NCBI RefSeq assembly: GCF_000017625.1
Contig: NC_009712.1
Span: 186,001-250,000, forward strand
DNA: 64,000 bases
Reading direction: 5' to 3'
Source: Methanoregula boonei 6A8
Lineage (GTDB): Archaea > Halobacteriota > Methanomicrobia > Methanomicrobiales > Methanospirillaceae
The notes beneath the pieces are model-generated. The model was not told where the DNA came from, searched no databases, and saw only the letters and a program-made list of their open reading frames with translations. A program made the position numbers and the translations under genes. Shown here one piece after another: positions 1 through 64,000 of this stretch. Positions within the stretch are counted from its first letter, which is position 1; each line of letters opens with the position of its first letter.

Positions 1-1137
1 CCGGGGGATTTCCTGTTCCTCCGGCTCCAGTTCGTGTGCACCGCACCTGCGGCATTTGTATCCCTTGCCTTTCCCGTCGCTTGTCATTCTCTTTTTGCAC
101 ACGGTACAGAACGGTGCCTTATGGCGCAGATCCCGTGCAAGAGAGAGGACGCAGATCTTTTCCAGGTTGATGCTCCCCTTTTTGTAACTGCCTGCCGCGA
201 TGATCTCATCGCCCGGCACGAGAGCCCGGATTATTTCCCGGAAATTTTTCGTGGGCTCATATGCCATGCACCGGATCTCCGCTTCATTGTCCCGGATTGC
301 AAACGAGACGTGCCCTCCTTCTCCGGTCACGGGCCGGCCAGTGACCACCCCCCGCACCCGGTACGAGAGCCCCTCGCGCAATGAGCCGCAGGTCCCGGGA
401 ACGAGATGGGAATCGGTCCCCTGGTTGGTCACCCAGATCTGTTCGAGCGCCGGCTTCTCGGATTCGATGAGCGAGCGGCCCGTCATTACCCAGGCCGGGC
501 TCTCGCCCCGGATCCCAAAAAGGACCGGGTCCGGTGTGTGCGGCACGCAGACCACGACCCGGTTTGCGAGATCCACGGTATCCCATGTGTGTGGGAAGGT
601 TGCTTCCTCTGCGACAAAGAGGCTCTCGCGATCTACTTCCCGTGGGGTACCCCAGTGGGCCGGCTCACGGTACGCAAGGATCTCGTAGGTTTTGTCAGGA
701 AGAACGCTTGCAACGGCAGCAGTTGCACCCACTAGACCTCGCCGGTTCTTCCAGCCCCGGTACCGGGCCCCTGACCGCTCCAGCAGCTCTGTGGCCTCTT
801 CGATCTCGCAGAAGTCCGTAACCGCTTTCCGGTAGAATGCCGGATCGAGCCGCTCCCCCGCCACAACCACTCCGGGGTTGGTCTTGTCGCAGGAAAAGTC
901 GGCAAGTTCTTCTACGATCCCGCACGCGAGCTCAAATCCCCGTGCCGGATCGCCATCCACATCGAGAGCGATTGCTGCGTTTCCCCGGGTCTTGAAGGTC
1001 ACGTTCGGATTAAGTCGGACCAGACGGGCCTCCCGGACCTTCATGTGCTCGCGGATCAGCCGCCGGGCAAGCACTGCGCCGAGGTAGGTGGTACACATTC
1101 CCGTGGGAGAGTCCGTGTCATCAATGCCGATCAGCAT
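1..1137 (-). CDS. tiaS: tRNA(Ile2) 2-agmatinylcytidine synthetase, C-terminus cut by window edge
   Basis: TiaS uses ATP and agmatine to modify C34 of the AUA-decoding tRNA-Ile, so the tRNA reads AUA and not AUG. The start ATG at 1137 opens with the conserved N-terminal motif GIDDTDSPTGMCTTYL. The frame stays open through 379 codons to base 1. The last visible part is a zinc ribbon with CTVC and CRRC, preceded by an OB-fold-like stretch. The family is usually about 420 residues, so only a short tail is missing. It is divergent from the HTH gene, with 43 bases between the starts. The identification is firm. Confidence 0.93.
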   Translation of the reverse strand, partial: MLIGIDDTDSPTGMCTTYLGAVLARRLIREHMKVREARLVRLNPNVTFKTRGNAAIALDVDGDPARGFELACGIVEELADFSCDKTNPGVVVAGERLDPAFYRKAVTDFCEIEEATELLERSGARYRGWKNRRGLVGATAAVASVLPDKTYEILAYREPAHWGTPREVDRESLFVAEEATFPHTWDTVDLANRVVVCVPHTPDPVLFGIRGESPAWVMTGRSLIESEKPALEQIWVTNQGTDSHLVPGTCGSLREGLSYRVRGVVTGRPVTGEGGHVSFAIRDNEAEIRCMAYEPTKNFREIIRALVPGDEIIAAGSYKKGSINLEKICVLSLARDLRHKAPFCTVCKKRMTSDGKGKGYKCRRCGAHELEPEEQEIPR

Positions 1138-1140
1138 GTC

Positions 1141-1153
1141 TATATTAATATAT
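1141..1153 (+). promoter_or_regulatory. TATA box of the HTH regulator gene
   Basis: The run tatattaatatat lies about 30 bases before the ATG at 1181. This is the right spacing for a leaderless or nearly leaderless archaeal transcript. It is nearly symmetric, but it sits too close to the tiaS start to serve that gene in the normal way. Confidence 0.5.
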
Positions 1154-1180
1154 GGGCACGCTCCATCCATTTGTAACTGC

Positions 1181-2134
1181 ATGTCCCAGGATCGCCAGCT
1201 CCAGCTGGTTACAAGCGTGATGATATCGGCCGGCTTTGAGGTATCGGAGAAGTTTACCCTCCGCCCACGAAGCTTCGACCTTATTGCCCGCAACAACGGG
1301 ACGCTTGTGGTCATCAAGGTCGTCACGCACATCGACTCGGTGAGCGAGGAGGCGGCCTTTGACCTGGACGTGATCGCAGCGCACTTGGGCGGCGTGCCCC
1401 TGATCGTGGGCGAACGCGCCCGCGAGGCAGAACTGGAACGCGGAGCGGTGTACGTCCGGTACGGCATCTATGCGATCAGCGTTTCAACCATGTATGATTA
1501 TTTCGTGGAGAAGATCCCACCGCTCGTATATGCCTCCCCCGGCGGGCTGTACGTGAATATCAACGGGGATGCCCTGCGGGAGCTGCGGGAGCGGCGCAGT
1601 ATGTCGCTTGGCGATCTCGGGCAGGTGCTCGGTGTTTCCCGGCGCACGATCAGCAAGTACGAGAGTGGGATGGGTACCACGCTCGAAGTCGCGATCCGGA
1701 TCGAGGAATATTTCAACACGGGCGTGGTTGAGTCCATCGATATCGCAAAGCGCGAGCCGGCAAAATCCGATTCCCCGACATCAAAAAAACCGCAGGGCCC
1801 GGGTGTCCCGTTCGGGTTCCTTGAAGAGCTCGGAATGCAGCTCCACACGCTCCGGGGCGCACCGTTCCAGGCGCTCCTCACGTTTGACCGGCACACGATC
1901 CTGACCGGCTATGGCCCGGCGCAGAAAGTGGTCAAGCGTGCCGCCCTGATCAGCAACCTCTCCCGGATCGCAAAAAAGCATGCGATGTGCGTTATCACCG
2001 ATTACCATCACGAGAAAAAGATCGGGAGGACACTCGTCATAGGAGAGGAGCGGCTCCACTCAATCGAGGATGGCTTTGAGCTCCTTGATCTGCTCGGGGA
2101 TATCGGTGCCGATCCCTCGCCCCGGGACTCGTAA
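1181..2134 (+). CDS. archaeal HTH-type (XRE) transcriptional regulator with nuclease-like N-terminal domain
   Basis: 317 residues. I chose ATG 1181 (MSQDRQLQL) because a TATA box sits about 30 bases upstream and longer starts would run into tiaS. Residues 1-130 look like a PD-(D/E)XK-type fold, with FDLIARNNGTLVVIK. However, the usual ExK is IxK-like here, so nuclease activity is doubtful. Residues about 130-190 form a Cro/C1-type HTH (LRELRERRSMSLGDLGQVLG, then VSRRTISKYESG). The C-terminal 120 residues have no domain I can name. This matches the archaeal family annotated as putative HTH-type transcriptional regulatory protein. The target is unknown. Confidence 0.85.
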   Translation: MSQDRQLQLVTSVMISAGFEVSEKFTLRPRSFDLIARNNGTLVVIKVVTHIDSVSEEAAFDLDVIAAHLGGVPLIVGERAREAELERGAVYVRYGIYAISVSTMYDYFVEKIPPLVYASPGGLYVNINGDALRELRERRSMSLGDLGQVLGVSRRTISKYESGMGTTLEVAIRIEEYFNTGVVESIDIAKREPAKSDSPTSKKPQGPGVPFGFLEELGMQLHTLRGAPFQALLTFDRHTILTGYGPAQKVVKRAALISNLSRIAKKHAMCVITDYHHEKKIGRTLVIGEERLHSIEDGFELLDLLGDIGADPSPRDS

Positions 2135-2189
2135 GCGGCGCCGGGTGCCGTGCATATTCAGGGACTTTTTACCATCACGATTGCCCGTA

Positions 2190-3950
2190 TCAGTATACGA
2201 GCAGGTAGTACGCCATCGCGGTTGTCAGGAATGCCCCGAGAATGACGATGATCGCGATGGGGAGCAGAAAACCCATCATCCCGTTCACCGTGGAGGCAAG
2301 CTGGGAGATCCGCTGCGATCCAAAGACCACGATCCCATGACAATAGTGCGTAACCCCGGCCGAGCGGGCCGGTGCCACATCGTCCCGGGCCGCACGGACC
2401 GCTTCTTCGATGACCGGGTAGAAGGAATCGACCGGAACTTTAAGCCCGACCTGGTTCCTTCCTGAAACCGTGTTGACTACGTGGGTATCGGTGGTCATGA
2501 CCTCGCACTCATCTACAAGGGAGTGCAGCCGTTTCCGGATCTCGTCGCGGCCCCCGGTCTGCATATTGTTCCCGTCTACGAGGACATACGCGGTGCTCCG
2601 GCCCCGGGTTTCGATAACCAGCACCTGTACCCCGAGATCGCCAAAGCCATCCTGACGTGTGAAGGGGAAGGTCCGGGCCGCGTAGCCGGCAGAGAATGCG
2701 GCCTGCGGTTCCCGTGAAGCGGCCGCAAACGCAGTTTCTGCTGCATTCATGTACTCCATCGCAAGCTCTGTTCCCGGGTACACGCCATCGGACAGGGCGT
2801 CCATGCAGTTGTGCGCATCGATAAACCCAACGTTGTGGAAGTATTTCTCTCCCGATTTTATGATGGCAAAGCCAACTGCAAATTCGAGATCCTCAGTAAC
2901 CTCGGGTGATCGGGTGGCGGCCGCGATTACGGTGTCGCCGAATGCCTGCACAAGCACGTCCACCGACCCGAACCGGTGCCGTACTGGGACCGTGCAGCCG
3001 TTATTGGTACAGGTTCGGGGAAGGGTGGCAAGGACCTCCGCACCCAGTTTTTTCACCTCTTCCTCATCAACCGGGTTGAAATCGTGCGAGGCTGCCCCAT
3101 GAAAGACCATCGAGCCGCTGCCGAGTATGCCGTGGAGGATCTTCGGGAGGTTGCTCCCGCCGATCTCACCGAGCGGCCCGGGATGGACATTGGGGACGGT
3201 CACCAGGATCTCTTCCTTTCCCTCGCGCTGCAGGGCAAGTGAGACCTGAGGTACCACCACGCTCTCTCCGATGCTACGGAAGAATTCGTCAAGCTTGTGG
3301 CTCCCTTCCGAGAGATGGGCAAGAAACGCGTTTGCCAGTTCAAGCGGGCCTACCCGGAAGTTGGCCTTCATCGGGCGCTCGACCACGATGATAAAGACGA
3401 GCACTCCTGCAGCAAAGCTGATGTGGAGGAGGACAGACAGCTGCACAAACGGGAGGCCAAGAAAGGGGGCTGCCCCGATGACTGCAATGCCGGAATGGAT
3501 GAGCGCCGGGACCACGACCCTTCGGAGATGGAAATCGACCACGGCGGCCAAAAGGAGCATCCGGAACGCAAAGACAAACGCGAGCGATGCAGCAAAGAAG
3601 ACGGGAAACGACGAGGTAAAAAAGAGTACAGGGGAGAGTGAGACAAAGAGCGAGATCACAAGGCCTATTGCTGCAGTGAGCCCCGACCAGCCATAGGTCA
3701 GCTTCCCGCCAAAGAGCCCGGCAAGCGCCGGGGTAAGGGCAAGTGCTGCGAGCGCCGGCAGAAGGTAGGCAAAAACCGGAAAGAGGCTGGGGTGCGTAAG
3801 GGAATGGTGGCTCCCCAGCATCGCCATGATCTCCACGCACCCGCACAGGAGCAGGATAAGGGCGGTGGATTTCGCCCACGAGGGGGTTGTGACAATATAC
3901 TTCGAAAGGGCTTCCAGTTTAAGATCGTTTTCCCCTGCCACGTTGTGCAC
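2190..3950 (-). CDS. DUF2070 family membrane protein
   Basis: 586 residues, an archaeal family of unknown function. The N-terminal 200 residues contain about six to seven hydrophobic segments. A soluble region follows with the conserved short motifs NVHPGP (254-259), DAHN (378-381) and TDTH (487-490). Their His and Asp residues could bind metal, which is inference. One or two hydrophobic helices close the protein. The start is GTG at 3950; the UPF0114 gene ends 25 bases upstream on the same strand, so the two are probably co-transcribed. Confidence 0.88.
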   Translation of the reverse strand: MHNVAGENDLKLEALSKYIVTTPSWAKSTALILLLCGCVEIMAMLGSHHSLTHPSLFPVFAYLLPALAALALTPALAGLFGGKLTYGWSGLTAAIGLVISLFVSLSPVLFFTSSFPVFFAASLAFVFAFRMLLLAAVVDFHLRRVVVPALIHSGIAVIGAAPFLGLPFVQLSVLLHISFAAGVLVFIIVVERPMKANFRVGPLELANAFLAHLSEGSHKLDEFFRSIGESVVVPQVSLALQREGKEEILVTVPNVHPGPLGEIGGSNLPKILHGILGSGSMVFHGAASHDFNPVDEEEVKKLGAEVLATLPRTCTNNGCTVPVRHRFGSVDVLVQAFGDTVIAAATRSPEVTEDLEFAVGFAIIKSGEKYFHNVGFIDAHNCMDALSDGVYPGTELAMEYMNAAETAFAAASREPQAAFSAGYAARTFPFTRQDGFGDLGVQVLVIETRGRSTAYVLVDGNNMQTGGRDEIRKRLHSLVDECEVMTTDTHVVNTVSGRNQVGLKVPVDSFYPVIEEAVRAARDDVAPARSAGVTHYCHGIVVFGSQRISQLASTVNGMMGFLLPIAIIVILGAFLTTAMAYYLLVY

Positions 3951-3974
3951 CAGCCTCTTTTACCGTGCAGGCAG

Positions 3975-4523
3975 TTAATCCGGCCCTTTGGTCTCGTTCT
4001 TAAACCGCCCGACAATGCTCAGGATATACCCGGTGGCAATCATCACGAGTGCGATGGCAAACCCGATGGCGGCGATATCGATTCCCCCCGACCACGTGGC
4101 GGCAAAGCCCAGGAAGATGATCGGGAGGAGCACCACGATCACCACCAGCAGGCGTTCCTTGAGGGCATCGAGCGACGGGGTATCCAGCCATTTAGGCAGG
4201 CGGATATCGGGCTTAATGAAGAGCTGGAAGAGGCCGATGGCCATGATCACAAGCACAATGCCGATCAGGTTGAGGTCGATCATCTCGGTCATGTTCACCG
4301 AGAGATATTTTCCCGCCCCTTCGTTCATGAAGCCTATCCCGCTCACGTGCACCACGATCCGGAAGAGCTCTACAAAGCCGTAGGTGATCACGATCACTGC
4401 TGCAATAAACAGCCCGGTGATCGCTAAGATGACCAGGAGCCGGGTGATAGTGAACATGTTCGCGATCCAACGCTTCTTTGAACCCTGATCGGTTCCGGTG
4501 ATGGTGGGGGCAGGCTCATTCAT
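3975..4523 (-). CDS. UPF0114 (YqhA-like) membrane protein
   Basis: 182 residues with four predicted membrane helices (about 20-45, 78-105, 125-145 and 150-172). The segment IDLNLIGIVLVIMAIGLFQL followed by a conserved W-L and LD-LK resembles the YqhA/UPF0114 family, whose function is not established. It lies 25 bases upstream of the DUF2070 gene in the same direction. The family assignment rests on pattern memory and is moderately sure; that it is a membrane protein is clear. Confidence 0.75.
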   Translation of the reverse strand: MNEPAPTITGTDQGSKKRWIANMFTITRLLVILAITGLFIAAVIVITYGFVELFRIVVHVSGIGFMNEGAGKYLSVNMTEMIDLNLIGIVLVIMAIGLFQLFIKPDIRLPKWLDTPSLDALKERLLVVIVVLLPIIFLGFAATWSGGIDIAAIGFAIALVMIATGYILSIVGRFKNETKGPD

Positions 4524-4608
4524 GTGAAGTAAGGAAACCTATTTGCATGTCAGTATTTAGCGGTTGCGAGATGAAGGATCCGGCAGGCAGCACTGCCGGC
4601 AGGAACCA

Positions 4609-5058
4609 TCAGATTGTTGTATCAATAACAACCTGATCGGTGGCCACGCCGTTTTTGGTGAAATGACCGGTCCCGACAACATGGTCCTGCCCCCGGTCAT
4701 GGGCTGCAAACAGTTCGGACGTCCCTACAGGCAGGTATGCCGCAGCCCGGACTGGCCCTACACCTCCCTTATCGGCTCCGTTCACCGTAACGGAAATGTA
4801 CTAGAGGTACTCTGCATCATTTCCCCCCTGGTACGTGATCTCAATGGTCCTGTCAGTGGATCTCGACACTGTTGCAGCAACGGTAAATGCCGGTCCGGCA
4901 GTCGTCCCTTCCGGCACGTAACCTGGCTGAGCCAGGGTAACTGCAGGAGATCCCGGCCAGGCTGTGCTCCCGGTTGAGGTCTGGGCGCAACCGGTAGAAA
5001 AGACCAAAAGGATCAGGAAAGCGAGAGTCCATAAGCGAACGAAAGGTCTGGCTCTCAT
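4609..5058 (-). pseudogene. lipoprotein gene interrupted by an in-frame TAG at codon 86
   Basis: The frame starts at ATG 5058 with a lipoprotein signal (LLVFSTGCAQ, lipobox Cys about residue 25). It runs 85 codons to TAG at 4801-4803, then stays open for 63 more codons to TGA at 4609-4611. The part after the stop reads YISVTVNGADKGG and later GTGHFTKNGVATDQVVIDT. Together with ITYQGGNDAEYL before the stop this resembles the secreted immunoglobulin-like domain found behind archaeal pilin and lipoprotein leaders. The TAG therefore replaces one residue inside a continuous domain. It is either a recent nonsense mutation, a sequence error or a recoded amber. CbiA (21948) and the KhtU-like gene (13359) end in TAG, so TAG is a normal stop here. 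Confidence 0.75.
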
Positions 5059-5170
5059 ATGTGCTCAGGAGGAGTGTGGCATCTTTGCCTTTTTTAAATG
5101 TCCCGCGATGGAATAGCGAACCGGGGAATGGAACCCGTCACGTCAACCTATCAGAACCCATTCCAGCTAA

Positions 5171-5207
5171 TTTTATATAGAACCACAAACCAATTTTAGT
5201 GCTAAAT
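5171..5207 (+). promoter_or_regulatory. thermosome promoter with a palindromic candidate operator
   Basis: The TATA box (ttttatata, 5171-5179) is followed by the perfect inverted repeat TTTAGTGCTAAA at 5195-5206, with a further CTAAAA at 5213-5218. This places the palindrome at the expected transcription start, a usual site for archaeal repressors. A GGTGAT Shine-Dalgarno lies 7 bases before ATG 5233. The operator role is inference. Confidence 0.55.
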
Positions 5208-5232
5208 CTGAGCTAAAAGTGGTGATAATTTC

Positions 5233-6891
5233 ATGTCACAGCAACTTGGAGGACAACCGATTTTTATTCTCAAGGAAGGCACCAACCGCACCCGCGGTCG
5301 CGATGCCCAGGGTATGAACATCACTGCCGCAAAAGCCGTGGCAGCTGCAGTCAGGACTACGCTCGGCCCCAAGGGCATGGACAAGATGCTTGTCGACACC
5401 ATCGGTGATGTTGTTATCACCAACGATGGTGTCACGATCCTTAAGGAAATGGACATCGAGCACCCGGCCGCAAAGATGATGGTCGAGGTCGCAAAGACCC
5501 AGGACGACGAGGTCGGCGACGGGACCACCACCGCTGTAGTCATCGGCGGCGAGCTCCTCAAGAAGGCCGAGGACCTCCTTGAACAGGACGTCCACCCGAC
5601 CGTGATCACTCACGGTTACCGCATGGCAGCCGAGAAGGCCCAGGAGTTCTTAAAGGATATCGCGTTCGATGTCAAGGCAAACGACAAGGCGCTCTTAAAG
5701 AACATCGCGGGAACCGCCATGACCGGCAAGAGTGCAGAGGCAAGCAAGGAAAAGCTCTGTGACCTCGTGGTCAAGGCAGTCATCATGGTAGCCGAAGAAG
5801 ACGGCACCGTGGACATCGAGAACATCAAGGTTGAGAAGAAGACCGGCGGCAGCATCGAGGACTCCGAGATCGTTGAGGGCGTCCTTGTGGACAAGGAACG
5901 TGTCCACCCTGCAATGCCAAAGAAGGTCACCAATGCGAAGATCCTTCTCTTAAACGCAGCCGTCGAGTTCAAGAAGACCGAAGTCGACGCCGAGATCAAC
6001 ATCACCCACCCCGACCAGCTCCAGGCATTCCTCGACGAAGAGGAGCGCATGGTCAAGGGGATCGTCGATAAGATCCAGAAGAGCGGCGCAAACGTCCTCT
6101 TCTGCCAGAAGGGTATCGACGACATCGCCCAGCACTACCTTGCAAAGGCCGGCATCTTTGCCGTCCGCCGTGTCAAGAAGAGCGACATGGAGAAGCTTGC
6201 CCGGGCAACCGGTGGCAGCCTAGTCTCCTCCATCGACGCGATCAGCAAGGAAGAGCTTGGCAAGGCAGGTATTGTCGAGGAGCGCAAGGTCTCCGGCGAA
6301 GAGATGACCTTTGTCGAACAGTGCAAGAACCCGAAAGCAGTCTCCATCATTGTCAAGGGCGGCACTGAACATGTTGTCGACGAGCTTGAGCGTGCCATCC
6401 ACGATGCACTCCGCGTTGTCGGTGTTGTTGTCGAGGACAAGAAAGTTGTAGCCGGTGGCGGCGCACCCGAGACCGAGCTCTCGCTCCGTCTCCACGAGTA
6501 TGCAGCAACGGTCGGCGGCAAAGAGCAGCTCGCCATCGAGGCGTTTGCACAGGCTCTTGAGATCATTCCCCGCACCCTTGCAGAGAACGCAGGCCTTGAC
6601 CCGATCGACATGCTTGTCGAGATCCGGGCAACCCACGAGAAGGGCAAGAAGACCTACGGCCTGAATGTTTTCGAAGGAAAAGCTGTCGACATGAAGGCAG
6701 CCGGTGTTGTCGAGCCGCTCCGGGTCAAGACCCAGGCGATCTCGTCAGCCGCAGAAGCCGCGATCATGATCCTCAGGATCGACGATGTTATCGCATCATC
6801 CAGGTCCCCCGAACCCGCAGGCGGCGCCGGTGGAATGCCCCCGGGCGGTATGGGTGGCATGGGCGGAATGCCCGGTATGGGCGACTTCTAA
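5233..6891 (+). CDS. thsA: thermosome (group II chaperonin) subunit
   Basis: 552 residues, full length. It is a subunit of the ATP-driven double-ring chaperonin that folds cytosolic proteins. The ATP-site motif GDGTTT is at 95-100, the Walker-like region NDGVTIL is near 64-70, and the C-terminus is the flexible Gly-Met-rich tail [12 protein letters not shown] typical of archaeal thermosomes. A strong Shine-Dalgarno and an upstream promoter support the start. It is a single-gene unit followed by an oligo-T terminator. Confidence 0.97.
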
Positions 6892-6905
6892 ATCTCTCCC
6901 TCCCC

Positions 6906-6915
6906 TATTTTTTTT
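6906..6915 (+). terminator. oligo-T terminator after the thermosome gene
   Basis: A T-rich run (tattttttttatt) begins about 15 bases after the stop codon, as expected for intrinsic termination in archaea. Confidence 0.5.
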
Positions 6916-7197
6916 ATTCTTACATCGCCTCCTGCCGCGGCTTTGAATAATGGCATTTGCTCTTTCCCCTTCCATTGAGGATTGTACGTTCTCGCGTTAC
7001 GATCGGAGTACAATCATCGGTTCATGTGATCAGGACCGGACAATCACACCGATCTCCCTTTGGACATATCTGCAGAGAGGTATTCTATTCCTGTTGTTTT
7101 TCATGTCGTACAGGGTGGGTATACAGGGACTTTCCGTTCTATCTCGAATACGGATCCACTGCATGTGCAAAAATGATTAAAAAAGGATATGCTGGTT
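6916..7197. other. intergenic region, no gene recognised
   Basis: About 280 bases between thsA and the convergent cupredoxin-like gene. The short open frames here have no domain, no signal sequence and no credible start. I see no tRNA and no strong hairpin. Confidence 0.5.
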
Positions 7198-7779
7198 TTA
7201 GGCTACCGAAGTGTGGCCTGCGCTCAGTGACTGGATAATGACGGTTCCTGTCACGGAGGAATTGTCTGCGAGAGCGTACGTAACGGTACCTGCGTTTGAG
7301 TTAAACGTATACTGGAATGCTGCACCCGGGATAAGGGCACCTGAGTTGAACACGCCGGTGCTGTTGCCCGTGCTCTTGATGGTATGGGTGACATTGTCAT
7401 TATTCACAAAGGAAATCCCTGTACCAGGCAGGATGACATCGGTTTGAGGGGCAAACCCGGAGCTGGTGAGAACGACGGTTGTAACCATGGATGCCGGGGT
7501 AGGTGTGGCTGCAACCGTGACGTTTGCCATGGTTGTTACCGGTACTGTGGTTGCATTCGCGGCAGGAGCCGTCACATTTGCCATGATGGTTGTCGTGTTG
7601 ACAACAGGGATGGTTGTTGCAACCATTGTGGGCACGGTGGTCGCAACGGTAGTGGCTTGCATGGTTGCCGGAGCGGTTGTTGCCGTTGTTGCTGGTGTAG
7701 AAGTCGATGCGGTCTGTGTGCACCCGGTGACTGTCACCAGTGCAACAAGAAGGATAATAAATCCCATGAGCAGTTTCAT
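7198..7779 (-). CDS. lipoprotein with Thr/Ala linker and cupredoxin-like domain lacking copper ligands
   Basis: 193 residues from ATG 7779 (a start at 7803 is also possible). The lipobox VTGCTQ ends a signal of about 19 residues and predicts a membrane-anchored extracytoplasmic protein. A low-complexity Thr/Ala/Val linker follows for about 85 residues. The C-terminal 90 residues have the cupredoxin pattern SSGFAPQTDVILPGTGISFV then VTHTI, ending YALADNSSVTGTVIIQ. One His is kept, but the Cys, second His and Met of a type-1 copper site are missing, so copper binding is unlikely. The linker suggests cell-surface exposure. Confidence 0.82.
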   Translation of the reverse strand: MKLLMGFIILLVALVTVTGCTQTASTSTPATTATTAPATMQATTVATTVPTMVATTIPVVNTTTIMANVTAPAANATTVPVTTMANVTVAATPTPASMVTTVVLTSSGFAPQTDVILPGTGISFVNNDNVTHTIKSTGNSTGVFNSGALIPGAAFQYTFNSNAGTVTYALADNSSVTGTVIIQSLSAGHTSVA

Positions 7780-7954
7780 ACGCTGTACACATGAATTTTC
7801 CATAATTAAATAAATTTACCTTTTTTATGGCAAAAAACCGGTCAGATCCCAAAATTAAACCAGAATCATGGTTCACGCAGCGCACCAACCGCATAATCGT
7901 CTTTTTGCCTCCCGGCCGACTGTAAATCGCCACCTGCGACAGGTTAATGATACC

Positions 7955-8377
7955 ATGGGTGCACACCACTCCTCCATGAGTGACCGGTTCATCAGCACGA
8001 AGTACCGTACCGACTGTTACCACTGCCGGGCGCTGGCAGATCAGCAGATCCAGGCAACGCCCAACCGGGCAGATGTCACCTGCGAGAACTGCAAAGCCAC
8101 CCGGGTGTTTGTCCCTCTCATCGAGGACGTGGACGAGACCGGGATGTTTACACGGCCCGGGCCGTGGCCGGCCTGGTCCCTTGCGGTGCCGGCCGTGTGC
8201 CGGAACTGTGGCGTTGACGGGCTTCACGATCTCGTGGTCAGCTGCCGTCATATAACGGTCAGGTGCCGGAACTGCCGGTTTACCCATCTGTTCCGGTTCA
8301 GCCTTGAGTACATGGCCCCGGATAAACCGGATGAGCAGACGTCCGGCATTGTTGATGGTCATGCGACCTGCCCGTAA
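7955..8377 (+). CDS. small protein with four CxxC motifs (zinc-ribbon-like), function unknown
   Basis: About 140 residues from ATG 7955; ATG 7976 (MSDRFISTKYRTD) is an alternative. The four motifs CYHC, CENC, CRNC and CRNC come in two pairs, separated by a segment with ETGMFTRPGPWPAW. This arrangement suggests two zinc ribbons, the second built from two nearly identical CRNC knuckles. There is no membrane segment or signal. It converges with the por operon and is probably monocistronic. I do not recognise a named family. Confidence 0.72.
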   Translation: MGAHHSSMSDRFISTKYRTDCYHCRALADQQIQATPNRADVTCENCKATRVFVPLIEDVDETGMFTRPGPWPAWSLAVPAVCRNCGVDGLHDLVVSCRHITVRCRNCRFTHLFRFSLEYMAPDKPDEQTSGIVDGHATCP

Positions 8378-8471
8378 TGATACACCATAACCGGCTATTT
8401 CAGGGCCGGGTATTGTTCCCCGTGGACAGGGTGCCGATCGCGGGAATTTTACAAAAAAAAGACGGGAGTAA

Positions 8472-8732
8472 TTATTTTTCTTCCCGTACCATCGTGATGG
8501 CTTTCTTGGGGCATTCTTCGGCGCAGATACCGCAGCCCTTGCAGAACCGTAGGTCTACGATGAGTTCCTCATCAATCGCGTTGTCGGGGCAGTACATCGA
8601 GCAGAGCCCGCACCCGTTGCATTTTTCCTTGTTTACCACGGGTTTAAAGACCCGCCACGCCCCGGTCTGCCCGGCTGCACCCTCTGTTGGCCGGCTTACC
8701 GCCAGCCGTTCACGCTGAGCCTTGTCGCTCAT
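8472..8732 (-). CDS. porD: pyruvate:ferredoxin oxidoreductase delta subunit (2[4Fe-4S] ferredoxin)
   Basis: 86 residues with two [4Fe-4S] motifs, CNGCGLCSMYCP and CKGCGICAEECP. This is the electron-output subunit of the four-subunit pyruvate:ferredoxin oxidoreductase. Its start overlaps the end of porG by 4 bases, and it is the last gene of the operon. A T-rich stretch follows between it and the convergent four-CxxC gene. Confidence 0.94.
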   Translation of the reverse strand: MSDKAQRERLAVSRPTEGAAGQTGAWRVFKPVVNKEKCNGCGLCSMYCPDNAIDEELIVDLRFCKGCGICAEECPKKAITMVREEK

Positions 8733-9256
8733 GCGCTCATCTCCTTATAGGCCGCCTCGGCTGCTTTCACGTTACGTTCATCGGAGAACATGCCCCGGAT
8801 CGCCTCCTTTGCGGATTCGCGCGAGACAATTCCCATCTTTGCCAGCGCCCCAAGCACCGGAGTGTTGAGGATCGGGCTCCCCGCGACTACAAGGTTCTCT
8901 TTGAGTGCAATGCCGGTCAGGTCCACATTAAATGTTGTGTGCCCGGCAAACTCCGGCTTATGGGAGCTGTTGATGAGCACCCGTCCGCCTTTTTTAAGTC
9001 CGTGGAGCACATCGACGGTCTCCATCACGCTTGCGTCTAGCACTACCACGAGGTCCGGCTGCCGAATCTGGCTGTAGACTTTGATCGGATGATCATCGAT
9101 ACGGACAAAGGAAACGACTGGTGCTCCCCGGCGCTCGGCACCGTAGAACGGGCAGGCAGTAGCATACTTCCCGTCATGAAGTGCTGCAGTCGCAAGGAGC
9201 CGGGCCGCGGTCACGCCGCCCTGCCCGCCCCTTGAATGGATCCTGACCTCAAACAT
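8729..9256 (-). CDS. porG: pyruvate:ferredoxin oxidoreductase gamma subunit
   Basis: 175 residues, the usual length. The N-terminal motif VRIHSRGGQGGVTAARLLA is characteristic of the gamma subunit of 2-oxoacid oxidoreductases. FYGAERRGAPV follows. It overlaps porA by 8 bases and porD by 4, so translation is coupled. It is also called porC in some genomes. Confidence 0.94.
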   Translation of the reverse strand: MFEVRIHSRGGQGGVTAARLLATAALHDGKYATACPFYGAERRGAPVVSFVRIDDHPIKVYSQIRQPDLVVVLDASVMETVDVLHGLKKGGRVLINSSHKPEFAGHTTFNVDLTGIALKENLVVAGSPILNTPVLGALAKMGIVSRESAKEAIRGMFSDERNVKAAEAAYKEMSA

Positions 9257-10361
9257 GGGAATTCACCCCAAACCAGGACTCCTCACCTATGCGACGCTCG
9301 CGGACAAACCCTGCCATGTCATCGTAGGTCACTTCCTGGCCGCCAAGGCCGGCGATAACGTTGTATACATCACACTTGTTCTTTGCCAGGATCTCGTTGG
9401 CAACGATGCCGCCGTAACCAAACGAGTAGTCGCGGTCGATCACCACGACCTCTTTTCCGGCAAGGTCGAGCTTCGGGAACGGCCGGAACCAGCGCAGGCG
9501 CAGCGAGCCGGCTTTTATGCCCTCCTTTCGCAGGATGTCAATGGCAACTTCGGCTTCTTTCCCAAGGGTGCCCATGGCAAGGAGGACAACATCCGCATCC
9601 TCGCACCGGTACTCCTCGACCGGGCCGTACCTGCGCCCGAACCGGGCGGCAAAATCCAGTTCCGTCTCCTCGATCACGTTTACCGAGTCACGTATCGAGC
9701 GTTCTATGTCCCACCGGAACCGGAAGTGCTGATCGGGCCCGGTCAATCCGCCATAGCCGGTCGGGTTCTTCGTGTCGATTGCATGGGGCAGGTGGAGTGG
9801 AGGGATGAAATCCCCGGGCTCCACGGTATCCAGCGGCTGCATGATGTGGGAGAGGGAAAAACCATCCAGATTGACCATCACTGGCAGCAGTACGTCGTTG
9901 TGCTCGGCGATCCGGAATGCCATCAGGGTGGTGTCGTACGCTTCCTGTACGGTCGAGACGTACACCTGGAGCCAGCCGGTATCGCGCTCCTGCATCGCAT
10001 CGGTGTGCTCGGCCCAGATGTTCCAGCCGGGCCCAAGCGAGCGGTTCACGTTTGCCATCACAATCGGCAGGCGTGCGCCTGCTGCCCAGTTGGTCATCTC
10101 GTGCATGTACAGGAGTCCGTGGGCACTTGTCGCGGTGAATGTCCGGGTACCCGTAATACTTGCGCCGATGCAGGCTGCCATCGCGGAGTGCTCGCTCTCC
10201 ACCGGAATGTACCGGCTTTTCATCTGGCCGCTTGTGACAAAGTCCGCAATCGTCTCCACGATCTCGGTCTGGGGGGTGATCGGGTATGCAGCCACAACGC
10301 CGGGCAGCGCCTGTTTGACCGCCTCGGCGATCGCCTTGTTTCCCGTTGCGATCTTCTTCAT
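9249..10361 (-). CDS. porA: pyruvate:ferredoxin oxidoreductase alpha subunit
   Basis: 370 residues. The alpha subunit binds the substrate and the pyrimidine side of thiamine diphosphate, in the reaction pyruvate + CoA to acetyl-CoA + CO2 with ferredoxin reduction. YPITPQTEIVE near residue 27 and VESEHSAMAACIGAS near 54 are typical. The protein ends in the domain II/III region (ALMGTLG-like, VVVIDRDYSFGYGG). Its start overlaps porB by 4 bases. In a methanogen it probably runs toward pyruvate for biosynthesis. Confidence 0.95.
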   Translation of the reverse strand: MKKIATGNKAIAEAVKQALPGVVAAYPITPQTEIVETIADFVTSGQMKSRYIPVESEHSAMAACIGASITGTRTFTATSAHGLLYMHEMTNWAAGARLPIVMANVNRSLGPGWNIWAEHTDAMQERDTGWLQVYVSTVQEAYDTTLMAFRIAEHNDVLLPVMVNLDGFSLSHIMQPLDTVEPGDFIPPLHLPHAIDTKNPTGYGGLTGPDQHFRFRWDIERSIRDSVNVIEETELDFAARFGRRYGPVEEYRCEDADVVLLAMGTLGKEAEVAIDILRKEGIKAGSLRLRWFRPFPKLDLAGKEVVVIDRDYSFGYGGIVANEILAKNKCDVYNVIAGLGGQEVTYDDMAGFVRERRIGEESWFGVNSHV

Positions 10362-11245
10362 GACTTCGCCTCCTCTGCGGCCAGTTTTTTGAGGTTTTCG
10401 GCAAGGCGTTGTTTGAGGATCTCTAGCGACTTTGCATCAATGCCTTTGAAGCGGCCCTGCGGGGCAAGATAATCCTCGAGCGGGATGGGTTTTTTCATCG
10501 CAGTTTTCGAGGGGGCACTGATCGTAAGTTTCCCGTGCTCGCGCTCGTACAGCATCCACATGCCGGATTTTACTGCCAGTTTTCCCATGTCAATGGTCTT
10601 TTCGGTCGGATAACGCCAGCCGGGCGGGCAGGGGGCAAGAATATGGATAAAGGTCGGACCCCGGAAGGTGAGCGCCTTTGCCACCTTCTTGTAGATGTCC
10701 AGAGGGTACGCGCTGCACGCGGTGGCCATGTACTCGAGGTGGTGGGCGGCAGCGATTGCGTCGATGTCTTTCTTCTCCACGGTCTTTCCCGTAGGTGTGG
10801 TGGTGGTCTTTGCGCCAAGCGGCGTTGCGCCCGAGCGCTGCATGCCGGTATTCCCGTAGGCCTCGTTGTCATAGCAGATATACAAAAAGTCCGTGCCCCG
10901 TTCGAACGCGCCTGACATGGACTGGATGCCGATATCCAGCGTGCCGCCGTCACCGGCGTACACGATCACGTTCGTCTTCTTACCTGCCTCCCGGAACGCC
11001 TCGGACATGCCCGATGCGCACGCGGCAGCCGCAGCAAACGCAACGTTGTAAACGGGCACGTTCATGGCGGTGTTGGGGTAGATACCCTGGATAACGCTCG
11101 TACAGCACGCGGGGATTACAAGCACCGTGTCCGGGCCGGATGCCTTGAGCACGTAGCGCAGCGTCAGGGATGAACTGCACCCGGCACACGCGGACGTGCA
11201 TTTTTTCATGTATTCTTCCTTGGGAATTTCTGCGATGATCACCAA
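10358..11245 (-). CDS. porB: pyruvate:ferredoxin oxidoreductase beta subunit (TPP-binding)
   Basis: 295 residues. CAGCSS near residue 20 gives cluster-ligand Cys residues. VYAGDGGTLDIGIQSMSGA followed by YDNEAYGNTGMQ is the TPP/Mg site. It is the first gene of a B-A-G-D operon; many methanogens have G-D-A-B. The start at 11245 gives MVIIAEIPKEEYMKK; the internal Met at residue 13 is less likely because the family begins with an IPEEE-like stretch. All four subunits of the complex are present. Confidence 0.94.
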   Translation of the reverse strand: MVIIAEIPKEEYMKKCTSACAGCSSSLTLRYVLKASGPDTVLVIPACCTSVIQGIYPNTAMNVPVYNVAFAAAAACASGMSEAFREAGKKTNVIVYAGDGGTLDIGIQSMSGAFERGTDFLYICYDNEAYGNTGMQRSGATPLGAKTTTTPTGKTVEKKDIDAIAAAHHLEYMATACSAYPLDIYKKVAKALTFRGPTFIHILAPCPPGWRYPTEKTIDMGKLAVKSGMWMLYEREHGKLTISAPSKTAMKKPIPLEDYLAPQGRFKGIDAKSLEILKQRLAENLKKLAAEEAKS

Positions 11246-11704
11246 CTCCTCTTAAAGACAGGATAAACGGGCGGGCACGGGAACCCGCACCCGGATTTAT
11301 CATTATTTGTCATGGGTATGCAAAAAAAGGTGCTGTTTATACCCGGGTTTTCTCCCTTTGTATTTACCCTCCCGATCACTTTCGCCCCGCCCGGTCGGGG
11401 GTTTAAAGGCCGGTCCGGAAAACATGAGGTATGGGGAGGAAAAACCCCTGTGAAGGTGCGAAGCCCTCCCGGCGGGAACGCCGGTTGTGGGTTCGCCATC
11501 CTCCCGGCCTCTAGAAAAAAACCCATGCATACCTTGAATGAGACCCCACAAGGGTTACAGGAGCGGGACCCTCTCACCTGCTTTGTGCCCCGGGCTCTTT
11601 CTCTTTTGCCAGATTTCCTGACATCCCCTGGGTGATCGTGCCCTGCGGTCTAATAAACCGGCCGCTTCTTGGAAAAAGCAATATATTTTAGGAACATTTC
11701 TCTA
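11246..11704. other. 460-base intergenic region with GC-rich inverted repeats
   Basis: This region lies between the divergent porB and KhtT-like genes, so it must hold both promoters. The middle (about 11380-11515) is GC-rich and contains ccggcgggaacgccgg and paired gggagg/cctccc stretches. Small open frames cross it on both strands, but their Pro/Gly-rich peptides look non-coding. The KhtT-like TATA box is near 11680 (aatatatttta). Confidence 0.45.
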
Positions 11705-12199
11705 ATGTCTCCTATGGCTCTCCGATCTCTCAACCTTCCCGGTGTTGGAACAAAGTACGAATTCGAGACGGACAAAGGTGATACCGTGGCGATCTTTTTT
11801 ACCAAGGCCGGTACCATCCAGATGTACACCCTCCAGAAGGGTTGCCATACCCCAAGCGCAGCCGAAATGACCCCCGTGGAAGCACGGAGGCTGGGAAACA
11901 TCCTGACCGGGGCCATAATTGAGGCTGACCAGGAGAGCGTGGAGATCGCGTTCTCGGCGCTCGCCGATCTCCGGGTTACCATCCATTCGTACATCATCCC
12001 CAGAGCCATTGCCGGGAAAACAATCGAAGACCTTGGGATCCGGGCAAAGACCGGAACGACCGTTATTGCAGTCTCCCGGAACGACAAAAATATCATCAAT
12101 CCCCCGCCATCGTTCGTGTTCGAGACCGGGGACGCAGTCCTTGTGATCGGCGAATCAGACCAGCTCCGGTTGTTTGAGCGCGAGATCATGGTGGATTGA
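11705..12199 (+). CDS. TrkA-C (RCK-C) domain regulatory protein, KhtT-like
   Basis: 164 residues from ATG 11705, about 25 bases after a TATA box. The C-terminal half is an RCK_C domain (GKTIEDLGIRAKTGTTVIAV, then FETGDAVLVIGESDQLRLFE). The N-terminal half (KYEFETDKGDTVAIFF) matches the KhtT type. Such proteins sense a ligand and gate a monovalent cation/H+ antiporter. Its stop overlaps the ATG of the membrane subunit (TGATG), which supports a two-subunit system. Confidence 0.88.
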   Translation: MSPMALRSLNLPGVGTKYEFETDKGDTVAIFFTKAGTIQMYTLQKGCHTPSAAEMTPVEARRLGNILTGAIIEADQESVEIAFSALADLRVTIHSYIIPRAIAGKTIEDLGIRAKTGTTVIAVSRNDKNIINPPPSFVFETGDAVLVIGESDQLRLFEREIMVD

Positions 12200-13359
12200 T
12201 GGACGGGATCCTTGCCGCACAGGGCCTTATTATCGCCCTTTTTGTCTGCCTCGTGCTCGCGCTGGTCACCAAGTACCTGTCAATCCCCGCGATCCCCTTC
12301 TACATCATCGCAGGAGTAGTACTGGGAAAAGCCGGCCTCGGGCTTGTCGCCTCCGACCCCATCAGCAGTTTCTTCTCTGAACTGGGGCTGATCTTTTTGC
12401 TCTTCTTTGTTGGCCTGGGCCTCAAGGTCGACAAGATATCGGAGAACCAGAGAGAGGTGCTTGCAAGCGGGATCATCGATCTCAACGTCAACATGCTCAT
12501 CGGTTTTGTGGCCGCGTACCTCTTAGGCTTCTCGCTCATTGAGGCCCTTATTGTGGCCGCAGCCTTCTACAGCTCCAGCACCGCGCTTGCGGTCACCTCG
12601 CTTATCGAGAACCGGAAGCTCATGATGCGGGAGGCCGGGACAATCATCTGGCTGATGGTGTTTGAGGATCTCGTGCTGATTGTCATCCTTGCCCTTCTCT
12701 CGGCCGGAAACGAGAACCTGCTCCTCTTTGCCGTGGAGATCCTTGCCGGCCTTGGGATCATGTACGTGCTTGCCCATTATGGCAAGGAGTTTCTGGTCTC
12801 GCTCCTGGAACGTGATGACGAACTGCCAATTCTCTTTACGTTCGTTTCCGTGCTCGCCACTGCTGGCGCTGCCCTGTTTCTTGGGATCCCCGACACGCTG
12901 ATGGTGATTGCCCTCGGGGCGGCCATTGCCACCACCGATCCTGATGCCTTTGAACAGCATGCCCGGCCGTTCAAGGACGTGTTTCTGGTGATCTTCTTTG
13001 TCTTTTTCGGGGTTACGATCAACCTGTCCGGCAACGTCAGCATGGGTGTGATGGCGATCATCTGCCTCCTTGCCGTTGCAAGCAAGCTTATTTCCGGTGT
13101 ACTGACCGGTATCGCTCTTTATGGCTCCGCCGCTTCAGGCATCGAAATCTGGACAAACACCATTGCCCGGGGCGAGTTCTCGATTGCCCTAGCTGCACTG
13201 TACGGTTCGCCCCCGGTTGCCGTCACCATTGCCGTGATGGTGATCGTGACCTCCCTTGTGGGATCGTTTGCCGCAAAGTACTCCGGTGTTTTTACCCATG
13301 GTTTTGGGGGTGGGAACCGTCACCGCGGGCCTCCCCGCCGGGTGCGGGCCGGCCACTAG
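12199..13359 (+). CDS. CPA2 family K+(Na+)/H+ antiporter, KhtU/Kef-like membrane subunit
   Basis: 386 residues with about eleven to twelve membrane helices. The pattern is Kef-type: PFYIIAGVVLGKAGLG near 35-50, a GLIFLLFFVGLGLKV helix, and SSSTALAVTSL near 130. There is no cytosolic RCK domain; the upstream KhtT-like protein supplies that role. The start is ATG 12199 inside the upstream stop; TTG 12196 is less likely. It ends in TAG. Role: ion homeostasis at the cell membrane. Confidence 0.9.
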   Translation: MDGILAAQGLIIALFVCLVLALVTKYLSIPAIPFYIIAGVVLGKAGLGLVASDPISSFFSELGLIFLLFFVGLGLKVDKISENQREVLASGIIDLNVNMLIGFVAAYLLGFSLIEALIVAAAFYSSSTALAVTSLIENRKLMMREAGTIIWLMVFEDLVLIVILALLSAGNENLLLFAVEILAGLGIMYVLAHYGKEFLVSLLERDDELPILFTFVSVLATAGAALFLGIPDTLMVIALGAAIATTDPDAFEQHARPFKDVFLVIFFVFFGVTINLSGNVSMGVMAIICLLAVASKLISGVLTGIALYGSAASGIEIWTNTIARGEFSIALAALYGSPPVAVTIAVMVIVTSLVGSFAAKYSGVFTHGFGGGNRHRGPPRRVRAGH

Positions 13360-13428
13360 CGCCGGCCGGATAACATCCACGGTGAGATTCATTAAGGATA
13401 AGTAACGTTTTTCCTGCACGGCCCCCTC

Positions 13429-13692
13429 ATGTTTGAGCGGTGCAACGCCACTCTCGCACCGGGAATGGCAGCAGGCAAACTTCGCAGTGGCAAAGAGCCC
13501 TGAGACAATTGCTCTTCATGGCGACCCGCGCTGCTGCAAACGCAATACTTTCCTTGCGATAAATACGCTGTAGCGTTTATAAAAGAGCATCCGGGAGTGA
13601 CGATCCCATCTGGCCGGAACGTCACCCGCCTTTATTACGCGATGAACCGGGAGTGCAGGACCACGGACTGCCCGTTCTATCCGATCCGCTGA
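13429..13692 (+). pseudogene. small Cys-containing gene with probable frameshift
   Basis: Two adjoining frames read like parts of one small protein. The first, possibly from TTG 13433, gives EWQQANFAVAKSPETIALH then GDPRCCKRNTFLAINTL and stops at TAG 13571. The other frame gives AVAFIKEHPGVTIPSGRN then VTRLYYAMNRECRTTDCPFY and stops at TGA 13690. A single shift near 13550-13573 would join them into about 85 residues with CC and C-x4-CP motifs. An ATG at 13429 in a third frame may mark the original start. It overlaps the end of ribL by about 16 bases. The product is unknown. Confidence 0.5.
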
Positions 13693-14123
13693 TCCCCACT
13701 CCCCCGTGCCTCCACGATCCGCTGGACGATCATGCGCGAGCTTGCGAGGTCACCGTCCTCATATTTCCCGATCCGGACAACTTCTGCGGGAAGATTGCGT
13801 TCGGCAAGCTGGCCTTTGAGTTTTTCCTCATCGAAATACTGGTTAAACCCGATGGTGATGACCGCCGGGCGGATATCATCGATGGGGCAAAACATGTCGG
13901 TATGGTCCCCGAGGATTGCGTGGTCCACAGGCCTGAGCGCAGAAACCATGGCAAGGCGCTGGGCCTCAGGGAGGATCGGGCGGGGCTTGTGCTTCACGTT
14001 CTCGTCCCGGGCCACGATCACCCAGAGCTCGTCGCCCAGCTTCCGCGATTCGGTCAGGTAGTAGACATGCCCCGGGTGGAGGATATCAAAGGTGCCGGTG
14101 GCAACCACGCGCCGGGCGGTCAT
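13677..14123 (-). CDS. ribL: FAD synthase (archaeal cytidylyltransferase-type)
   Basis: 148 residues from ATG 14123 (MTARRVVATGTFDILHPGH). The HPGH motif of the nucleotidyltransferase fold and the later SSRMIVQRI (an ISSTxI-like site) identify the RibL family, which adenylates FMN to FAD. The start overlaps the stop of the JAMM gene by 4 bases, so the two are translated as a pair. Confidence 0.9.
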   Translation of the reverse strand: MTARRVVATGTFDILHPGHVYYLTESRKLGDELWVIVARDENVKHKPRPILPEAQRLAMVSALRPVDHAILGDHTDMFCPIDDIRPAVITIGFNQYFDEEKLKGQLAERNLPAEVVRIGKYEDGDLASSRMIVQRIVEARGSGDQRIG

Positions 14124-14491
14124 GGGATCACCGCAAGCTCGCAAGGCTCGCCATCCGCAGTAAAACATCTCCAGTCACCCTCCCGGTACGGGGCGCCGAT
14201 GATGAGGTTGTATCTCCCCGCACGGGGAAAGAAATTCAGGTCAGCACCGGAAGGCCGGAGCACACCGTTTGGGTGGGAGTGGGCGCTTCCTGCATGGTGG
14301 GTGCCAAGCGGCATCATGTCAAAGAAGACCGAAGCTGACGAGCTGCCAGTGACGGTGCCGGGAAGGAGGTTGAGTTCGGAAATCACCCCGCATTCTTCAG
14401 TAAGGAGCGCTGCAAACTCGTTGGGATGGCTGTCTTTTCCCAGTTCAAGCAGCAGATTCAGGAGGTCTCTTTTGATCCCGCGGATAGTCAT
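14120..14491 (-). CDS. JAMM/MPN+ (Mov34) family metallopeptidase-like protein
   Basis: 123 residues. The full JAMM zinc motif is present: a Glu in EFAALL near residue 25 and H-S-H-P followed ten residues later by Asp (HSHPNGVLRPSGAD, about 71-84). The archaeal relatives act as desampylases or related isopeptidases on ubiquitin-like SAMP proteins. This protein could do the same, but no SAMP gene lies nearby. It is co-translated with ribL. Confidence 0.88.
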   Translation of the reverse strand: MTIRGIKRDLLNLLLELGKDSHPNEFAALLTEECGVISELNLLPGTVTGSSSASVFFDMMPLGTHHAGSAHSHPNGVLRPSGADLNFFPRAGRYNLIIGAPYREGDWRCFTADGEPCELAVIP

Positions 14492-14638
14492 GATGGCACA
14501 CGAAAAGAGCGTTTCTTTGCACTTCGTACCGATCCATTCGTTCCGGGATGAGAAAAAAGGCTCGCTGCTTTGCGCAGAAGAGCCCAGGTACCGGGCGGAT
14601 ATGCGATGGGCGAAAATGAAAGGCCGGTAAAAAAGAGA

Positions 14639-15403
14639 TTATGTGGTGGAGCTTCCCCCACCCCGGAGCCATGTGAGGAAGGCCTCGATAAGGTTGCTGT
14701 CTTTCTGGTCCTGGCTTGCGGACTGGCTTGTGCTGCCTGCCTGCGGGCCTGACGAGTAGCCCTGTGTTGCAGTACCGGCATTGTTCTGGTTTCCGGCATT
14801 ATTTGTGTTCCCGTTGCCAGAGAGCGCCGGCTGTGATGGCGGCGTCACATTCCCGTCGGCGGGATTGTGCCCTGTCAGGTTGCCGGCCGGAAGAGGTACA
14901 TTCTGTCCATCGGGTTTGAGTCCTGTTGCGTTGAGCTGCATAGTCCAGTTGTTCGTCCAGTTATTGCTCCCGGTTGCATTGGCGTCCGGAGGGAGCTGGC
15001 CAAAGAGTGCATTACCCACTGCAGTCAGGTTGAGCGCACCTCCGGGACCCGGCGGTGTTGCGTTCCAGCTCGCGTTACCGAAGTTCTGGTCCGGCTGGCC
15101 CTGCGGTGCAGTCATGTTCCCTGCAAAAGGCTGTATACCCGCTCCCGGGGTCTGTCTGTTTTGTCCGTTACCCGGTCCGCCACTGGCCATCGCCCCGTTA
15201 CCGCTGTTCTGATCGTTACCGGATCCCGGGTTATTCCCGTTGCCTCCATTACCTGGAGCTATCTGATTACCCTGTCCCTGGTTTTGCTGGCCCCCCGGTG
15301 AAAATCCCTGGCCGGGTCCGGCAGCAGAGACCAGTGGTACCATTACCAGCGCGGCACAGATGAGGACCGCGGAGGCAAGTACTATTTTCCGTACTGTTGT
15401 CAT
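14639..15403 (-). CDS. secreted Gly/Asn/Gln-rich low-complexity protein
   Basis: 254 residues from ATG 15403 (a GTG at 15427 is in frame). A classical signal peptide (about 25 residues, LVSAAGPGQG at the cleavage site) precedes a disordered Gly, Asn, Gln and Pro-rich body with many N-x-S/T sequons (for example NATPP, NLTAV, NWTNN, NATGL). The C-terminus has an amphipathic segment IEAFLTWLRGG. I know no family for it. The sequons make it a likely AglB substrate at the cell surface, which is inference. A TATA box (atttata) is near 15470. Confidence 0.75.
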   Translation of the reverse strand: MTTVRKIVLASAVLICAALVMVPLVSAAGPGQGFSPGGQQNQGQGNQIAPGNGGNGNNPGSGNDQNSGNGAMASGGPGNGQNRQTPGAGIQPFAGNMTAPQGQPDQNFGNASWNATPPGPGGALNLTAVGNALFGQLPPDANATGSNNWTNNWTMQLNATGLKPDGQNVPLPAGNLTGHNPADGNVTPPSQPALSGNGNTNNAGNQNNAGTATQGYSSGPQAGSTSQSASQDQKDSNLIEAFLTWLRGGGSSTT

Positions 15404-15489
15404 GGTTTTTCGATCTCCCTTGGGCACCTGCTCTTTTGCAGTTGTCCGTATGCGGCCTTTTTTTGGGCCCGTTATAAATTCGCATTACT

Positions 15490-15541
15490 CGGGCGGTCAA
15501 ATATTCCCCGTTACCGGCCAAGGGTGATACCGGGCGGTCAA
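15490..15541. repeat. pair of 11-base direct repeats upstream of the secreted protein gene
   Basis: CGGGCGGTCAA occurs at 15490-15500 and again at 15531-15541, 41 bases apart (close to four helical turns). Both lie just upstream of the TATA box of the minus-strand secreted protein gene, where an activator could bind. Function is inference. Confidence 0.5.
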
Positions 15542-15925
15542 CACAATCCCTCATGCGGTTTCCTTTATTACTGCGGCTAAAAATCCGGGTCCCGTACCTT
15601 TTCGCGGGACCTCAAGTGAACGGTCGGTTCCGGCCCGGGACAATGCCGGAACCATTTCTTTTCAGGAATCCGAACGATTACGGACGTTCTCCCGGGCCGG
15701 TTCTCCCCACATTAACCCAACGTGATCCGGAGCCTGTGTACCCGCAGCCCCCGGGTCCCGGACTGCCCTTGAAGCGGGCGCGCATGAACTGGTGTCCGAA
15801 ACGGGGATCCTGTTTACGAGCGCCGCATGAAAAAGCCGGCGCTGACACAAAATGTCAGTTTCAAAAAAGGACAGGTTTTCTGGAACCGGTTTTCCCCGTA
15901 CGACAGAATTGCCGGGGGAACCTCG
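15542..15925. other. intergenic region, no gene recognised
   Basis: About 380 bases downstream of the acetolactate decarboxylase gene. Open frames on both strands give Pro/Arg-rich peptides without domain or start signal. I find no RNA gene. Confidence 0.45.
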
Positions 15926-16741
15926 TCACCGCTCGACCGCTGCCACCGCGCCGCTCATATCGGCGGTCAGGTTGGTCCCGGCAAAGGCACCGGTGGTGGG
16001 GAGTACCACGGTATAGTACGGGGTGATATCGTACTCAACGCTGCTTGCGGCCGGTACGGTCATATCAAGAATGTGCCCGCCCCGGGTATGGTCGTCGGAC
16101 AGGAAATGAAGGTGGTAGCCCTGCGTATTGAGGTCTTTTAGGAATACGGGGGTGTAGAACCCGACAACCGTGCCGGTGATATTGTTGAAGGTGTATTCGT
16201 GCTCCCCGGCGGATGCAACCGTAAGATTGGGATAGGGCATTTCCTGTGCCGGGATCGCCCGTACCGTCATTGACGGGAATGTCCCGTGGATCTCCACTGC
16301 GTAGATCATGTTCTGTGTAGGGAGCCGTGCCGCCATTTCCGCGGAAAACCGAGAGAAGTTCACTGCTTGATCCGGGGTGGCCTGCCGGAAATCGGGGGAA
16401 AAATACGTTACTGTGGCAAACGGCGTTGTCTGATCGTCTGTGGCGGGAGAAACAGTCCCGTCTGCCTTTGCCTGCCAGACCTTCCCGTCAAGCACGATCA
16501 TCTCCCCGTCAAGCCGGTCAAAGGTTCCGATCCCAAAGTCGCCGTGTTTTTTGAGATCGCCTACCGGGGTCGTGCCATTGTACACTCCCTGCATCAGTGC
16601 GCTGATGGTTGAGACCTGGTATAGGGTATCGCGATCCGCAGAATTTACCGGGGCCTGCTTTGCAAGGCCCAAATAAACAGCAGCCCCGGCAAAGACGATT
16701 GCCACCGCGAGGCCGATGCCCAAAAAAAAGTTTTTGTTCAT
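15926..16741 (-). CDS. alpha-acetolactate decarboxylase with N-terminal membrane anchor
   Basis: 271 residues. The enzyme converts acetolactate to acetoin with a zinc ion. The zinc-site signature GYHLHFLSDDHTRGGHILD (about 208-226) and the N-terminal QVSTISALMQGVYNGTT pattern are clear. Residues 5-27 form a hydrophobic signal or anchor, so the enzyme is probably outside the membrane, as in secreted bacterial forms. It lies 25 bases downstream of a parvulin gene in the same direction. The family is uncommon in methanogens. Physiological role unknown. Confidence 0.88.
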   Translation of the reverse strand: MNKNFFLGIGLAVAIVFAGAAVYLGLAKQAPVNSADRDTLYQVSTISALMQGVYNGTTPVGDLKKHGDFGIGTFDRLDGEMIVLDGKVWQAKADGTVSPATDDQTTPFATVTYFSPDFRQATPDQAVNFSRFSAEMAARLPTQNMIYAVEIHGTFPSMTVRAIPAQEMPYPNLTVASAGEHEYTFNNITGTVVGFYTPVFLKDLNTQGYHLHFLSDDHTRGGHILDMTVPAASSVEYDITPYYTVVLPTTGAFAGTNLTADMSGAVAAVER

Positions 16742-16766
16742 TCCCGCTGCTGTTCCGGCCGGAACT

Positions 16767-17048
16767 TTACTTCTTCCCGGTCACTTTGATAACGTGGTAC
16801 CCGAACTGGGACTTGACCGGCCCGACAACGGTACCCTGGTCTGCGGCAAACGCGGCCGCCTCAAACTCAGGGACCATCTGGTTCTTACCGAACCAGCCGA
16901 GATCCCCGCCGCTCTTTTTCGATGGGCAGGAGGAGAAGCGCTTTGCCACTGCGGCAAAGTCCTCGCCGTCTTTTATCCTTTTTAGGATCTTGTTTGCATC
17001 GTCCTCGCTTGTGACAAGGATGTGGGATGCGCGTACCTGCGTGGTCAT
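16767..17048 (-). CDS. parvulin-type peptidyl-prolyl cis-trans isomerase
   Basis: 93 residues, a single minimal parvulin domain without signal peptide. RASHILV at the start, FSSCPSKKSGGDLGWFGKNQ in the middle and FGYHVIKVTGKK at the end are diagnostic. It speeds proline isomerisation during folding in the cytosol. A TATA-like ttttatct lies about 30 bases before ATG 17048. The decarboxylase gene follows after 25 bases. Confidence 0.93.
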   Translation of the reverse strand: MTTQVRASHILVTSEDDANKILKRIKDGEDFAAVAKRFSSCPSKKSGGDLGWFGKNQMVPEFEAAAFAADQGTVVGPVKSQFGYHVIKVTGKK

Positions 17049-17263
17049 ATATAGTGATGTGGAGGTTTTCTAGATAAAAGGGTTGATGGGTCGGGGCTCA
17101 AACGGGAAATAATCCGGCCGGACATTTCCGGAAAATTCCCGGTTCTTGCGCTGGAAAATCCGGAAAAACCGGGCCGGCAATCCTAGGCATCTCATACCCT
17201 CACGTCCTGTGTGGGGTACTACCCCCTCAGGTTTCTCACATGGAGGCGGCTCCAATCTCATTA

Positions 17264-17288
17264 ATCCGGGCCCTTATTGAGCCCGGAT
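17264..17288. repeat. 8-bp perfect hairpin
   Basis: ATCCGGGC (17264-17271) pairs with GCCCGGAT (17281-17288) across a 9-base loop, with partial extension on both sides. Confidence 0.6.
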
Positions 17289-17308
17289 GAGCACCTTCCG
17301 GGTATAGC

Positions 17309-17329
17309 CGGAGCCTGTTTTGGGCTCCG
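17309..17329. repeat. 7-bp hairpin followed by A/T-rich tract
   Basis: CGGAGCC (17309-17315) pairs with GGCTCCG (17323-17329); tttaaaaataa follows. It resembles a terminator, but no gene is close upstream on the plus strand. Confidence 0.5.
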
Positions 17330-17340
17330 TTTAAAAATAA

Positions 17341-17524
17341 GCCCAAATGGGCCGTATTTTGGCAAACGGACAAAATAAAAAGTTCCCCTAAACGCGTTTT
17401 TTGGGCCGATCTCAGGGCCGGAAGGGTAATTGGATGATCCCGGAAAAAGAGGCTGCCGGTGGGCCGTTATTGGCCGATTATGGGCATTATATGCGGCTCA
17501 AATTGAGCGTATTTTTGCGAACGG
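17341..17524. repeat. degenerate 29-base direct repeat, 155 bases apart
   Basis: 17341-17369 and 17496-17524 align without gaps at 23 of 29 positions; the shared core is CGTATTTT then GC-AACGG. A weaker similarity (TCCCC then GC-TTTTTTGGG and GATC) continues downstream of each copy, suggesting an old duplication of a longer unit. Confidence 0.55.
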
Positions 17525-17714
17525 GGTGATTAATACCCGCATTTTCCCCGCGAACCGAAAAAGGGCGTTTTACGGGCGCATTTTTGGGAGATCTTTATGA
17601 TATTTCAGGTAACGAACCCTCCCTGTATCAGGGTCCTTCACGGTTCAGGGATGGCGTAAAGGGGATTGCATGATTTTCTCGGATCGGTTCATGCGGGAAT
17701 TTTTTTAGCGTCCC

Positions 17715-17755
17715 GGAAATTTTTGGCATTCCGGTGTTCAATCCCAAAAATTTCC
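17715..17755. repeat. 12-bp perfect inverted repeat
   Basis: GGAAATTTTTGG (17715-17726) and CCAAAAATTTCC (17744-17755) form a perfect stem with a 17-base loop. Confidence 0.65.
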
Positions 17756-18221
17756 CGGCCTGGAAAATCTCGCGGCCAAAAAAGGGCAGGTTTTTTGATC
17801 CCAAGGCCCATGCCCTAGAGCATGATTTACGACGGGGAAGTGAGTTTGTTGCCGAACTCACACCCATTTTCCACTTTTCGCGCCAACTATTTTTGGATTT
17901 TTCAACGTTCGACCGGAAAATTTTCCGGCTTTCCAAATTTCAAATCAAAAAAAAATCCGGCCGTACGAACTTTCAGGCAAAAACCCGTTGCCCGGAAAAA
18001 ATTTCAGACCGTACGGGCATGACGCGATCGGCCGGAAAATGTTTCGGAGAGATTGTACCCATCCGTTGTAATCTCCTCTGGCTGAGTAGATTTTTCCGGA
18101 TTTCGTGTCGATCTTACGGAATTTTTTGGACGCGAACGTTCGTACAGTGCAAAGGGGTCTCATGCAGGTTGCCCGGCCGATCACCAGTCCCGCCTTACCC
18201 GCGAGGGATATGCAGTCTCTT

Positions 18222-19634
18222 TTAAAATTCCCCGTCCTGTTCGAAGCTCCGCCCGTATCGGATCGCGAGCTCCGCCTTGTAGAGTTCCCGGCCAAGATAT
18301 CCCGCATGATCGAGAAGCGAGACGTGCCCCTCTTCGATCAGCGTGTACAGCACATCCTGCCAGCGTGTCCCCTTCACGGCTTTCTCGCGGACTTCCGCCA
18401 CGATCTGGTCGCCTTCGATCCCGATCCGGAAATTGCCTTTCGGGTCGTACGTGATTTCGTCCGGCATCCTCTTTGCAGCCACCACATTTTCATATTCAAG
18501 CGGCGGCTCTCTCCGGCGCCGTTTCTCCTTAAGCACCAAAAGATCGATCCCAAGATCCTTTGCATATGGCCGGTCCCGGGCAAGTACCATCATCTCTGTT
18601 GCCCTCCGCATCTCTGCGATTGATCCCCGGGTCTTGTCCGAGTGCTCGCTCGTGAAGATGATCGCAGCACCGGCCTCCATTGCCATCCCGGCAAGGAGCG
18701 CATTGATGCCGATCGAGTCTGCATCTAGGAGCTCGGCCACGTTCCCCGCGCCAAAGAAGAGCGGGCAGCTGTAGTCGCGGAACCGTGCCAGCGAAGCGAC
18801 AAGCCCTGAACCTGCCGGCTGGAGTAGCGGGTCAGCAATGATACAGCTGATGCCGGCCCGCCGGGCCTTTGCGATATTTGCCGGAAGCGTCTTTTCGCCC
18901 GGCACCACAACTGCCGCCGCCCCGGCCCGGGCCACCTCTTTTCCCACGTGCGGGAGATTTTTTTCCTGAAGCGAGAGCACGAGATCGGCGCGGGAGAGAG
19001 CCGCCCGGATCAGGTCCGGGTCCTGGGTGTCCACCGCGAGCGGGCCTTCGATATCTGCAAGCGATAAGAACACCCGTTCCACATCGGCCGGCGTTGCATC
19101 GAACCCGAAACCGAGATCTACAATATCTGCCCCAAGAGAAAAGTACCGCTCCACCCGGTCCCGGATGTCCTCTGCCCGGTGTGCGTCCATGATCTCGGCA
19201 AGGACCTTCATCCGGGAGTTCCCGCCGATCTTCGTACCCCGGATCACAAACTCCGGTTCCGCCCTCTCCTCTGCTTCTGCCACCCGGCTCATCGCATCCG
19301 CTGCATTTTTCTCTAAGAGGAAATCCTCGGCAGGCACTGTGCCCGAAAGGGGAACCTTTCCCACAAGCGGGAGCACCCAGGCAAGGTCCGCCGCATGGCG
19401 GGGGCCGCGGTAGATTGGGACACCAGTCTCGCGCTCCACGGCTTCAAATGAGGCCGTGCACATTCCCGGGACCACAACCGCATCGTACGTTCCCTTTTGT
19501 ATCAGGGCGCGGAGCGCACGGGGGGTCAGGAACGAGGCGATCTTCCCGGTCACCACCACCTCGGCATCAAAGCCGGCCGCCGCTTTTCGCACGGTATCTG
19601 CCGTCACGGCCCCGGTGGGGAGGATGATTCGCAT
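18222..19634 (-). CDS. dihydropteroate synthase-like protein (DHPS-related, TIGR00284 type)
   Basis: 470 residues. Members of this archaeal family join a unique N-terminal domain (residues about 1-140, containing VVVPGMCTASFEAVE) to a DHPS-like TIM barrel (about 155-360, with GADIVDLGFGFDATPADVERVF and PLAVDTQDPDLIRAAL). In methanogens it is thought to act in tetrahydromethanopterin synthesis, though the exact step is not proven. A C-terminal extension of about 80 residues follows. It is divergent from the PHP gene with 42 bases between them. Confidence 0.88.
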   Translation of the reverse strand: MRIILPTGAVTADTVRKAAAGFDAEVVVTGKIASFLTPRALRALIQKGTYDAVVVPGMCTASFEAVERETGVPIYRGPRHAADLAWVLPLVGKVPLSGTVPAEDFLLEKNAADAMSRVAEAEERAEPEFVIRGTKIGGNSRMKVLAEIMDAHRAEDIRDRVERYFSLGADIVDLGFGFDATPADVERVFLSLADIEGPLAVDTQDPDLIRAALSRADLVLSLQEKNLPHVGKEVARAGAAAVVVPGEKTLPANIAKARRAGISCIIADPLLQPAGSGLVASLARFRDYSCPLFFGAGNVAELLDADSIGINALLAGMAMEAGAAIIFTSEHSDKTRGSIAEMRRATEMMVLARDRPYAKDLGIDLLVLKEKRRRREPPLEYENVVAAKRMPDEITYDPKGNFRIGIEGDQIVAEVREKAVKGTRWQDVLYTLIEEGHVSLLDHAGYLGRELYKAELAIRYGRSFEQDGEF

Positions 19635-19676
19635 ACGTTTTTCTTAATACCAGAGAGATAAAACACTAGTGATCAG

Positions 19677-20354
19677 ATGCTGACCTGTGATCTCCACGTG
19701 CACACGAATTTTTCCAAGGACGGCGAGAGCAGTGTCGAGGAGATCCTTCGCCAGGCAGAGGCAGTCGGGCTCGATGTGATTGCCATCACTGACCATGATT
19801 GCGTGGACGGGGCGAAAAAAGCGCTCGCGTTCAAAACCTCAGTTCTCGTTATACCGGGGATCGAGGTCTCGACCAAGCAGGGGCACCTGCTGGTGCTGGG
19901 CACAACCGAGCTCATACCGGCGGGGCTCGATGTCCGCGAGACAGTGCAGATCGCCCGGCGTATGGGAGCCATTGTGATCCTCCCCCACCCGTACCACGTA
20001 TGGCGGCACGGGGTTGCCCGGAGGGTCCGGGCCGCGATGAACATTGTTGACGCGGTCGAGGCCTTCAACAGCCGGTACATCGTGGGTTCGGCCAACCGCA
20101 AGGCCGGCCGGATTGCAGACCGGCTGGAGAAGCCCTGTGTGGGGGGAAGCGATGCCCATAATGCCCGGTTCGTGGGCTACGGGAGAACGTTTGTCGAAGC
20201 TGAGCCGGAGATTCCGGCCATCTTTGAGGCTATCCGCAGGGGGCAGGTTTCCTGCGGCGGGAGAAAGACGCCCCTGCGTACCTATACCCGCCAGTCGCTC
20301 AACAACACATGGAGAAAGTTAAAGAGACTGACCCGGCGGCTCCGCTTCCGGTAA
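19677..20354 (+). CDS. PHP-domain metal-dependent phosphoesterase
   Basis: 225 residues. The metal-binding PHP motifs are present: DLHVHTNFSKDG (residues 5-16), ITDHDC near 40, HPYH near 105 and GSDAH near 160. Relatives hydrolyse phosphoesters, including nucleotides, so the substrate cannot be fixed from sequence. The 3' end overlaps truA by 46 bases, so the two are co-transcribed. Confidence 0.9.
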   Translation: MLTCDLHVHTNFSKDGESSVEEILRQAEAVGLDVIAITDHDCVDGAKKALAFKTSVLVIPGIEVSTKQGHLLVLGTTELIPAGLDVRETVQIARRMGAIVILPHPYHVWRHGVARRVRAAMNIVDAVEAFNSRYIVGSANRKAGRIADRLEKPCVGGSDAHNARFVGYGRTFVEAEPEIPAIFEAIRRGQVSCGGRKTPLRTYTRQSLNNTWRKLKRLTRRLRFR

Positions 20355-21139
20355 GGCTCGCATGCCGGGTCTCGTACCTGGGCACCCGGTTCTACGGTTC
20401 GCAGCAGCAGGAGTCCAGCCGCACGGTTGAAGGCGAATTCATCGAAGCGTGCCGGCGCCTGGCTCTCTTTTCTGACTGGCGGACTGCGGGATTTGCGTCA
20501 GCAGGCAGGACCGATCGCGGGGTGCATGCCTGCGGTCAGGTGATCGCGTTCTCCACACAAACCCCGGACCGGGCCCGGCAGGCGCTCAACAGCCAGCTGC
20601 CGCCTGATATCTGGTGCACGGCAACCGCAGTTGTTCCTGACCATTTCCATCCCCGGTACGATGCCCGCTCACGCACGTACCGGTATTATTTTGGTGAACC
20701 CCCCCGGGACCCGGTAGCCATGGAAACGGCAGCCCGGGAATTTTCAGGCGATCACAATTTCACCAATTTTGCCCGGGTCGGGGACAAGAACCCGTGGCGG
20801 AAGATCCTAGAGATACGGATCGGAACGGAAGGGAGTTTCACGTACCTTGAGGTGAAGGCCCAGAGTTTCCTCTGGCACCAGGTACGGTGCATGGCGGCAG
20901 CGGCCCTCTCGGCCGGCATGGGCGAACAGGATGCGGACGGGATCCGGTTGCTGCTCAACGAGGCAGCAAGCCGGCCTATCCAGCCGGCACCGGCCGAAGG
21001 CCTTGTACTCTGGGACACGGACTGCGGGCTTACCTGGGATCCGGTGGGAAAGAGCCCGAGGAGCTGCACGTATTGTACCGAGCTCCGGCGCCATCATGCG
21101 CTCATGGAGCAGGTCTGCCGGGTGCTTGGTCCGGAATAA
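20309..21139 (+). CDS. truA: tRNA pseudouridine(38-40) synthase
   Basis: 276 residues. The catalytic Asp sits in SAGRTDRGVHACGQV (about 67-81), and YLGTRFYGSQQQ near 24-35 is the TruA N-terminal motif. It converts uridines 38-40 of the tRNA anticodon arm to pseudouridine. ATG 20309 is the only suitable start, so the long overlap with the PHP gene is real. A Cys/His-containing tail (CTYCTELRRHH) follows the catalytic domain. An oligo-T run follows the stop and serves as terminator. Confidence 0.94.
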   Translation: MEKVKETDPAAPLPVRLACRVSYLGTRFYGSQQQESSRTVEGEFIEACRRLALFSDWRTAGFASAGRTDRGVHACGQVIAFSTQTPDRARQALNSQLPPDIWCTATAVVPDHFHPRYDARSRTYRYYFGEPPRDPVAMETAAREFSGDHNFTNFARVGDKNPWRKILEIRIGTEGSFTYLEVKAQSFLWHQVRCMAAAALSAGMGEQDADGIRLLLNEAASRPIQPAPAEGLVLWDTDCGLTWDPVGKSPRSCTYCTELRRHHALMEQVCRVLGPE

Positions 21140-21151
21140 TTTTTTTACCCA

Positions 21152-21583
21152 TCACATGGGCAGGCCATGCACGAAGGTGGCATCGATCCACGTGCAGATT
21201 GCATCTCTCACCCTTCGGTACCCGTCAAGGATATCTTCGTCCGTCCCCGCCGTCAGGTGGGGATCGGGAAAGGCGTGGTGGATCGTCCTTTTTGCTGATG
21301 GGATTACCGGGCAGACCGCACCGGCATTGTCGCAGAGCGTGACTGCGAGATCGAGCGGGACCCCGGTAAACGTGTCAACCGACTTTGGCCGGTGGCCTGA
21401 GATATCAATGCCGATCTCCTTCATTGCCTGGACCGCCCGGGGGCTTACCTGCCCGGCCGGGTGGACCCCGGCCGAGAAGACGTCGAACCGGTCGCCGTAC
21501 TTTGCCCGGAGGTAGCCTTCGGCCATCTGGGAGCGGGCCGCGTTTGCAGTGCAGATAAAGAGGACGCGGGATTGTTGTGCCAT
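21152..21583 (-). CDS. arsenate reductase / low-molecular-weight phosphotyrosine phosphatase-like protein
   Basis: 143 residues from ATG 21583. The P-loop CTANAARSQMAEG (about 10-22) carries the nucleophilic Cys and Arg. CDNAGAVCPVIP near 83-94 supplies the second and third Cys of the thioredoxin-coupled ArsC type, and FPDPHL near 104 gives the general acid. It probably reduces arsenate; phosphatase activity is the alternative. It converges with truA. Confidence 0.88.
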   Translation of the reverse strand: MAQQSRVLFICTANAARSQMAEGYLRAKYGDRFDVFSAGVHPAGQVSPRAVQAMKEIGIDISGHRPKSVDTFTGVPLDLAVTLCDNAGAVCPVIPSAKRTIHHAFPDPHLTAGTDEDILDGYRRVRDAICTWIDATFVHGLPM

Positions 21584-21667
21584 ATCATTTCTCCTGCCGG
21601 GATGTACGATGCTGATCGTATACCTCTTTTCTTGTCGGGTCACGCCTTCCGTTTGTCCCGGTTCAGG

Positions 21668-21940
21668 TTATGTTCGTGATTTCCCGATAGATTTACGGTA
21701 CTCGGCCAGCACCGCTGCCCCGTACTCTGCTGCAAGTGCCGGGGGAACGTAATTGTCCTGCTGCACCTGGCGCATGAGCTCTGCGGTGATCTCTGTATCG
21801 CTGGTTAGCCCCCGGGCATCCACGGCCGCAAACGCTGCCTCAAGCCCGGTGATCCCAACCTGATTTCCTGCAATAGTGATCTGTCTGGTGCCAAAAAGGG
21901 CCGATGCAGCGCAGGAGGAGAGCCGGCTGTACTTGTCCAT
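21668..21940 (-). CDS. small conserved protein downstream of CbiA/CfbB, function unknown
   Basis: 90 residues from ATG 21940; a longer reading would only run through cbiA in another frame. The core ITIAGNQVGITGLEAAF then VQQDNYVPPALAAEYG resembles a short domain I have seen in small archaeal and bacterial redox-associated proteins, but I cannot name the family surely. It starts 7 bases after the cbiA stop, so it is co-transcribed with it. Confidence 0.7.
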   Translation of the reverse strand: MDKYSRLSSCAASALFGTRQITIAGNQVGITGLEAAFAAVDARGLTSDTEITAELMRQVQQDNYVPPALAAEYGAAVLAEYRKSIGKSRT

Positions 21941-21947
21941 GCCGTAC

Positions 21948-23291
21948 CTACCTCCGTGCCCATGCTGCCGCAGCATCCACGAAGCACCGGGCAAAGGCGT
22001 CGGTGAAATACGCGTGGGTGTACGCCCCGATGGTCGCGTGTTCAACAAGGCCGTCGTTCCCGCTATCGATCCCTTTACCTGCAGAAAGCCGGATTGCCCA
22101 CCGGGCATCGCGGTCAAATTCGACACGGGAATAATGGAACTCGTGGCCCCGGATTCCAACGGTTCCCGGCCAGAGGCCGGCCGGGCCGGAGAATGCGCCT
22201 TTGACATACCCGAGTGCCGCAAGACGTTTGGTCATGACGGCACGGCCGGGCAGGACGCCGGCCATCCTGTGCTCTTTTCCTTCTGTTTCAAGCGAGCCGC
22301 AGAGGTACATGAGCCCGCCGCACTCGCCGTATACCGGCATGCCGTCCTGTGCAAGGGTGCGGATGGTTTTTGTGCTCCTTGATTTTTCAAGCGCCGCCGC
22401 ATGGAGCTCGGGGTATCCCCCGCCGATATAGATGGCATCTGCCTCCGGCACCTCACCTGCCACCGGGGAAAACTCCCGGATCTCCGCCCCGGCCCGGGTG
22501 AGTCTGTCGAGGTTATCCTGGTAATAGAAGCAGAATGCCGGGTCGCGGGCCACACCAATCACAGCCCGACGATGGGAGGTATGCGATTTTTTTGCCGTGC
22601 CCGCGGGAACCGCAAGCGGCCGGGCATTTGCCGCAACCGCGAGGATCCCATCGAGATCGCAGGACTCTGCTATAATGCGCCCGAACTGTTTTAAGGCCGG
22701 CGACTCGTGTGCCATCACCAGGCCGAGGTGCCGGCTCTGGATCTCGCAGTCTTTCTGCCGGGGCACCCAACCGAGCGCCGGGACGTATTCCTCTTCAGCG
22801 ATCATCTGCCGGTGCCGGTCGCTCCCGATCCGGTTGTAGATGATGCCTGCGATCTTCACCTTCGGGTCAAAGTCCCTGAACCCCTTTATGGTTGCATGGA
22901 TACTGCGCGAGACCGCGTGAGCGTCCACTACAAGGATCACAGGGGCGCCAAGAATACGGGCGACATGTGCGGCGCTGGCTTTATCGGATCCCTCCCTGCC
23001 GTCGAAGAGGCCCATGGCCCCTTCGATCACGGAGATATCTGCCCCCGCTGTTGCGTTCGCAAAGGCCCGCGTCACTCCGGCCTCTCCCATCATGCAGATG
23101 TCCAGGTTCCGCGAAGCCCGGCCGCAGATAAGTGTGTGGTGGGAGGGATCGATGAAGTCCGGCCCGGTCTTGAAGGGCTGGACTTCAAGGCCCCGGTCAA
23201 AAAGGGCCGCCATCAGGCCGGTGGCAATCGTGGTCTTACCGCAGCCGCTATGCGTGCCCGCGACGATGACCCGGGGGATCTCTGCCTTCAT
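21948..23291 (-). CDS. cfbB: cobyrinate / Ni-sirohydrochlorin a,c-diamide synthase
   Basis: 447 residues. Two domains are clear: a dethiobiotin synthetase-like ATPase (P-loop GTHSGCGKTT, residues 11-20) and a class I glutamine amidotransferase (Cys in YGECGGLMYLCG near 325, His in GHEFHYSR near 385). It amidates the a and c acetate side chains, on Ni-sirohydrochlorin for coenzyme F430 and probably on cobyrinate for B12. The substrate choice (cfbB or cbiA) is inferred from the methanogen setting. It ends in TAG. Confidence 0.92.
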   Translation of the reverse strand: MKAEIPRVIVAGTHSGCGKTTIATGLMAALFDRGLEVQPFKTGPDFIDPSHHTLICGRASRNLDICMMGEAGVTRAFANATAGADISVIEGAMGLFDGREGSDKASAAHVARILGAPVILVVDAHAVSRSIHATIKGFRDFDPKVKIAGIIYNRIGSDRHRQMIAEEEYVPALGWVPRQKDCEIQSRHLGLVMAHESPALKQFGRIIAESCDLDGILAVAANARPLAVPAGTAKKSHTSHRRAVIGVARDPAFCFYYQDNLDRLTRAGAEIREFSPVAGEVPEADAIYIGGGYPELHAAALEKSRSTKTIRTLAQDGMPVYGECGGLMYLCGSLETEGKEHRMAGVLPGRAVMTKRLAALGYVKGAFSGPAGLWPGTVGIRGHEFHYSRVEFDRDARWAIRLSAGKGIDSGNDGLVEHATIGAYTHAYFTDAFARCFVDAAAAWARR

Positions 23292-23392
23292 GATGATGGT
23301 GTTTGCCGGCCCGATGGGTATAATTTATCGTGCGGGCAGGGATCTGTCCCGCGCACGACTCACGAAAAAAACAAAAAAAGGTTGTTCACCGG

Positions 23393-23950
23393 TTATGCGG
23401 TGACATTTGCCGCCTGGCAGCCCTCGCCACGGAAGAGCGCCCACTCTTCACACGTGGTCCCGTTGGGGAAGGCGCACATGCCATACTGTCCGGCCGCGCT
23501 GTCCTTAATCTGCACGGTCCCGCCCACGTTGACGCAGTTAACTGATGCAGGATTTGCCATGCCGGACTGGCCTGATGGCGCAGTTGCGTTAGCCGTCTGG
23601 TTCGCAGTCACAGCGGCCTGGCAACCCTCACCGCGGAAGAGTGCCCACTCCTCGCAGCTGGTCCCGTTGGTGAAATTGCACATGCCGTACTGGCTCCCGT
23701 CAGGATTGGTCATGATCACGGACTGGCCACCGACATTCACGCAGTTGACCGAGGCCGGGTTTGCCATTCCCGTCTGGTTTGCAGGGGCACTGCCCGTTCC
23801 TGCGGGCGCAGCCGGCGATGTTGCCGGGGCGGCAGGTGTTGCGGTAGTTGACGATACAGATGAGGCGGCTTGCTGGGTACAACCGGCAATAACAAGACCG
23901 GCACCGATGCAGAGACACAGGATAAGAATAACAAAAGATTTCTGAGCCAT
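23393..23950 (-). CDS. lipoprotein with two DUF333 domains
   Basis: 185 residues from ATG 23950. The lipobox LVIAGCTQQ anchors it outside the membrane, and a Ser/Thr/Ala/Pro linker follows. Two copies of a 50-residue DUF333 domain come next, each beginning GMANPASVNCVNVGG and ending CEEWALFRGEGCQA. The Cys residues of each copy are probably disulfide-bonded. DUF333 is found in exported proteins loosely annotated as putative hemolysin, which does not establish function. It appears monocistronic. Confidence 0.88.
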   Translation of the reverse strand: MAQKSFVILILCLCIGAGLVIAGCTQQAASSVSSTTATPAAPATSPAAPAGTGSAPANQTGMANPASVNCVNVGGQSVIMTNPDGSQYGMCNFTNGTSCEEWALFRGEGCQAAVTANQTANATAPSGQSGMANPASVNCVNVGGTVQIKDSAAGQYGMCAFPNGTTCEEWALFRGEGCQAANVTA

Positions 23951-24031
23951 AATACTAATCAGAGAGTTCTTTGCCGGCATCGGTTAAAAAATGATTCAGA
24001 GTGATATTCCCCCTCTTGGCCGGCCCGGGTT

Positions 24032-24829
24032 TCACTGCTCTGCTGCTTTTTTCATCACGGAGACGTAGCGACGAAGATCTTGTTCCATCGCGTCCGGATT
24101 GCCTAGGTTTTTTTCCACGATATCCACAATCGCGCTCCCGACAATCACGCCATCGGCCCCGGCCAGGTTGCAGGTGGTTACATGTTCGGGCGTGGAGATC
24201 CCAAATCCGATGGCGAGTGGAAGATCGGTGTGCGAGCGGACCCGGTTCAAGAGAGCGAGAGCTTCCGGAGCTACGGTCTTACGTGCACCTGTGACACCGA
24301 GCACCGAGACGAGGTACAGATACCCGCGGGCATGGCGTACGATGGTGTCCATGCGTTCATTGGAGGTGGTCTGGGTGACAAGGAAGATAGGGTCGATCCC
24401 GTACTTCTCCGCGGTTGCAGCGACCTCATCCGATTCCTCCACCGGCATGTCAGCAACAAGGATCCCGTCTACGCCTGCCTCGTGCGCTTCGAGGTAGAAC
24501 CGGTCGATGCCCCTGCGATAGATCGTGTTGTAGTATGTCAGAAAGACGATCGGGACTTCGGAGTACGCCCGGACTTCCCGGACGATTGCAAAGATCGTAT
24601 CGGGTGTGGTGCAGGATGCAAGCGCCCGGTCGTCTGCCCGCTGGATTGTCGGCCCGTCTGCCACCGGATCCGAAAACGGCACGCCGAATTCGAGGATATC
24701 TGTGCCGCCATCGATCAGCGCCTTTGCGATTCTGATTGATGTCTCTTTGTCCGGGTCGCCGGCAACGGTAAAGCCGATGAACGCGGACTTCCCTTTTTTG
24801 GCAAAGACGGATTCAATACGTCCCATCAT
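24032..24829 (-). CDS. trpA: tryptophan synthase alpha subunit
   Basis: 265 residues. It cleaves indole-3-glycerol phosphate to indole and glyceraldehyde-3-phosphate. [15 protein letters not shown] near 46-60 carries the catalytic Glu and Asp; GFGIS and VIVGSAIV form the phosphate site. It is the last gene of the trpEGDCFBA operon and overlaps trpB by 4 bases. Confidence 0.96.
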
Positions 24830-25992
24830 GCCGCCTCCGGTACAATGCCTGCGACATCCTTGTCGCCCCGGCCTGAAAGATTGATGATCACCACATCGCC
24901 CTTATCGAACCGGTCACAGTTCTGCAGCACGTACGCCACCGCGTGTGAGGATTCGAGCGCCGGGATGATCCCTTCGGTCCGCGAAAGGTACCGGAAGGCG
25001 TCAAGCACTTCGTGGTCTTTTACCGCGTAGTATGCAACCCGGTGCGAATCTTTGAGCATCGCGTGCTCGGGGCCGACACCCGGGTAATCGAGACCTGCCG
25101 CCACGCTGTGCGTAGGAAGCACCTGGCCGTTGTTGTCCTGAAGCAGGTACGAGAGCGTGCCGTGGAGCACGCCGGGATCTCCCGCACAGAGCGTTGCGGA
25201 GTGTTCCGGGGTATCGAGGCCTTTGCCGGCCGCTTCGATGCCGATGAGCTCTACATCATCGGCAAGGAAGGGGTGGAAGATGCCGATCGCATTTGAGCCG
25301 CCACCCACGCAGGCAACAATCGCGTCCGGCATCTTTCCCTCCTTTCGCATGACCTGTTGGCGGGCCTCGCGCCCGATCACGGACTGGAAGTCGCGGACAA
25401 TTGTCGGGAACGGGTGCGGTCCGACCACCGATCCGATCAGATAATGCGTGTCGTTTACGTTTGCGACCCAGTCACGGAGCGCTTCGTTTGTCGCGTCCTT
25501 GAGCGTCTTTGTCCCGCAGGTTACCGGGTGGACCGTTGCTCCCATCAATTCCATCCGGAAGACGTTGAGGGCCTGGCGTTTTGTATCCACCTCGCCCATG
25601 AAGACCTCGACCTTAAAGCCGAGCGCGGCCCCGGCAATTGCGGTTGCGACCCCGTGCTGGCCGGCGCCGGTTTCCGCAATCAGCCGTTTCTTTCTCATCC
25701 GTTTGGCAAGAAGCGCTTGGCCCAGCGTGTTGTTGAGCTTGTGAGAACCGCCATGGACCAGATCCTCCCGTTTGAGATACACCTTAAAGCCGAGGTCCCG
25801 GGAGATGTTCCCACAGAACGTAAGCGGTGTGGGGCGCCCGGCGTATTCTGACTGGTATGCTGCAAGTTCCTGTGCAAATGCCGGATCGTGCGTCGCGTCC
25901 CGGTATGCGCATTCAAGCTCGATAAGTGCGTTCATCAGGGTTTCCGGCACGTACTGCCCGCCGTATTTTCCGAATCGTCCTTTACGTCCCAT
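24826..25992 (-). CDS. trpB: tryptophan synthase beta subunit
   Basis: 388 residues from ATG 25992. The PLP lysine lies in [15 protein letters not shown], and the phosphate loop GGGSNAIG is near 228. The short form and the sequence fit TrpB1, which pairs with TrpA. It condenses indole and serine to tryptophan. The start overlaps the trpF end by 11 bases. Confidence 0.96.
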
Positions 25993-26569
25993 GGTCTGCC
26001 TCCCGTGCAGCACGAATAAACGCCGCGATTTTTGTATGATCTTTTATTCCTGGTTCTGTCTCGACGCCGCTTGCAACATCAACCGCATGGGGCCGGATCT
26101 CCCGGATCGCGAGCCCCACGTTCTCTGGTGTAAGCCCGCCGGCCAGGATGACCGGCACTCTGGATGTTTTTGCCACGACTTTTGCAAATTCCTGGTCGAA
26201 TGCTTTTCCTGCGCCCATGCTCTCATCCACGATCACCGCGTCGCAGTCCGTGGGCACAGCATCCCCACGCCCGATCACCCGGAGCACCCGTACGCCCGGA
26301 TATTTTTCAAAAACAAACGGATGCGAGATCTGGATCGCGTCCGGCCGGATCGCGAGAATTTTTTCGAGATCGGATTCAGATTCCGTGTGCGTGACAACGA
26401 CCCGGGTCACAAACGGCCCGAGTGCTGAAAAGATCTCCCGGGCTTTTGCATCCGGTACCGAGCGGCGCGAGGTTGGCGAGTACATCACGACCCCGATTGC
26501 ATCCGCCCCGGCCTTTTCCGCGAAGAGTACGTCCTCAACCCGGGTGATCCCGCAGATCTTTATGCGCAC
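25982..26569 (-). CDS. trpF: phosphoribosylanthranilate isomerase
   Basis: 195 residues. It carries out the Amadori rearrangement of PRA to Cd[13 protein letters not shown] (residues 3-13) contains the catalytic Cys, and the later Asp lies in [18 protein letters not shown] forms the phosphate-binding region. It overlaps trpC by 10 bases and trpB by 11 bases. Confidence 0.95.
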
Positions 26570-27315
26570 ACGAATTCCTCCAGTTTTTTATCGGGCCTTT
26601 TATCTGCCATGATCGACGATCCGATCAAAAAGGCATCGCAGTACGGCCGGAGTTCCCGGATATCGTCCACCGACCGCATTCCGCTTTCGGAAACAACGAG
26701 CCGGTCTTTTGCCCGCACGAGCCCCGAAAGCTTCCGGGTTGTGGACCGGTCGATGGTCATCGTTGCAAGGTCCCGGTTGTTGATCCCGATCAGCTTCGCT
26801 TTTGTTTCGAGCGCAAGAGCGATCTCGTCTGCATTGTGCACTTCCACGAGCGGTTCAAGGCCGATATCATACACGGCGTCCACAAAGGCTGGGAGCTGCT
26901 TTTTGAGGACTGCCGCGATGAGAAGCACGGCATCGGCCCCGAGCGCCCGGGTCTCTGCAACCTGCCGCAGGTCCACGATAAAATCCTTCCGGAGTACCGG
27001 GACCCGGACGGCCTTTTTGACCCGGGCGATATCGGCAACCGAGCCCGCAAAGAAATACGGCTCGGTCAGGACCGAAATCCCTACGCAGCCGCTATCAGCA
27101 AGAACGCCGGCCATCATTCCCATGTCCACGTTCCGGCGGATAATTCCTTTTGAGGGCGATGCGCACTTAATCTCGGCAATCACCGGGTTCTTTGTGTGCG
27201 CCGATAGGATCGCATTCTCAAGGCTTGTATGCCGGAACCCTTCCGGCTCAGGGAATGTGGCGGGCAGTTTCTCCACCCGCTTTTTTGTCCGGCTGACAAT
27301 CTCGTCAAGGATCAT
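26560..27315 (-). CDS. trpC: indole-3-glycerol-phosphate synthase
   Basis: 251 residues, a TIM barrel. [14 protein letters not shown] near 47-60 contains the catalytic Lys, VLRKDFIVD near 105 the second, and [10 protein letters not shown] near 170 the conserved Asn-Arg. It closes the indole ring of CdRP with loss of CO2. It overlaps trpD by 4 bases. Confidence 0.95.
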
Positions 27316-28331
27316 GATGCACCCCGGGTTGCTGTAACGAGGGCGGCGAGTTTGCCCGCCGCTTTCCCTGAGTCAATGGACTCCGCTGCGTGCCGGATTC
27401 CCTCTGCAAGGGTTGCAGCCCGGCCTCCCACGTAAATGGCAGCGCCCGCGTTCATGAGCACGATATCGCGGGCCGGGCCCGGCGCCCCGTCAAGAATGGC
27501 GCGGATGATGCGTGCGTTCTTCTCCGGGTCACCGCCAAGAAGATCGCCCGGTGCAGCCCGGGTAAATCCGAACTGTTCCGGTGTAACTATATAGTTCGTG
27601 ATCCTGCTATTGGCAAGTTCGGTCACGCTTGTCTCGCCCGTGACTGTGATCTCGTCTAGGCCTGAGCCAAAGACGACCATCGCCCGGGACACTCCTAGCA
27701 GACTCAGGACTTCTGCCATAGGACCGGTGAGTTTTTGATCGTAGACCCCAAGCACCTGGGCTGCCGCTCCCGCAGGATTTGCCAGCGGCCCGAGCAGGTT
27801 AAAGACCGTCCGGCAGCCAAGATCCTGTCGTGTAGCCATCACATGCTTCATGGCCGGGTGGTGGCTGGGTGCAAAGAGAAAGATGATCCCGGTCTCCTGT
27901 ACGATCCCTGCCTGCCGGCCCGGGTCCACGCTGATATCCACACCGAGAGCCGTAAGAACATCTGCCGATCCGCACCGGCTGCTCACGCTCCGGTTGCCGT
28001 GCTTGACCACGGTGATGCCGGCTCCCGCGGCAACAAAGGCGGCAGCCGTGCTGATGTTAAATGTCTGCGCCCCGTCTCCCCCGGTGCCGCACGTATCGAC
28101 CAATGTTCCGGACACCCGTGGCTTTACGTGGACCGTATGCTCCCTCATGACCCGGGCAAACGCCGCGATCTCTTCCGGGGTCTCACCCTTGGCGCGTAGT
28201 GCGGTCAAAAATCCCCCGATCTGGGCCGGAGTTGCCTGCCCATCCATCATCATGTTCATGACTGCCGCGGCCTGGGCGGGAGCAAGATCCCGTCCCTCCA
28301 CTACGGTGGCAATCGCCTCTTTCATGGTCAT
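27312..28331 (-). CDS. trpD: anthranilate phosphoribosyltransferase
   Basis: 339 residues. [17 protein letters not shown] (about 78-94) is the PRPP-binding glycine-rich loop, and [15 protein letters not shown] near 109-123 binds anthranilate. It transfers the phosphoribosyl group to anthranilate. It is a stand-alone enzyme, not fused to TrpG. It overlaps trpG and trpC by 4 bases each. Confidence 0.96.
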
Positions 28332-28921
28332 GCGTTTTTCACCCGGGGGCCAAACAGGAAATTTCTCATAAGCGCATCACCGTCATGCGAGAGAATACTC
28401 TCGGGATGGAACTGTACGCCCTCGATGGGGAATTTCCTGTGCCGCAGACCCATTACAAAATGATCGTCAAGGCTCTCGGCTGTGACCAGGAGTTCCTGCG
28501 GGAGCGAGTCCCTCTGGGCTACGAGCGAGTGGTAGCGCGTGGCGGTAAACGGGGTCGGGAGACCGGTATACACTCCCCGGCCATCGCTTGTGATCTCCGA
28601 GGTTTTCCCGTGCATCAGGTGCCCGGACCGGACCACCTTTCCGCCAAAGGCAGTACAGATGGCCTGGTGGCCGAGGCAGACGCCAAGGGTCGGGATCGTT
28701 TTGCTCATCGTATCGATCACTTCAAGACAGACCCCGGACTCTTTCGGCGTCCCGGGCCCGGGCGAGAGGATGATCCGGTCGCACCGGATTTCTTTTAGTT
28801 TTTCAAGCGGCGTATCGCAGGTGAATACCATGGGCCGGCCCCCGAGTTTTCCCACCTGCTGGTACAGGTTGAACGTGAAACTGTCGTAACAGTCAACGAT
28901 AAGAACGGTCGGGGCACTCAT
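28328..28921 (-). CDS. trpG: anthranilate synthase glutamine amidotransferase subunit
   Basis: 197 residues from ATG 28921. The class I amidotransferase triad is visible: Cys in [10 protein letters not shown] near 79, and His and Glu in VQFHPESIL near 172. SPGPGTPKE forms the oxyanion region. It supplies ammonia to TrpE. It overlaps trpE by 4 bases. Confidence 0.95.
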
Positions 28922-30465
28922 GGCACGACACCTGCCTGCTCGATTGCCTTCATCATTGCCGCGGCCTTGTTCTCGGTCTCGGTCCACTCGTTCTCCGGTA
29001 CCGAGTCTGCAACGATCCCGGCGCCGGCCTGGACAGAGGCCCGACCATCTTTCACCGTCACAGTACGGATCGCGATGGCAAATTCAAGGTTCCGGTCAAA
29101 CCCGATATAGCCCACGGCGCCCGCGTAAATCCCGCGTGCGTCCGGCTCGCTTTCGCCGATGATCTGCATGGCCCGGATCTTTGGAGCGCCGGACACGGTC
29201 CCGGCCGGGAAGCAGGACTTGAGCGCATCGCAGCCGTCAAGGTGGTCCATGAGCGTGCCCTGGACGGTTGAGACCATGTGCTGGACATGCGAGAACTTTT
29301 CAATGCCCATGAACTCGCTGACTTCCACCGATCCGAACTTGCAGACTCTGCCGAGGTCGTTTCTGGCGAGATCCACGAGCATCGTATGCTCGGCCCGCTC
29401 CTTTTTGTCAAGCAGCAGCTCCTGCGCGAGCTTCTTGTCCTCGCTCTTGTCTGCGCCCCGGGGCCGGGTGCCGGCAATGGGCACCGTTGTCACGCGCCGT
29501 TTCTCTACCCGCACAAGCATCTCAGGGCTTGCGCCGATTACCTGCTCATCCCCGAAATCCAGGTAATACATGTACGGGCTCGGGTTGATTGACCGCAGCG
29601 CTGCGTAAATGGGGAATGGATCCGGTACAACCGGGCATTCCATCCTCCGCGAGAGCACGGCCTGGAAGATATCTCCCGCAACAATGTGCTCTTTAATCCC
29701 GCTGACTGCGTGCATGAAGGCTTCGCGCCCGGTATTATCCGTAATCTCCGGTTTTTTTCCAACCTTTCCTGTCACGGTTTGCATCACATCATCGGGTTTT
29801 TTGGGAGTCCCCGCAACCGATGCGATCCGGTCGGTGAGTTCTGCGATGTGAGCGGCGCACCTCCGGTATTCTGCCGCCGGGTCGGTATCGTAGGTCAGAA
29901 ACGGGCTGGAAAAGACAAACAGCCTCCGGTCCCGGTGGTCAAAAACGATGCAGTCCTTTGTGAGCATGAACCGGGCATCCGGGCATTCCCGGCCCCGCTT
30001 TGTCCGGTGGTCGGGCACCTGTTCGAAGAGATCATGCACAATATCGTACGAGAAGTAGCCGACCATCCCGCCAAAGAACCGCGGGGCCCTGAGGTTGATG
30101 TAATGGAACCGCGAGAGGATGGAGCGGATCCTGTCCACCGGGTTTTTCCCCTCCGGCTCGTGGGCAATGGCGACAAACGCGTCGCTGCCTTCCACGGATA
30201 CCTCCCGGCCAAGTGTGATCACACATGCAGGATTGATCCCCATGTACGAATAACGGGCGATCTTCTCGCTGCCTTCCATGGATTCTAAGAGGAACCCGGG
30301 CCCGGCCCGGGTAGCAAGGAATACCTCCAGCGGCGAACACTGAGGGAGTGTTAGCTCGGCACAGAGCGGGATCACCAGCGGTTTTGGCTGGTCGGCTACC
30401 GCGGTGAGGTATTCCTCGGATCCGAGATTTAAGGTCAGTGGTATGTGAAGGGTATCGGTTGCCAT
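28918..30465 (-). CDS. trpE: anthranilate synthase component I
   Basis: 515 residues. It converts chorismate to anthranilate. The N-terminal LLESMEG (about 56-62) matches the tryptophan-binding LLES motif, so feedback inhibition by tryptophan is likely. The catalytic domain has PIAGTRPRG, ELLLDKKERAEHTMLVDLAR and FPAGTVSGAPK. It is first in the seven-gene operon; a promoter and leader are listed separately. Confidence 0.96.
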   Translation of the reverse strand: MATDTLHIPLTLNLGSEEYLTAVADQPKPLVIPLCAELTLPQCSPLEVFLATRAGPGFLLESMEGSEKIARYSYMGINPACVITLGREVSVEGSDAFVAIAHEPEGKNPVDRIRSILSRFHYINLRAPRFFGGMVGYFSYDIVHDLFEQVPDHRTKRGRECPDARFMLTKDCIVFDHRDRRLFVFSSPFLTYDTDPAAEYRRCAAHIAELTDRIASVAGTPKKPDDVMQTVTGKVGKKPEITDNTGREAFMHAVSGIKEHIVAGDIFQAVLSRRMECPVVPDPFPIYAALRSINPSPYMYYLDFGDEQVIGASPEMLVRVEKRRVTTVPIAGTRPRGADKSEDKKLAQELLLDKKERAEHTMLVDLARNDLGRVCKFGSVEVSEFMGIEKFSHVQHMVSTVQGTLMDHLDGCDALKSCFPAGTVSGAPKIRAMQIIGESEPDARGIYAGAVGYIGFDRNLEFAIAIRTVTVKDGRASVQAGAGIVADSVPENEWTETENKAAAMMKAIEQAGVVP

Positions 30466-30483
30466 ACCGGTATTGTCACCGCC

Positions 30484-30518
30484 AGCCGGTGGTTTTGGGC
30501 TTTGTCCAATCGCCGGCT
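30484..30518 (-). promoter_or_regulatory. hairpin in the trpE leader
   Basis: On the transcript, AGCCGG (30518-30513) can pair with CCGGCT (30489-30484), enclosing a second short pairing of ATTGG with CCAA. It lies in the 5' leader, 19 bases before the trpE start. A role in expression is inference. Confidence 0.4.
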
Positions 30519-30542
30519 CAAATGCTTAGTTTTGATTGTTAT

Positions 30543-30558
30543 TGTACATATTTATACA
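30543..30558 (-). promoter_or_regulatory. trp operon TATA box overlapped by TGTACA boxes
   Basis: On the minus strand the sequence reads TGTATAAATATGTACA. TATAAATA is the TATA box, and TGTACA (30543-30548) and the near-copy TGTATA sit 10 bases apart across it. TGTACA is the TRP-box bound by TrpY in Methanothermobacter. A tryptophan-responsive repressor could bind here and block TBP. No trpY gene is in the window. Confidence 0.55.
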
Positions 30559-30658
30559 TTATTGTTATTTTATGCACATTTTTTGAGGGGGTCACCAAAA
30601 TCGTTGAAAAAGAACGCTTTTTCCGGGGAACCCCGGCCGGCGGCAAAACAGTTCACGG

Positions 30659-31030
30659 TTACTCGATTTTTATCCCCTTGTTCCGGAGCGTTTCCGATTT
30701 CTTTTTCGAGCACTCCTCGCACCGGAACTCGGGGACGGGATCATTGCTCTTGTCATAATCCCCTGCCCGGACCAGCCGGTAGCCCCGGGCGATCTTCCCG
30801 CAGTCCACACAGGTAATATTCTCCCGTACTTCCCACTGCGTGGCAAGGGACTGGGAAGTGAAGATAAACTGGTCTACCCAGAAGAAGATCAGGCCTCCGA
30901 TCAGGTTTGCAATGATCGCGGCCACAATATATCCCATACCGGCAAGGAGGATGCCGACACCGGCAAGGATCGGGGTGCTTGCCTGCCAGCGGAGCAGGTA
31001 GAGTGCATATCGTTTGAAATTGATCTGCAT
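30659..31030 (-). CDS. small membrane protein with C-terminal zinc-ribbon-like tail
   Basis: 123 residues. Two or three hydrophobic segments occupy residues 8-60 (RWQASTPILAGVGILL and ANLIGGLIFFWVDQFIF). A cytosolic tail then carries CVDC and CEEC 30 residues apart. The membrane part resembles a conserved archaeal family of GtrA-like small proteins, but I am not sure of the assignment. It faces the next gene head-to-head with 113 bases between. Confidence 0.75.
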   Translation of the reverse strand: MQINFKRYALYLLRWQASTPILAGVGILLAGMGYIVAAIIANLIGGLIFFWVDQFIFTSQSLATQWEVRENITCVDCGKIARGYRLVRAGDYDKSNDPVPEFRCEECSKKKSETLRNKGIKIE

Positions 31031-31143
31031 AGGATTGTGTTTTTGCCCGGCGCGATATAGGAATTGCGCCCCCGCTTTGTTACTGCACGAGAACTATATA
31101 CCCCGCCGGCAAATACTAGGAATACGATTTTGGGAGCGCATTC

Positions 31144-31737
31144 ATGTGGCCGAACAAGCAGCACACGCTCGGGTGGGTTTTTGTTTCACGGATGATCGGG
31201 ATCATCTGTTTTTTAATTGTTGTCGTGCTCGCCAATATCCTGACCTTTTATATCGCAAATCCCCTGTACCATGCGGGTGTTGATTTCCTCAACCTGAACT
31301 TCTGGCTTCTCATCCTCATCGGCATTATCATATTTATTGCTGATATCTTCGGGGCACTACCCTTCCCGCTTAACCTGCCCGCCCCGATCATCAAGGCAAT
31401 CGGCAGCGTATTTATTATCGCGTTCGTGCTGCGGGTCTTCCAGTGGGTTGACTCCACAACCGGCAACGATATCTACCATTACTTCTGGCTGCTTTCCTTT
31501 GTGATCGTGCCGGTGGTCTTTATCATTGTACTTCTTGCCGGCTACTATGAGATCCTCTGCGACCTCTGGGCAAAGGCAAAGATCCGGGACGAATCCGATT
31601 TGGTGGTTCACGCCTCCGCGTCCGATCTTCCGCCGTCATCGCCTTCGGCCAAATCCTGGGAAGATGTCGGTGCCGAGCTGAGGATGATGCTGTATGATCT
31701 GTTCCACCGGTTCCGCGAGGAGATCCGGAGACGTTAA
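31144..31737 (+). CDS. membrane protein, function unknown
   Basis: 197 residues with four strong hydrophobic segments (about 12-38, 50-72, 78-98 and 112-135). A charged cytosolic tail of about 60 residues ends in FHRFREEIRRR. The second to third loop carries FGALPFPLNLPAP. A TATA box (actatata) near 31090 fits the start. I do not recognise the family. Confidence 0.75.
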   Translation: MWPNKQHTLGWVFVSRMIGIICFLIVVVLANILTFYIANPLYHAGVDFLNLNFWLLILIGIIIFIADIFGALPFPLNLPAPIIKAIGSVFIIAFVLRVFQWVDSTTGNDIYHYFWLLSFVIVPVVFIIVLLAGYYEILCDLWAKAKIRDESDLVVHASASDLPPSSPSAKSWEDVGAELRMMLYDLFHRFREEIRRR

Positions 31738-31797
31738 TACAGCCCTGATAAATTAAAAAAGTCCCGTTTTTTGTAGAATTTTCATCCGTTTCCTGTA

Positions 31798-32031
31798 TTA
31801 CCAGTCCGGGTTATCAGCCCGGAACTTCCGCTCTTTTTCCGCCAGTTCCTCCGCGGACAAGTGTGCCGGCATGCAGATGCAGCGGTGCTCGATAAAGACG
31901 CCGCCCTTGAATCTGCCCTGGTGCTCACCGGTGCGGCAGGCGCCATACGTATCCGTATCACAGTCATGGTAAACCTGCGGGATGTTCTGTTTCCGGGCTG
32001 TCTCCAGCGCTTCCTGCCACGATGCGGCCAT
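31798..32031 (-). CDS. small Cys-containing protein, function unknown
   Basis: 77 residues from ATG 32031; a TATA box (ggtatattaac on the minus strand) lies about 25-30 bases upstream, so the transcript is nearly leaderless. Cys residues occur in YHDCD, GACRTG and HRCIC. The C-terminal third is a charged helix (LSAEELAEKERKFRAD). No signal sequence. It lies downstream of the CxxC-x17-CxxC and radical SAM genes on the same strand. A conserved archaeal small protein by appearance, but I cannot name it. Confidence 0.68.
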   Translation of the reverse strand: MAASWQEALETARKQNIPQVYHDCDTDTYGACRTGEHQGRFKGGVFIEHRCICMPAHLSAEELAEKERKFRADNPDW

Positions 32032-32121
32032 AGGTGCACATGGGACAGGGAAGTTAATATACCGGCGTACGTGAGCACATGCCGTACAGGAAAACAAAAA
32101 AAAGAATAAACTTTTGTGTAC

Positions 32122-32301
32122 TTAGAACCGGGGTTTCCGGTGCTTGGGCAGGCAGTCCCTGCAGTAAACCGGCCTTCCCTCAGTGGGCTTGAAGGGGACT
32201 TCGCACTCTTTTCCACAGTCTGAGCAGACTGTCTTTGTCATTTCTCTGGGACCGAAATTTCTCGGGCCGCCAAATCCTTTTCTTTCCATTGTATTACTCA
32301 T
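32122..32301 (-). CDS. CxxC-x17-CxxC domain small zinc-binding-type protein
   Basis: 59 residues from ATG 32301, or 55 from ATG 32289 (MERKGFGGPRNFGPRE). The frame reads through VCSDCGKECEVPFKP and ends VYCRDCLPKHRKPRF. The two CxxC pairs are separated by exactly 17 residues, matching the TIGR04272 CxxC-x17-CxxC domain. The basic, Gly-rich N-terminus suggests nucleic acid contact, which is inference. Two TATA-like boxes lie 20-40 bases upstream. It is 91 bases downstream of the radical SAM gene. Confidence 0.82.
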   Translation of the reverse strand: MSNTMERKGFGGPRNFGPREMTKTVCSDCGKECEVPFKPTEGRPVYCRDCLPKHRKPRF

Positions 32302-32392
32302 GCAGTTTATATCTGCATATATTCATCGTACCGTTCAGTATAAATACATCTGCATCGGATCGCACCGTCCGTTGTGGCCGGTGCATATGCGC

Positions 32393-33535
32393 TTAGGGAA
32401 TGATCTCGCACCCGTTGAACTTCTCGTGGGAGAATTCACCGGGGCTGATCCGGCCGGATCGTATCAGATCCTGCACACGCGGCAGTGCCCCGGCAAGGGC
32501 ATCGTACAGGTTTTGTACAGTCCCGCACACCAGCTCCCGGCCGGCAGGTTTCCAGGGTTGAACGATAGCAGAGTAGAGGCACCGTCCGCCACAGAATGTC
32601 CTTATCCGGCAGGTCTGGCATTCTCCCCCGACCGGGACCTTTGGGAGATTTTTGGGGTCTGCATCCCGGATATGGCCGACATAGTACTGTTTCATCCCGA
32701 TCATGATCGGGCAGGGGGAGATATGGCCGTCGGTCAGGATGGTATAGTTGGCATGGCCGGCCCCGCACCGCAGGAGGCTCTCTTTCCCGTACAGGAGATC
32801 TTCCATCGGATCGATGAGGGGATACCAGCGCATGACCCTGCCGCTCTTCTCCATCTCGTCAGCCCAGGCAGTAACGAGCGCCCGGATTCCAGGGTTGTAA
32901 TTCGTGTCCGCCCATTGTGCAAATGCCCGGTGCCCGAAATCCCCGGTAAAGTTTGCATCCATCTGCCAGTGAATGGATGAGAAACTGTGGTACGGGTTAT
33001 CCGCGAGGTACCGGACCTGATCGAAAATATTGGTGCGCTCGGTAACCGTCATCCGCGCGATCAGTTCCCCGCGGTACCCGTTCTGCAGGATCTTTTGTAC
33101 GTTTCCCATCACCCGCAAAAAAACCCGGTCCCCCCGGTTCCCGTCGGTCAGGGCCTCGCGGCCATCCAGCGAGACAAGGATCGTGGAGAACCGGTTGACT
33201 ATCTCCGGAGCCAGCCGGTCGAGCAGGAGGCCGTTTGTCTGTATCATGAACCGCTGCACAGGTGCCTCACGGACGATCCGTTCGATAAGATCCGACCTAA
33301 GGAGTGGCTCACCCCCGTAAAAAGTGAGGGTGGCCGCGGGATCGCGTGCAAGGAACCGGTAAAGCAGCGTGAGATCGAAATCGAGATCCGGAGGGAGATC
33401 CTCATCGATCTCGATCCTGCCGCCTTCCGGCTCTTCCTCCTCTTCGAAAGCCTTTGCCCGGCAGTACCGGCAGCAGAGGTTGCAGTCATCGGTAAGGATG
33501 AGATGGAAATACATGGGAAGGATTCCGTTTATCAT
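32393..33535 (-). CDS. radical SAM/SPASM-type enzyme, putative peptide- or protein-modifying
   Basis: 380 residues. The CxxxCxxC cluster motif is at Cys18, Cys22 and Cys25 (DDCNLCCRYC), GGEPLL follows near 75, and a Cys-rich auxiliary-cluster region lies at about 265-345 (CGAGHANY, SPCPIM, CQTCRIRTFCGGRC, VCGT). This layout fits methanogen radical SAM enzymes annotated as putative peptide-modifying (Mhun_1560-like). An acidic insert, FEEEEEPEGG, follows the first cluster. Neighbouring small Cys proteins are possible substrates, by position only. It diverges from the archaellin-like gene. Confidence 0.87.
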   Translation of the reverse strand: MINGILPMYFHLILTDDCNLCCRYCRAKAFEEEEEPEGGRIEIDEDLPPDLDFDLTLLYRFLARDPAATLTFYGGEPLLRSDLIERIVREAPVQRFMIQTNGLLLDRLAPEIVNRFSTILVSLDGREALTDGNRGDRVFLRVMGNVQKILQNGYRGELIARMTVTERTNIFDQVRYLADNPYHSFSSIHWQMDANFTGDFGHRAFAQWADTNYNPGIRALVTAWADEMEKSGRVMRWYPLIDPMEDLLYGKESLLRCGAGHANYTILTDGHISPCPIMIGMKQYYVGHIRDADPKNLPKVPVGGECQTCRIRTFCGGRCLYSAIVQPWKPAGRELVCGTVQNLYDALAGALPRVQDLIRSGRISPGEFSHEKFNGCEIIP

Positions 33536-33659
33536 TGGAATCGGAGAAGCATAAATTTGCGCGAACTCTCCCGTGAGAAATAAAAACTATTTCCTGGAAC
33601 CCTCCAAACGTGCTATTATATATCCGGGATCTGCGATAGTGCACTCAGGATCTGATCCA

Positions 33660-34283
33660 ATGAATAAACGCTGCACAAAGGAAGAGGCGCTGACCGGTTT
33701 TGGAATCATTGTGCTTATCCTTGGAGTCATCGTTGTATTGTATATTGCCCTGATGTCCCGCCCACCTGGTACCGAAACGGGCGGTGGGGTTCTGCATGCA
33801 TTCATGGGCGATACCGGGAATATTCTTCGTACTGTTGGCCCGGTGACCGTATTTTCGGCAGTGAACGGAACACCTCATGACGTTAATGCCCGGTACCCGG
33901 AGCCGGACCCCGGGCGTATGGGATCTGTTGAACTGAATGTTGCCCTGTTTATCGGGAGTATGGGGGGTGTGGACTTTAACAAAGTCCACGTTGTCTGGAT
34001 CAGCAACGGTATTGCCGAGACGCTCCCCCAGAACGCCGAACGTCCGCTTACCTGCCCTGGCTGGACGATTGTTGCCAAATATAATACGATCCCGTTAAAG
34101 AATGCGAATAGTAACAACATTCTCGATCCAGGCGAACAGTTTGAGATCTTTGCCTGCCCGAAGAACACTACCACAGCGTACCAGCAGTTTTCGCTGGTGA
34201 TCGCCCCTGAGGGAAATGTCATCCCCCCCCTTGTCAGTACTTCAGCTCCTCCGATGGTACAACCAGTCATGCAACTTATGTGA
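33660..34283 (+). CDS. archaellin-like membrane-anchored extracellular protein
   Basis: 207 residues from ATG 33660. The start MNKRCTKEEALTGFGIIVLI resembles a class III (archaellin/pilin) signal, where cleavage would fall before the hydrophobic helix. The Gly-Leu-Glu motif is altered to Gly-Phe-Gly, so processing is uncertain. The rest has archaellin-type beta strands (GSVELNVALFIGSMGGVDFN, FEIFACPKN) and a Pro-rich tail. No other archaellum gene is in the window. A TATA box (ctattatatat) lies near 33613-33622. Confidence 0.68.
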   Translation: MNKRCTKEEALTGFGIIVLILGVIVVLYIALMSRPPGTETGGGVLHAFMGDTGNILRTVGPVTVFSAVNGTPHDVNARYPEPDPGRMGSVELNVALFIGSMGGVDFNKVHVVWISNGIAETLPQNAERPLTCPGWTIVAKYNTIPLKNANSNNILDPGEQFEIFACPKNTTTAYQQFSLVIAPEGNVIPPLVSTSAPPMVQPVMQLM

Positions 34284-34586
34284 TCCTTGGCCGGACCCAC
34301 CGTATCTTTGGGGGGACTGCGGCAGGGGGGTATGCGCTCATCCTTTTTTCGTGCGCCCGAATTACCGATGAAAAAAGGTTGTTTTGACCGATTTAATTGG
34401 ACATTTCGGTGAACGGGGCTATATTATCGCAGAAAAAATCGGGATTAATTGTGCGCCACAATGCCGAAAATACCCCCAAAAAAATGGCAAAACCGGAAGT
34501 TTCGACGTGCTTTCGACGGAAACCTTTTATATTATCAGGCGGCACCTTTCATTATCAAAACCCGAATGTGGTTTTGAGGTGTTTAA
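34284..34586. other. intergenic region with promoter of the two-repeat protein gene
   Basis: The first 100 bases contain no signal I can name. TTTCGAC occurs twice (34500-34506 and 34511-34517), one helical turn apart, directly before a TATA box (ttttatatta, 34525-34534). These may be a BRE or activator site. ATG 34587 lies about 55 bases after the TATA box. Confidence 0.5.
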
Positions 34587-34802
34587 ATGGGACAGAAAAT
34601 TGGAAAGGAAAAGATCCAGCGCGAAAAGGGATTCCTGTACTTCATTGGTAAGGACGGGTACGTCTGGGCAGCCCCGATGAAGCACAACAAGACCGGCAAG
34701 AAGAAGAAAGTCGGTACTGAAAAGATTGCCAAGGAAAAGGGCTTCATGTATTACATTGGCAAAGACGGATTCGTCGCAAAAGCCAAGATGAAGAACGCAT
34801 AA
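34587..34802 (+). CDS. small basic protein made of two 31-residue repeats
   Basis: 71 residues, very Lys-rich. Residues 4-34 and 41-71 are two copies of one unit, identical at 19 of 31 positions. The shared core is EKGF-Y-IGKDG-V followed by A and MK; a KTGKKK linker joins them. There is no Cys, signal or membrane helix. The Lys content and duplication suggest a nucleic-acid-binding or chromatin-associated role, which is inference. Similar small proteins occur in other methanogens as far as I recall; the function is unknown. Confidence 0.82.
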   Translation: MGQKIGKEKIQREKGFLYFIGKDGYVWAAPMKHNKTGKKKKVGTEKIAKEKGFMYYIGKDGFVAKAKMKNA

Positions 34803-35251
34803 TCATCCCCCCTTTTGTTTGTTAGCAGCCGGGCAGGCCGGAGAAATCCGTCCCGTCCGGCTCCCCATAGTATTCCTGTAAAGACTGCATTGTTTCTCTT
34901 TACTGTTGGCTTCGAGACTCCGGCATCACACATTGGCGAAGCAACGATACTATTGGTGAATTACTGCTTTATTCTCTTTATCAGATTCTTACGATCCGTT
35001 GGAAGGCGTGTGCAATGCATGTGCAAACTATTGAGGAATTTTGTTGCAATATGTATACCCCTTTGTTTCCACTGGAAAGACAGAAAATAGAGCATATTTT
35101 ATTCGGGATTAACGGTTTTGCTCATATTTTCCTTTGTGAAAAACAGAAAACCTAAACTGTAATGGACTGGAGGATTACAGTACACTTTGTACTTGATCCG
35201 GCTGCCGGAATAAGAGAATGTGCCTGCAACCATCATCAGTTCTTGGTCTTA
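34803..35251. other. AT-rich intergenic region without a gene
   Basis: About 450 bases between the two-repeat protein and the tRNA pair. Open frames are short and lack domains. It is more AT-rich than its surroundings and contains the origin recognition box listed below. Confidence 0.55.
35058..35079. other. origin recognition box (ORB)-like sequence
   Basis: On the minus strand the bases read CTTTCCAGTGGAAACAAAGGGG. This matches the archaeal Orc1/Cdc6 ORB in all parts: the TTCCAGTGGAAAC dyad and the 3' G-string. I found only one full copy here, and no orc1/cdc6 gene is in the window, so origin activity is open. Confidence 0.6.
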
Positions 35252-35325
35252 TGGGCCCGTCGTGATTCGAACACGAGATCTTCGCCGTGTGAAGGCGACG
35301 TCATAGCCAACTAGACCACGAGCCC
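35252..35325 (-). tRNA. tRNA-Val (anticodon CAC)
   Basis: Reading the minus strand, GGGCTCG pairs with CGGGCCC (one G-U pair), the anticodon stem is TCGCC/GGCGA with loop TTCACAC, and the T arm is TCGTG-TTCGAAT-CACGA. The discriminator is A. The anticodon CAC reads GUG. CCA is not encoded. 74 bases, no intron. Confidence 0.93.
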
Positions 35326-35328
35326 GCA

Positions 35329-35399
35329 TGCATCGACCGGGAATCGAACCCGGGCTATAGGCTTGGAAGGCCTAAGTCATACCTCTAGACCATCGATGC
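35329..35399 (-). tRNA. tRNA-Gly (anticodon TCC)
   Basis: The acceptor stem GCATCGA/TCGATGC is perfect, the anticodon stem is TAGGC/GCCTA with loop CTTCCAA, and the T arm is CCGGG-TTCGATT-CCCGG. Anticodon TCC reads GGA and other GGN codons. It lies 3 bases upstream of tRNA-Val, so both come from one precursor. CCA is not encoded. 71 bases, no intron. Confidence 0.93.
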
Positions 35400-35525
35400 A
35401 CTGCGCTCTACAATTTTGGCGGGAGGGTGTAATAAGGCTTGCTTCTGTTTGCAGGGATCCCACAATTATATTGTATCAAAAGCCGGCTTTCGCATTGCGG
35501 TGACACGGAAAGAAAAAAAGAGATT

Positions 35526-36416
35526 TCAGTTGATGCGGAGCTCGGCGGCAATCTTTTCCAGGGCCGCGATCCGCTTTTCAATAGGCGGGTGGGTGGAGAA
35601 GAGCTCCATGAGCGTATTTCCTGATAGCGCCGGGATGATGAAGAACGCGTTTGCCCCCTCTACCTTTGCCTTTGCGTCCGGGGGAACAACCTCCATCCTG
35701 CCGCTGATCTTATTCAGCGCAGAGATCAGGGCCCGTGGATTACGGGTTATAAGTGCGCTTCCCCGGTCTGCTGCAAATTCCCGGTACCGCGAGAGCGCAA
35801 GCATCAGGAGCGTGCTTAAGGCGTACACGAGAATCGAGACAACCCAGACTATGATCCAGCCGGCGCCGTTGTCCCGGCTGTTGCCCCCGAAGAGTGCCGA
35901 GAAAAAGACGCTCTGCATGATCATTGAAGCGATCATGGCCACAAAACTGGCAAGCGCCATAGTCAGGATATCCCGGTTCTTCACATGCGAAAGCTCGTGG
36001 GCAAGCACGGCTTCCAGTTCGTCCCTGGAGAGCAGGCGCATTATCGAATCGGTGCAGCAAACCACCGCATGTTTCGGGCTGCGCCCTGTTGCAAATGCGT
36101 TTGGTACTGGGCTCTGCATGATGGCGATCTTTGGCATGGGCAGATCCGCCTCGTGGACCAGTTTTGCAACGGTCTGGTGGAGGTCCGGGTATTCATCCTC
36201 CGATATAATGCGTGCATGAGTGCTCCATAGTACCAGCTTATCCGAGAAGAAATACTGGATTCCACCCATTACTACTGCCAGACCTACAATCAGCCAGATG
36301 CTTACGCCGGGGAAAAATATCACCAGCACGGTCATAAACACGAGGTAGAGGATGAAGAGCAAAAACCCTGTCAGCAGCACCCTCGCCGTCAGACCCCAGT
36401 CCCTTTTCCATTCCAT
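35526..36416 (-). CDS. htpX: HtpX-type M48 membrane zinc metalloprotease
   Basis: 296 residues. The zinc motif HELSH lies in LAHELSHVKNRD (about 139-150), with the third ligand Glu downstream in REFAADRGSA near 205. Two membrane helices lie at the N-terminus (15-55) and two more at about 150-200. It degrades misfolded membrane proteins. A TATA-like element precedes the start at about 36443-36452 (minus strand). Its neighbour diverges from it. Confidence 0.93.
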   Translation of the reverse strand: MEWKRDWGLTARVLLTGFLLFILYLVFMTVLVIFFPGVSIWLIVGLAVVMGGIQYFFSDKLVLWSTHARIISEDEYPDLHQTVAKLVHEADLPMPKIAIMQSPVPNAFATGRSPKHAVVCCTDSIMRLLSRDELEAVLAHELSHVKNRDILTMALASFVAMIASMIMQSVFFSALFGGNSRDNGAGWIIVWVVSILVYALSTLLMLALSRYREFAADRGSALITRNPRALISALNKISGRMEVVPPDAKAKVEGANAFFIIPALSGNTLMELFSTHPPIEKRIAALEKIAAELRIN

Positions 36417-36611
36417 AAGTGGTACAATCTCTGCTTCCCGCTCTCATAAAGTATTCGAACAGGACACGGAGGATACAGGTCCCGTGATGATCGAACTCTC
36501 AGGTATTTTGTCACCGGATGTTTTACAAGCACCAGTACCTGGTGAAGGGCAAGCCTCCCTGTGCACCAAAAGCGGAAACTATTTTTCAGCAGAACGTCCG
36601 ATGGGTACACC

Positions 36612-37262
36612 ATGGATGAAGTCGACTCCGAAGCTCTGGCCGATGTGGCATACGGTATCTTCGATCACCTCCTCTCCCGGAGACTCCAGGCGCAGGGAAA
36701 ATACCTCTTTGCACTTGTCGAAGGCGGTATCGACTTCTCGGAGGATGTGACTGAAACGGTAGTCAGGTTCTCCGATGAATACCCGCAGCTTGCCGAGGCG
36801 CTTCTGGCACGGTTCGGGAGCGCGGATACAATCTACCGGATGCTCTCTCTTGGTGAGGGAGTCGTTCCCTCAAAGACCACGCAGATGTACTGGATCGTGC
36901 AGGATGCTCCCGGGAGCCTTCCCGAGGCAATTGAGGACGAGCATGCCGGCAAGTGGCTGATCTTCCAGGAGCCGGATGCGGCTGATGCGGCATGGAAAAA
37001 AGTGCGGGATGCAACTGTGGCACTGGATCTTGGAATCTCTGCCAAGGTCAGTACCGCAAAACCCAATCCTGATTCACGCGACAGCCGTCGGGTTATTTAC
37101 ATTTATACCAAGGACTGGGCCGACGAACCAGACGTGATGCGGGTACGCGAAAACCTGCGCGGGCTCGGGTTTACCGACCGGATTGGGTACAAACGCAACC
37201 TTGAGACCTTTGCCGGCGAATACGCAAAAAAGGGCAAGCGGGTTACGTATTACTCGGCGTAG
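36612..37262 (+). CDS. DUF1917 (BLES03-like) protein
   Basis: 216 residues from ATG 36612; a GTG at 36561 would add 17 poorly conserved residues. The second half has GKWLIF near 117-122, LGISAKVSTAK near 147 and VIYIYTKDW near 167, then GLGFTDRIGYKRN, the pattern I associate with DUF1917. Eukaryotic BLES03 has an eIF4E-like fold; the archaeal role is unknown. The N-terminal 100 residues are helical and unassigned. Confidence 0.72.
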   Translation: MDEVDSEALADVAYGIFDHLLSRRLQAQGKYLFALVEGGIDFSEDVTETVVRFSDEYPQLAEALLARFGSADTIYRMLSLGEGVVPSKTTQMYWIVQDAPGSLPEAIEDEHAGKWLIFQEPDAADAAWKKVRDATVALDLGISAKVSTAKPNPDSRDSRRVIYIYTKDWADEPDVMRVRENLRGLGFTDRIGYKRNLETFAGEYAKKGKRVTYYSA

Positions 37263-37325
37263 CCATTTTTACTTTTTTAATAAAACTACAAAAAAAAGAA
37301 CAATGGTATTGCAGAAAAAAATCAG

Positions 37326-37472
37326 TTACGCTTTCCGCTCCTTGTTCTTTGGCCGCAGGTTCTTGTACCCGCACTTGCGGCACGTTGTAGCACGAATGGC
37401 ATTGCGTGCATTGCAATGCATACAAATTTTCACATTGAGTAACCGGGCTTCGGCTTCAGGGAACTTTGCCAT
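37326..37472 (-). CDS. rpl40e: 50S ribosomal protein L40e
   Basis: 48 residues, read directly from the sequence (ATG 37472, TAA 37326-37328). It starts [20 protein letters not shown] and ends with [16 protein letters not shown]. The CMHC and CRKC pairs form the zinc ribbon of L40e. Length and ends match the archaeal family. It follows the rdgB gene by 48 bases on the same strand. Confidence 0.95.
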
Positions 37473-37520
37473 GGATAAACACACCTATTGTCTGCCCTTA
37501 TAACAATGCTCTTGGATCTT

Positions 37521-38099
37521 TTAACGGTTTGTATCCCTCAGGCCCGGATCTTGCCGGTTCATAAACCAGGTACTGAAGGCAGAAAGGGCCTTTGCCCGGT
37601 GGGAGATGGCGCTCTTCTCCTCAAGCGGGATCTCGGCAAGGGTCTTTTCCCCGACCTCAAAGATCGGGTCGTACCCGAACCCGCCCGTCCCCCGTGTCCC
37701 GTGGATGATCCTGCCTTCGATGGTCCCGGAAAAAACCTCGATGCCGGATTCATCTGAAAACGCAATCGCGGTGGTGAACCGGGCCGTGCGGTCCTGCACC
37801 CCATCCATGAGCCGAAGAACGCCGGTATTGCCGATCGTGGAAAGGACATAGGCCGCGTATGGCCCGGGAAACCCTTTGAGCGCATTAATGGAAAAGGCCG
37901 TGTCGTCCACGATCAGCGGGCGGTGGATGTGATCATAGGCATACCGCGCTTTCTCCCGGGCAATCACCCGTACATCCTCGGAACGGAGCTCCGGGATCTC
38001 GAGTGCAACGTGGCTGACCTCGATTGCCCCTCCAAAAAATGCAGCAACTTCCCGGGCCTTATTGGCATTGCTTGTGACCATGGTCAGGGTCTGGCTCAC
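37521..38099 (-). CDS. rdgB: XTP/dITP pyrophosphatase (RdgB/HAM1 family)
   Basis: 192 residues. The enzyme removes non-canonical purine nucleotides such as XTP and dITP by releasing pyrophosphate. TSNANKAREV (residues 9-18) is the nucleotide-binding start, VDDTAF near 64 gives the metal-binding Asp, and GTGGFGYDPIF near 134 is the C-terminal signature. It overlaps kae1-bud32 by 4 bases, an arrangement common in archaea. Confidence 0.95.
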   Translation of the reverse strand: MSQTLTMVTSNANKAREVAAFFGGAIEVSHVALEIPELRSEDVRVIAREKARYAYDHIHRPLIVDDTAFSINALKGFPGPYAAYVLSTIGNTGVLRLMDGVQDRTARFTTAIAFSDESGIEVFSGTIEGRIIHGTRGTGGFGYDPIFEVGEKTLAEIPLEEKSAISHRAKALSAFSTWFMNRQDPGLRDTNR

Positions 38100-39679
38100 A
38101 GGTATCTCCCCCGCTGTTCGATCTCCTTTTCGCGTTCCAGAACCTCACGTGCACTGGCAAACGTTGCCAAGTACCCTTTGGCAAATGCAGCCTGCAACCG
38201 GCCGGCATCTTTTGGATGGGTACTGGTGAGGGTCTGAAACATCACATGGATATCCACGCCTCTCTGCTCAATCTCGGACGTGACCTGAGAAAGGCCGAAA
38301 TCGATGAGCACGCATTTGCCATCTGTGTCCCGGAGGATCATGTTGCTTGTGGTGAGATCCCCGTGCATGATTCCGGCCGTGTGCAACTGTCCTGTCATCT
38401 CTCCGGCTTTTTCGCAGTTTGCTTCTGAGAGTGCATGGGTCAGGAGCGTGCCGGTGATCTCTTCCATGACAATGGAATCTCCCGTGATGTCGCTCATGAT
38501 AGGTGTGGGAACGCCTCCTTTCCGGGCCATATGGATGATACGGGCCTCGGCCCGTGTGCGCTCCGTGATCAGTTTCCGGTCCAGTGCAGGTACGCGGTAC
38601 GTTTTGGAGAGCCTTTGTTTGATCGCACTCCCGTTCCTGAACAGGACAACCGCTTCTGCACCGCGTTTCTGGTCAGTCCTGCCGCGATTCTCCTGTCCTG
38701 GTACAGGTGTGGCTTCATGCTTCCAGGTCACTTCAACATCGTCTGAACGGAAGGAGGGGTTGACCTGCGAGTTTTCGATGGCAAGCGTCTGGCCGCTTTC
38801 AAGCATCAGCTTGCCGGTGTATGCGATCATCGCGCCATTGTCCCCGAGATATTTTCGTTCGGGGACAAAGAAGTGTGCACCCCTCTCTTCGCACATGATC
38901 CGAAGCATCTCCTGCAGGCGTGCATTGGCACCCACGCCGCCCACGAGCAGCACCTCGTCTTTCCCGGTCAGCGAGAGCGCCCGTTCGGTCACTTCCACGC
39001 ACATGGCAAACGCAGTTTCCTGCAGGCTGCAGCAGACATCGGAGAGCAATTTTCTGGAATCCTTTGCGGCCGAGACCAGACCGGAGAATGCGAGATCCAT
39101 GCCTTTGACGGTATAGGGGAGTTCAAAATAGGTCCCGGATTTTGCCTGTGCCTCGATCAGCGGCCCCCCCGGGTGGGGCAGGTCTTTTGCCCGCGCAAAC
39201 TTGTCGAGGGCGTTTCCGATCCCGATATCGAGCGTCTCCCCAAAGATCCGGTACCGCCCGTTGAGGTACCCGATCACCTGAGTATTCGCTCCGCTCGCGT
39301 ACAGGACAATGGGATCCCTGCACCCAGTTGCCCAACTTCCGATCTCCACGTGGGCTACGCAATGGTTGACCCCGATCAGCGGAACTTCGAGAGCAAGGGC
39401 AAGCGAACGAGCGGCCGTTGCAACCGTTCTCAGGCAGGGGCCAAGGCCGGGCCCCTGGGAAAATGCAATGCCGGTGATCTTCTCCGGTTCTTTTGTGACA
39501 GTGGCAATCACCTCCCTCATGGCAGAAGCATGGTGCTGGGCTGCCTCCCTCGGGTGGATGCCACCATGTTCGGGTGAGTAGGGACGGGAACACAGGGCCA
39601 GAAGATCACGATCAAAAAGAGCAGCACTGAGGTTCCATGCTGTTCCCTCAATGCCCAGTATCTGCCCAAACTCAGGCAT
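38096..39679 (-). CDS. Kae1-Bud32 fusion: tRNA N6-threonylcarbamoyladenosine synthase / kinase
   Basis: 527 residues. Residues about 1-325 are Kae1/TsaD: GIEGTAWN at the start, NHCVAHVEIG near 104-113 with metal-binding His residues, and GGVGANARLQEML near 250. Residues about 335-527 are Bud32, a small atypical kinase with HGDLTTSNMIL and LIDFGLSQ. Together with other KEOPS subunits it makes t6A37 in ANN-decoding tRNAs. Fusion of the two subunits occurs in several methanogens. It is linked to rps27ae with 6 bases between. Confidence 0.96.
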   Translation of the reverse strand: MPEFGQILGIEGTAWNLSAALFDRDLLALCSRPYSPEHGGIHPREAAQHHASAMREVIATVTKEPEKITGIAFSQGPGLGPCLRTVATAARSLALALEVPLIGVNHCVAHVEIGSWATGCRDPIVLYASGANTQVIGYLNGRYRIFGETLDIGIGNALDKFARAKDLPHPGGPLIEAQAKSGTYFELPYTVKGMDLAFSGLVSAAKDSRKLLSDVCCSLQETAFAMCVEVTERALSLTGKDEVLLVGGVGANARLQEMLRIMCEERGAHFFVPERKYLGDNGAMIAYTGKLMLESGQTLAIENSQVNPSFRSDDVEVTWKHEATPVPGQENRGRTDQKRGAEAVVLFRNGSAIKQRLSKTYRVPALDRKLITERTRAEARIIHMARKGGVPTPIMSDITGDSIVMEEITGTLLTHALSEANCEKAGEMTGQLHTAGIMHGDLTTSNMILRDTDGKCVLIDFGLSQVTSEIEQRGVDIHVMFQTLTSTHPKDAGRLQAAFAKGYLATFASAREVLEREKEIEQRGRYL

Positions 39680-39685
39680 CAGTAG

Positions 39686-39871
39686 TTATTTTTTGAATTC
39701 GGTGTATCCGCATTTTCCGCAGGCAACCCGGTCCTTGTGGTCGGCCATAATGACGCCGGGACCACAGCGGGGGCAGTATTTCTTGGTGGTGGTGACCTTG
39801 TCCCCCTCAACCTTAAAAAATGCGCTCCGCGACGGTCCCTTTGCCACGGCCTTCTTTGCTGCAGCAGCCAT
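39686..39871 (-). CDS. rps27ae: 30S ribosomal protein S27ae
   Basis: 61 residues. The zinc ribbon has CPRCGPG and CGKCGY, and [17 protein letters not shown] is typical of S27ae. It lies 2 bases after rps24e, so the two ribosomal proteins are translated together, as in most archaea. Confidence 0.95.
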
Positions 39872-39873
39872 GC

Positions 39874-40173
39874 TTATGCCGCTCCTTCCTCTTTGGGCTT
39901 GGGCACGCCGCGGGCCGAGAGGTACGGGTGCTCGGTCTTCTTCTTTGCGTCCTCGGAATCGTATATGCGCGCTTTGCCAACGATCACCATCTTGCCGAAG
40001 TTGCTCTTGAGGCTGTCAAGGACAACCAAGGGGTCTTTTGTGTTGAGCAGGGCGCAGAGTTTACCGATAATCTGCAGGCGGGAAGGCGTAGCACCGTCAT
40101 ATGTGAGAGTAAATGCGATCTCTCTCCGGGATAAAAGTTCATTCCTTTTATCGCTCTCGATCTTGAAGTCCAT
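39874..40173 (-). CDS. rps24e: 30S ribosomal protein S24e
   Basis: 99 residues. [18 protein letters not shown] at the start, [10 protein letters not shown] in the middle and [18 protein letters not shown] near the end match archaeal S24e. A separate TATA box lies about 30 bases upstream, so this gene begins a transcript of its own with rps27ae and kae1-bud32. Confidence 0.95.
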
Positions 40174-40202
40174 CGATATCCTGTAATTATTGGAAACCGT
40201 GT

Positions 40203-40257
40203 TATTTAAAACATGACTCCGGACTGGAAAACAGGAATATCCGTCGGACTAAAAAAA
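40203..40257 (-). promoter_or_regulatory. terminator of the upstream operon and promoter of rps24e
   Basis: On the minus strand a seven-T run (40251-40257) follows the kinase gene and can end transcription; 40 bases later TTTAAATA (40203-40210) is a TATA box about 30 bases before ATG 40173. This splits the conserved information-processing cluster into two transcription units. Confidence 0.5.
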
Positions 40258-40262
40258 GAGGA

Positions 40263-40769
40263 TCAGTTGTGGGGAATCGGGCTTTCTGTCTTAGTGAACT
40301 GGGTGAGGAGCCTGCGTGCTGCGGTTTTTGCCTGGTCATCGACTATGCGAAGCACGACCCCTTCATTGGGCTGCCCGTAGATCACGATTGATGACAGGGG
40401 CGCAGCGATGACGAGCGGGATGACCGCCAGATCCTCCTCACCGTCCACGAGAATTGTAACCGGGGTATGATCCACCGCGTGTGTAAGCGCACTGACCAGC
40501 TCATCAGTGATTGTGCCGGGAGGATTCTTTACGTGGATGCATGGTCCTGCGATCTCGGGCATCTTTATGCAGGGAGAGCGCATGGTCTGCCCGTCCACGA
40601 CCGCAATAGCAGGAGTGATCCCATTCTGCTGGAGGGAATGGGTCACCACGTCACCTACCGAATAGATCGTCCGGCCGGCGAGTTCCGGGAGCACAGTGCC
40701 TATGTCCCGGTGGAGTGTCCCGAAGGGGTCCTTAAAGAGCTGGCGCGACTCGTCGGGGAGCACAAACAT
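40263..40769 (-). CDS. GTP-dependent dephospho-CoA kinase (DUF359 family)
   Basis: 168 residues. This archaeal family phosphorylates dephospho-CoA with GTP in the last step of CoA synthesis. YSVGDVVTHSL near 36, VVDGQTMRSP near 57, VKNPPGTIT near 80 and VDGEEDLAVIP near 108 are the conserved blocks. It follows spt4 by 1 base. Confidence 0.92.
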   Translation of the reverse strand: MFVLPDESRQLFKDPFGTLHRDIGTVLPELAGRTIYSVGDVVTHSLQQNGITPAIAVVDGQTMRSPCIKMPEIAGPCIHVKNPPGTITDELVSALTHAVDHTPVTILVDGEEDLAVIPLVIAAPLSSIVIYGQPNEGVVLRIVDDQAKTAARRLLTQFTKTESPIPHN

Positions 40770-40770
40770 T

Positions 40771-40968
40771 CTAGCGGACCTTCAGCGCGTAGCGTCCGGG
40801 CAGCTTGATGTTCATCCGTTTTGCCACATCGGAATTTTCCGGGTCGATAATAACAAGGTAGCCGGACCAGTCATCGCTCAGGTTCGTTGTCCCGCAGATT
40901 ACGCAGTTCTCGCCTTCGACCACCCGGTGGCAGTCCCGACAGACCTTTCCCTGTTTCTTCTTATTCAT
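40771..40968 (-). CDS. spt4: transcription elongation factor Spt4 (RpoE2)
   Basis: 65 residues from ATG 40968; ATG 40977 would add three residues. CRDCHRVVEG and CVICGTT form the zinc ribbon, and DDWSGYLVIIDPENSDVA is the Spt5-binding surface. It forms a dimer with Spt5 on RNA polymerase. The start lies inside the end of rpoE by 8 bases. Confidence 0.93.
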   Translation of the reverse strand: MNKKKQGKVCRDCHRVVEGENCVICGTTNLSDDWSGYLVIIDPENSDVAKRMNIKLPGRYALKVR

Positions 40969-41602
40969 CGGCGGCATGTTCTTTCCTCTTGCCTTTGGCC
41001 TTTTCGGCTCTCTCCTTTGGGGCCGCCGCCGCTCCGCCTGCAGCCCTCTCCTTTTCTTTCTCAATCTCCTCTTCGAGCCAGAGCGTGGTACCAAGGCCGG
41101 CCTGCCGCATGGTAAGCCCGATCTTGCTGTCCCGGGGCTCGCGCTCGTTTAAGGAGAGTGTTACGACCCTGACCCGGACCGTATCGCCAACACCGATATA
41201 TCTCTTGGAGTCCTGGCAGATGAGGCGGGCATTTTTCTCATCAAAGTTGATGTATTCATCAGAGATCTGGCTGACATGCAGCATTGCATCGATCGGTCCG
41301 AGGCTGATAAATGCCCCAAAGCTCGTGGTCTCCACCACGATACCCTCGATAACTTCCTGCAGGGCGAGTCGCAGGACAAGCCCTTCGAACTTTACATCAT
41401 AATAGACGCCGCCGTCACCGGGTACTATCTCTCCCTCCCCGACGTGCTCGACTTTGGTCACGGCGATAAAGACGCCCAGTTCCTTGTCAATACTTCCCTC
41501 CAGCTGTTCCTGAAGGACTTCAAGGATGACCTTGTCCAGTTTTTCACCCAGCCGGTTGGGGGGCACCCTGACTTTGTCTTCCAGTGTCATCTTGTAATAC
41601 AT
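40961..41602 (-). CDS. rpoE: DNA-directed RNA polymerase subunit E' (Rpo7/RpoE1)
   Basis: 213 residues. It pairs with RpoF to form the polymerase stalk. The N-terminal RNP-like domain begins MYYKMTLEDKVRVPPNRLG. An S1 RNA-binding domain follows (GIVVETTSFGAFISLGPIDA, then LHVSQISDEYI). A Lys/Ala/Glu-rich tail of about 30 residues extends beyond the usual end. It lies 14 bases after the PIN gene. Confidence 0.95.
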   Translation of the reverse strand: MYYKMTLEDKVRVPPNRLGEKLDKVILEVLQEQLEGSIDKELGVFIAVTKVEHVGEGEIVPGDGGVYYDVKFEGLVLRLALQEVIEGIVVETTSFGAFISLGPIDAMLHVSQISDEYINFDEKNARLICQDSKRYIGVGDTVRVRVVTLSLNEREPRDSKIGLTMRQAGLGTTLWLEEEIEKEKERAAGGAAAAPKERAEKAKGKRKEHAADE

Positions 41603-41616
41603 ACTAGCCGTCTCTC

Positions 41617-41997
41617 CTACTTTCGCACTATTTCGAGTTTCTTCTGCTTTCTCATGGATATTACCCCGAGCCCATCTGCGAGCAGCGCATCCCTCACCCG
41701 GCGGTCGTTGGTCACAACCATGCCGCGGTTTTCCCGTGCCCAGGCAATCACCTGGTCGTCAACGGGTTGGGGTGAACTGCTGCCTTCTGCAACCGTGCAC
41801 TGCCTGGCGAGCGTCAGGCCGAAGCGTGCTGCGGCCCCTTCATTGCCTTTTGCCCGGGACAATCCGCCCAGTTCCTGAAGCACGCCCTGCAGCACCACCG
41901 GCTCGAAATTGCCCAGCAGCTCCCGGATCTCGTTAAAGAGATCTATCCTGAACTGCGCCGGCATCATGAGCGCGTTTGCGTCCAGGAGAACTTTTAC
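41617..41997 (-). CDS. PIN-domain protein (archaeal Fcf1/Utp24-like) with non-standard start
   Basis: About 126 residues if read from GTA at 41997. The conserved start [13 protein letters not shown] carries the first catalytic Asp of the PIN fold, but no ATG, GTG or TTG lies in frame before it. The first ATG (41967) would leave that Asp out. Later acidic residues are present ([21 protein letters not shown]). GTA sits where a GTG overlapping the aIF2-gamma stop as GTGA would be expected; the sequence reads GTAA. Relatives process rRNA. The start is the open question, not the gene. Confidence 0.82.
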
Positions 41998-43229
41998 TCG
42001 CTGAGGACACCCATCCCGATTAACCGCCAGCGTGCTCCCACCTGCCGGCTGATGGCGATCCGGGCCCCTGGTTCTGCGCAGACCGGTCGCTTCAGCTGCA
42101 CTTCAACTGCCTCTTTCTTGGTACTCGTGACAACTCCCACAGTAACCGCCGTACCCACGGAGAGCATAAGCGGCTCGTTGAATTTGAGGGGTTCGATCAC
42201 CAGTTCACTTGTCGCACCCACGACCCGCTCCATCAGGGTTACCTGACACCGGATCTTATCCCAGACCGGGGGTAGTTTCCCTACGTGGCCGACCACCTGG
42301 CCGGCAAGGGCATCGCTTTTCGTGAGCGCCGGGTCCAGTTTGGTTCCAATCCCCAAAAGGCCGCCCGGGGTTGCTTCTTCTACCGTCTTTGTACCGGCAT
42401 TAATGGAGGTAATTTCGGTGATGATCGGGATCCACTTGATCCTGTTCTCGACTTGTGTCTGCCGGCCCGGCCGGATCTCTATCGGGTCGCCATCGTGGAG
42501 GATGCCCCGGATAAGAGACCCTCCAACGACACCGCCCTTTACTTCCTTCCAGTTACAGCCGGGCTTGTTGATATCAAAAGATCTTGCCACAAGCATCACC
42601 GGTTCTGCATCGGGATCCCGGACCGGTTCGGGAATAGTCTGGTCCAGAGCCTGCACAAGCGCCCCGATGTTGATCCCCTTTTGGGCCGAGACCGGGATGA
42701 TGGGTGCGTTCTCGGCAACGGTCCCTTTCACAAAATCCTTGATCTGCTGGTAGTTCTCGATTGCCTCCTTCTGGGAGACCACATCGATCTTGTTCTGGAC
42801 GATTACGATCTTCTTGATTCCAACAAGCCCCAGAGCCATGAGATGCTCTTTTGTCTGGGGCTGCGGGCATTTCTCCGTGGTGGAGATGACGAGCATCGCC
42901 CCGTCCATCAGCGCTGAACCTGACAGCATCGTAGCCATCAGGGTTTCATGACCTGGTGCATCAACAAAGGAAATGGAACGGAACGGCTTGCCCTCGCTGC
43001 CACAGGCCGGGCAGACCGGCTTTGTGGAGTAGGCCTCGGTTCCTTCGCAGTGATCGCACTTGTAGAACGTTGCATCTGCATACCCCAGCCGGATAGAAAT
43101 ACCCCGCCGCACTTCCTCGCTGTGCCGGTCGGTCCACGTGCCGGTGAGCGCATTCACGAGCGTGGTTTTCCCGTGATCCACATGGCCCACCACCCCTATA
43201 TTCACACTGGGGATTGTCACATCATGCAA
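41994..43229 (-). CDS. eif2g: translation initiation factor aIF2 gamma subunit
   Basis: 411 residues. It is the GTPase that brings Met-tRNAi to the ribosome. [10 protein letters not shown] (residues 15-24), DAPGHE near 90, and NKID near 146 are the GTP motifs. The zinc knuckle typical of the gamma subunit is present (CDHCEG and CPACGS). It heads the conserved aIF2-gamma, PIN, RpoE, Spt4 cluster. Confidence 0.97.
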
Positions 43230-43348
43230 ATGAAATCGAACCTCCTTATCGTATATCTAATGGGCCTACTTATACATAACCCGGAAATCTCTGGGCCGGG
43301 ACTGCCGGATCATACCCTCTCTATTAAAAAAGAATGTTTTGCCGGGGT

Positions 43349-43642
43349 TTATCCCCCGCCTTCGCAGCTCTGGTCGATATTTTTGAGCGCATCCTGGAAT
43401 TCGCTCCCGGCAGCAAATTCCCGTTCACGCTGGATAATTTCTTTTATATCCTCCTTTTGGGACTTTGCTGCCGCTTTTGCCTGCTCAGCGGGGATCAGGA
43501 GATCCGTGCGGTAGAGGAGGTGTGTGCTGTCGAGCTCGGCAAACAGGTCTGCCCCCACCTGCTCGATGCGGACAACAGCCCCGGTGGTCCCGGTACGGGG
43601 ATACCTCACCCTCATTCCCAGTGCAATTTCATCTGCAGGCAT
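43349..43642 (-). CDS. DUF2098 family protein
   Basis: 97 residues, a small methanogen-type family of unknown function. GMRVRYPRTGTTGAVVRI at the start resembles a short SH3-like or KOW-like barrel. LDSTHLLYRTDLLIP follows, then a charged helix to the end. It lies upstream of the aIF2-gamma gene with 119 bases between. Confidence 0.82.
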   Translation of the reverse strand: MPADEIALGMRVRYPRTGTTGAVVRIEQVGADLFAELDSTHLLYRTDLLIPAEQAKAAAKSQKEDIKEIIQREREFAAGSEFQDALKNIDQSCEGGG

Positions 43643-43719
43643 AGTAGAACATGAGTCCGCGGCACTATAGAAATATTTTTGTCCCGGCCGTGACGGAAAA
43701 AGTGCAGTCCAAAAAAAGA

Positions 43720-46311
43720 TCAGTTGATGGTCAGGCCCTGCATGACCGCTGATTCGGGCACGTCAAAGGTCTGGCTGGTTCCCTCGATCTGGTATTTCCC
43801 GGTAGCCTTTACATCATAGGGATTGCCCGTCGTGGAATAGGGAACAATAAATTCCCCGTTGACACTCTGCTGCCGGTAAGTGAAATTCCTGCCCTGGTTG
43901 GTGACCAGCGGAATATCGATGATACCGGATCCTTTGATATGGGCACCTTTGACGTACTCAAAGATCTTTACGTACTTCACATCACTCGTGTTCGTAGCGA
44001 GCTCGCTTGTGGGCGATTCGTGCACCAGGCGGTAGTTCTGCAGCGCTGGGATATCGGTGAGCGGCTGAACAAGGGAGGCACTCAGGACCGTTGCATGGTA
44101 ACCAGCTTGTGGATTCTGGTTGTACTGCGCAGCCCTGGCCGTTGCAGCTGATACGTTCATCGCCTCGGCATTGGTCACGACCGGGTAGGAGATGTGCGTA
44201 ACATTCGCATCGGCATACTCCACATAGTAGGCGTCAGAGGGTGTCGCCATGGACCCGTCGAAATTGTGGAGCCGTGAAACCATGGTCTCATAGTACGGCG
44301 CCTCATTGAGCATTGCAGTCTGGTAGCCGCTCGAAGGTGTCTGGCCTGGGATGAGCACGGTCATCTGGTACGGGGCTGCTGCCTCTGTGGCGTTGAACCA
44401 GGTTGCCATGGCCCAGAATTTGCCGGTATCCATCTCGATATCCGTTATCACGTACCGTGTCCCGTCATGATCGAGAATGGTATTTGCAGTCGACTCGTTG
44501 GTGGCCATGAAATACGCCGCAGATCCATCAGGGCCGCTGACCCCTGCCTGGAAGGGATTCGCGTTGGGGATCCGGTATGCGATATAGGTAATCATGTGGC
44601 CATAGTCCCACCAGGACATGACGCCGTAGGATGTATTGGGATAGGTAAAGGTGTTCTTGTCGTAGATAGTGTAATAATCGACCCCGGTAGCCGGTGTGTT
44701 GTTTGCCATCCAGACAAGTGAGTCCTTCCAGTCCTGGTTCATCATGAGCGGGTTACCGGAGGCATTGACATAGCTGTACGCAGCGGATGTGTAGGCAAAA
44801 AGCAGGCCCAGTCCCGCTGCAACCACCACGAGAGCAATGATCGCAAATCGAGGTGCAGCCTGCGTGGATTCCTGTTTCTGGGATTTTTTTGATTTTTTCC
44901 GTTTCTCTGCCGGATCACTTTTATCTGCAGCAGCATCCTTTCCGGTGCTACCGTTGATTGCTGAAATGAACCGGGTGATATCATCCCTGCCCCATGCGAA
45001 GGCGAAACTTACGCAGATGGCCGAGAGCAGCGCGACATTAACGGCAAGGTAGTATTCGTACCGGATGTGTTGGCAGGTCGAGTAAAAGATGATCGCCGAC
45101 CAGACCAGCGTGAAGACCTCATGGGGCCGGTCCTCGCGCCAGATACTGTACAGCGCTGCCAGGATCCCCCCTGCCATGAGGATGAGCCCGTAATTGAAGG
45201 TGGTCCATGCGGCTGCCACCGACCACCCCCGCGCTTCTTGGACAGTATCCGTCACTGGTGCCTGCCCGAAGAACTGGACCGCTGCACTGACAAGCTGGTT
45301 GAAGAACTGGGGTCCTGCCACATACAGGACTGCAGCGCCTATAACCGCAATGCCGACAAGAGACACCGGGTAATAGTATTTCGGCTGGTTTTTGAGGTAC
45401 CGGTGAAGGATGTAGAGTACAGCCGTGCCTAAAATGATGGCAAGGTAGGCAAAGACATGTCCCACAGAATAGTTAGCGAGATCGAGGCCGGGGCTCTTGA
45501 ACCCAAAGAGCACAAGGCCGATGATTGCCACCGCGAAAATAGTGGTATTTGCCACGAGCAGATATTCTGTAGGTCTCTCCCGGTATATGCAGATGATAAA
45601 CTGGATGACTGTGAAGATCACGACCATGAGGGCAAAGACGATCATCGTTGGCATCAGGAAGAGGCCCAGCAGGTAAGCGATACCCGCGAGCACCGACAAC
45701 AGCGCCGTTTTTTTCCATGTGGTGAAATTTTTCAGATCTATCTTTGCATCCTTTTCCGAGACAAGGATATAGAGGTACACTAAGCAGAACAGGGTCGAGA
45801 AGAGCACTTCGCCGATATGGTGATCGAAGTACCCGTACAGGGACCGGTAGAAAAACTGTCCTGAAACAATTGCGGTGAACCCTGCAGCAAGGAGTCCGGT
45901 CTTCCAGTCCCCGCAGATCTTCCCGACAAAGTACATCAGTACAACGGTCACCGCCGCCATTGCCACCGGGACAAGCAGGCAGATGCCGATGATCTCCGGG
46001 CGTGTTGTTGCCCCGGCGATCCAGCAGGCCAACCCGGAGATATAGATGAACAGCGGCCCCCAGTAGACATTACTCCCTACCGGGTACTGGGTCATCGGGT
46101 CAAACCAGGTATAAGTGAAATGATTGGCGAGCAGCTGCTCGACCTGGCGGAGGTTATAGAGTGGGTCGTCACTGCCCACCATGGAGAGGACATCAGTATG
46201 GCCCATGGAGAGCATGGGCAGCAGCCGGAGCCAGACCGCAAAGATCACAAAAAAGGCCAGGAGCCCCCCGATCAGCCAGTTCCGGCGGTTATAGAGATCG
46301 AATTGTACCAT
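43720..46311 (-). CDS. aglB: dolichyl-phosphooligosaccharide-protein glycotransferase (AglB/STT3)
   Basis: 863 residues. It transfers a lipid-linked glycan to Asn in N-x-S/T sequons of exported proteins. About thirteen membrane helices fill residues 10-520, with DP in the first external loop (VGSDDPLYNLRQVEQL) and a Lys-rich break near 470 (KRKKSKKSQK). The signature MSWWDYGHMI is near 566-575 in the external domain. The C-terminal 300 residues form the soluble domain. It is the last gene of the sugar cluster. A hairpin lies just before its start. Confidence 0.96.
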   Translation of the reverse strand: MVQFDLYNRRNWLIGGLLAFFVIFAVWLRLLPMLSMGHTDVLSMVGSDDPLYNLRQVEQLLANHFTYTWFDPMTQYPVGSNVYWGPLFIYISGLACWIAGATTRPEIIGICLLVPVAMAAVTVVLMYFVGKICGDWKTGLLAAGFTAIVSGQFFYRSLYGYFDHHIGEVLFSTLFCLVYLYILVSEKDAKIDLKNFTTWKKTALLSVLAGIAYLLGLFLMPTMIVFALMVVIFTVIQFIICIYRERPTEYLLVANTTIFAVAIIGLVLFGFKSPGLDLANYSVGHVFAYLAIILGTAVLYILHRYLKNQPKYYYPVSLVGIAVIGAAVLYVAGPQFFNQLVSAAVQFFGQAPVTDTVQEARGWSVAAAWTTFNYGLILMAGGILAALYSIWREDRPHEVFTLVWSAIIFYSTCQHIRYEYYLAVNVALLSAICVSFAFAWGRDDITRFISAINGSTGKDAAADKSDPAEKRKKSKKSQKQESTQAAPRFAIIALVVVAAGLGLLFAYTSAAYSYVNASGNPLMMNQDWKDSLVWMANNTPATGVDYYTIYDKNTFTYPNTSYGVMSWWDYGHMITYIAYRIPNANPFQAGVSGPDGSAAYFMATNESTANTILDHDGTRYVITDIEMDTGKFWAMATWFNATEAAAPYQMTVLIPGQTPSSGYQTAMLNEAPYYETMVSRLHNFDGSMATPSDAYYVEYADANVTHISYPVVTNAEAMNVSAATARAAQYNQNPQAGYHATVLSASLVQPLTDIPALQNYRLVHESPTSELATNTSDVKYVKIFEYVKGAHIKGSGIIDIPLVTNQGRNFTYRQQSVNGEFIVPYSTTGNPYDVKATGKYQIEGTSQTFDVPESAVMQGLTIN

Positions 46312-46315
46312 AGAT

Positions 46316-46338
46316 CAACCTTACAGAATACAAGGTTG
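46316..46338 (-). promoter_or_regulatory. hairpin directly upstream of the aglB start
   Basis: On the transcript CAACCTT (46338-46332) pairs perfectly with AAGGTTG (46322-46316) over a 9-base loop; the ATG follows 4 bases later. The second arm contains the only ribosome-binding-like bases (AAGGTTGAT), so pairing may hide them. This is inference. Confidence 0.4.
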
Positions 46339-46368
46339 TTTTTTGTGCATAATCATTTGGCTTGTCGC

Positions 46369-47505
46369 TTAAGTGCATAATTCTGAAAGGATATTCTCGA
46401 ACTGGCGGGCCTTCTCCCTCCAGCTGTAGTTTTCGAGATTAATCCGGAAGGTGGCCGGGTGATCCATCTGATATTTGATCCGGTCGACAAACTCCTCCCG
46501 TGTCCGGTACACAAAGAGGTTTGGGCCCCCGATGCGGGTTACATCCGGGATCGGGCGCATGACGATCGGTTTTCCACAGGCAGAGTACTCAAAAAACTTG
46601 TTGGGCAGGGCAATGTCTACCCATTGGGGCGGTGAGAGAGGAATCGTGCAGACATCCATGCAGGCATTGAACCGGGGAAGCTCCGCGTAGGGTTTTGTCC
46701 CGGTAAAGATCACCCGGTTGGCAACGCCGAGGGATTGTGCAAGCGCCCGGAGCTCTTTTTCATAATCGGTAAAGAGCGATCCCCCGATAATAAGGAGACG
46801 CGTGGCCTTACGGTACCGGATTAGCTCCGGAAGCGCCCGGATCATCTCGTCGATTGCATACCAGCGCTCGATGCTCCCGGAAAAACCAATAACAAATTCA
46901 CCAGGCCCGATACCCAGTTCCTGCCGGGTCCGGGATCCGTCCTGCGGCACGAAGATATCGGTATCCACACCGTTTGTGATGAGCTCGGCGGAGAATCCCA
47001 GGTGTTTGAGTTTATCCACCAGTGATGGGGAGACCGTAGTGATCCGGTTGCTGCGGGTGAGGTTCCTTCTCGTGATCTCCCAGACTCCTCTCCGGACGGT
47101 ATCTGCCAGGAACCGGTTTTTGAAATATGCTGCGGCAGAATCGGGGAACCAGTCCTTGAGATCGAAGACCGCCGGCACATGGTTTTTCTTTGCCGCAGAG
47201 ATGACCGCTGCCCCGGCAAGGACGTGTGCGGCAACAACAACATCGATCTTTTTTTCCCGGATAATCCTGTTGAAGATATAGTAGTGATAGGGCGCATTGA
47301 TCGTATAGTGGAGAAGCGGACTCTTTACCGGGAACTGCGTTGCCTCCTCCACGATAAGCCGGGTGGGGCGGGGAGCCCCTCGGCTAACATGGAAATGCGC
47401 CACGTGTACCTCATGGCGTTTGGCAAGTTCCTCGAAGATATAGTGGTGCCGCGACGGGACGGGGTGGTGGATGTAATCCTGCGTGGAGACAAGGAGGATT
47501 TTCAT
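46369..47505 (-). CDS. glycosyltransferase, GT4/GT1 family
   Basis: 378 residues, GT-B fold. The C-terminal half has FVIGFSGSIERWYAIDEMI near 210, RLLIIGGSLF near 255 and the acidic donor-binding region with FEYSACGKPIVM near 328. The N-terminal half starts KILLVSTQDYIHHPVPSRHH. It probably adds a sugar to a lipid-linked glycan that AglB uses; donor and acceptor are not known. It is 57 bases upstream of aglB on the same strand. Confidence 0.9.
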   Translation of the reverse strand: MKILLVSTQDYIHHPVPSRHHYIFEELAKRHEVHVAHFHVSRGAPRPTRLIVEEATQFPVKSPLLHYTINAPYHYYIFNRIIREKKIDVVVAAHVLAGAAVISAAKKNHVPAVFDLKDWFPDSAAAYFKNRFLADTVRRGVWEITRRNLTRSNRITTVSPSLVDKLKHLGFSAELITNGVDTDIFVPQDGSRTRQELGIGPGEFVIGFSGSIERWYAIDEMIRALPELIRYRKATRLLIIGGSLFTDYEKELRALAQSLGVANRVIFTGTKPYAELPRFNACMDVCTIPLSPPQWVDIALPNKFFEYSACGKPIVMRPIPDVTRIGGPNLFVYRTREEFVDRIKYQMDHPATFRINLENYSWREKARQFENILSELCT

Positions 47506-47553
47506 GAGGTACCTCGAATCTGCCTGGTTTTCCGGGGAAGTGGTGAACTATGA

Positions 47554-48162
47554 TCAGCGTTTTCGCTGAATTGGGGCAATCTGCGTCGGCAGGTCCCGGA
47601 TCTTTGCTGGTGCACCCACGGCAAGCATGTGCGCCGGTACGTCACGGGTTACTACCGCTGCTGCCGCAACAAGTGCCCCCTCACCGATGTGGACACCCGG
47701 GAGGATGGTTGCATTGGCCCCGATGGCAGCATCGCATTCGACTACGGGCCCGACAAGTCCCCCTATCCCTGAAGGGGGGTACCGGTCGTTTGTGAGCACC
47801 GCATTGGGCCCGATGAACACCCGGTCCCCGATCTCTGTGCTGGTGGGGATATATACCATGCTCTGGAGATTGACATCATCCCCGATCCGGGTATTCCCCT
47901 CGATGATAGCTCCCGTTCCGATAGAGACGTGATTCCCGATCCGGGTCTTCTCCCGGATCATGACATTGTGCCCGGTCTGGAACCGGTCCCCAATAACGAC
48001 CTCACAGTAGATGATGGTTCCGGACCGGAGCACCGCATCCTTTCCGATTGTTGTCCCGTCAAATCCGCTCTTTCCCATGAATTCCCGCGAGGGAAATCCC
48101 AGCGTTACCGGCTCGAAAACCTGCGAACCGGCGCCGATCCTGTTCTTCCCGTACTCGATCAT
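47554..48162 (-). CDS. left-handed beta-helix (hexapeptide) acyltransferase
   Basis: 202 residues from ATG 48162, which overlaps the glmS stop by 4 bases. Residues about 40-180 are hexapeptide repeats (for example IGDRF, IGNHV, IGDDV, IGANA, IGEGA). The end [18 protein letters not shown] is typical of sugar N- or O-acetyltransferases. It resembles enzymes that N-acetylate UDP-3-amino sugars for N-glycans. A loop [13 protein letters not shown] contains a likely acceptor-site residue. Confidence 0.88.
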
Positions 48163-49901
48163 TCCACCGTCACGCTCTTTGCAAGGTTCCTTGGTTTGTC
48201 GATATCCCGTCCCAGCGCCACGGCAGTCCGGTACGCCAGTATCTGGAGTACCACAAGACTTGTTAGCACATGAACAAAGAGGTGCGCCTTTGGGAGCGGG
48301 ATAAAAACATCCGCAATATCGGGCAGATCCGGGTCCCCTTCGCTGCCTAAGGCAATTACCGGTGCCCCGCGGGCCTTGCATTCCTTGATATTGGAGACCA
48401 TGACGCCGTAGGTTTCTCCCGGTATGCAGATGGCAATCACCGGGGTCTCCGGAGAGAGGAGGGCAAAGGGCCCGTGCTTGAGCTCCCCGGCTGCATATCC
48501 TTCGGCATGGATATAGGAGATCTCCTTCATCTTGAGGGCTCCCTCCAGCGCCACCGGGTAGAACGGTCCGCGCCCGATATAGAAGATGCTTTTTGCGTCC
48601 CTGCAGAGATCGACAGCCGCCTCGGGATCCATGAGAAGTACGTTCTCGATTGCCTGGTGTGCATGCAAGAGGATTTCGCTGTACCTGCCCTCGGCACGTG
48701 CATTGATGATCTGCATGAGCACCGCAAGCTGGGCAACGAACGACTTGGTGGCCGCAACGCTGATCTCCGGCCCGGCCCGCATGAACAGGGTGGTATCCGC
48801 GATCCTGCTAGCTGAACTTCCCAGGATGTTGGTGATGGCAAGGGTCCGGCAATTATGGGCCCTAGCCTGTTTCATGGCTGCAAGGGTATCTGCGGTCTCC
48901 CCTGACTGAGTGATCCCAATCACAAGACCCTCCACCGGTGGGGGGAAGTACTTGAACTCCGAGGCAAAATCCACCCGTGCGGGGATTTCGCAGGACTCTT
49001 CGAGGAGATACTTGAAGATCAGCCCGGCATGGTACGAGGAACCGCATGCGACAAGGGAGATTGAGGGGGCTTTGCAGACAAATGACGGGAGGGTACGCCT
49101 GTCGGTTGCCCGCAGGGTTGAAAAGAACGCCTGTGGCTGCTCGTAGATCTCCTTTTGCATGTAGTGGTCAAACCCGCCCTTCCTGACTTCTTCGGGGGAC
49201 CAGTCGATGAGCTCCACCGGCCTTTTCACCGGATGGGTGCCCTGCCAGAGCTCAATGCCGGTCCGCGTCAGGCGGGCGATGTCTCCGTCTTCGAGAAAGA
49301 CTGCCCGTTCGGTATATTCAAGGACAGGTGTCATGTCCGATGCAGCGAAGTACTCGTTGTCACCCATCCCGAGCACGAGCGGGCTTGCGTTCCGGGCCGC
49401 GACAATGCAGTCCGAACCGGCGGCGATGACCAGGATTGCATAGGATCCTTCCAGAAGGGGGAGTGTGTCCCTGACTGCGGAGAGCAGGTCAGCGGTTTTT
49501 GCGTACTGCTCTTCGACAAGGTGTACGATCACCTCGGTATCCGTTTCCGACCGGAACGCGTGTCCCCGCTTTTCAAGCCCTTTCCTGAGTTCCGCATAAT
49601 TTTCAATGATCCCGTTATGGACAAGTGCAATACGGCCGGTGCAGTCGGTGTGCGGGTGTGCGTTTACATCGTTTGGAATGCCGTGCGTTGCCCAACGGGT
49701 GTGGCCGATGCCGATGGTCCCATGCAGCCGGATGGCGGCGGCGTGCTCCGAGATCCGCCCTTTGTGTTTCTCCAGTTCGAGCTGGTCTCCGAGTGTGGCA
49801 ACACCAAAGGAGTCGTACCCCCGGTACTCGAGTTTTTTGAGGCCTTCGAGGATCAGGGGAGCTGCCTTCCTCCTCCCGATATACCCGACAATGCCGCACA
49901 C
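48159..49901 (-). CDS. glmS: glutamine-fructose-6-phosphate aminotransferase (isomerizing)
   Basis: 580 residues. Cys2 of MCGIVGYIG is the glutaminase nucleophile. Residues 1-215 form the Ntn amidotransferase domain (RYRGYDS-like [15 protein letters not shown]). Two SIS domains follow (GSSYHAG near 290, [10 protein letters not shown] near 332, TKSFVAQL near 382). It makes glucosamine-6-phosphate from fructose-6-phosphate, the first step to UDP-GlcNAc. It lies 1 base after the GlmU-like gene. Confidence 0.96.
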
Positions 49902-49902
49902 G

Positions 49903-51057
49903 TCATATCACCAGGGTGCCATCCGGGATGACGCAGGAGCTCACGTTCCGGTCCCCTTCGAGAGTGGCATTGTTCCCTATTATGCAGTTGCGGAGCTGCG
50001 AGAACGGGCCGCAGGCAACATTGTCCCCCAGGATGGCGCCGAATCGCGAGCGGACCGGTGCTCCCTCGATCTCCAGGATGCCGTTTGCGGTTCCCACCGA
50101 GGTATGATCGGCCAGGCCGCATCGTTCCCCGATAACAGCGTCAACAACCCGGGAGTGGGAGGCGATTGCGGTATCGTCCATGATGATGGAATTCCCCAGC
50201 ACGCAGAGCGGTTCGATGGTGACCCGGGAGCCGATACTGGTGTTGGGGAGGATGCAGCAGTTCGGTCCGATCGTGCAGTTGTCCCCGATGATCACCGGGC
50301 CCGTGATCACGGTGTTCGGCCCGATAGTAGTGCATTTCCCGATCCGGACCGGCCCGTGGATCGTTGCATGCCGGCTTGCGCTCCCTTCCCGTGCAGCGGG
50401 GAGGTGTTTGAGCAGGCGCTGGTTGAGGCGGATGAGATCCCAAGGGTAGATGGCATCCTGCCAGTCATCGGCAGTAATTGCCTGAAGGGACCCTCCCTCT
50501 GCAATCATTGCTGCGACCGCTTCTGTGATGTCATTGCCCCGGATGTACCTGAAGAAGTCCGTGGTGAGTGCGTATATGCCGGTGCTCACTAGGAAACTCA
50601 GTGCATGCTCCGGTTTTTCCTCAATACTGTCTACTTGCCCCTCCCTGACGGTAACCACGCCGAAATTGGAAGGACTGGGGTGTTCCTTGATGAGGACTGC
50701 GTTCCTGGCATCTTTGATCTTTGCGATCGATTGTGCGTCGATATAATTGTCCCCGGGCAGGAGGAGGAAATCCCCGGAAATCTGCTTCTCTGCCTGCCTG
50801 AGGGCGTGTGCTGTCCCGAGCTGCCGGTCCTGGACAACCACTTCTATGGGAAGATCGAGCTGGTTCAAAAACCGGGTCACCTGCTCCCTGCGGTACCCGA
50901 CCACGACGATGATATCGCGGATGCCGTTTGCTTCCAGTGCATCGATCGTGTACGCGATGATGGGACGGTTTGCCACCGGGATCATCGCCTTAGGCCTGCT
51001 CCACGTGAGCGGCCGGACCCTTTTACCCTCGCCTGCTGCAAGAATGACTGCCTGCAT
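49903..51057 (-). CDS. bifunctional sugar-1-phosphate nucleotidyltransferase / acetyltransferase (GlmU-like), paralogue 2
   Basis: 384 residues. LAAGEGKRVRPLTWSRPKAM (residues 6-25) is the nucleotidyltransferase signature, and a left-handed beta-helix begins near 235 (PVRIGKCTTIG, then many IG repeats). It is homologous to the next gene. By the archaeal GlmU model it can form UDP-GlcNAc from glucosamine-1-phosphate, but it may use another hexose or dTTP. The two paralogues are 8 bases apart. Confidence 0.9.
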   Translation of the reverse strand: MQAVILAAGEGKRVRPLTWSRPKAMIPVANRPIIAYTIDALEANGIRDIIVVVGYRREQVTRFLNQLDLPIEVVVQDRQLGTAHALRQAEKQISGDFLLLPGDNYIDAQSIAKIKDARNAVLIKEHPSPSNFGVVTVREGQVDSIEEKPEHALSFLVSTGIYALTTDFFRYIRGNDITEAVAAMIAEGGSLQAITADDWQDAIYPWDLIRLNQRLLKHLPAAREGSASRHATIHGPVRIGKCTTIGPNTVITGPVIIGDNCTIGPNCCILPNTSIGSRVTIEPLCVLGNSIIMDDTAIASHSRVVDAVIGERCGLADHTSVGTANGILEIEGAPVRSRFGAILGDNVACGPFSQLRNCIIGNNATLEGDRNVSSCVIPDGTLVI

Positions 51058-51065
51058 ACCTTCAC

Positions 51066-52265
51066 CTACCGGATCGCCGCGTCCTCGCCAAAACTCCCTT
51101 CGATAACCGAGTTGGGCGCGAACTGTGCATTGCTGCCGATCACCGATCCGACATTGACCGAACAGTTGATCCCAAAGTGCACGTTGTCCCCGACAACCGC
51201 GCCAAATTTGGTGTGCCGGGTATCCTTCCCACCGGCCTTTACCGGGCCATGATCGTGCCTGAGATTTGCAATCTTGGTCCCTGCACCGAAATTACACCCG
51301 CTGCCGATCACCGAATCACCGATATAGTTGAAGTGGGGAATCTTGGTCCTTGCCATGACAACCGTGTTCTTGATCTCGGTGCAGTGCCCGATGTGGCTTT
51401 CGTCGCCGATGCTCGTGGCTCCCCTGATATAGGCATGCGGCCCGATCCGGCAGTTCTTTCCTATGATGCAGGGCCCCTCGATGTATGTGCCCGATTTTAT
51501 CACAGTGCCTTCACCGACTGCCACAGGGCCCAAGAGATGGACACCCTCCTCAACGATGCCCTCGTTCTGAGAATTGAGCCCCAAAAGGAGGGCAGCATTT
51601 GCATCGAGCAGGTCCCAGGGATATCCTATATCCCTCCATGTTGAGAGGGGGACTGCTCCCAGATCATGCCGTGCGATAAGGATGCCAAGAGCATCAGTGA
51701 GCTCGAGTTCGCCCCGCTCCGAGAGCCTGATCCCGGCGAGCAGCTCAAAGATCTCCGGGGTAAAGGAATACGCCCCGGCATTGATGATGTTGGATTTCGG
51801 GTGTTTCGATTTCTCCTCTAATGAGAGGACCCGGCCGTCTTCCACGAGTACGACTCCGAAGTCCCCGGGATGGTCGGTGGTGCTCGTTCCCATGGCAGGC
51901 GCCGGTGCATCGATCATCCGGGCTATGTCGGCAGAGGAGAGGATCATGTCCCCGTTCATTGCAAGGAACGGGCCTGTGACAAGGTCCTGTGCCGAGCGGA
52001 GGGCATCTGCGGTTCCCGACTGTTGCCGCTGCGGTGCATATGCCACCTGGATCCCGAAGCGTTCCCCGTTTCCGAAATGGTTCCGGACCTCACGCTCCCC
52101 ATACCCGACCACAAAGACAAATTCGGTGATGCCGGCATCCCGGGCCGCAAGTACAAGATGCTCCATCATCGGGCGGTTTGCCACCGGGAGCATCACTTTC
52201 GGTCGCCGGGCAGTAAGGGGACGCATGCGTTTTCCCTCCCCCGCTGCCAGCACAACGCATTGCAT
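51066..52265 (-). CDS. bifunctional sugar-1-phosphate nucleotidyltransferase / acetyltransferase (GlmU-like), paralogue 1
   Basis: 399 residues from ATG 52265 (MQCVVLAAGEG). The nucleotidyltransferase domain has GEGKRMRPLTARRPKVMLPV and MNGDMI. The beta-helix contains PHFNYIGDSVIGSGCNFGAG (about 300-320), like the acetyl-acceptor site of archaeal GlmU. It is the better UDP-GlcNAc synthase candidate of the pair because this loop is complete. It follows the phosphoglucosamine mutase by 24 bases. Confidence 0.91.
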   Translation of the reverse strand: MQCVVLAAGEGKRMRPLTARRPKVMLPVANRPMMEHLVLAARDAGITEFVFVVGYGEREVRNHFGNGERFGIQVAYAPQRQQSGTADALRSAQDLVTGPFLAMNGDMILSSADIARMIDAPAPAMGTSTTDHPGDFGVVLVEDGRVLSLEEKSKHPKSNIINAGAYSFTPEIFELLAGIRLSERGELELTDALGILIARHDLGAVPLSTWRDIGYPWDLLDANAALLLGLNSQNEGIVEEGVHLLGPVAVGEGTVIKSGTYIEGPCIIGKNCRIGPHAYIRGATSIGDESHIGHCTEIKNTVVMARTKIPHFNYIGDSVIGSGCNFGAGTKIANLRHDHGPVKAGGKDTRHTKFGAVVGDNVHFGINCSVNVGSVIGSNAQFAPNSVIEGSFGEDAAIR

Positions 52266-52289
52266 GGGTAAAACTCTCTCCTGCAATAG

Positions 52290-53540
52290 TTAAGCAGTTT
52301 TCCCCTGCCGGATGCGCTCTTTTGCCAGCGCAAGCATCGCCTTTGCAGCCGAAAGCGTGGTACCCTCGGCCGTGATCCGGATCTTGGGTTCGGTACCGCT
52401 TGCCCGGACAAGATACCACCCGCTTTCACCTGACACCCGGATACCATCGGTCGGGTTCTCTGCCCCAAGAGCGGTAACTACCTCTCGTGCTCTCTCGTGA
52501 GGGATCGATTCCCGAAGGATAGGGTAGGCCGGCATCTCGTCCAGCCGTTCTGCCACATCGCAGCCCGAGGCGATCTCGCAGAAGAGGGCTGCGGCAAAGG
52601 GGCCGTCCGGGCAATACGAGATCTGCGGGAAGATCCAGGCGCCGCTCGGTTCACCGCCGAAGGATCCCCACGAGAGCAGTTCCTCGGAGACAAATGCATC
52701 CCCGACGGGGGTACGGTGTACCTCTGCCACTTCCTCGATGATCATGGACGCATCGCTGGTGGTGACCACCCGGTGTGCATCCAGGTGCTCGGCAAAGAGG
52801 AGGAGAAGATGATCGCCGTCGATGTACCTGCCCCGGTTATCAAATGCCATCATCCGGTCCGCATCCCCGTCATGGACAACTGCACAGTCAGCCCCGGTCT
52901 TTTTCACCATCTCGCCCACGTACCCGAGATGCTCCGCGAGCGGTTCCGATGGCCTGCTAAAGAACCCGGATGGATTGCAGGAGATGCAGGTGGTTTTTAC
53001 CCCGGCTTTGGCAAGAATGTCCGGGGTCATGACGGAACCGGCCCCGTTGCCGCAGTCTATTACCACGGAGAGTCCGGGATCGAGGGAAACCTTATCCAGA
53101 ACCTCTACCTTGTGGGGTGTCAGCGCATCAAAGGATACTTCCGTGCCCTGGTGCTGCCAGTCAGCCCAGCGGGGTTCTTTGAGCAACTCTTCTGTTTCCC
53201 TCTGCTGGGCCTGCACAAACGAGGAACCGTCCGGGTTGAAGAGCTTGATCCCGTTGTATTCCTCGGGATTATGAGATGCGGTGATCATGCACCCGGCCTT
53301 TGCGGTGCGGGCGCTGTACGCCACCGAGGGGGTGGGAGCAATACCGGTGAAACGTGCCCGGCCCCCGGCCGCGGTGATGCCTGATATGACGGCCCGGGCA
53401 AGCAGGGGGCTTGTGGTCCGGGAGTCGGTCCCCACGATGCAGTCGGGAAAGCGCTCCCCAAGGATCGCCCCGACCGCAAGTGCGGTTTCGACAAGCGGGC
53501 CACTGAACAGCTGGCGGATCCCCGAAGATCCAAACAACAT
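52290..53540 (-). CDS. phosphoglucosamine mutase-type phosphohexomutase
   Basis: 416 residues. The catalytic Ser89 lies in MITASHNPEEYNGIK, the metal loop is DGDADRM near 222-228, and the C-terminal phosphate site is VRASGTEPKIRI. It interconverts hexosamine 6- and 1-phosphates. The position directly before the GlmU/GlmS genes favours glucosamine; phosphomannomutase activity is the alternative. Confidence 0.92.
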   Translation of the reverse strand: MLFGSSGIRQLFSGPLVETALAVGAILGERFPDCIVGTDSRTTSPLLARAVISGITAAGGRARFTGIAPTPSVAYSARTAKAGCMITASHNPEEYNGIKLFNPDGSSFVQAQQRETEELLKEPRWADWQHQGTEVSFDALTPHKVEVLDKVSLDPGLSVVIDCGNGAGSVMTPDILAKAGVKTTCISCNPSGFFSRPSEPLAEHLGYVGEMVKKTGADCAVVHDGDADRMMAFDNRGRYIDGDHLLLLFAEHLDAHRVVTTSDASMIIEEVAEVHRTPVGDAFVSEELLSWGSFGGEPSGAWIFPQISYCPDGPFAAALFCEIASGCDVAERLDEMPAYPILRESIPHERAREVVTALGAENPTDGIRVSGESGWYLVRASGTEPKIRITAEGTTLSAAKAMLALAKERIRQGKTA

Positions 53541-53573
53541 GCATGAGGGTGGGCGCTTGGGATAAAAAGAGTT

Positions 53574-54221
53574 TTAGCCCGTGGGTTGCGAGGGATCAGG
53601 GGCAGCATCCAGCATCGGCAGCCCGTAAGGGCACCAGTGCCCTTCATGCATGAGCCGGCTTGTCCCGGCCGTGGAGGGCCCAAGAAAGATGACACGTTTT
53701 TCTGCACCCGTGCGTGCAAGAAGGTCCCCGAGATCCGGTGCAATGATCCCCTCGTTGTTGACCAGAATAATATCCGCGCTCCCGATATCTTCGGCCTGGT
53801 ACACTCCGGGCGCCCGTGCCAGTGCCGGGGCCGGGCCGATACAGAAGACCCGCCGGCCGGCAAGTTCTTCAGCAAGCTCTTTCATGCAGGTGCCGTGGGA
53901 CACCATCGGGCAGGCCCGGCGCACCCGTGAGAGGCAAAAGAACGCCGTCGCCACGTTGATAATGGCGCAGGCGGCCCCGCGGGTGGGCGGATTATCGAGA
54001 GGCGCCCCGAACATGAACGAGATTTTGGTCATTGCCCGGATCGGGCTGTCCGTGACAAACTCTGCAGTTCTCCCTCCGAACGTTGCCGTCATGCAGGCCC
54101 CCCGCTCGAACTGGCAGTTACAGGCATCGGGATCTACATCCAGGCGGATCCCGGTCTCCTCGCACCCGCTGTTGACCATGAACTCTTCAAGCCTTTTTAC
54201 GGATTCGGTAATGATATCCAT
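53574..54221 (-). CDS. conserved archaeal protein, DUF364-like C-terminal region
   Basis: 215 residues. The second half reads like a Rossmann-type domain: VFCIGPAPALA near 123, ADIILVNNEGIIAPDLGDLL near 150, and VIFLGPSTAGTSRL near 176. This resembles the DUF364 putative heavy-metal chelation family. The first half is Cys-rich (NSGCEE, DACNCQ, RGACM, GTCMKEL) and could bind metal. Its start overlaps the cyclase stop by 1 base. The function is unknown. Confidence 0.72.
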   Translation of the reverse strand: MDIITESVKRLEEFMVNSGCEETGIRLDVDPDACNCQFERGACMTATFGGRTAEFVTDSPIRAMTKISFMFGAPLDNPPTRGAACAIINVATAFFCLSRVRRACPMVSHGTCMKELAEELAGRRVFCIGPAPALARAPGVYQAEDIGSADIILVNNEGIIAPDLGDLLARTGAEKRVIFLGPSTAGTSRLMHEGHWCPYGLPMLDAAPDPSQPTG

Positions 54222-54832
54222 TATTCGTCCTCTTGTTTCATAAGCACGACCCGGGCCGGTGCCCCGTCAAGGCCGACAAGCCGCAGGGGCAGGGCCGCCA
54301 TCTCGTAATTGCCCTCGCTGACGCTGGAAAGATCGAGGAGTTCTACGATGATACATCCGTGGCCGAGGATCTCGCGGTGCACCGACCCATCGCAGACCAG
54401 GGCCTCGATGGAGAACGAGTCGATCCCCACGCAGAGCACCCCCTCTCTGGTGAGCAGCTCTGCTGCATCTGTGGAGATATGGGGAAAATCTTCCCGGAAC
54501 TGAGTCTCACCTGAGAACACGGTTTTGAGCAGAATTCTTTTGGCCCCGCAGAGCCGCCCTCCAAGGTCAGCGGCGGTGATCTCCGGGCCGGCGCCTGAAA
54601 GATCGAGCACCCGGCAGGGGCCGATCAGGTGATCGAGCGGGATCCGGTCAATGGTATCTCCCTTCTTAAGATAATGGACCGGGGCGTCGATGTGGGTGCC
54701 CGAATGGCTGTTCATATGCAGTTCGCTTATCAGGTAGAGCCCTGCATCCCGCTGGGAGAACTGCAGGGCAGGATCCCCCGGAAACGAGACAGTTGTGCCC
54801 GAGAGCGGGCGCGTGACATCAATGATCTTCAT
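54221..54832 (-). CDS. cyclase / kynurenine formamidase-like metal-dependent hydrolase
   Basis: 203 residues. The metal motif HSGTHIDAPVHYL (about 42-54) defines the cyclase (PF04199) family, whose members include kynurenine formamidase and polyketide cyclases. A late block GHGCIIVELLDLSSV near 157 is also typical. No tryptophan-degradation genes are nearby, so kynurenine is not a likely substrate. It follows pcm by 3 bases. Confidence 0.87.
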   Translation of the reverse strand: MKIIDVTRPLSGTTVSFPGDPALQFSQRDAGLYLISELHMNSHSGTHIDAPVHYLKKGDTIDRIPLDHLIGPCRVLDLSGAGPEITAADLGGRLCGAKRILLKTVFSGETQFREDFPHISTDAAELLTREGVLCVGIDSFSIEALVCDGSVHREILGHGCIIVELLDLSSVSEGNYEMAALPLRLVGLDGAPARVVLMKQEDE

Positions 54833-54835
54833 ACC

Positions 54836-55489
54836 TTAATTCTCCCAGCCGTACTTCCCGATGAGCGGCACGAACCGGACGCCTTCAATCCGCTCTTCCC
54901 GGTACCGGCTGCCGTCGCGTTCGAGAACTACGATATCCTGCATCGCTCTGCCACCCACCGGGACAACCAGCCGTCCTTTATCCGCGAGCTGCTCGGTGAG
55001 CGGCTGCGGGATCTCCGGACTTGCGGCCGTTACCAGGATCCCGTCGTACGGGGCCGATAGCGGGTAACCGAACGTCCCGTCCCCTTCTATAACCTCCACG
55101 TTCTCTGCACCGACTGCCGCAAGGTTGGCACGGGCCTGTGCTGCCACCGCACCGAGGCGCTCGATGGTGACGACCTTTGCCGCGAGCCGTGCGAGGATAG
55201 CTGCCTGGTACCCGCTCCCCGCCCCGATCTCCAGCACCCGGTCCTCCGGACACGGGTGGAGCAGTTCGGTCATGAGCGCCACGATATAGGGCTGGGATAT
55301 CGTCTGGTCGTTTCCTATGGGTAGGGGGGTATCTGCGTACGCGTCGCGATCGTATGGCGGCGGGATAAAGAGATGGCGGGGCACCTCTGCCATTGCTGCA
55401 AGCACACGGGGGTCCCGGATCCCCCGGCCTGCGATCTGGAGATCCACCATCCTGCGGCGTTCATCCGATCGGGGGTATGGGGTTGTCAT
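54836..55489 (-). CDS. pcm: protein-L-isoaspartate O-methyltransferase
   Basis: 217 residues. It methylates damaged isoaspartyl residues so that they can be repaired. The SAM-binding motif EIGAGSGYQAAIL is near 81-93, and the N-terminal DPRVLAAMAEVPRHLF and PIGNDQTISQPYIVALM are diagnostic. It lies 14 bases after sufB and 3 before the cyclase gene. Confidence 0.95.
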   Translation of the reverse strand: MTTPYPRSDERRRMVDLQIAGRGIRDPRVLAAMAEVPRHLFIPPPYDRDAYADTPLPIGNDQTISQPYIVALMTELLHPCPEDRVLEIGAGSGYQAAILARLAAKVVTIERLGAVAAQARANLAAVGAENVEVIEGDGTFGYPLSAPYDGILVTAASPEIPQPLTEQLADKGRLVVPVGGRAMQDIVVLERDGSRYREERIEGVRFVPLIGKYGWEN

Positions 55490-55503
55490 GGCGCCTGCAC
55501 AGT

Positions 55504-56619
55504 CTAAAATCCTGCTTTTTCCGCCACATCGATCGTGGCATCGATCTGCTTCTGGAGCGTCTCGGGAAGACCGGCGATCTTAACGTCAAGGAACCCCCGG
55601 ATGATTGTTGCCGTCGCCTCGTCCTCGGAAAGCCCCCGTGACATCAGGTACTCGATCTCATCCTGCGCAAGCTTCCCTACCGCTGCCTCGTGCGAGAGTT
55701 CGGTGCCGACCACGCGCCCATCGATCTCGGGGATTGCGTAGATGGTGCCGTTCTTAAGGATCAGCCCCTTGCATTCAAGGTGTCCCCGGGTGCCTGCGGT
55801 CTTTCCGATGATCTGGCCCCGTGATATAATGGTCCCGCCTTTGGTGATTGCACGGGTGATCAGCTCCGCACTTGCACCCTTTCCTTCGAGAATCGCCCGC
55901 GAACCGACATCGATGTACGATAGGGGAGAGGCGACCGTGATCGTGGAGAACCGGGCCACCGAGTTTTCGCCTTTCAGGGTTGCGGTGGGGTACATCTGGA
56001 CTTTTTTGACCGGCTGCATGCAGACATAGTTTGAAAGGAAGACACCGTTCTCCTCCACGATGGACGCGCTGCGCGGGAAGACCTCCACGTTCTCGTTCCA
56101 AGTGTGGATCATGGTAAAACTAATCTTCGCATCTTTTTTGATGTAGAACTCGGACACCCCGTAATGTTTTGCCCCTTCCCCGATGTTGCCGCTGCTTGCA
56201 CAGCCCGAAATCATATGGAGTTCGGCGCCCTCTTCGGCGATAATGATGTTATGCACATGCTGGATGGTCTCGCGGCCGAGGTACAGGCAGGCCTGGATCG
56301 GGAGGATGTTCTTTGACCCTTTGTGGGCGATAATCACGTAGCCCTTGGGGTCAGGCTGTTCCGCCACATACTGTGTGATCTCGTCCTTGTCCTTTGAGAC
56401 CGCCTTCCAGAGGAAATCCTTAAGCCAGGCGTGCTTTTCCATCGCTTTTTTAAACGAGAGGACTTCAATCCCCTCCTGCCGGCACTCGGACTCTACGATG
56501 TTCTGATCCACCTGGAGGTAGCTGCCGCACCGGTTCTCAAGGTCAAAATCGATCCCCGACTGGACGATCCGTTCCTGGTCGTCCTTTGCGATTCCCGGTG
56601 CGTTCAGCTGCGCCGACAT
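55504..56619 (-). CDS. sufB: Fe-S cluster scaffold protein SufB (SufBD family)
   Basis: 371 residues from ATG 56619, which overlaps sufC by 16 bases. The beta-helix core is visible from about 110 to 300 with MISGCASSGNIGEGAKHYG, and the C-terminal block has ELSHEAAVGKLAQDEIEYLMSRG. SufB assembles Fe-S clusters with the SufC ATPase. No SufD is present here, so this is the minimal SufBC form common in archaea. It is shorter than bacterial SufB. Confidence 0.93.
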   Translation of the reverse strand: MSAQLNAPGIAKDDQERIVQSGIDFDLENRCGSYLQVDQNIVESECRQEGIEVLSFKKAMEKHAWLKDFLWKAVSKDKDEITQYVAEQPDPKGYVIIAHKGSKNILPIQACLYLGRETIQHVHNIIIAEEGAELHMISGCASSGNIGEGAKHYGVSEFYIKKDAKISFTMIHTWNENVEVFPRSASIVEENGVFLSNYVCMQPVKKVQMYPTATLKGENSVARFSTITVASPLSYIDVGSRAILEGKGASAELITRAITKGGTIISRGQIIGKTAGTRGHLECKGLILKNGTIYAIPEIDGRVVGTELSHEAAVGKLAQDEIEYLMSRGLSEDEATATIIRGFLDVKIAGLPETLQKQIDATIDVAEKAGF

Positions 56620-57335
56620 TCCCGACACTCCGTATATCCTCTCTGTTTGATGTCCTTTAAGATCTCCCGGGGATTCCCATGGCAGGTTATCATGCCGTCG
56701 CACATCACGTGCCCCTTGTCCGCGTCAACATAGTCGAGGATGAACCCCGTGTGGGTAATCACAAGGCCGCTTTTCTCTCGTTTTGCCATGCGCTTGTCTT
56801 TTTCGAGCAGGTCGCCGATGGCCTTCCCGATGAGTGAGATATTTTCGAGGTCTACTCCGCTTTCGGGCTCATCGAGCATGACAAAACCCGGGTTCTGGAT
56901 CATGAGCTGGAGCACCTCGCTTCTCTTGATCTCCCCCCCTGAGAATCCCTTGTTGATGTCCCGTTCCAGGAACCCTCCCATATGCACGGAATCTGCAAGA
57001 GCCGGAAGATCGACCGTCTTGTCGTGCGAGATTGCGGTGAGGAGCTTCCCCAGCTTGAGCCCCGAGATCGTGGGCGGGCGCTGGAAGAGCATGCCGATCC
57101 CGCGTTTTGCCCGCTCGTCCGCGTGCATCGCGGTCACATCCTCGCCGTTGAGGGTGATCTCTCCTTTCGTTATTTTATAGCCGGAAAATCCCATCAGCGT
57201 CATTAAAAGCGTGGTCTTCCCGGAGCCGTTGGGGCCCATGAGCACGTGAGTCTCCCCGGCATCGATGTGGAGGTTGATGCCATGCAGCACCTCCTTTTCA
57301 CCGACATTCACATGCAGATCCCTGATGTCCAGCAT
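56604..57335 (-). CDS. sufC: Fe-S cluster assembly ATPase SufC
   Basis: 243 residues from ATG 57335; ATG 57347 would add four residues. The ABC motifs are clear: Walker A GPNGSGKTT (35-43), signature FSGGEIKR near 141, and Walker B VMLDEPESGVDL. The C-terminal part carries ITHTGFILDY. It powers SufB-based Fe-S assembly. It is first in the sufCB-pcm-cyclase-DUF364 run, and its upstream region carries an unusual repeat array. Confidence 0.94.
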   Translation of the reverse strand: MLDIRDLHVNVGEKEVLHGINLHIDAGETHVLMGPNGSGKTTLLMTLMGFSGYKITKGEITLNGEDVTAMHADERAKRGIGMLFQRPPTISGLKLGKLLTAISHDKTVDLPALADSVHMGGFLERDINKGFSGGEIKRSEVLQLMIQNPGFVMLDEPESGVDLENISLIGKAIGDLLEKDKRMAKREKSGLVITHTGFILDYVDADKGHVMCDGMITCHGNPREILKDIKQRGYTECRECRRS

Positions 57336-57438
57336 ACCAAATCGCATAGTGTATGTGGATGGCTGCATTAAACGGTTTTTACTGTACTAAGGGGGAGGGT
57401 CGCATTCCCGGGAACGCGACCGACCCGACCGGTCCTGC

Positions 57439-57690
57439 AATCGATCGGTCCGATCATTTTTTTGCGGAGCAGCAAGCGGGGGGTGGGGGGCTACCTCCGA
57501 TCCCGCTGTACGATCGGTTGCCCCGACCGATTCCGGAATTGATCGGTCCGGCTCATTTCAGAAACGATCGGACCGATCACCCCGCTTTACCTGAACCTCC
57601 AGTAGAAGCACATGGGGAGATACTGGAAAAAAGAGGTCACCCCGACCGATTTTGAAATCGGTCGGACCGATCATTTTTTTTGCGGAGCGC
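57439..57690. repeat. ATCGGTC/GACCGAT repeat array upstream of sufC
   Basis: About nine copies of GATCGGT, ATCGGTC or their complements occur in 250 bases. A 21-base unit (CCGATCATTTTTTTGCGGAGC) at 57450-57470 recurs at 57667-57688 with one extra T. CCGACCGATTT (57642-57652) and AAATCGGTCGG (57655-57665) form a perfect 11-bp inverted repeat. The array lies about 100-350 bases before the sufC start. It could be a multi-site operator or a decayed mobile repeat. Confidence 0.65.
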
Positions 57691-57722
57691 AGAGTGGGAG
57701 GAGGAGGGTGACCGAATTTTTT

Positions 57723-57750
57723 AAAGGTGGGGGGTCCTCCCACCTTTTTT
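57723..57750. terminator. bidirectional hairpin terminator
   Basis: AAAGGTGGG (57723-57731) pairs with CCCACCTTT (57739-57747) over a 7-base loop; T-rich tracts follow on both strands (ttttttcccc on plus, tttaaaaaatt on minus). It sits just after the M20 peptidase stop in the minus direction. Confidence 0.6.
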
Positions 57751-57762
57751 CCCCAGAAATCC

Positions 57763-57786
57763 CCGGGCCGGTGTTAACCGGCCCGG
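57763..57786 (-). terminator. 10-bp GC-rich hairpin spanning the M20 peptidase stop codon
   Basis: CCGGGCCGGT (57763-57772) pairs with ACCGGCCCGG (57777-57786) over a 4-base loop; the TAA stop lies within it. It may slow or end transcription together with the hairpin downstream. Confidence 0.5.
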
Positions 57787-59177
57787 CTTTTTCCCAACAG
57801 CGTAAGGAACAGGGCCTGCGCCACGATCGTCAGTTCCAGATCGTGGAGATCCACGCTCTCGTTGGTTCCGTGGATCCGTGAACCGGCCGCATCCTCGGGG
57901 CCCCAGAGGATAAATTCTGCCCGGGGGACGGCCACTTGGAGTGTGCGGAGCAGGGGAATTGATCCCCCGGTCCCTTTCTCAAGGACCGGCCGGTTAAAGG
58001 CCTCTGCGAGCGCAGCCCGGGCTGCGGCATACCCGGGGCCATCGGTCGGACAGGCAAATCCCGGGGATCGGCTTACTTCCTGCACAGTTACCCGGGCATT
58101 CCATGGCGCAACCGAACGGAGATGCTCCATCAGAGCGGATAGTTCGTGCCCCGCATCTGCACCCGGGGCAATGCGCAAGCTGATCTTTGCGGAAGCCCGG
58201 GGAATCAGGATATTTGCAGACGCTTTTATCGAAGGTGCATCGATCCCGATCACGGTCAGGGACGGCCGGGTCCAGAGCCGGTCGCCGATCGTGCCGGTGC
58301 CGATCAGATCCACTCCGTTGAGCACTCCCGCACTATCCCGGTAATCTGCCTCCGGGTAATCACCGTTCCCGGGTGGGTCCGGCCGGAGCCCCGGCACCGC
58401 AACATCGCCCCGGGCATCGTGCAGTGTAGCAAGGATCCGGATCAGCGCCACCAGTGCATCGGGCGCGGCTCCGCCAAACATGCCCGAGTGCACCGGGTGA
58501 TCGAGGGTCGAGACTTCGATGATGCAGGAGACCTCTCCCCGCAGGGAGGTGGTAAGCGCCGGTTCGCCCGCAGTGAGGTTGCCGTTGTCCTCGATAATAA
58601 ACGCGTCGCACGAAAAGAGGTCCGGGCGGGAGGCAATGAGCGCCTCGATATGGCTGGAGGTTTCCTCCTCACCCTCGATTAAGACCTTTACCCCCACCGG
58701 GGGTTTGCCATCAAAGACTCGCAGGGATGCTGCAATGAGCATGATACCTGATTTGTCGTCCGCTGAGCCGCGCCCGAAAAGGCGCCCGTTTATCTCCTGC
58801 GGGTTCCAGGGATCGGTTGTCCACCCGTCTTCCTTTTTTGCCGGCTGGACATCGTAGTGGGCGTACATCAGGACCGTTGGCATCCCGTGCGGGGCCGGGA
58901 TCTCGCCGTACACGGCAGGATAACCCCCCGGGACATCGATGAGCTGGGCATTATCCAGCCTGTACTCCCTGAGTATGGCTGCGGTTGCATCCGCCATTGC
59001 ACGGACCGGCTCTTCCGGATAGCCCGGAAAGGCAACAGAGGGATACCGGATGAGTTTTTCGAGATCGGTTACAATGCCGGGCATCAGAGCCCGGGTCTTT
59101 GCCGGAATATCGTTGGATGAGAACTGGTCAAATATGGAATTCACCCCGGGTAATTGCGGGTACTCTGCCTGTTCCAC
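57774..59177 (-). CDS. M20 family metallopeptidase (dipeptidase-type)
   Basis: 467 residues. The dizinc site is visible: MYAHYDVQPA near 107 with His and Asp, GRGSADDKSG near 134, and IEGEEETSS near 164 with the catalytic and ligand Glu. HPVHSGMFGG near 230 is in the dimerisation region, and a C-terminal IHGTNESVDL carries the last ligand His. Length and motifs match the cytosolic non-specific dipeptidase/ArgE-DapE group. The substrate is not known. It is single and well separated from the channel gene. Confidence 0.92.
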   Translation of the reverse strand: MEQAEYPQLPGVNSIFDQFSSNDIPAKTRALMPGIVTDLEKLIRYPSVAFPGYPEEPVRAMADATAAILREYRLDNAQLIDVPGGYPAVYGEIPAPHGMPTVLMYAHYDVQPAKKEDGWTTDPWNPQEINGRLFGRGSADDKSGIMLIAASLRVFDGKPPVGVKVLIEGEEETSSHIEALIASRPDLFSCDAFIIEDNGNLTAGEPALTTSLRGEVSCIIEVSTLDHPVHSGMFGGAAPDALVALIRILATLHDARGDVAVPGLRPDPPGNGDYPEADYRDSAGVLNGVDLIGTGTIGDRLWTRPSLTVIGIDAPSIKASANILIPRASAKISLRIAPGADAGHELSALMEHLRSVAPWNARVTVQEVSRSPGFACPTDGPGYAAARAALAEAFNRPVLEKGTGGSIPLLRTLQVAVPRAEFILWGPEDAAGSRIHGTNESVDLHDLELTIVAQALFLTLLGKSRAG

Positions 59178-59228
59178 TCTCGTTGTTATGGCATTTAGGG
59201 CTTGCGAACCCGACAGACACCGGGGATC

Positions 59229-60116
59229 CTATCGTGACTGTTTTTTGAGTTCCTGCTCGATCCGGTCTAGGCGGTCCAGGATCTCCGCATTCTGCCGGGC
59301 CTGTTCCTTTTGGGCATCCTGATTTGTGGGATCCGGCGCCTTTGTCTCCTCCGGTGCCGCATTCACTGCCGGCGCTACGAGCTTGTGAGCGATGAAACCA
59401 GCGAGAGTGCCAAAAAGCCCCACTCCCGTGGTCATGACCAGGACACCAACCAGCCTTCCTGCAGAGGTTACCGGGTACCGGTCACCATACCCCACGGTGG
59501 TGATGGTGACGTACACCCACCACATCGCATCTGAAGCTGTCTTTATGTTTGCGTTTGGCGCCGGGCTCTCGGCAATCAGGATAAGGATTCCACCGCATTC
59601 TATCACAAGGATTACACAGAAGATGACGATGTAAAGTACGCTTTCGGCCCGGTGCCGGGCAATCTGGGCAGAGATGTTTTTTACCCCGTATTTTTTGAGC
59701 AGATGATACGCCTTGACGATCCGAAACAGGCGCAGGATCCGCAGGAAGGGGACACTTGCAAGAAGGTCGGCCCATCCCCAGTCAAAGAAGAAATAATGTT
59801 TTTTTGACCCGGCAGACAGGAGGCGGAACACGAAGTCTGCAAGGAAGATGATGGTCAGGAAGAAGTTGGTGATCTGGACAACGCCAACGGCCTGGGGGTT
59901 CAGGCCGGGGATCAGGGTGACAAAGAGGTTGATAACCGAGAGCACCGAGACAAAGATGATGAAGATCTCGTATCCGGGATCTTTGAGATCAATGAGCTCT
60001 GATACCGGAACTTCCCCCATGGGTACACCGTCCTGGTAATCGTTATTCGGTGTCCGGGATATAAAAGTGGAGGGGATCTGTTCCGGAGGAGCAGGTTCTA
60101 CCGCTCCCATTTGCAT
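59229..60116 (-). CDS. voltage-gated-type potassium channel
   Basis: 295 residues from ATG 60116; longer reading upstream lacks conserved features. Residues about 50-200 form a six-helix channel. S4 has spaced Arg residues (LRILRLFRIVKAYHLLKK), and the selectivity filter is TITTVGYGD near 200. The pore-helix motif ASDAMWWVYVTITT precedes it. A charged C-terminal coiled-coil (RQNAEILDRLDRIEQELKKQ) probably aids tetramer assembly. The gene lies 106 bases downstream of EF-2. Confidence 0.92.
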   Translation of the reverse strand: MQMGAVEPAPPEQIPSTFISRTPNNDYQDGVPMGEVPVSELIDLKDPGYEIFIIFVSVLSVINLFVTLIPGLNPQAVGVVQITNFFLTIIFLADFVFRLLSAGSKKHYFFFDWGWADLLASVPFLRILRLFRIVKAYHLLKKYGVKNISAQIARHRAESVLYIVIFCVILVIECGGILILIAESPAPNANIKTASDAMWWVYVTITTVGYGDRYPVTSAGRLVGVLVMTTGVGLFGTLAGFIAHKLVAPAVNAAPEETKAPDPTNQDAQKEQARQNAEILDRLDRIEQELKKQSR

Positions 60117-60222
60117 CGAATGCCCGATACAGACCCGGAGAGGGCGGTTCGCGTGCCCTGCCCACTCGTGAGGTGTGGATTGGGGCAGCGGGGACGAAAA
60201 ATGATACCGGGAAAAAGAGAGA

Positions 60223-62418
60223 TTATACGGACAGGTAGTCCGACGGAGTCGGCATCTGTTCCTTGAGGCCTTTTCTCTTGCGGATTGCCACAACTACGTC
60301 TTTAACGAGGTTGTTTGGCACGAGTTCAAAGCCGGCAAACTCGGTGTTCCACATGGCACGGCCTTCGGTGGCGGACCGGATGTCACCTGCAAACCCGAAG
60401 AGCTCGGCAACCGGGGCTTTCCCGACTACCGTGATCGTGTCGCCTTCACTCTGCATATCAAAGACCTGACCGCGCCGTCCCTGAATCTGGGAGGTAGCAG
60501 CACCCATCTGGTCCATCGGGACCGAGATCTGGATCTTCTGGACCGGCTCGAGGAGCGAGTCGCCGGCGATCAGCATGCCGCCCTTGATTGCGCCACGGAC
60601 TGCGGGGATGACCTGCGCCGGGCCACGGTGGATGGCATCCTCGTGGAGCTTGACATCGGTCAAGGTCATCTTGAGGTTCTGGACCGGCTCGTCAGCGAGC
60701 GGGCCACCGGCAAGGGCCTCATTGATACCTTCGATGATGAGTTCCATCGTTTCGTTGAGGTACTGGATACCCTTGGTCATATCGATGAGCATGTTCGTGC
60801 CCTTGATATGCTTGACGTTTTTGGCCTCGTCCTTGTCCATACCTGCCTTTAAGAGCACGTCACGGCGTTCGATGGCCTGCTGGTTCATCGTGATTTCGCC
60901 GGCTTTAATCAGGTTCACGATCTCTTCGGGCAGGGGCTCGAGGGTGAAGTAGAACCGGTTGTGCCGGTTCGGGGACTTGCCTTCGACATCTTCTACCTTA
61001 CCGGTAACGGTTTCACGGTACACCACGATCGGTTCGGAGGTGACGATCTCGACACCCTTGTCGCGCTTGATACGGCCGGTAACGATCTCAAGGTGCAGTT
61101 CGCCCATACCGGAGATCAGGTGCTCGCCGGTCTCTTCGTTGATGGCAATACCGAGCGTCGGATCTTCTTTTGCAACCTGCCTGAGCACTTCAACGAGCTT
61201 TGGCAGATCCTTCATGTTCTTTGCCTCGACGGCAACGGTCATGACCGGTTCACTGTAGTGCTTGAGCGACTCAAACGGCGACATCTCCATGAGGGAGGTG
61301 ACGGTCGAACCGACAATCGCGTCTTTCAGGCCCGTGACTGCCGCAATGTTTCCTGCGACAATCTCCTCGACTTCGACACGCTTCGGGCCCATGAAGATAC
61401 CGACCTGCTGGAGACGGTTCTCCTTTTTTGCGGAACCCATCACATAGAGCCCGTCACCGCGCCGGAGCGTACCGGAGAAGAGACGGCCGGTTGCCACTTC
61501 GCCCGCATGCGGGTCAAAGGAGATATCGGTAACCATCATCGTTGCCGGCCCGTTCGGGTCGCAGGCGAGCATGGCCTTGCCTTCCTTGGTGGAGTGGTCT
61601 CCATGCCAGATGACGTTCACACGCCGGGGCTGGGCCTCGAGCGGGTTTGGCAGGTGGTGCACGACCATGTCAAGCACGACCTCGTAGAGAGGGCTGTTCT
61701 TGGCGAGGTACTTCATATCGCCGGCCCGGCACTTCTCGAAGACATCTTTAAAGGAGACTCCGCCCTTTTTCATGTAGGGCACAGAGACTGCCCAGTTATA
61801 AAGCGCGGACCCAAAGGCGACCGTTCCTTTCGAGGCATCGAGTTTCCAGCCGTTGTTGTACAGGTCTTCGTTCATGCCCTTGATGAGCTTGTTGACCTTG
61901 TCAATCACTTTCCCAAGCCGGATCTGCATCTCGGTCTCATCGACCTTGAGCTCGTTAACCAGCCGGTCGACCTTATTTATGAAGAGGACCGGGCGGACCT
62001 GCTCCTTTAATGCCTGCCGGAGCACGGTCTCGGTCTGGGGCATCGTGCCTTCGACCGCATCGACAAGGACAACTGCGCCGTCGACTGCACGCATTGCACG
62101 CGTAACATCGCCACCGAAGTCAACGTGGCCCGGCGTATCAATCATGTTGATGAGATAATCCTGGCCCTCGACCTCGTGGACCATCGATACGTTACTTGCA
62201 TCGATAGTAATACCCCGGGCCTGCTCTTCTGCATCCGAATCCATAAAGAGCTGTTTACCCGCAAGTTCCTCAGAGATAATACCGGCGCCCGCAAGCAGGT
62301 TATCGGACAGGGTGGTTTTGCCGTGGTCGATGTGTGCCACGATCCCGATATTTCTGATGTGCTTGGGGTCCTTCATGAGCTCGACTACGCGCTCTACCGT
62401 TTTTTTGCCGCGTGACAT
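60223..62418 (-). CDS. fusA: translation elongation factor 2
   Basis: 731 residues, the normal archaeal length. It is the GTPase that drives ribosomal translocation. GTP motifs are [10 protein letters not shown] (residues 27-36), [10 protein letters not shown] near 92 and NKVDR near 149. The C-terminal [12 protein letters not shown] contains the His that is converted to diphthamide. It follows rps7 by 24 bases. EF-1 alpha and S10, which often follow in archaea, are not here. Confidence 0.97.
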
Positions 62419-62442
62419 GAAAACAACCTCAAAAAAGATAAT

Positions 62443-63057
62443 TTACCGGGCGGATTTTGCGATCCGCTCCTTTTCTTCCTTTTTCCCGACCGAGTAACAC
62501 TTTGCGTCGCCCTTTGAGGCGGCGATGAGTTCATCGGCAAGGATCGCGCTTGCCGGCTTCTTGCTCTTGCGCGAGGATTTCCAGACTGCCTCTGCAATGA
62601 AGCCGATAGCCGAATCAACACGCCGCAGGGGTGCGGTATCGACCGATTTTGGGACGTTGATACCGCCGTACTTCAGACGGACGGTCTCTTCCCGGGGACC
62701 GGTGTTGCCGATTGCCTCGACAAGCACCTCGATGGGGTTCCTCTTGGTCTTCTTGTTGATGAGCTCGAATGCATCCCGCACGATCCCTATTGCCAGCTGT
62801 TTCTTGCCGGTATTATTCTCGGTCTGCATCAGGCGGTTGATCAGCCGTTCGACAATCATCATATTGGCCTTATTGAACTCCTGCCGTGAGAACTTGCCGC
62901 AGGAGTGGGGGATGATCTGGGGGGTGAGATTTACATACCGGACGAGGCTCGGATCGGTCACCTTGACCTCGGATACATCCCACTTGTTAAAGAGCAATGC
63001 CTTGCTCTGGGGGGCTGCATCGCCTTCAGGCTGGGCCTTTACTTCTGCTTCTGCCAT
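62443..63057 (-). CDS. rps7: 30S ribosomal protein S7
   Basis: 204 residues from ATG 63057, chosen for the 5-base spacing to GGTGA; ATG 63060 is equally in frame. It binds the 3' domain of 16S rRNA. VRYVNLTPQIIPHSCGKFS, VEAIGNTGPREETVRLKYGG and the C-terminal VGKKEEKERIAKSAR are conserved. An acidic N-terminal extension of 25 residues precedes the domain. Confidence 0.96.
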   Translation of the reverse strand: MAEAEVKAQPEGDAAPQSKALLFNKWDVSEVKVTDPSLVRYVNLTPQIIPHSCGKFSRQEFNKANMMIVERLINRLMQTENNTGKKQLAIGIVRDAFELINKKTKRNPIEVLVEAIGNTGPREETVRLKYGGINVPKSVDTAPLRRVDSAIGFIAEAVWKSSRKSKKPASAILADELIAASKGDAKCYSVGKKEEKERIAKSAR

Positions 63058-63062
63058 CATGA

Positions 63063-63491
63063 TCACCTGCGCGGTTTCTCCTTCCTGCCGATGACCATCT
63101 CGTGGAGGCAGACGTTGTTGACACTGGTCACGACGTACCGGACACCCGGGATATCTCCCATGGACCGACCCAGACGGCCGCCAATGCCTTCGATCTCGAC
63201 TTCGTCGTGCTCGTCGATAAAGTTAATAGCACCGTCACCGACCGCAAATGCGGTGACCTGCCGGCCGTTCTTAATCAGCTGGACGCGCACGCATTTCCGG
63301 ATCGCGGAGTTGGGCTGTTTGGCCTCGACACCGACTTTCTCGAGCACGATACCCCTCGCCTGCGGAGCGCCTTCCAGCGGATCCGACTTAACATCGAGGT
63401 TGAGTTCACGGCGGGCGTAATTCTTGTCACTCCACCGGAATTTTTTTGAGTCCCGAACCAGTTTTCTGGCTGCAAATTTACCCTGTCCCAT
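63063..63491 (-). CDS. rps12: 30S ribosomal protein S12
   Basis: 142 residues. It lies at the decoding site. [20 protein letters not shown] and [21 protein letters not shown] are diagnostic; [18 protein letters not shown] is the archaeal start. It is the first gene of the S12-S7-EF2 unit. Confidence 0.97.
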
Positions 63492-63540
63492 TAAAGAGCC
63501 TCATTTCAGTTTTTTTTGTGGTTATCGATAACCCACGCTG

Positions 63541-63552
63541 AGATATATACTA
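63541..63552 (-). promoter_or_regulatory. TATA box of the S12-S7-EF2 operon
   Basis: On the minus strand tagtatatatct lies about 55 bases before ATG 63491. That leaves a leader of about 30 bases with GAGG near the start. On the opposite strand, gatttataaa (63564) and taatattatat (63623) are candidate TATA boxes for the QueD-like gene. Confidence 0.5.
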
Positions 63553-63657
63553 GAGCGGGGAACCGATTTATAAATTGTGGCATCCACCTGCCTGTCTAAC
63601 ACTATTATCCCTCACCTGTAATAATATTATATCCCTGCCCGGCCAATGATCACCCCA

Positions 63658-64000
63658 ATGAAAGTCGGGATCTATAAAGAGGTGCAGATCGACACCAGCC
63701 ACCGTCTTCTCCATTATAACGGGAAGTGCGCGAACCTCCACGGGCACCGGTGGAAGATCGAGGTCTGGATGGAAGGTGAACCGGATCCGGCAACACAGAT
63801 CGTGATCGATTACAGCGTCATAAAGAAGATAGTGGAGAAGTACGACCACCAGATCATTCTCAATAAGGACGATCCGATGGTCCCCCGGATTGCAGAGTTC
63901 CACCCGGTCATTACGACACCCGGCGATCCGACAAGCGAACTGATCGCGTCCATTATCCGGGACGATCTCGATAGCGCCTGCCGCGATATGGGGCTCCGCG
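63658..64000 (+). CDS. queD: 6-pyruvoyl-tetrahydropterin synthase / QueD family protein, cut by window end
   Basis: 114 residues visible, C-terminus missing. The zinc His residues are His15, His28 and His30 (DTSHRLL and NLHGHRW), with Cys24 four residues before His28 as in 6-carboxytetrahydropterin synthase. It likely makes the 7-deazaguanine precursor for archaeosine. ATG 63646 is an in-frame alternative start. The family identification is firm; QueD versus an archaeal PTPS with another role is open. Confidence 0.88.
   Translation, partial: MKVGIYKEVQIDTSHRLLHYNGKCANLHGHRWKIEVWMEGEPDPATQIVIDYSVIKKIVEKYDHQIILNKDDPMVPRIAEFHPVITTPGDPTSELIASIIRDDLDSACRDMGLR

Follow-up and report, generated by a model that had tools for sequence, protein, structure and literature searches.

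A single in-frame amber codon interrupts a pilin-domain lipoprotein gene of Methanoregula boonei

We find that a small lipoprotein gene of Methanoregula boonei 6A8 carries a single in-frame TAG at codon 86 and is an ordinary interrupted gene, with homology to related proteins on both sides of the TAG that is far beyond chance. The best explanation, to which we assign a probability of about 0.87, is that a recent nonsense mutation has made this an incipient pseudogene, or else that the reference is wrong by one base at this codon. This explanation is the most likely because the genome shows no machinery that would read TAG as an amino acid, and mutation and error are kept together because no closer orthologue turned up in the collections we searched. 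The gene lies in a window of 64,000 nucleotides (contig NC_009712.1, positions 186,001 to 250,000), from a genome of one contig of 2,542,943 bases; unless stated otherwise, positions below are those of the window.

The interrupted gene is encoded on the minus strand, from 5058 to 4609, as a 149-codon frame: an ATG at 5058 opens 85 codons, followed by the TAG (4803–4801), 63 further codons, and a terminal TGA (4611–4609). The original prediction had described this locus with correct coordinates and with codon counts, from lipobox to TGA, that hold on the minus strand, but had left out the strand. Read on the plus strand, 4609–5058 does not give this frame. The signal peptide (4984–5058, minus) contains a lipobox, FSTGC, assigned by eye in the translation (...VFSTGC in the read-through protein), with residue 24 as the lipidated Cys; structure prediction places a helix at residues 5–25 in this signal region. 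Approximately 35 bases upstream of the ATG, a TATA-box-like ATTTAAAAAA (5090–5099, minus), recognized by eye, is a possible candidate for an archaeal promoter. Downstream on the same strand lie a UPF0114 gene, whose only matches elsewhere were in two genomes of another family, and a DUF2070 gene; a diverging thermosome gene lies upstream.

Both halves of the frame belong to one protein family. Against a profile HMM built from 25 relatives, with the window protein left out, the read-through protein scored 79.0 bits and residues 1–85 scored 35.7 bits; within the latter, the stretch that opens the pilin-type C-terminal domain (residues 60–85, VAATVSR...YQGGNDAEYL; 4804–4881, minus) scored 28.5 bits alone. 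The remainder of the domain, residues 87–149 (4612–4800, minus), scored 29.7 bits alone (E 5e-9), while the best of 200 shuffles of this half reached 9.5 bits. In the profile alignment, model position 82 lies just before the TAG and 84 just after it; the TAG thus takes the place of exactly one codon, with the register of the relatives preserved, and tblastn matches of relatives run uninterrupted through the site. Apart from the TAG, the 149-codon frame has no other stop and no frameshift. By codon score the post-TAG frame ranks first among the six frames there (+10.9 over 63 codons, the other five being negative), and codon use in this half resembles that of the long genes of the window. A scan of the window for adjacent open frames in the same frame gave a list that we took to be normal gene neighbors and shadow frames. 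The proposal that the two sides join into one domain of archaeal pilin-like proteins and lipoproteins is thus borne out, and the possibility that the downstream frame might lack homology to related lipoproteins was checked and fell away, as the half after the TAG has homologues among related lipoproteins and pilins.

At the column of codon 86 (4801–4803, minus), all 25 aligned relatives carry a sense codon and none a stop; with a best identity of 45%, these are paralogues or distant relatives and not strict orthologues. The residues are Gln in eight, Thr in five, Ser in three, Gly, Glu and Val in two each, and Leu, Tyr and Ile. The column is therefore variable, with no special residue conserved. 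The claim that TAG had replaced a single sense codon agrees with this alignment, in which, for the distant relatives available, sense residues (mostly Gln, Thr or Ser) stand throughout and no protein ends at the TAG. In three relatives the codon is CAG, one transition away from TAG.

We suggest that a single base change, for example from a Gln codon CAG to TAG, produced the stop in what was a small cell-surface lipoprotein gene. Translation would now end at codon 86, giving a lipidated stub of 85 residues that retains only two domain strands and presumably has no function, and the frame after the TAG would be an undecayed relic. Because the rest of the frame shows no visible decay, the mutation is likely recent. 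Among 108 genomes of the family the closest proteins are at most 45% identical, indicating a poorly conserved gene, as expected if it is dispensable; neither these genomes nor a large genome collection contained an orthologue close enough to tell mutation from error, and relatives were likewise absent from viral contigs, phages and the large collection. The locus resembles the single-stop nonsense pseudogenes of prokaryotes, with one in-frame stop, an intact homologous remainder and a dispensable accessory gene, and has nothing distinctive in comparison, except that its lost codon is not fixed by a close orthologue. Against the explanation by mutation or error, a frame intact apart from the TAG would also fit sequence error or read-through, and the relatives by which the TAG is taken as derived are distant ones, with no close orthologue or second strain among them by which decay could be gauged.

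Within this explanation, we give a minor share to the possibility that the reference genome is wrong at one base and the real gene intact. Such an error would account for the otherwise intact frame and for the genome-like codon use after the TAG, but the genome is recorded as one complete contig and is presumably finished, and substitution errors are rare in finished genomes. Annotators should flag the locus as a probable pseudogene or check it for a base error; beyond annotation it carries little weight.

A different reading is that the TAG is read through, by pyrrolysine, a suppressor tRNA or a near-cognate tRNA, to give the full-length lipoprotein. The intact downstream frame is compatible with this, and among archaea pyrrolysine occurs in methanogens; the RNA just downstream of the TAG can also fold (−42.3 kcal/mol, z −2.0), a weak point that we did not count as evidence, as 10 of 200 shuffles folded as well. 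The machinery, however, was not found. A search of the genome with the PylS model TIGR02367 (cut-off 178 bits) returned only SepRS (27.5 bits) and PheRS alpha (21.9 bits), both far under the cut-off, and a DNA search for pylT with an approximate query gave a single 16-base match (E 0.15), at a site where no tRNA lies. Table 1 of PMC3037878 lists aSelBL for Methanoregula boonei, and does not list pylS. None of the 45 tRNA genes (44 from a tRNA model and one more from ARAGORN) has a CUA anticodon, with the reservation, which counts against our preferred explanation, that intron-containing tRNAs may escape such a search: it missed tRNA-Tyr and tRNA-Trp, presumably owing to introns in their genes.

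The gene itself also argues against read-through. The codon-86 column is variable, and no relative among the 25 has Lys or TAG there. TAG is moreover a normal terminator here, being the terminal stop of 5 of the 40 long genes in the window, in line with the remark in the original prediction that other genes here end in TAG. The locus shares with the pyrrolysine genes of Methanosarcinales and Methanomassiliicoccales an in-frame TAG, an intact downstream frame and a methanogen host, but differs from them in that pylS, pylT and a CUA tRNA were not detected in the host and in that the TAG stands at a variable column. Amber recoding is not supported, and read-through of any kind is highly improbable; of the three causes first proposed, nonsense mutation and base error remain, while recoding gains no support from the search of the genome for pylT and pylS, which yielded neither. 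The locus does not extend pyrrolysine use beyond the groups known for it. In the same genome, the O-phosphoseryl-tRNA synthetase (SepRS) gene lies approximately 6 kb past the window end (880–2532 of locus L001), and there are several tRNA-Cys (GCA) genes, two of them approximately 1.3 kb apart (loci L067 and L068).

It is also very unlikely that the gene encodes a functional short lipoprotein truly ending at codon 85, with the downstream frame irrelevant. Such a protein would retain the complete lipobox and a frame of 85 codons, but the half after the TAG is homologous and in register, and no relative ends at codon 85. A structure model of the read-through protein, built with Gln at the TAG (mean pLDDT 66), has a signal helix, a disordered linker and a beta-domain, and in this moderate-confidence model the third strand of the domain begins at the TAG, so that a stop here would cost most of the domain. 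A protein ending there would keep only two domain strands and probably could not form the domain. Partial read-through in the absence of pyrrolysine machinery, perhaps by a near-cognate tRNA, giving both the stub and a full-length surface lipoprotein, is likewise very improbable.

The C-terminal domain interrupted by the TAG (residues 60–149) is common to the type IV pilins of Methanomicrobiales (Pilin_N, PF07790) and to other lipoproteins of the order. Searched alone, the window lipoprotein matched nothing in Pfam, NCBIfam or PHROGs. A fold search with the moderate-confidence model returned weak matches only (best E 0.015), many of them immunoglobulin- or fibronectin-like beta-sandwiches, and the archaeal pilin 8gi2 at E 0.12. 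The domain is alike in the window lipoprotein and in archaeal type IV pilins with Pilin_N (those of its own genome at locus L024, and the solved chains 8gi2, 9myg and 8fj5), with the common pattern VAAT...ITYQGG.DA..L...VTVNG...HVVVVG.FTDG..QVILDT. In contrast to these pilins, the window lipoprotein has a lipobox in place of the class III/Pilin_N signal region, and neither a Pilin_N domain nor a class III signal peptide is present (no Pfam match).

Related genomes encode lipobox proteins with the same domain at five further loci. In its own genome the domain recurs in the pilin copies at contig positions 1858219 and 1859213, with a Pilin_N match in the one tested, and in a zinc-ribbon membrane protein at 437663, which is 45% identical to the window protein. 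Its occurrence on lipobox, Pilin_N and membrane-protein N-termini suggests that it has been exchanged between different surface anchors, and its presence on lipobox and membrane-protein N-termini may be of modest use for research on archaeal surface proteins. In the zinc-ribbon protein (664–930 of locus L023; contig positions 437663–437932, minus strand), the N-terminus to which the domain is fused combines a zinc-ribbon with several membrane spans. The two pilin genes (contig positions 1857700–1860000) lie approximately 1 kb apart and are near-identical, with few residues different.
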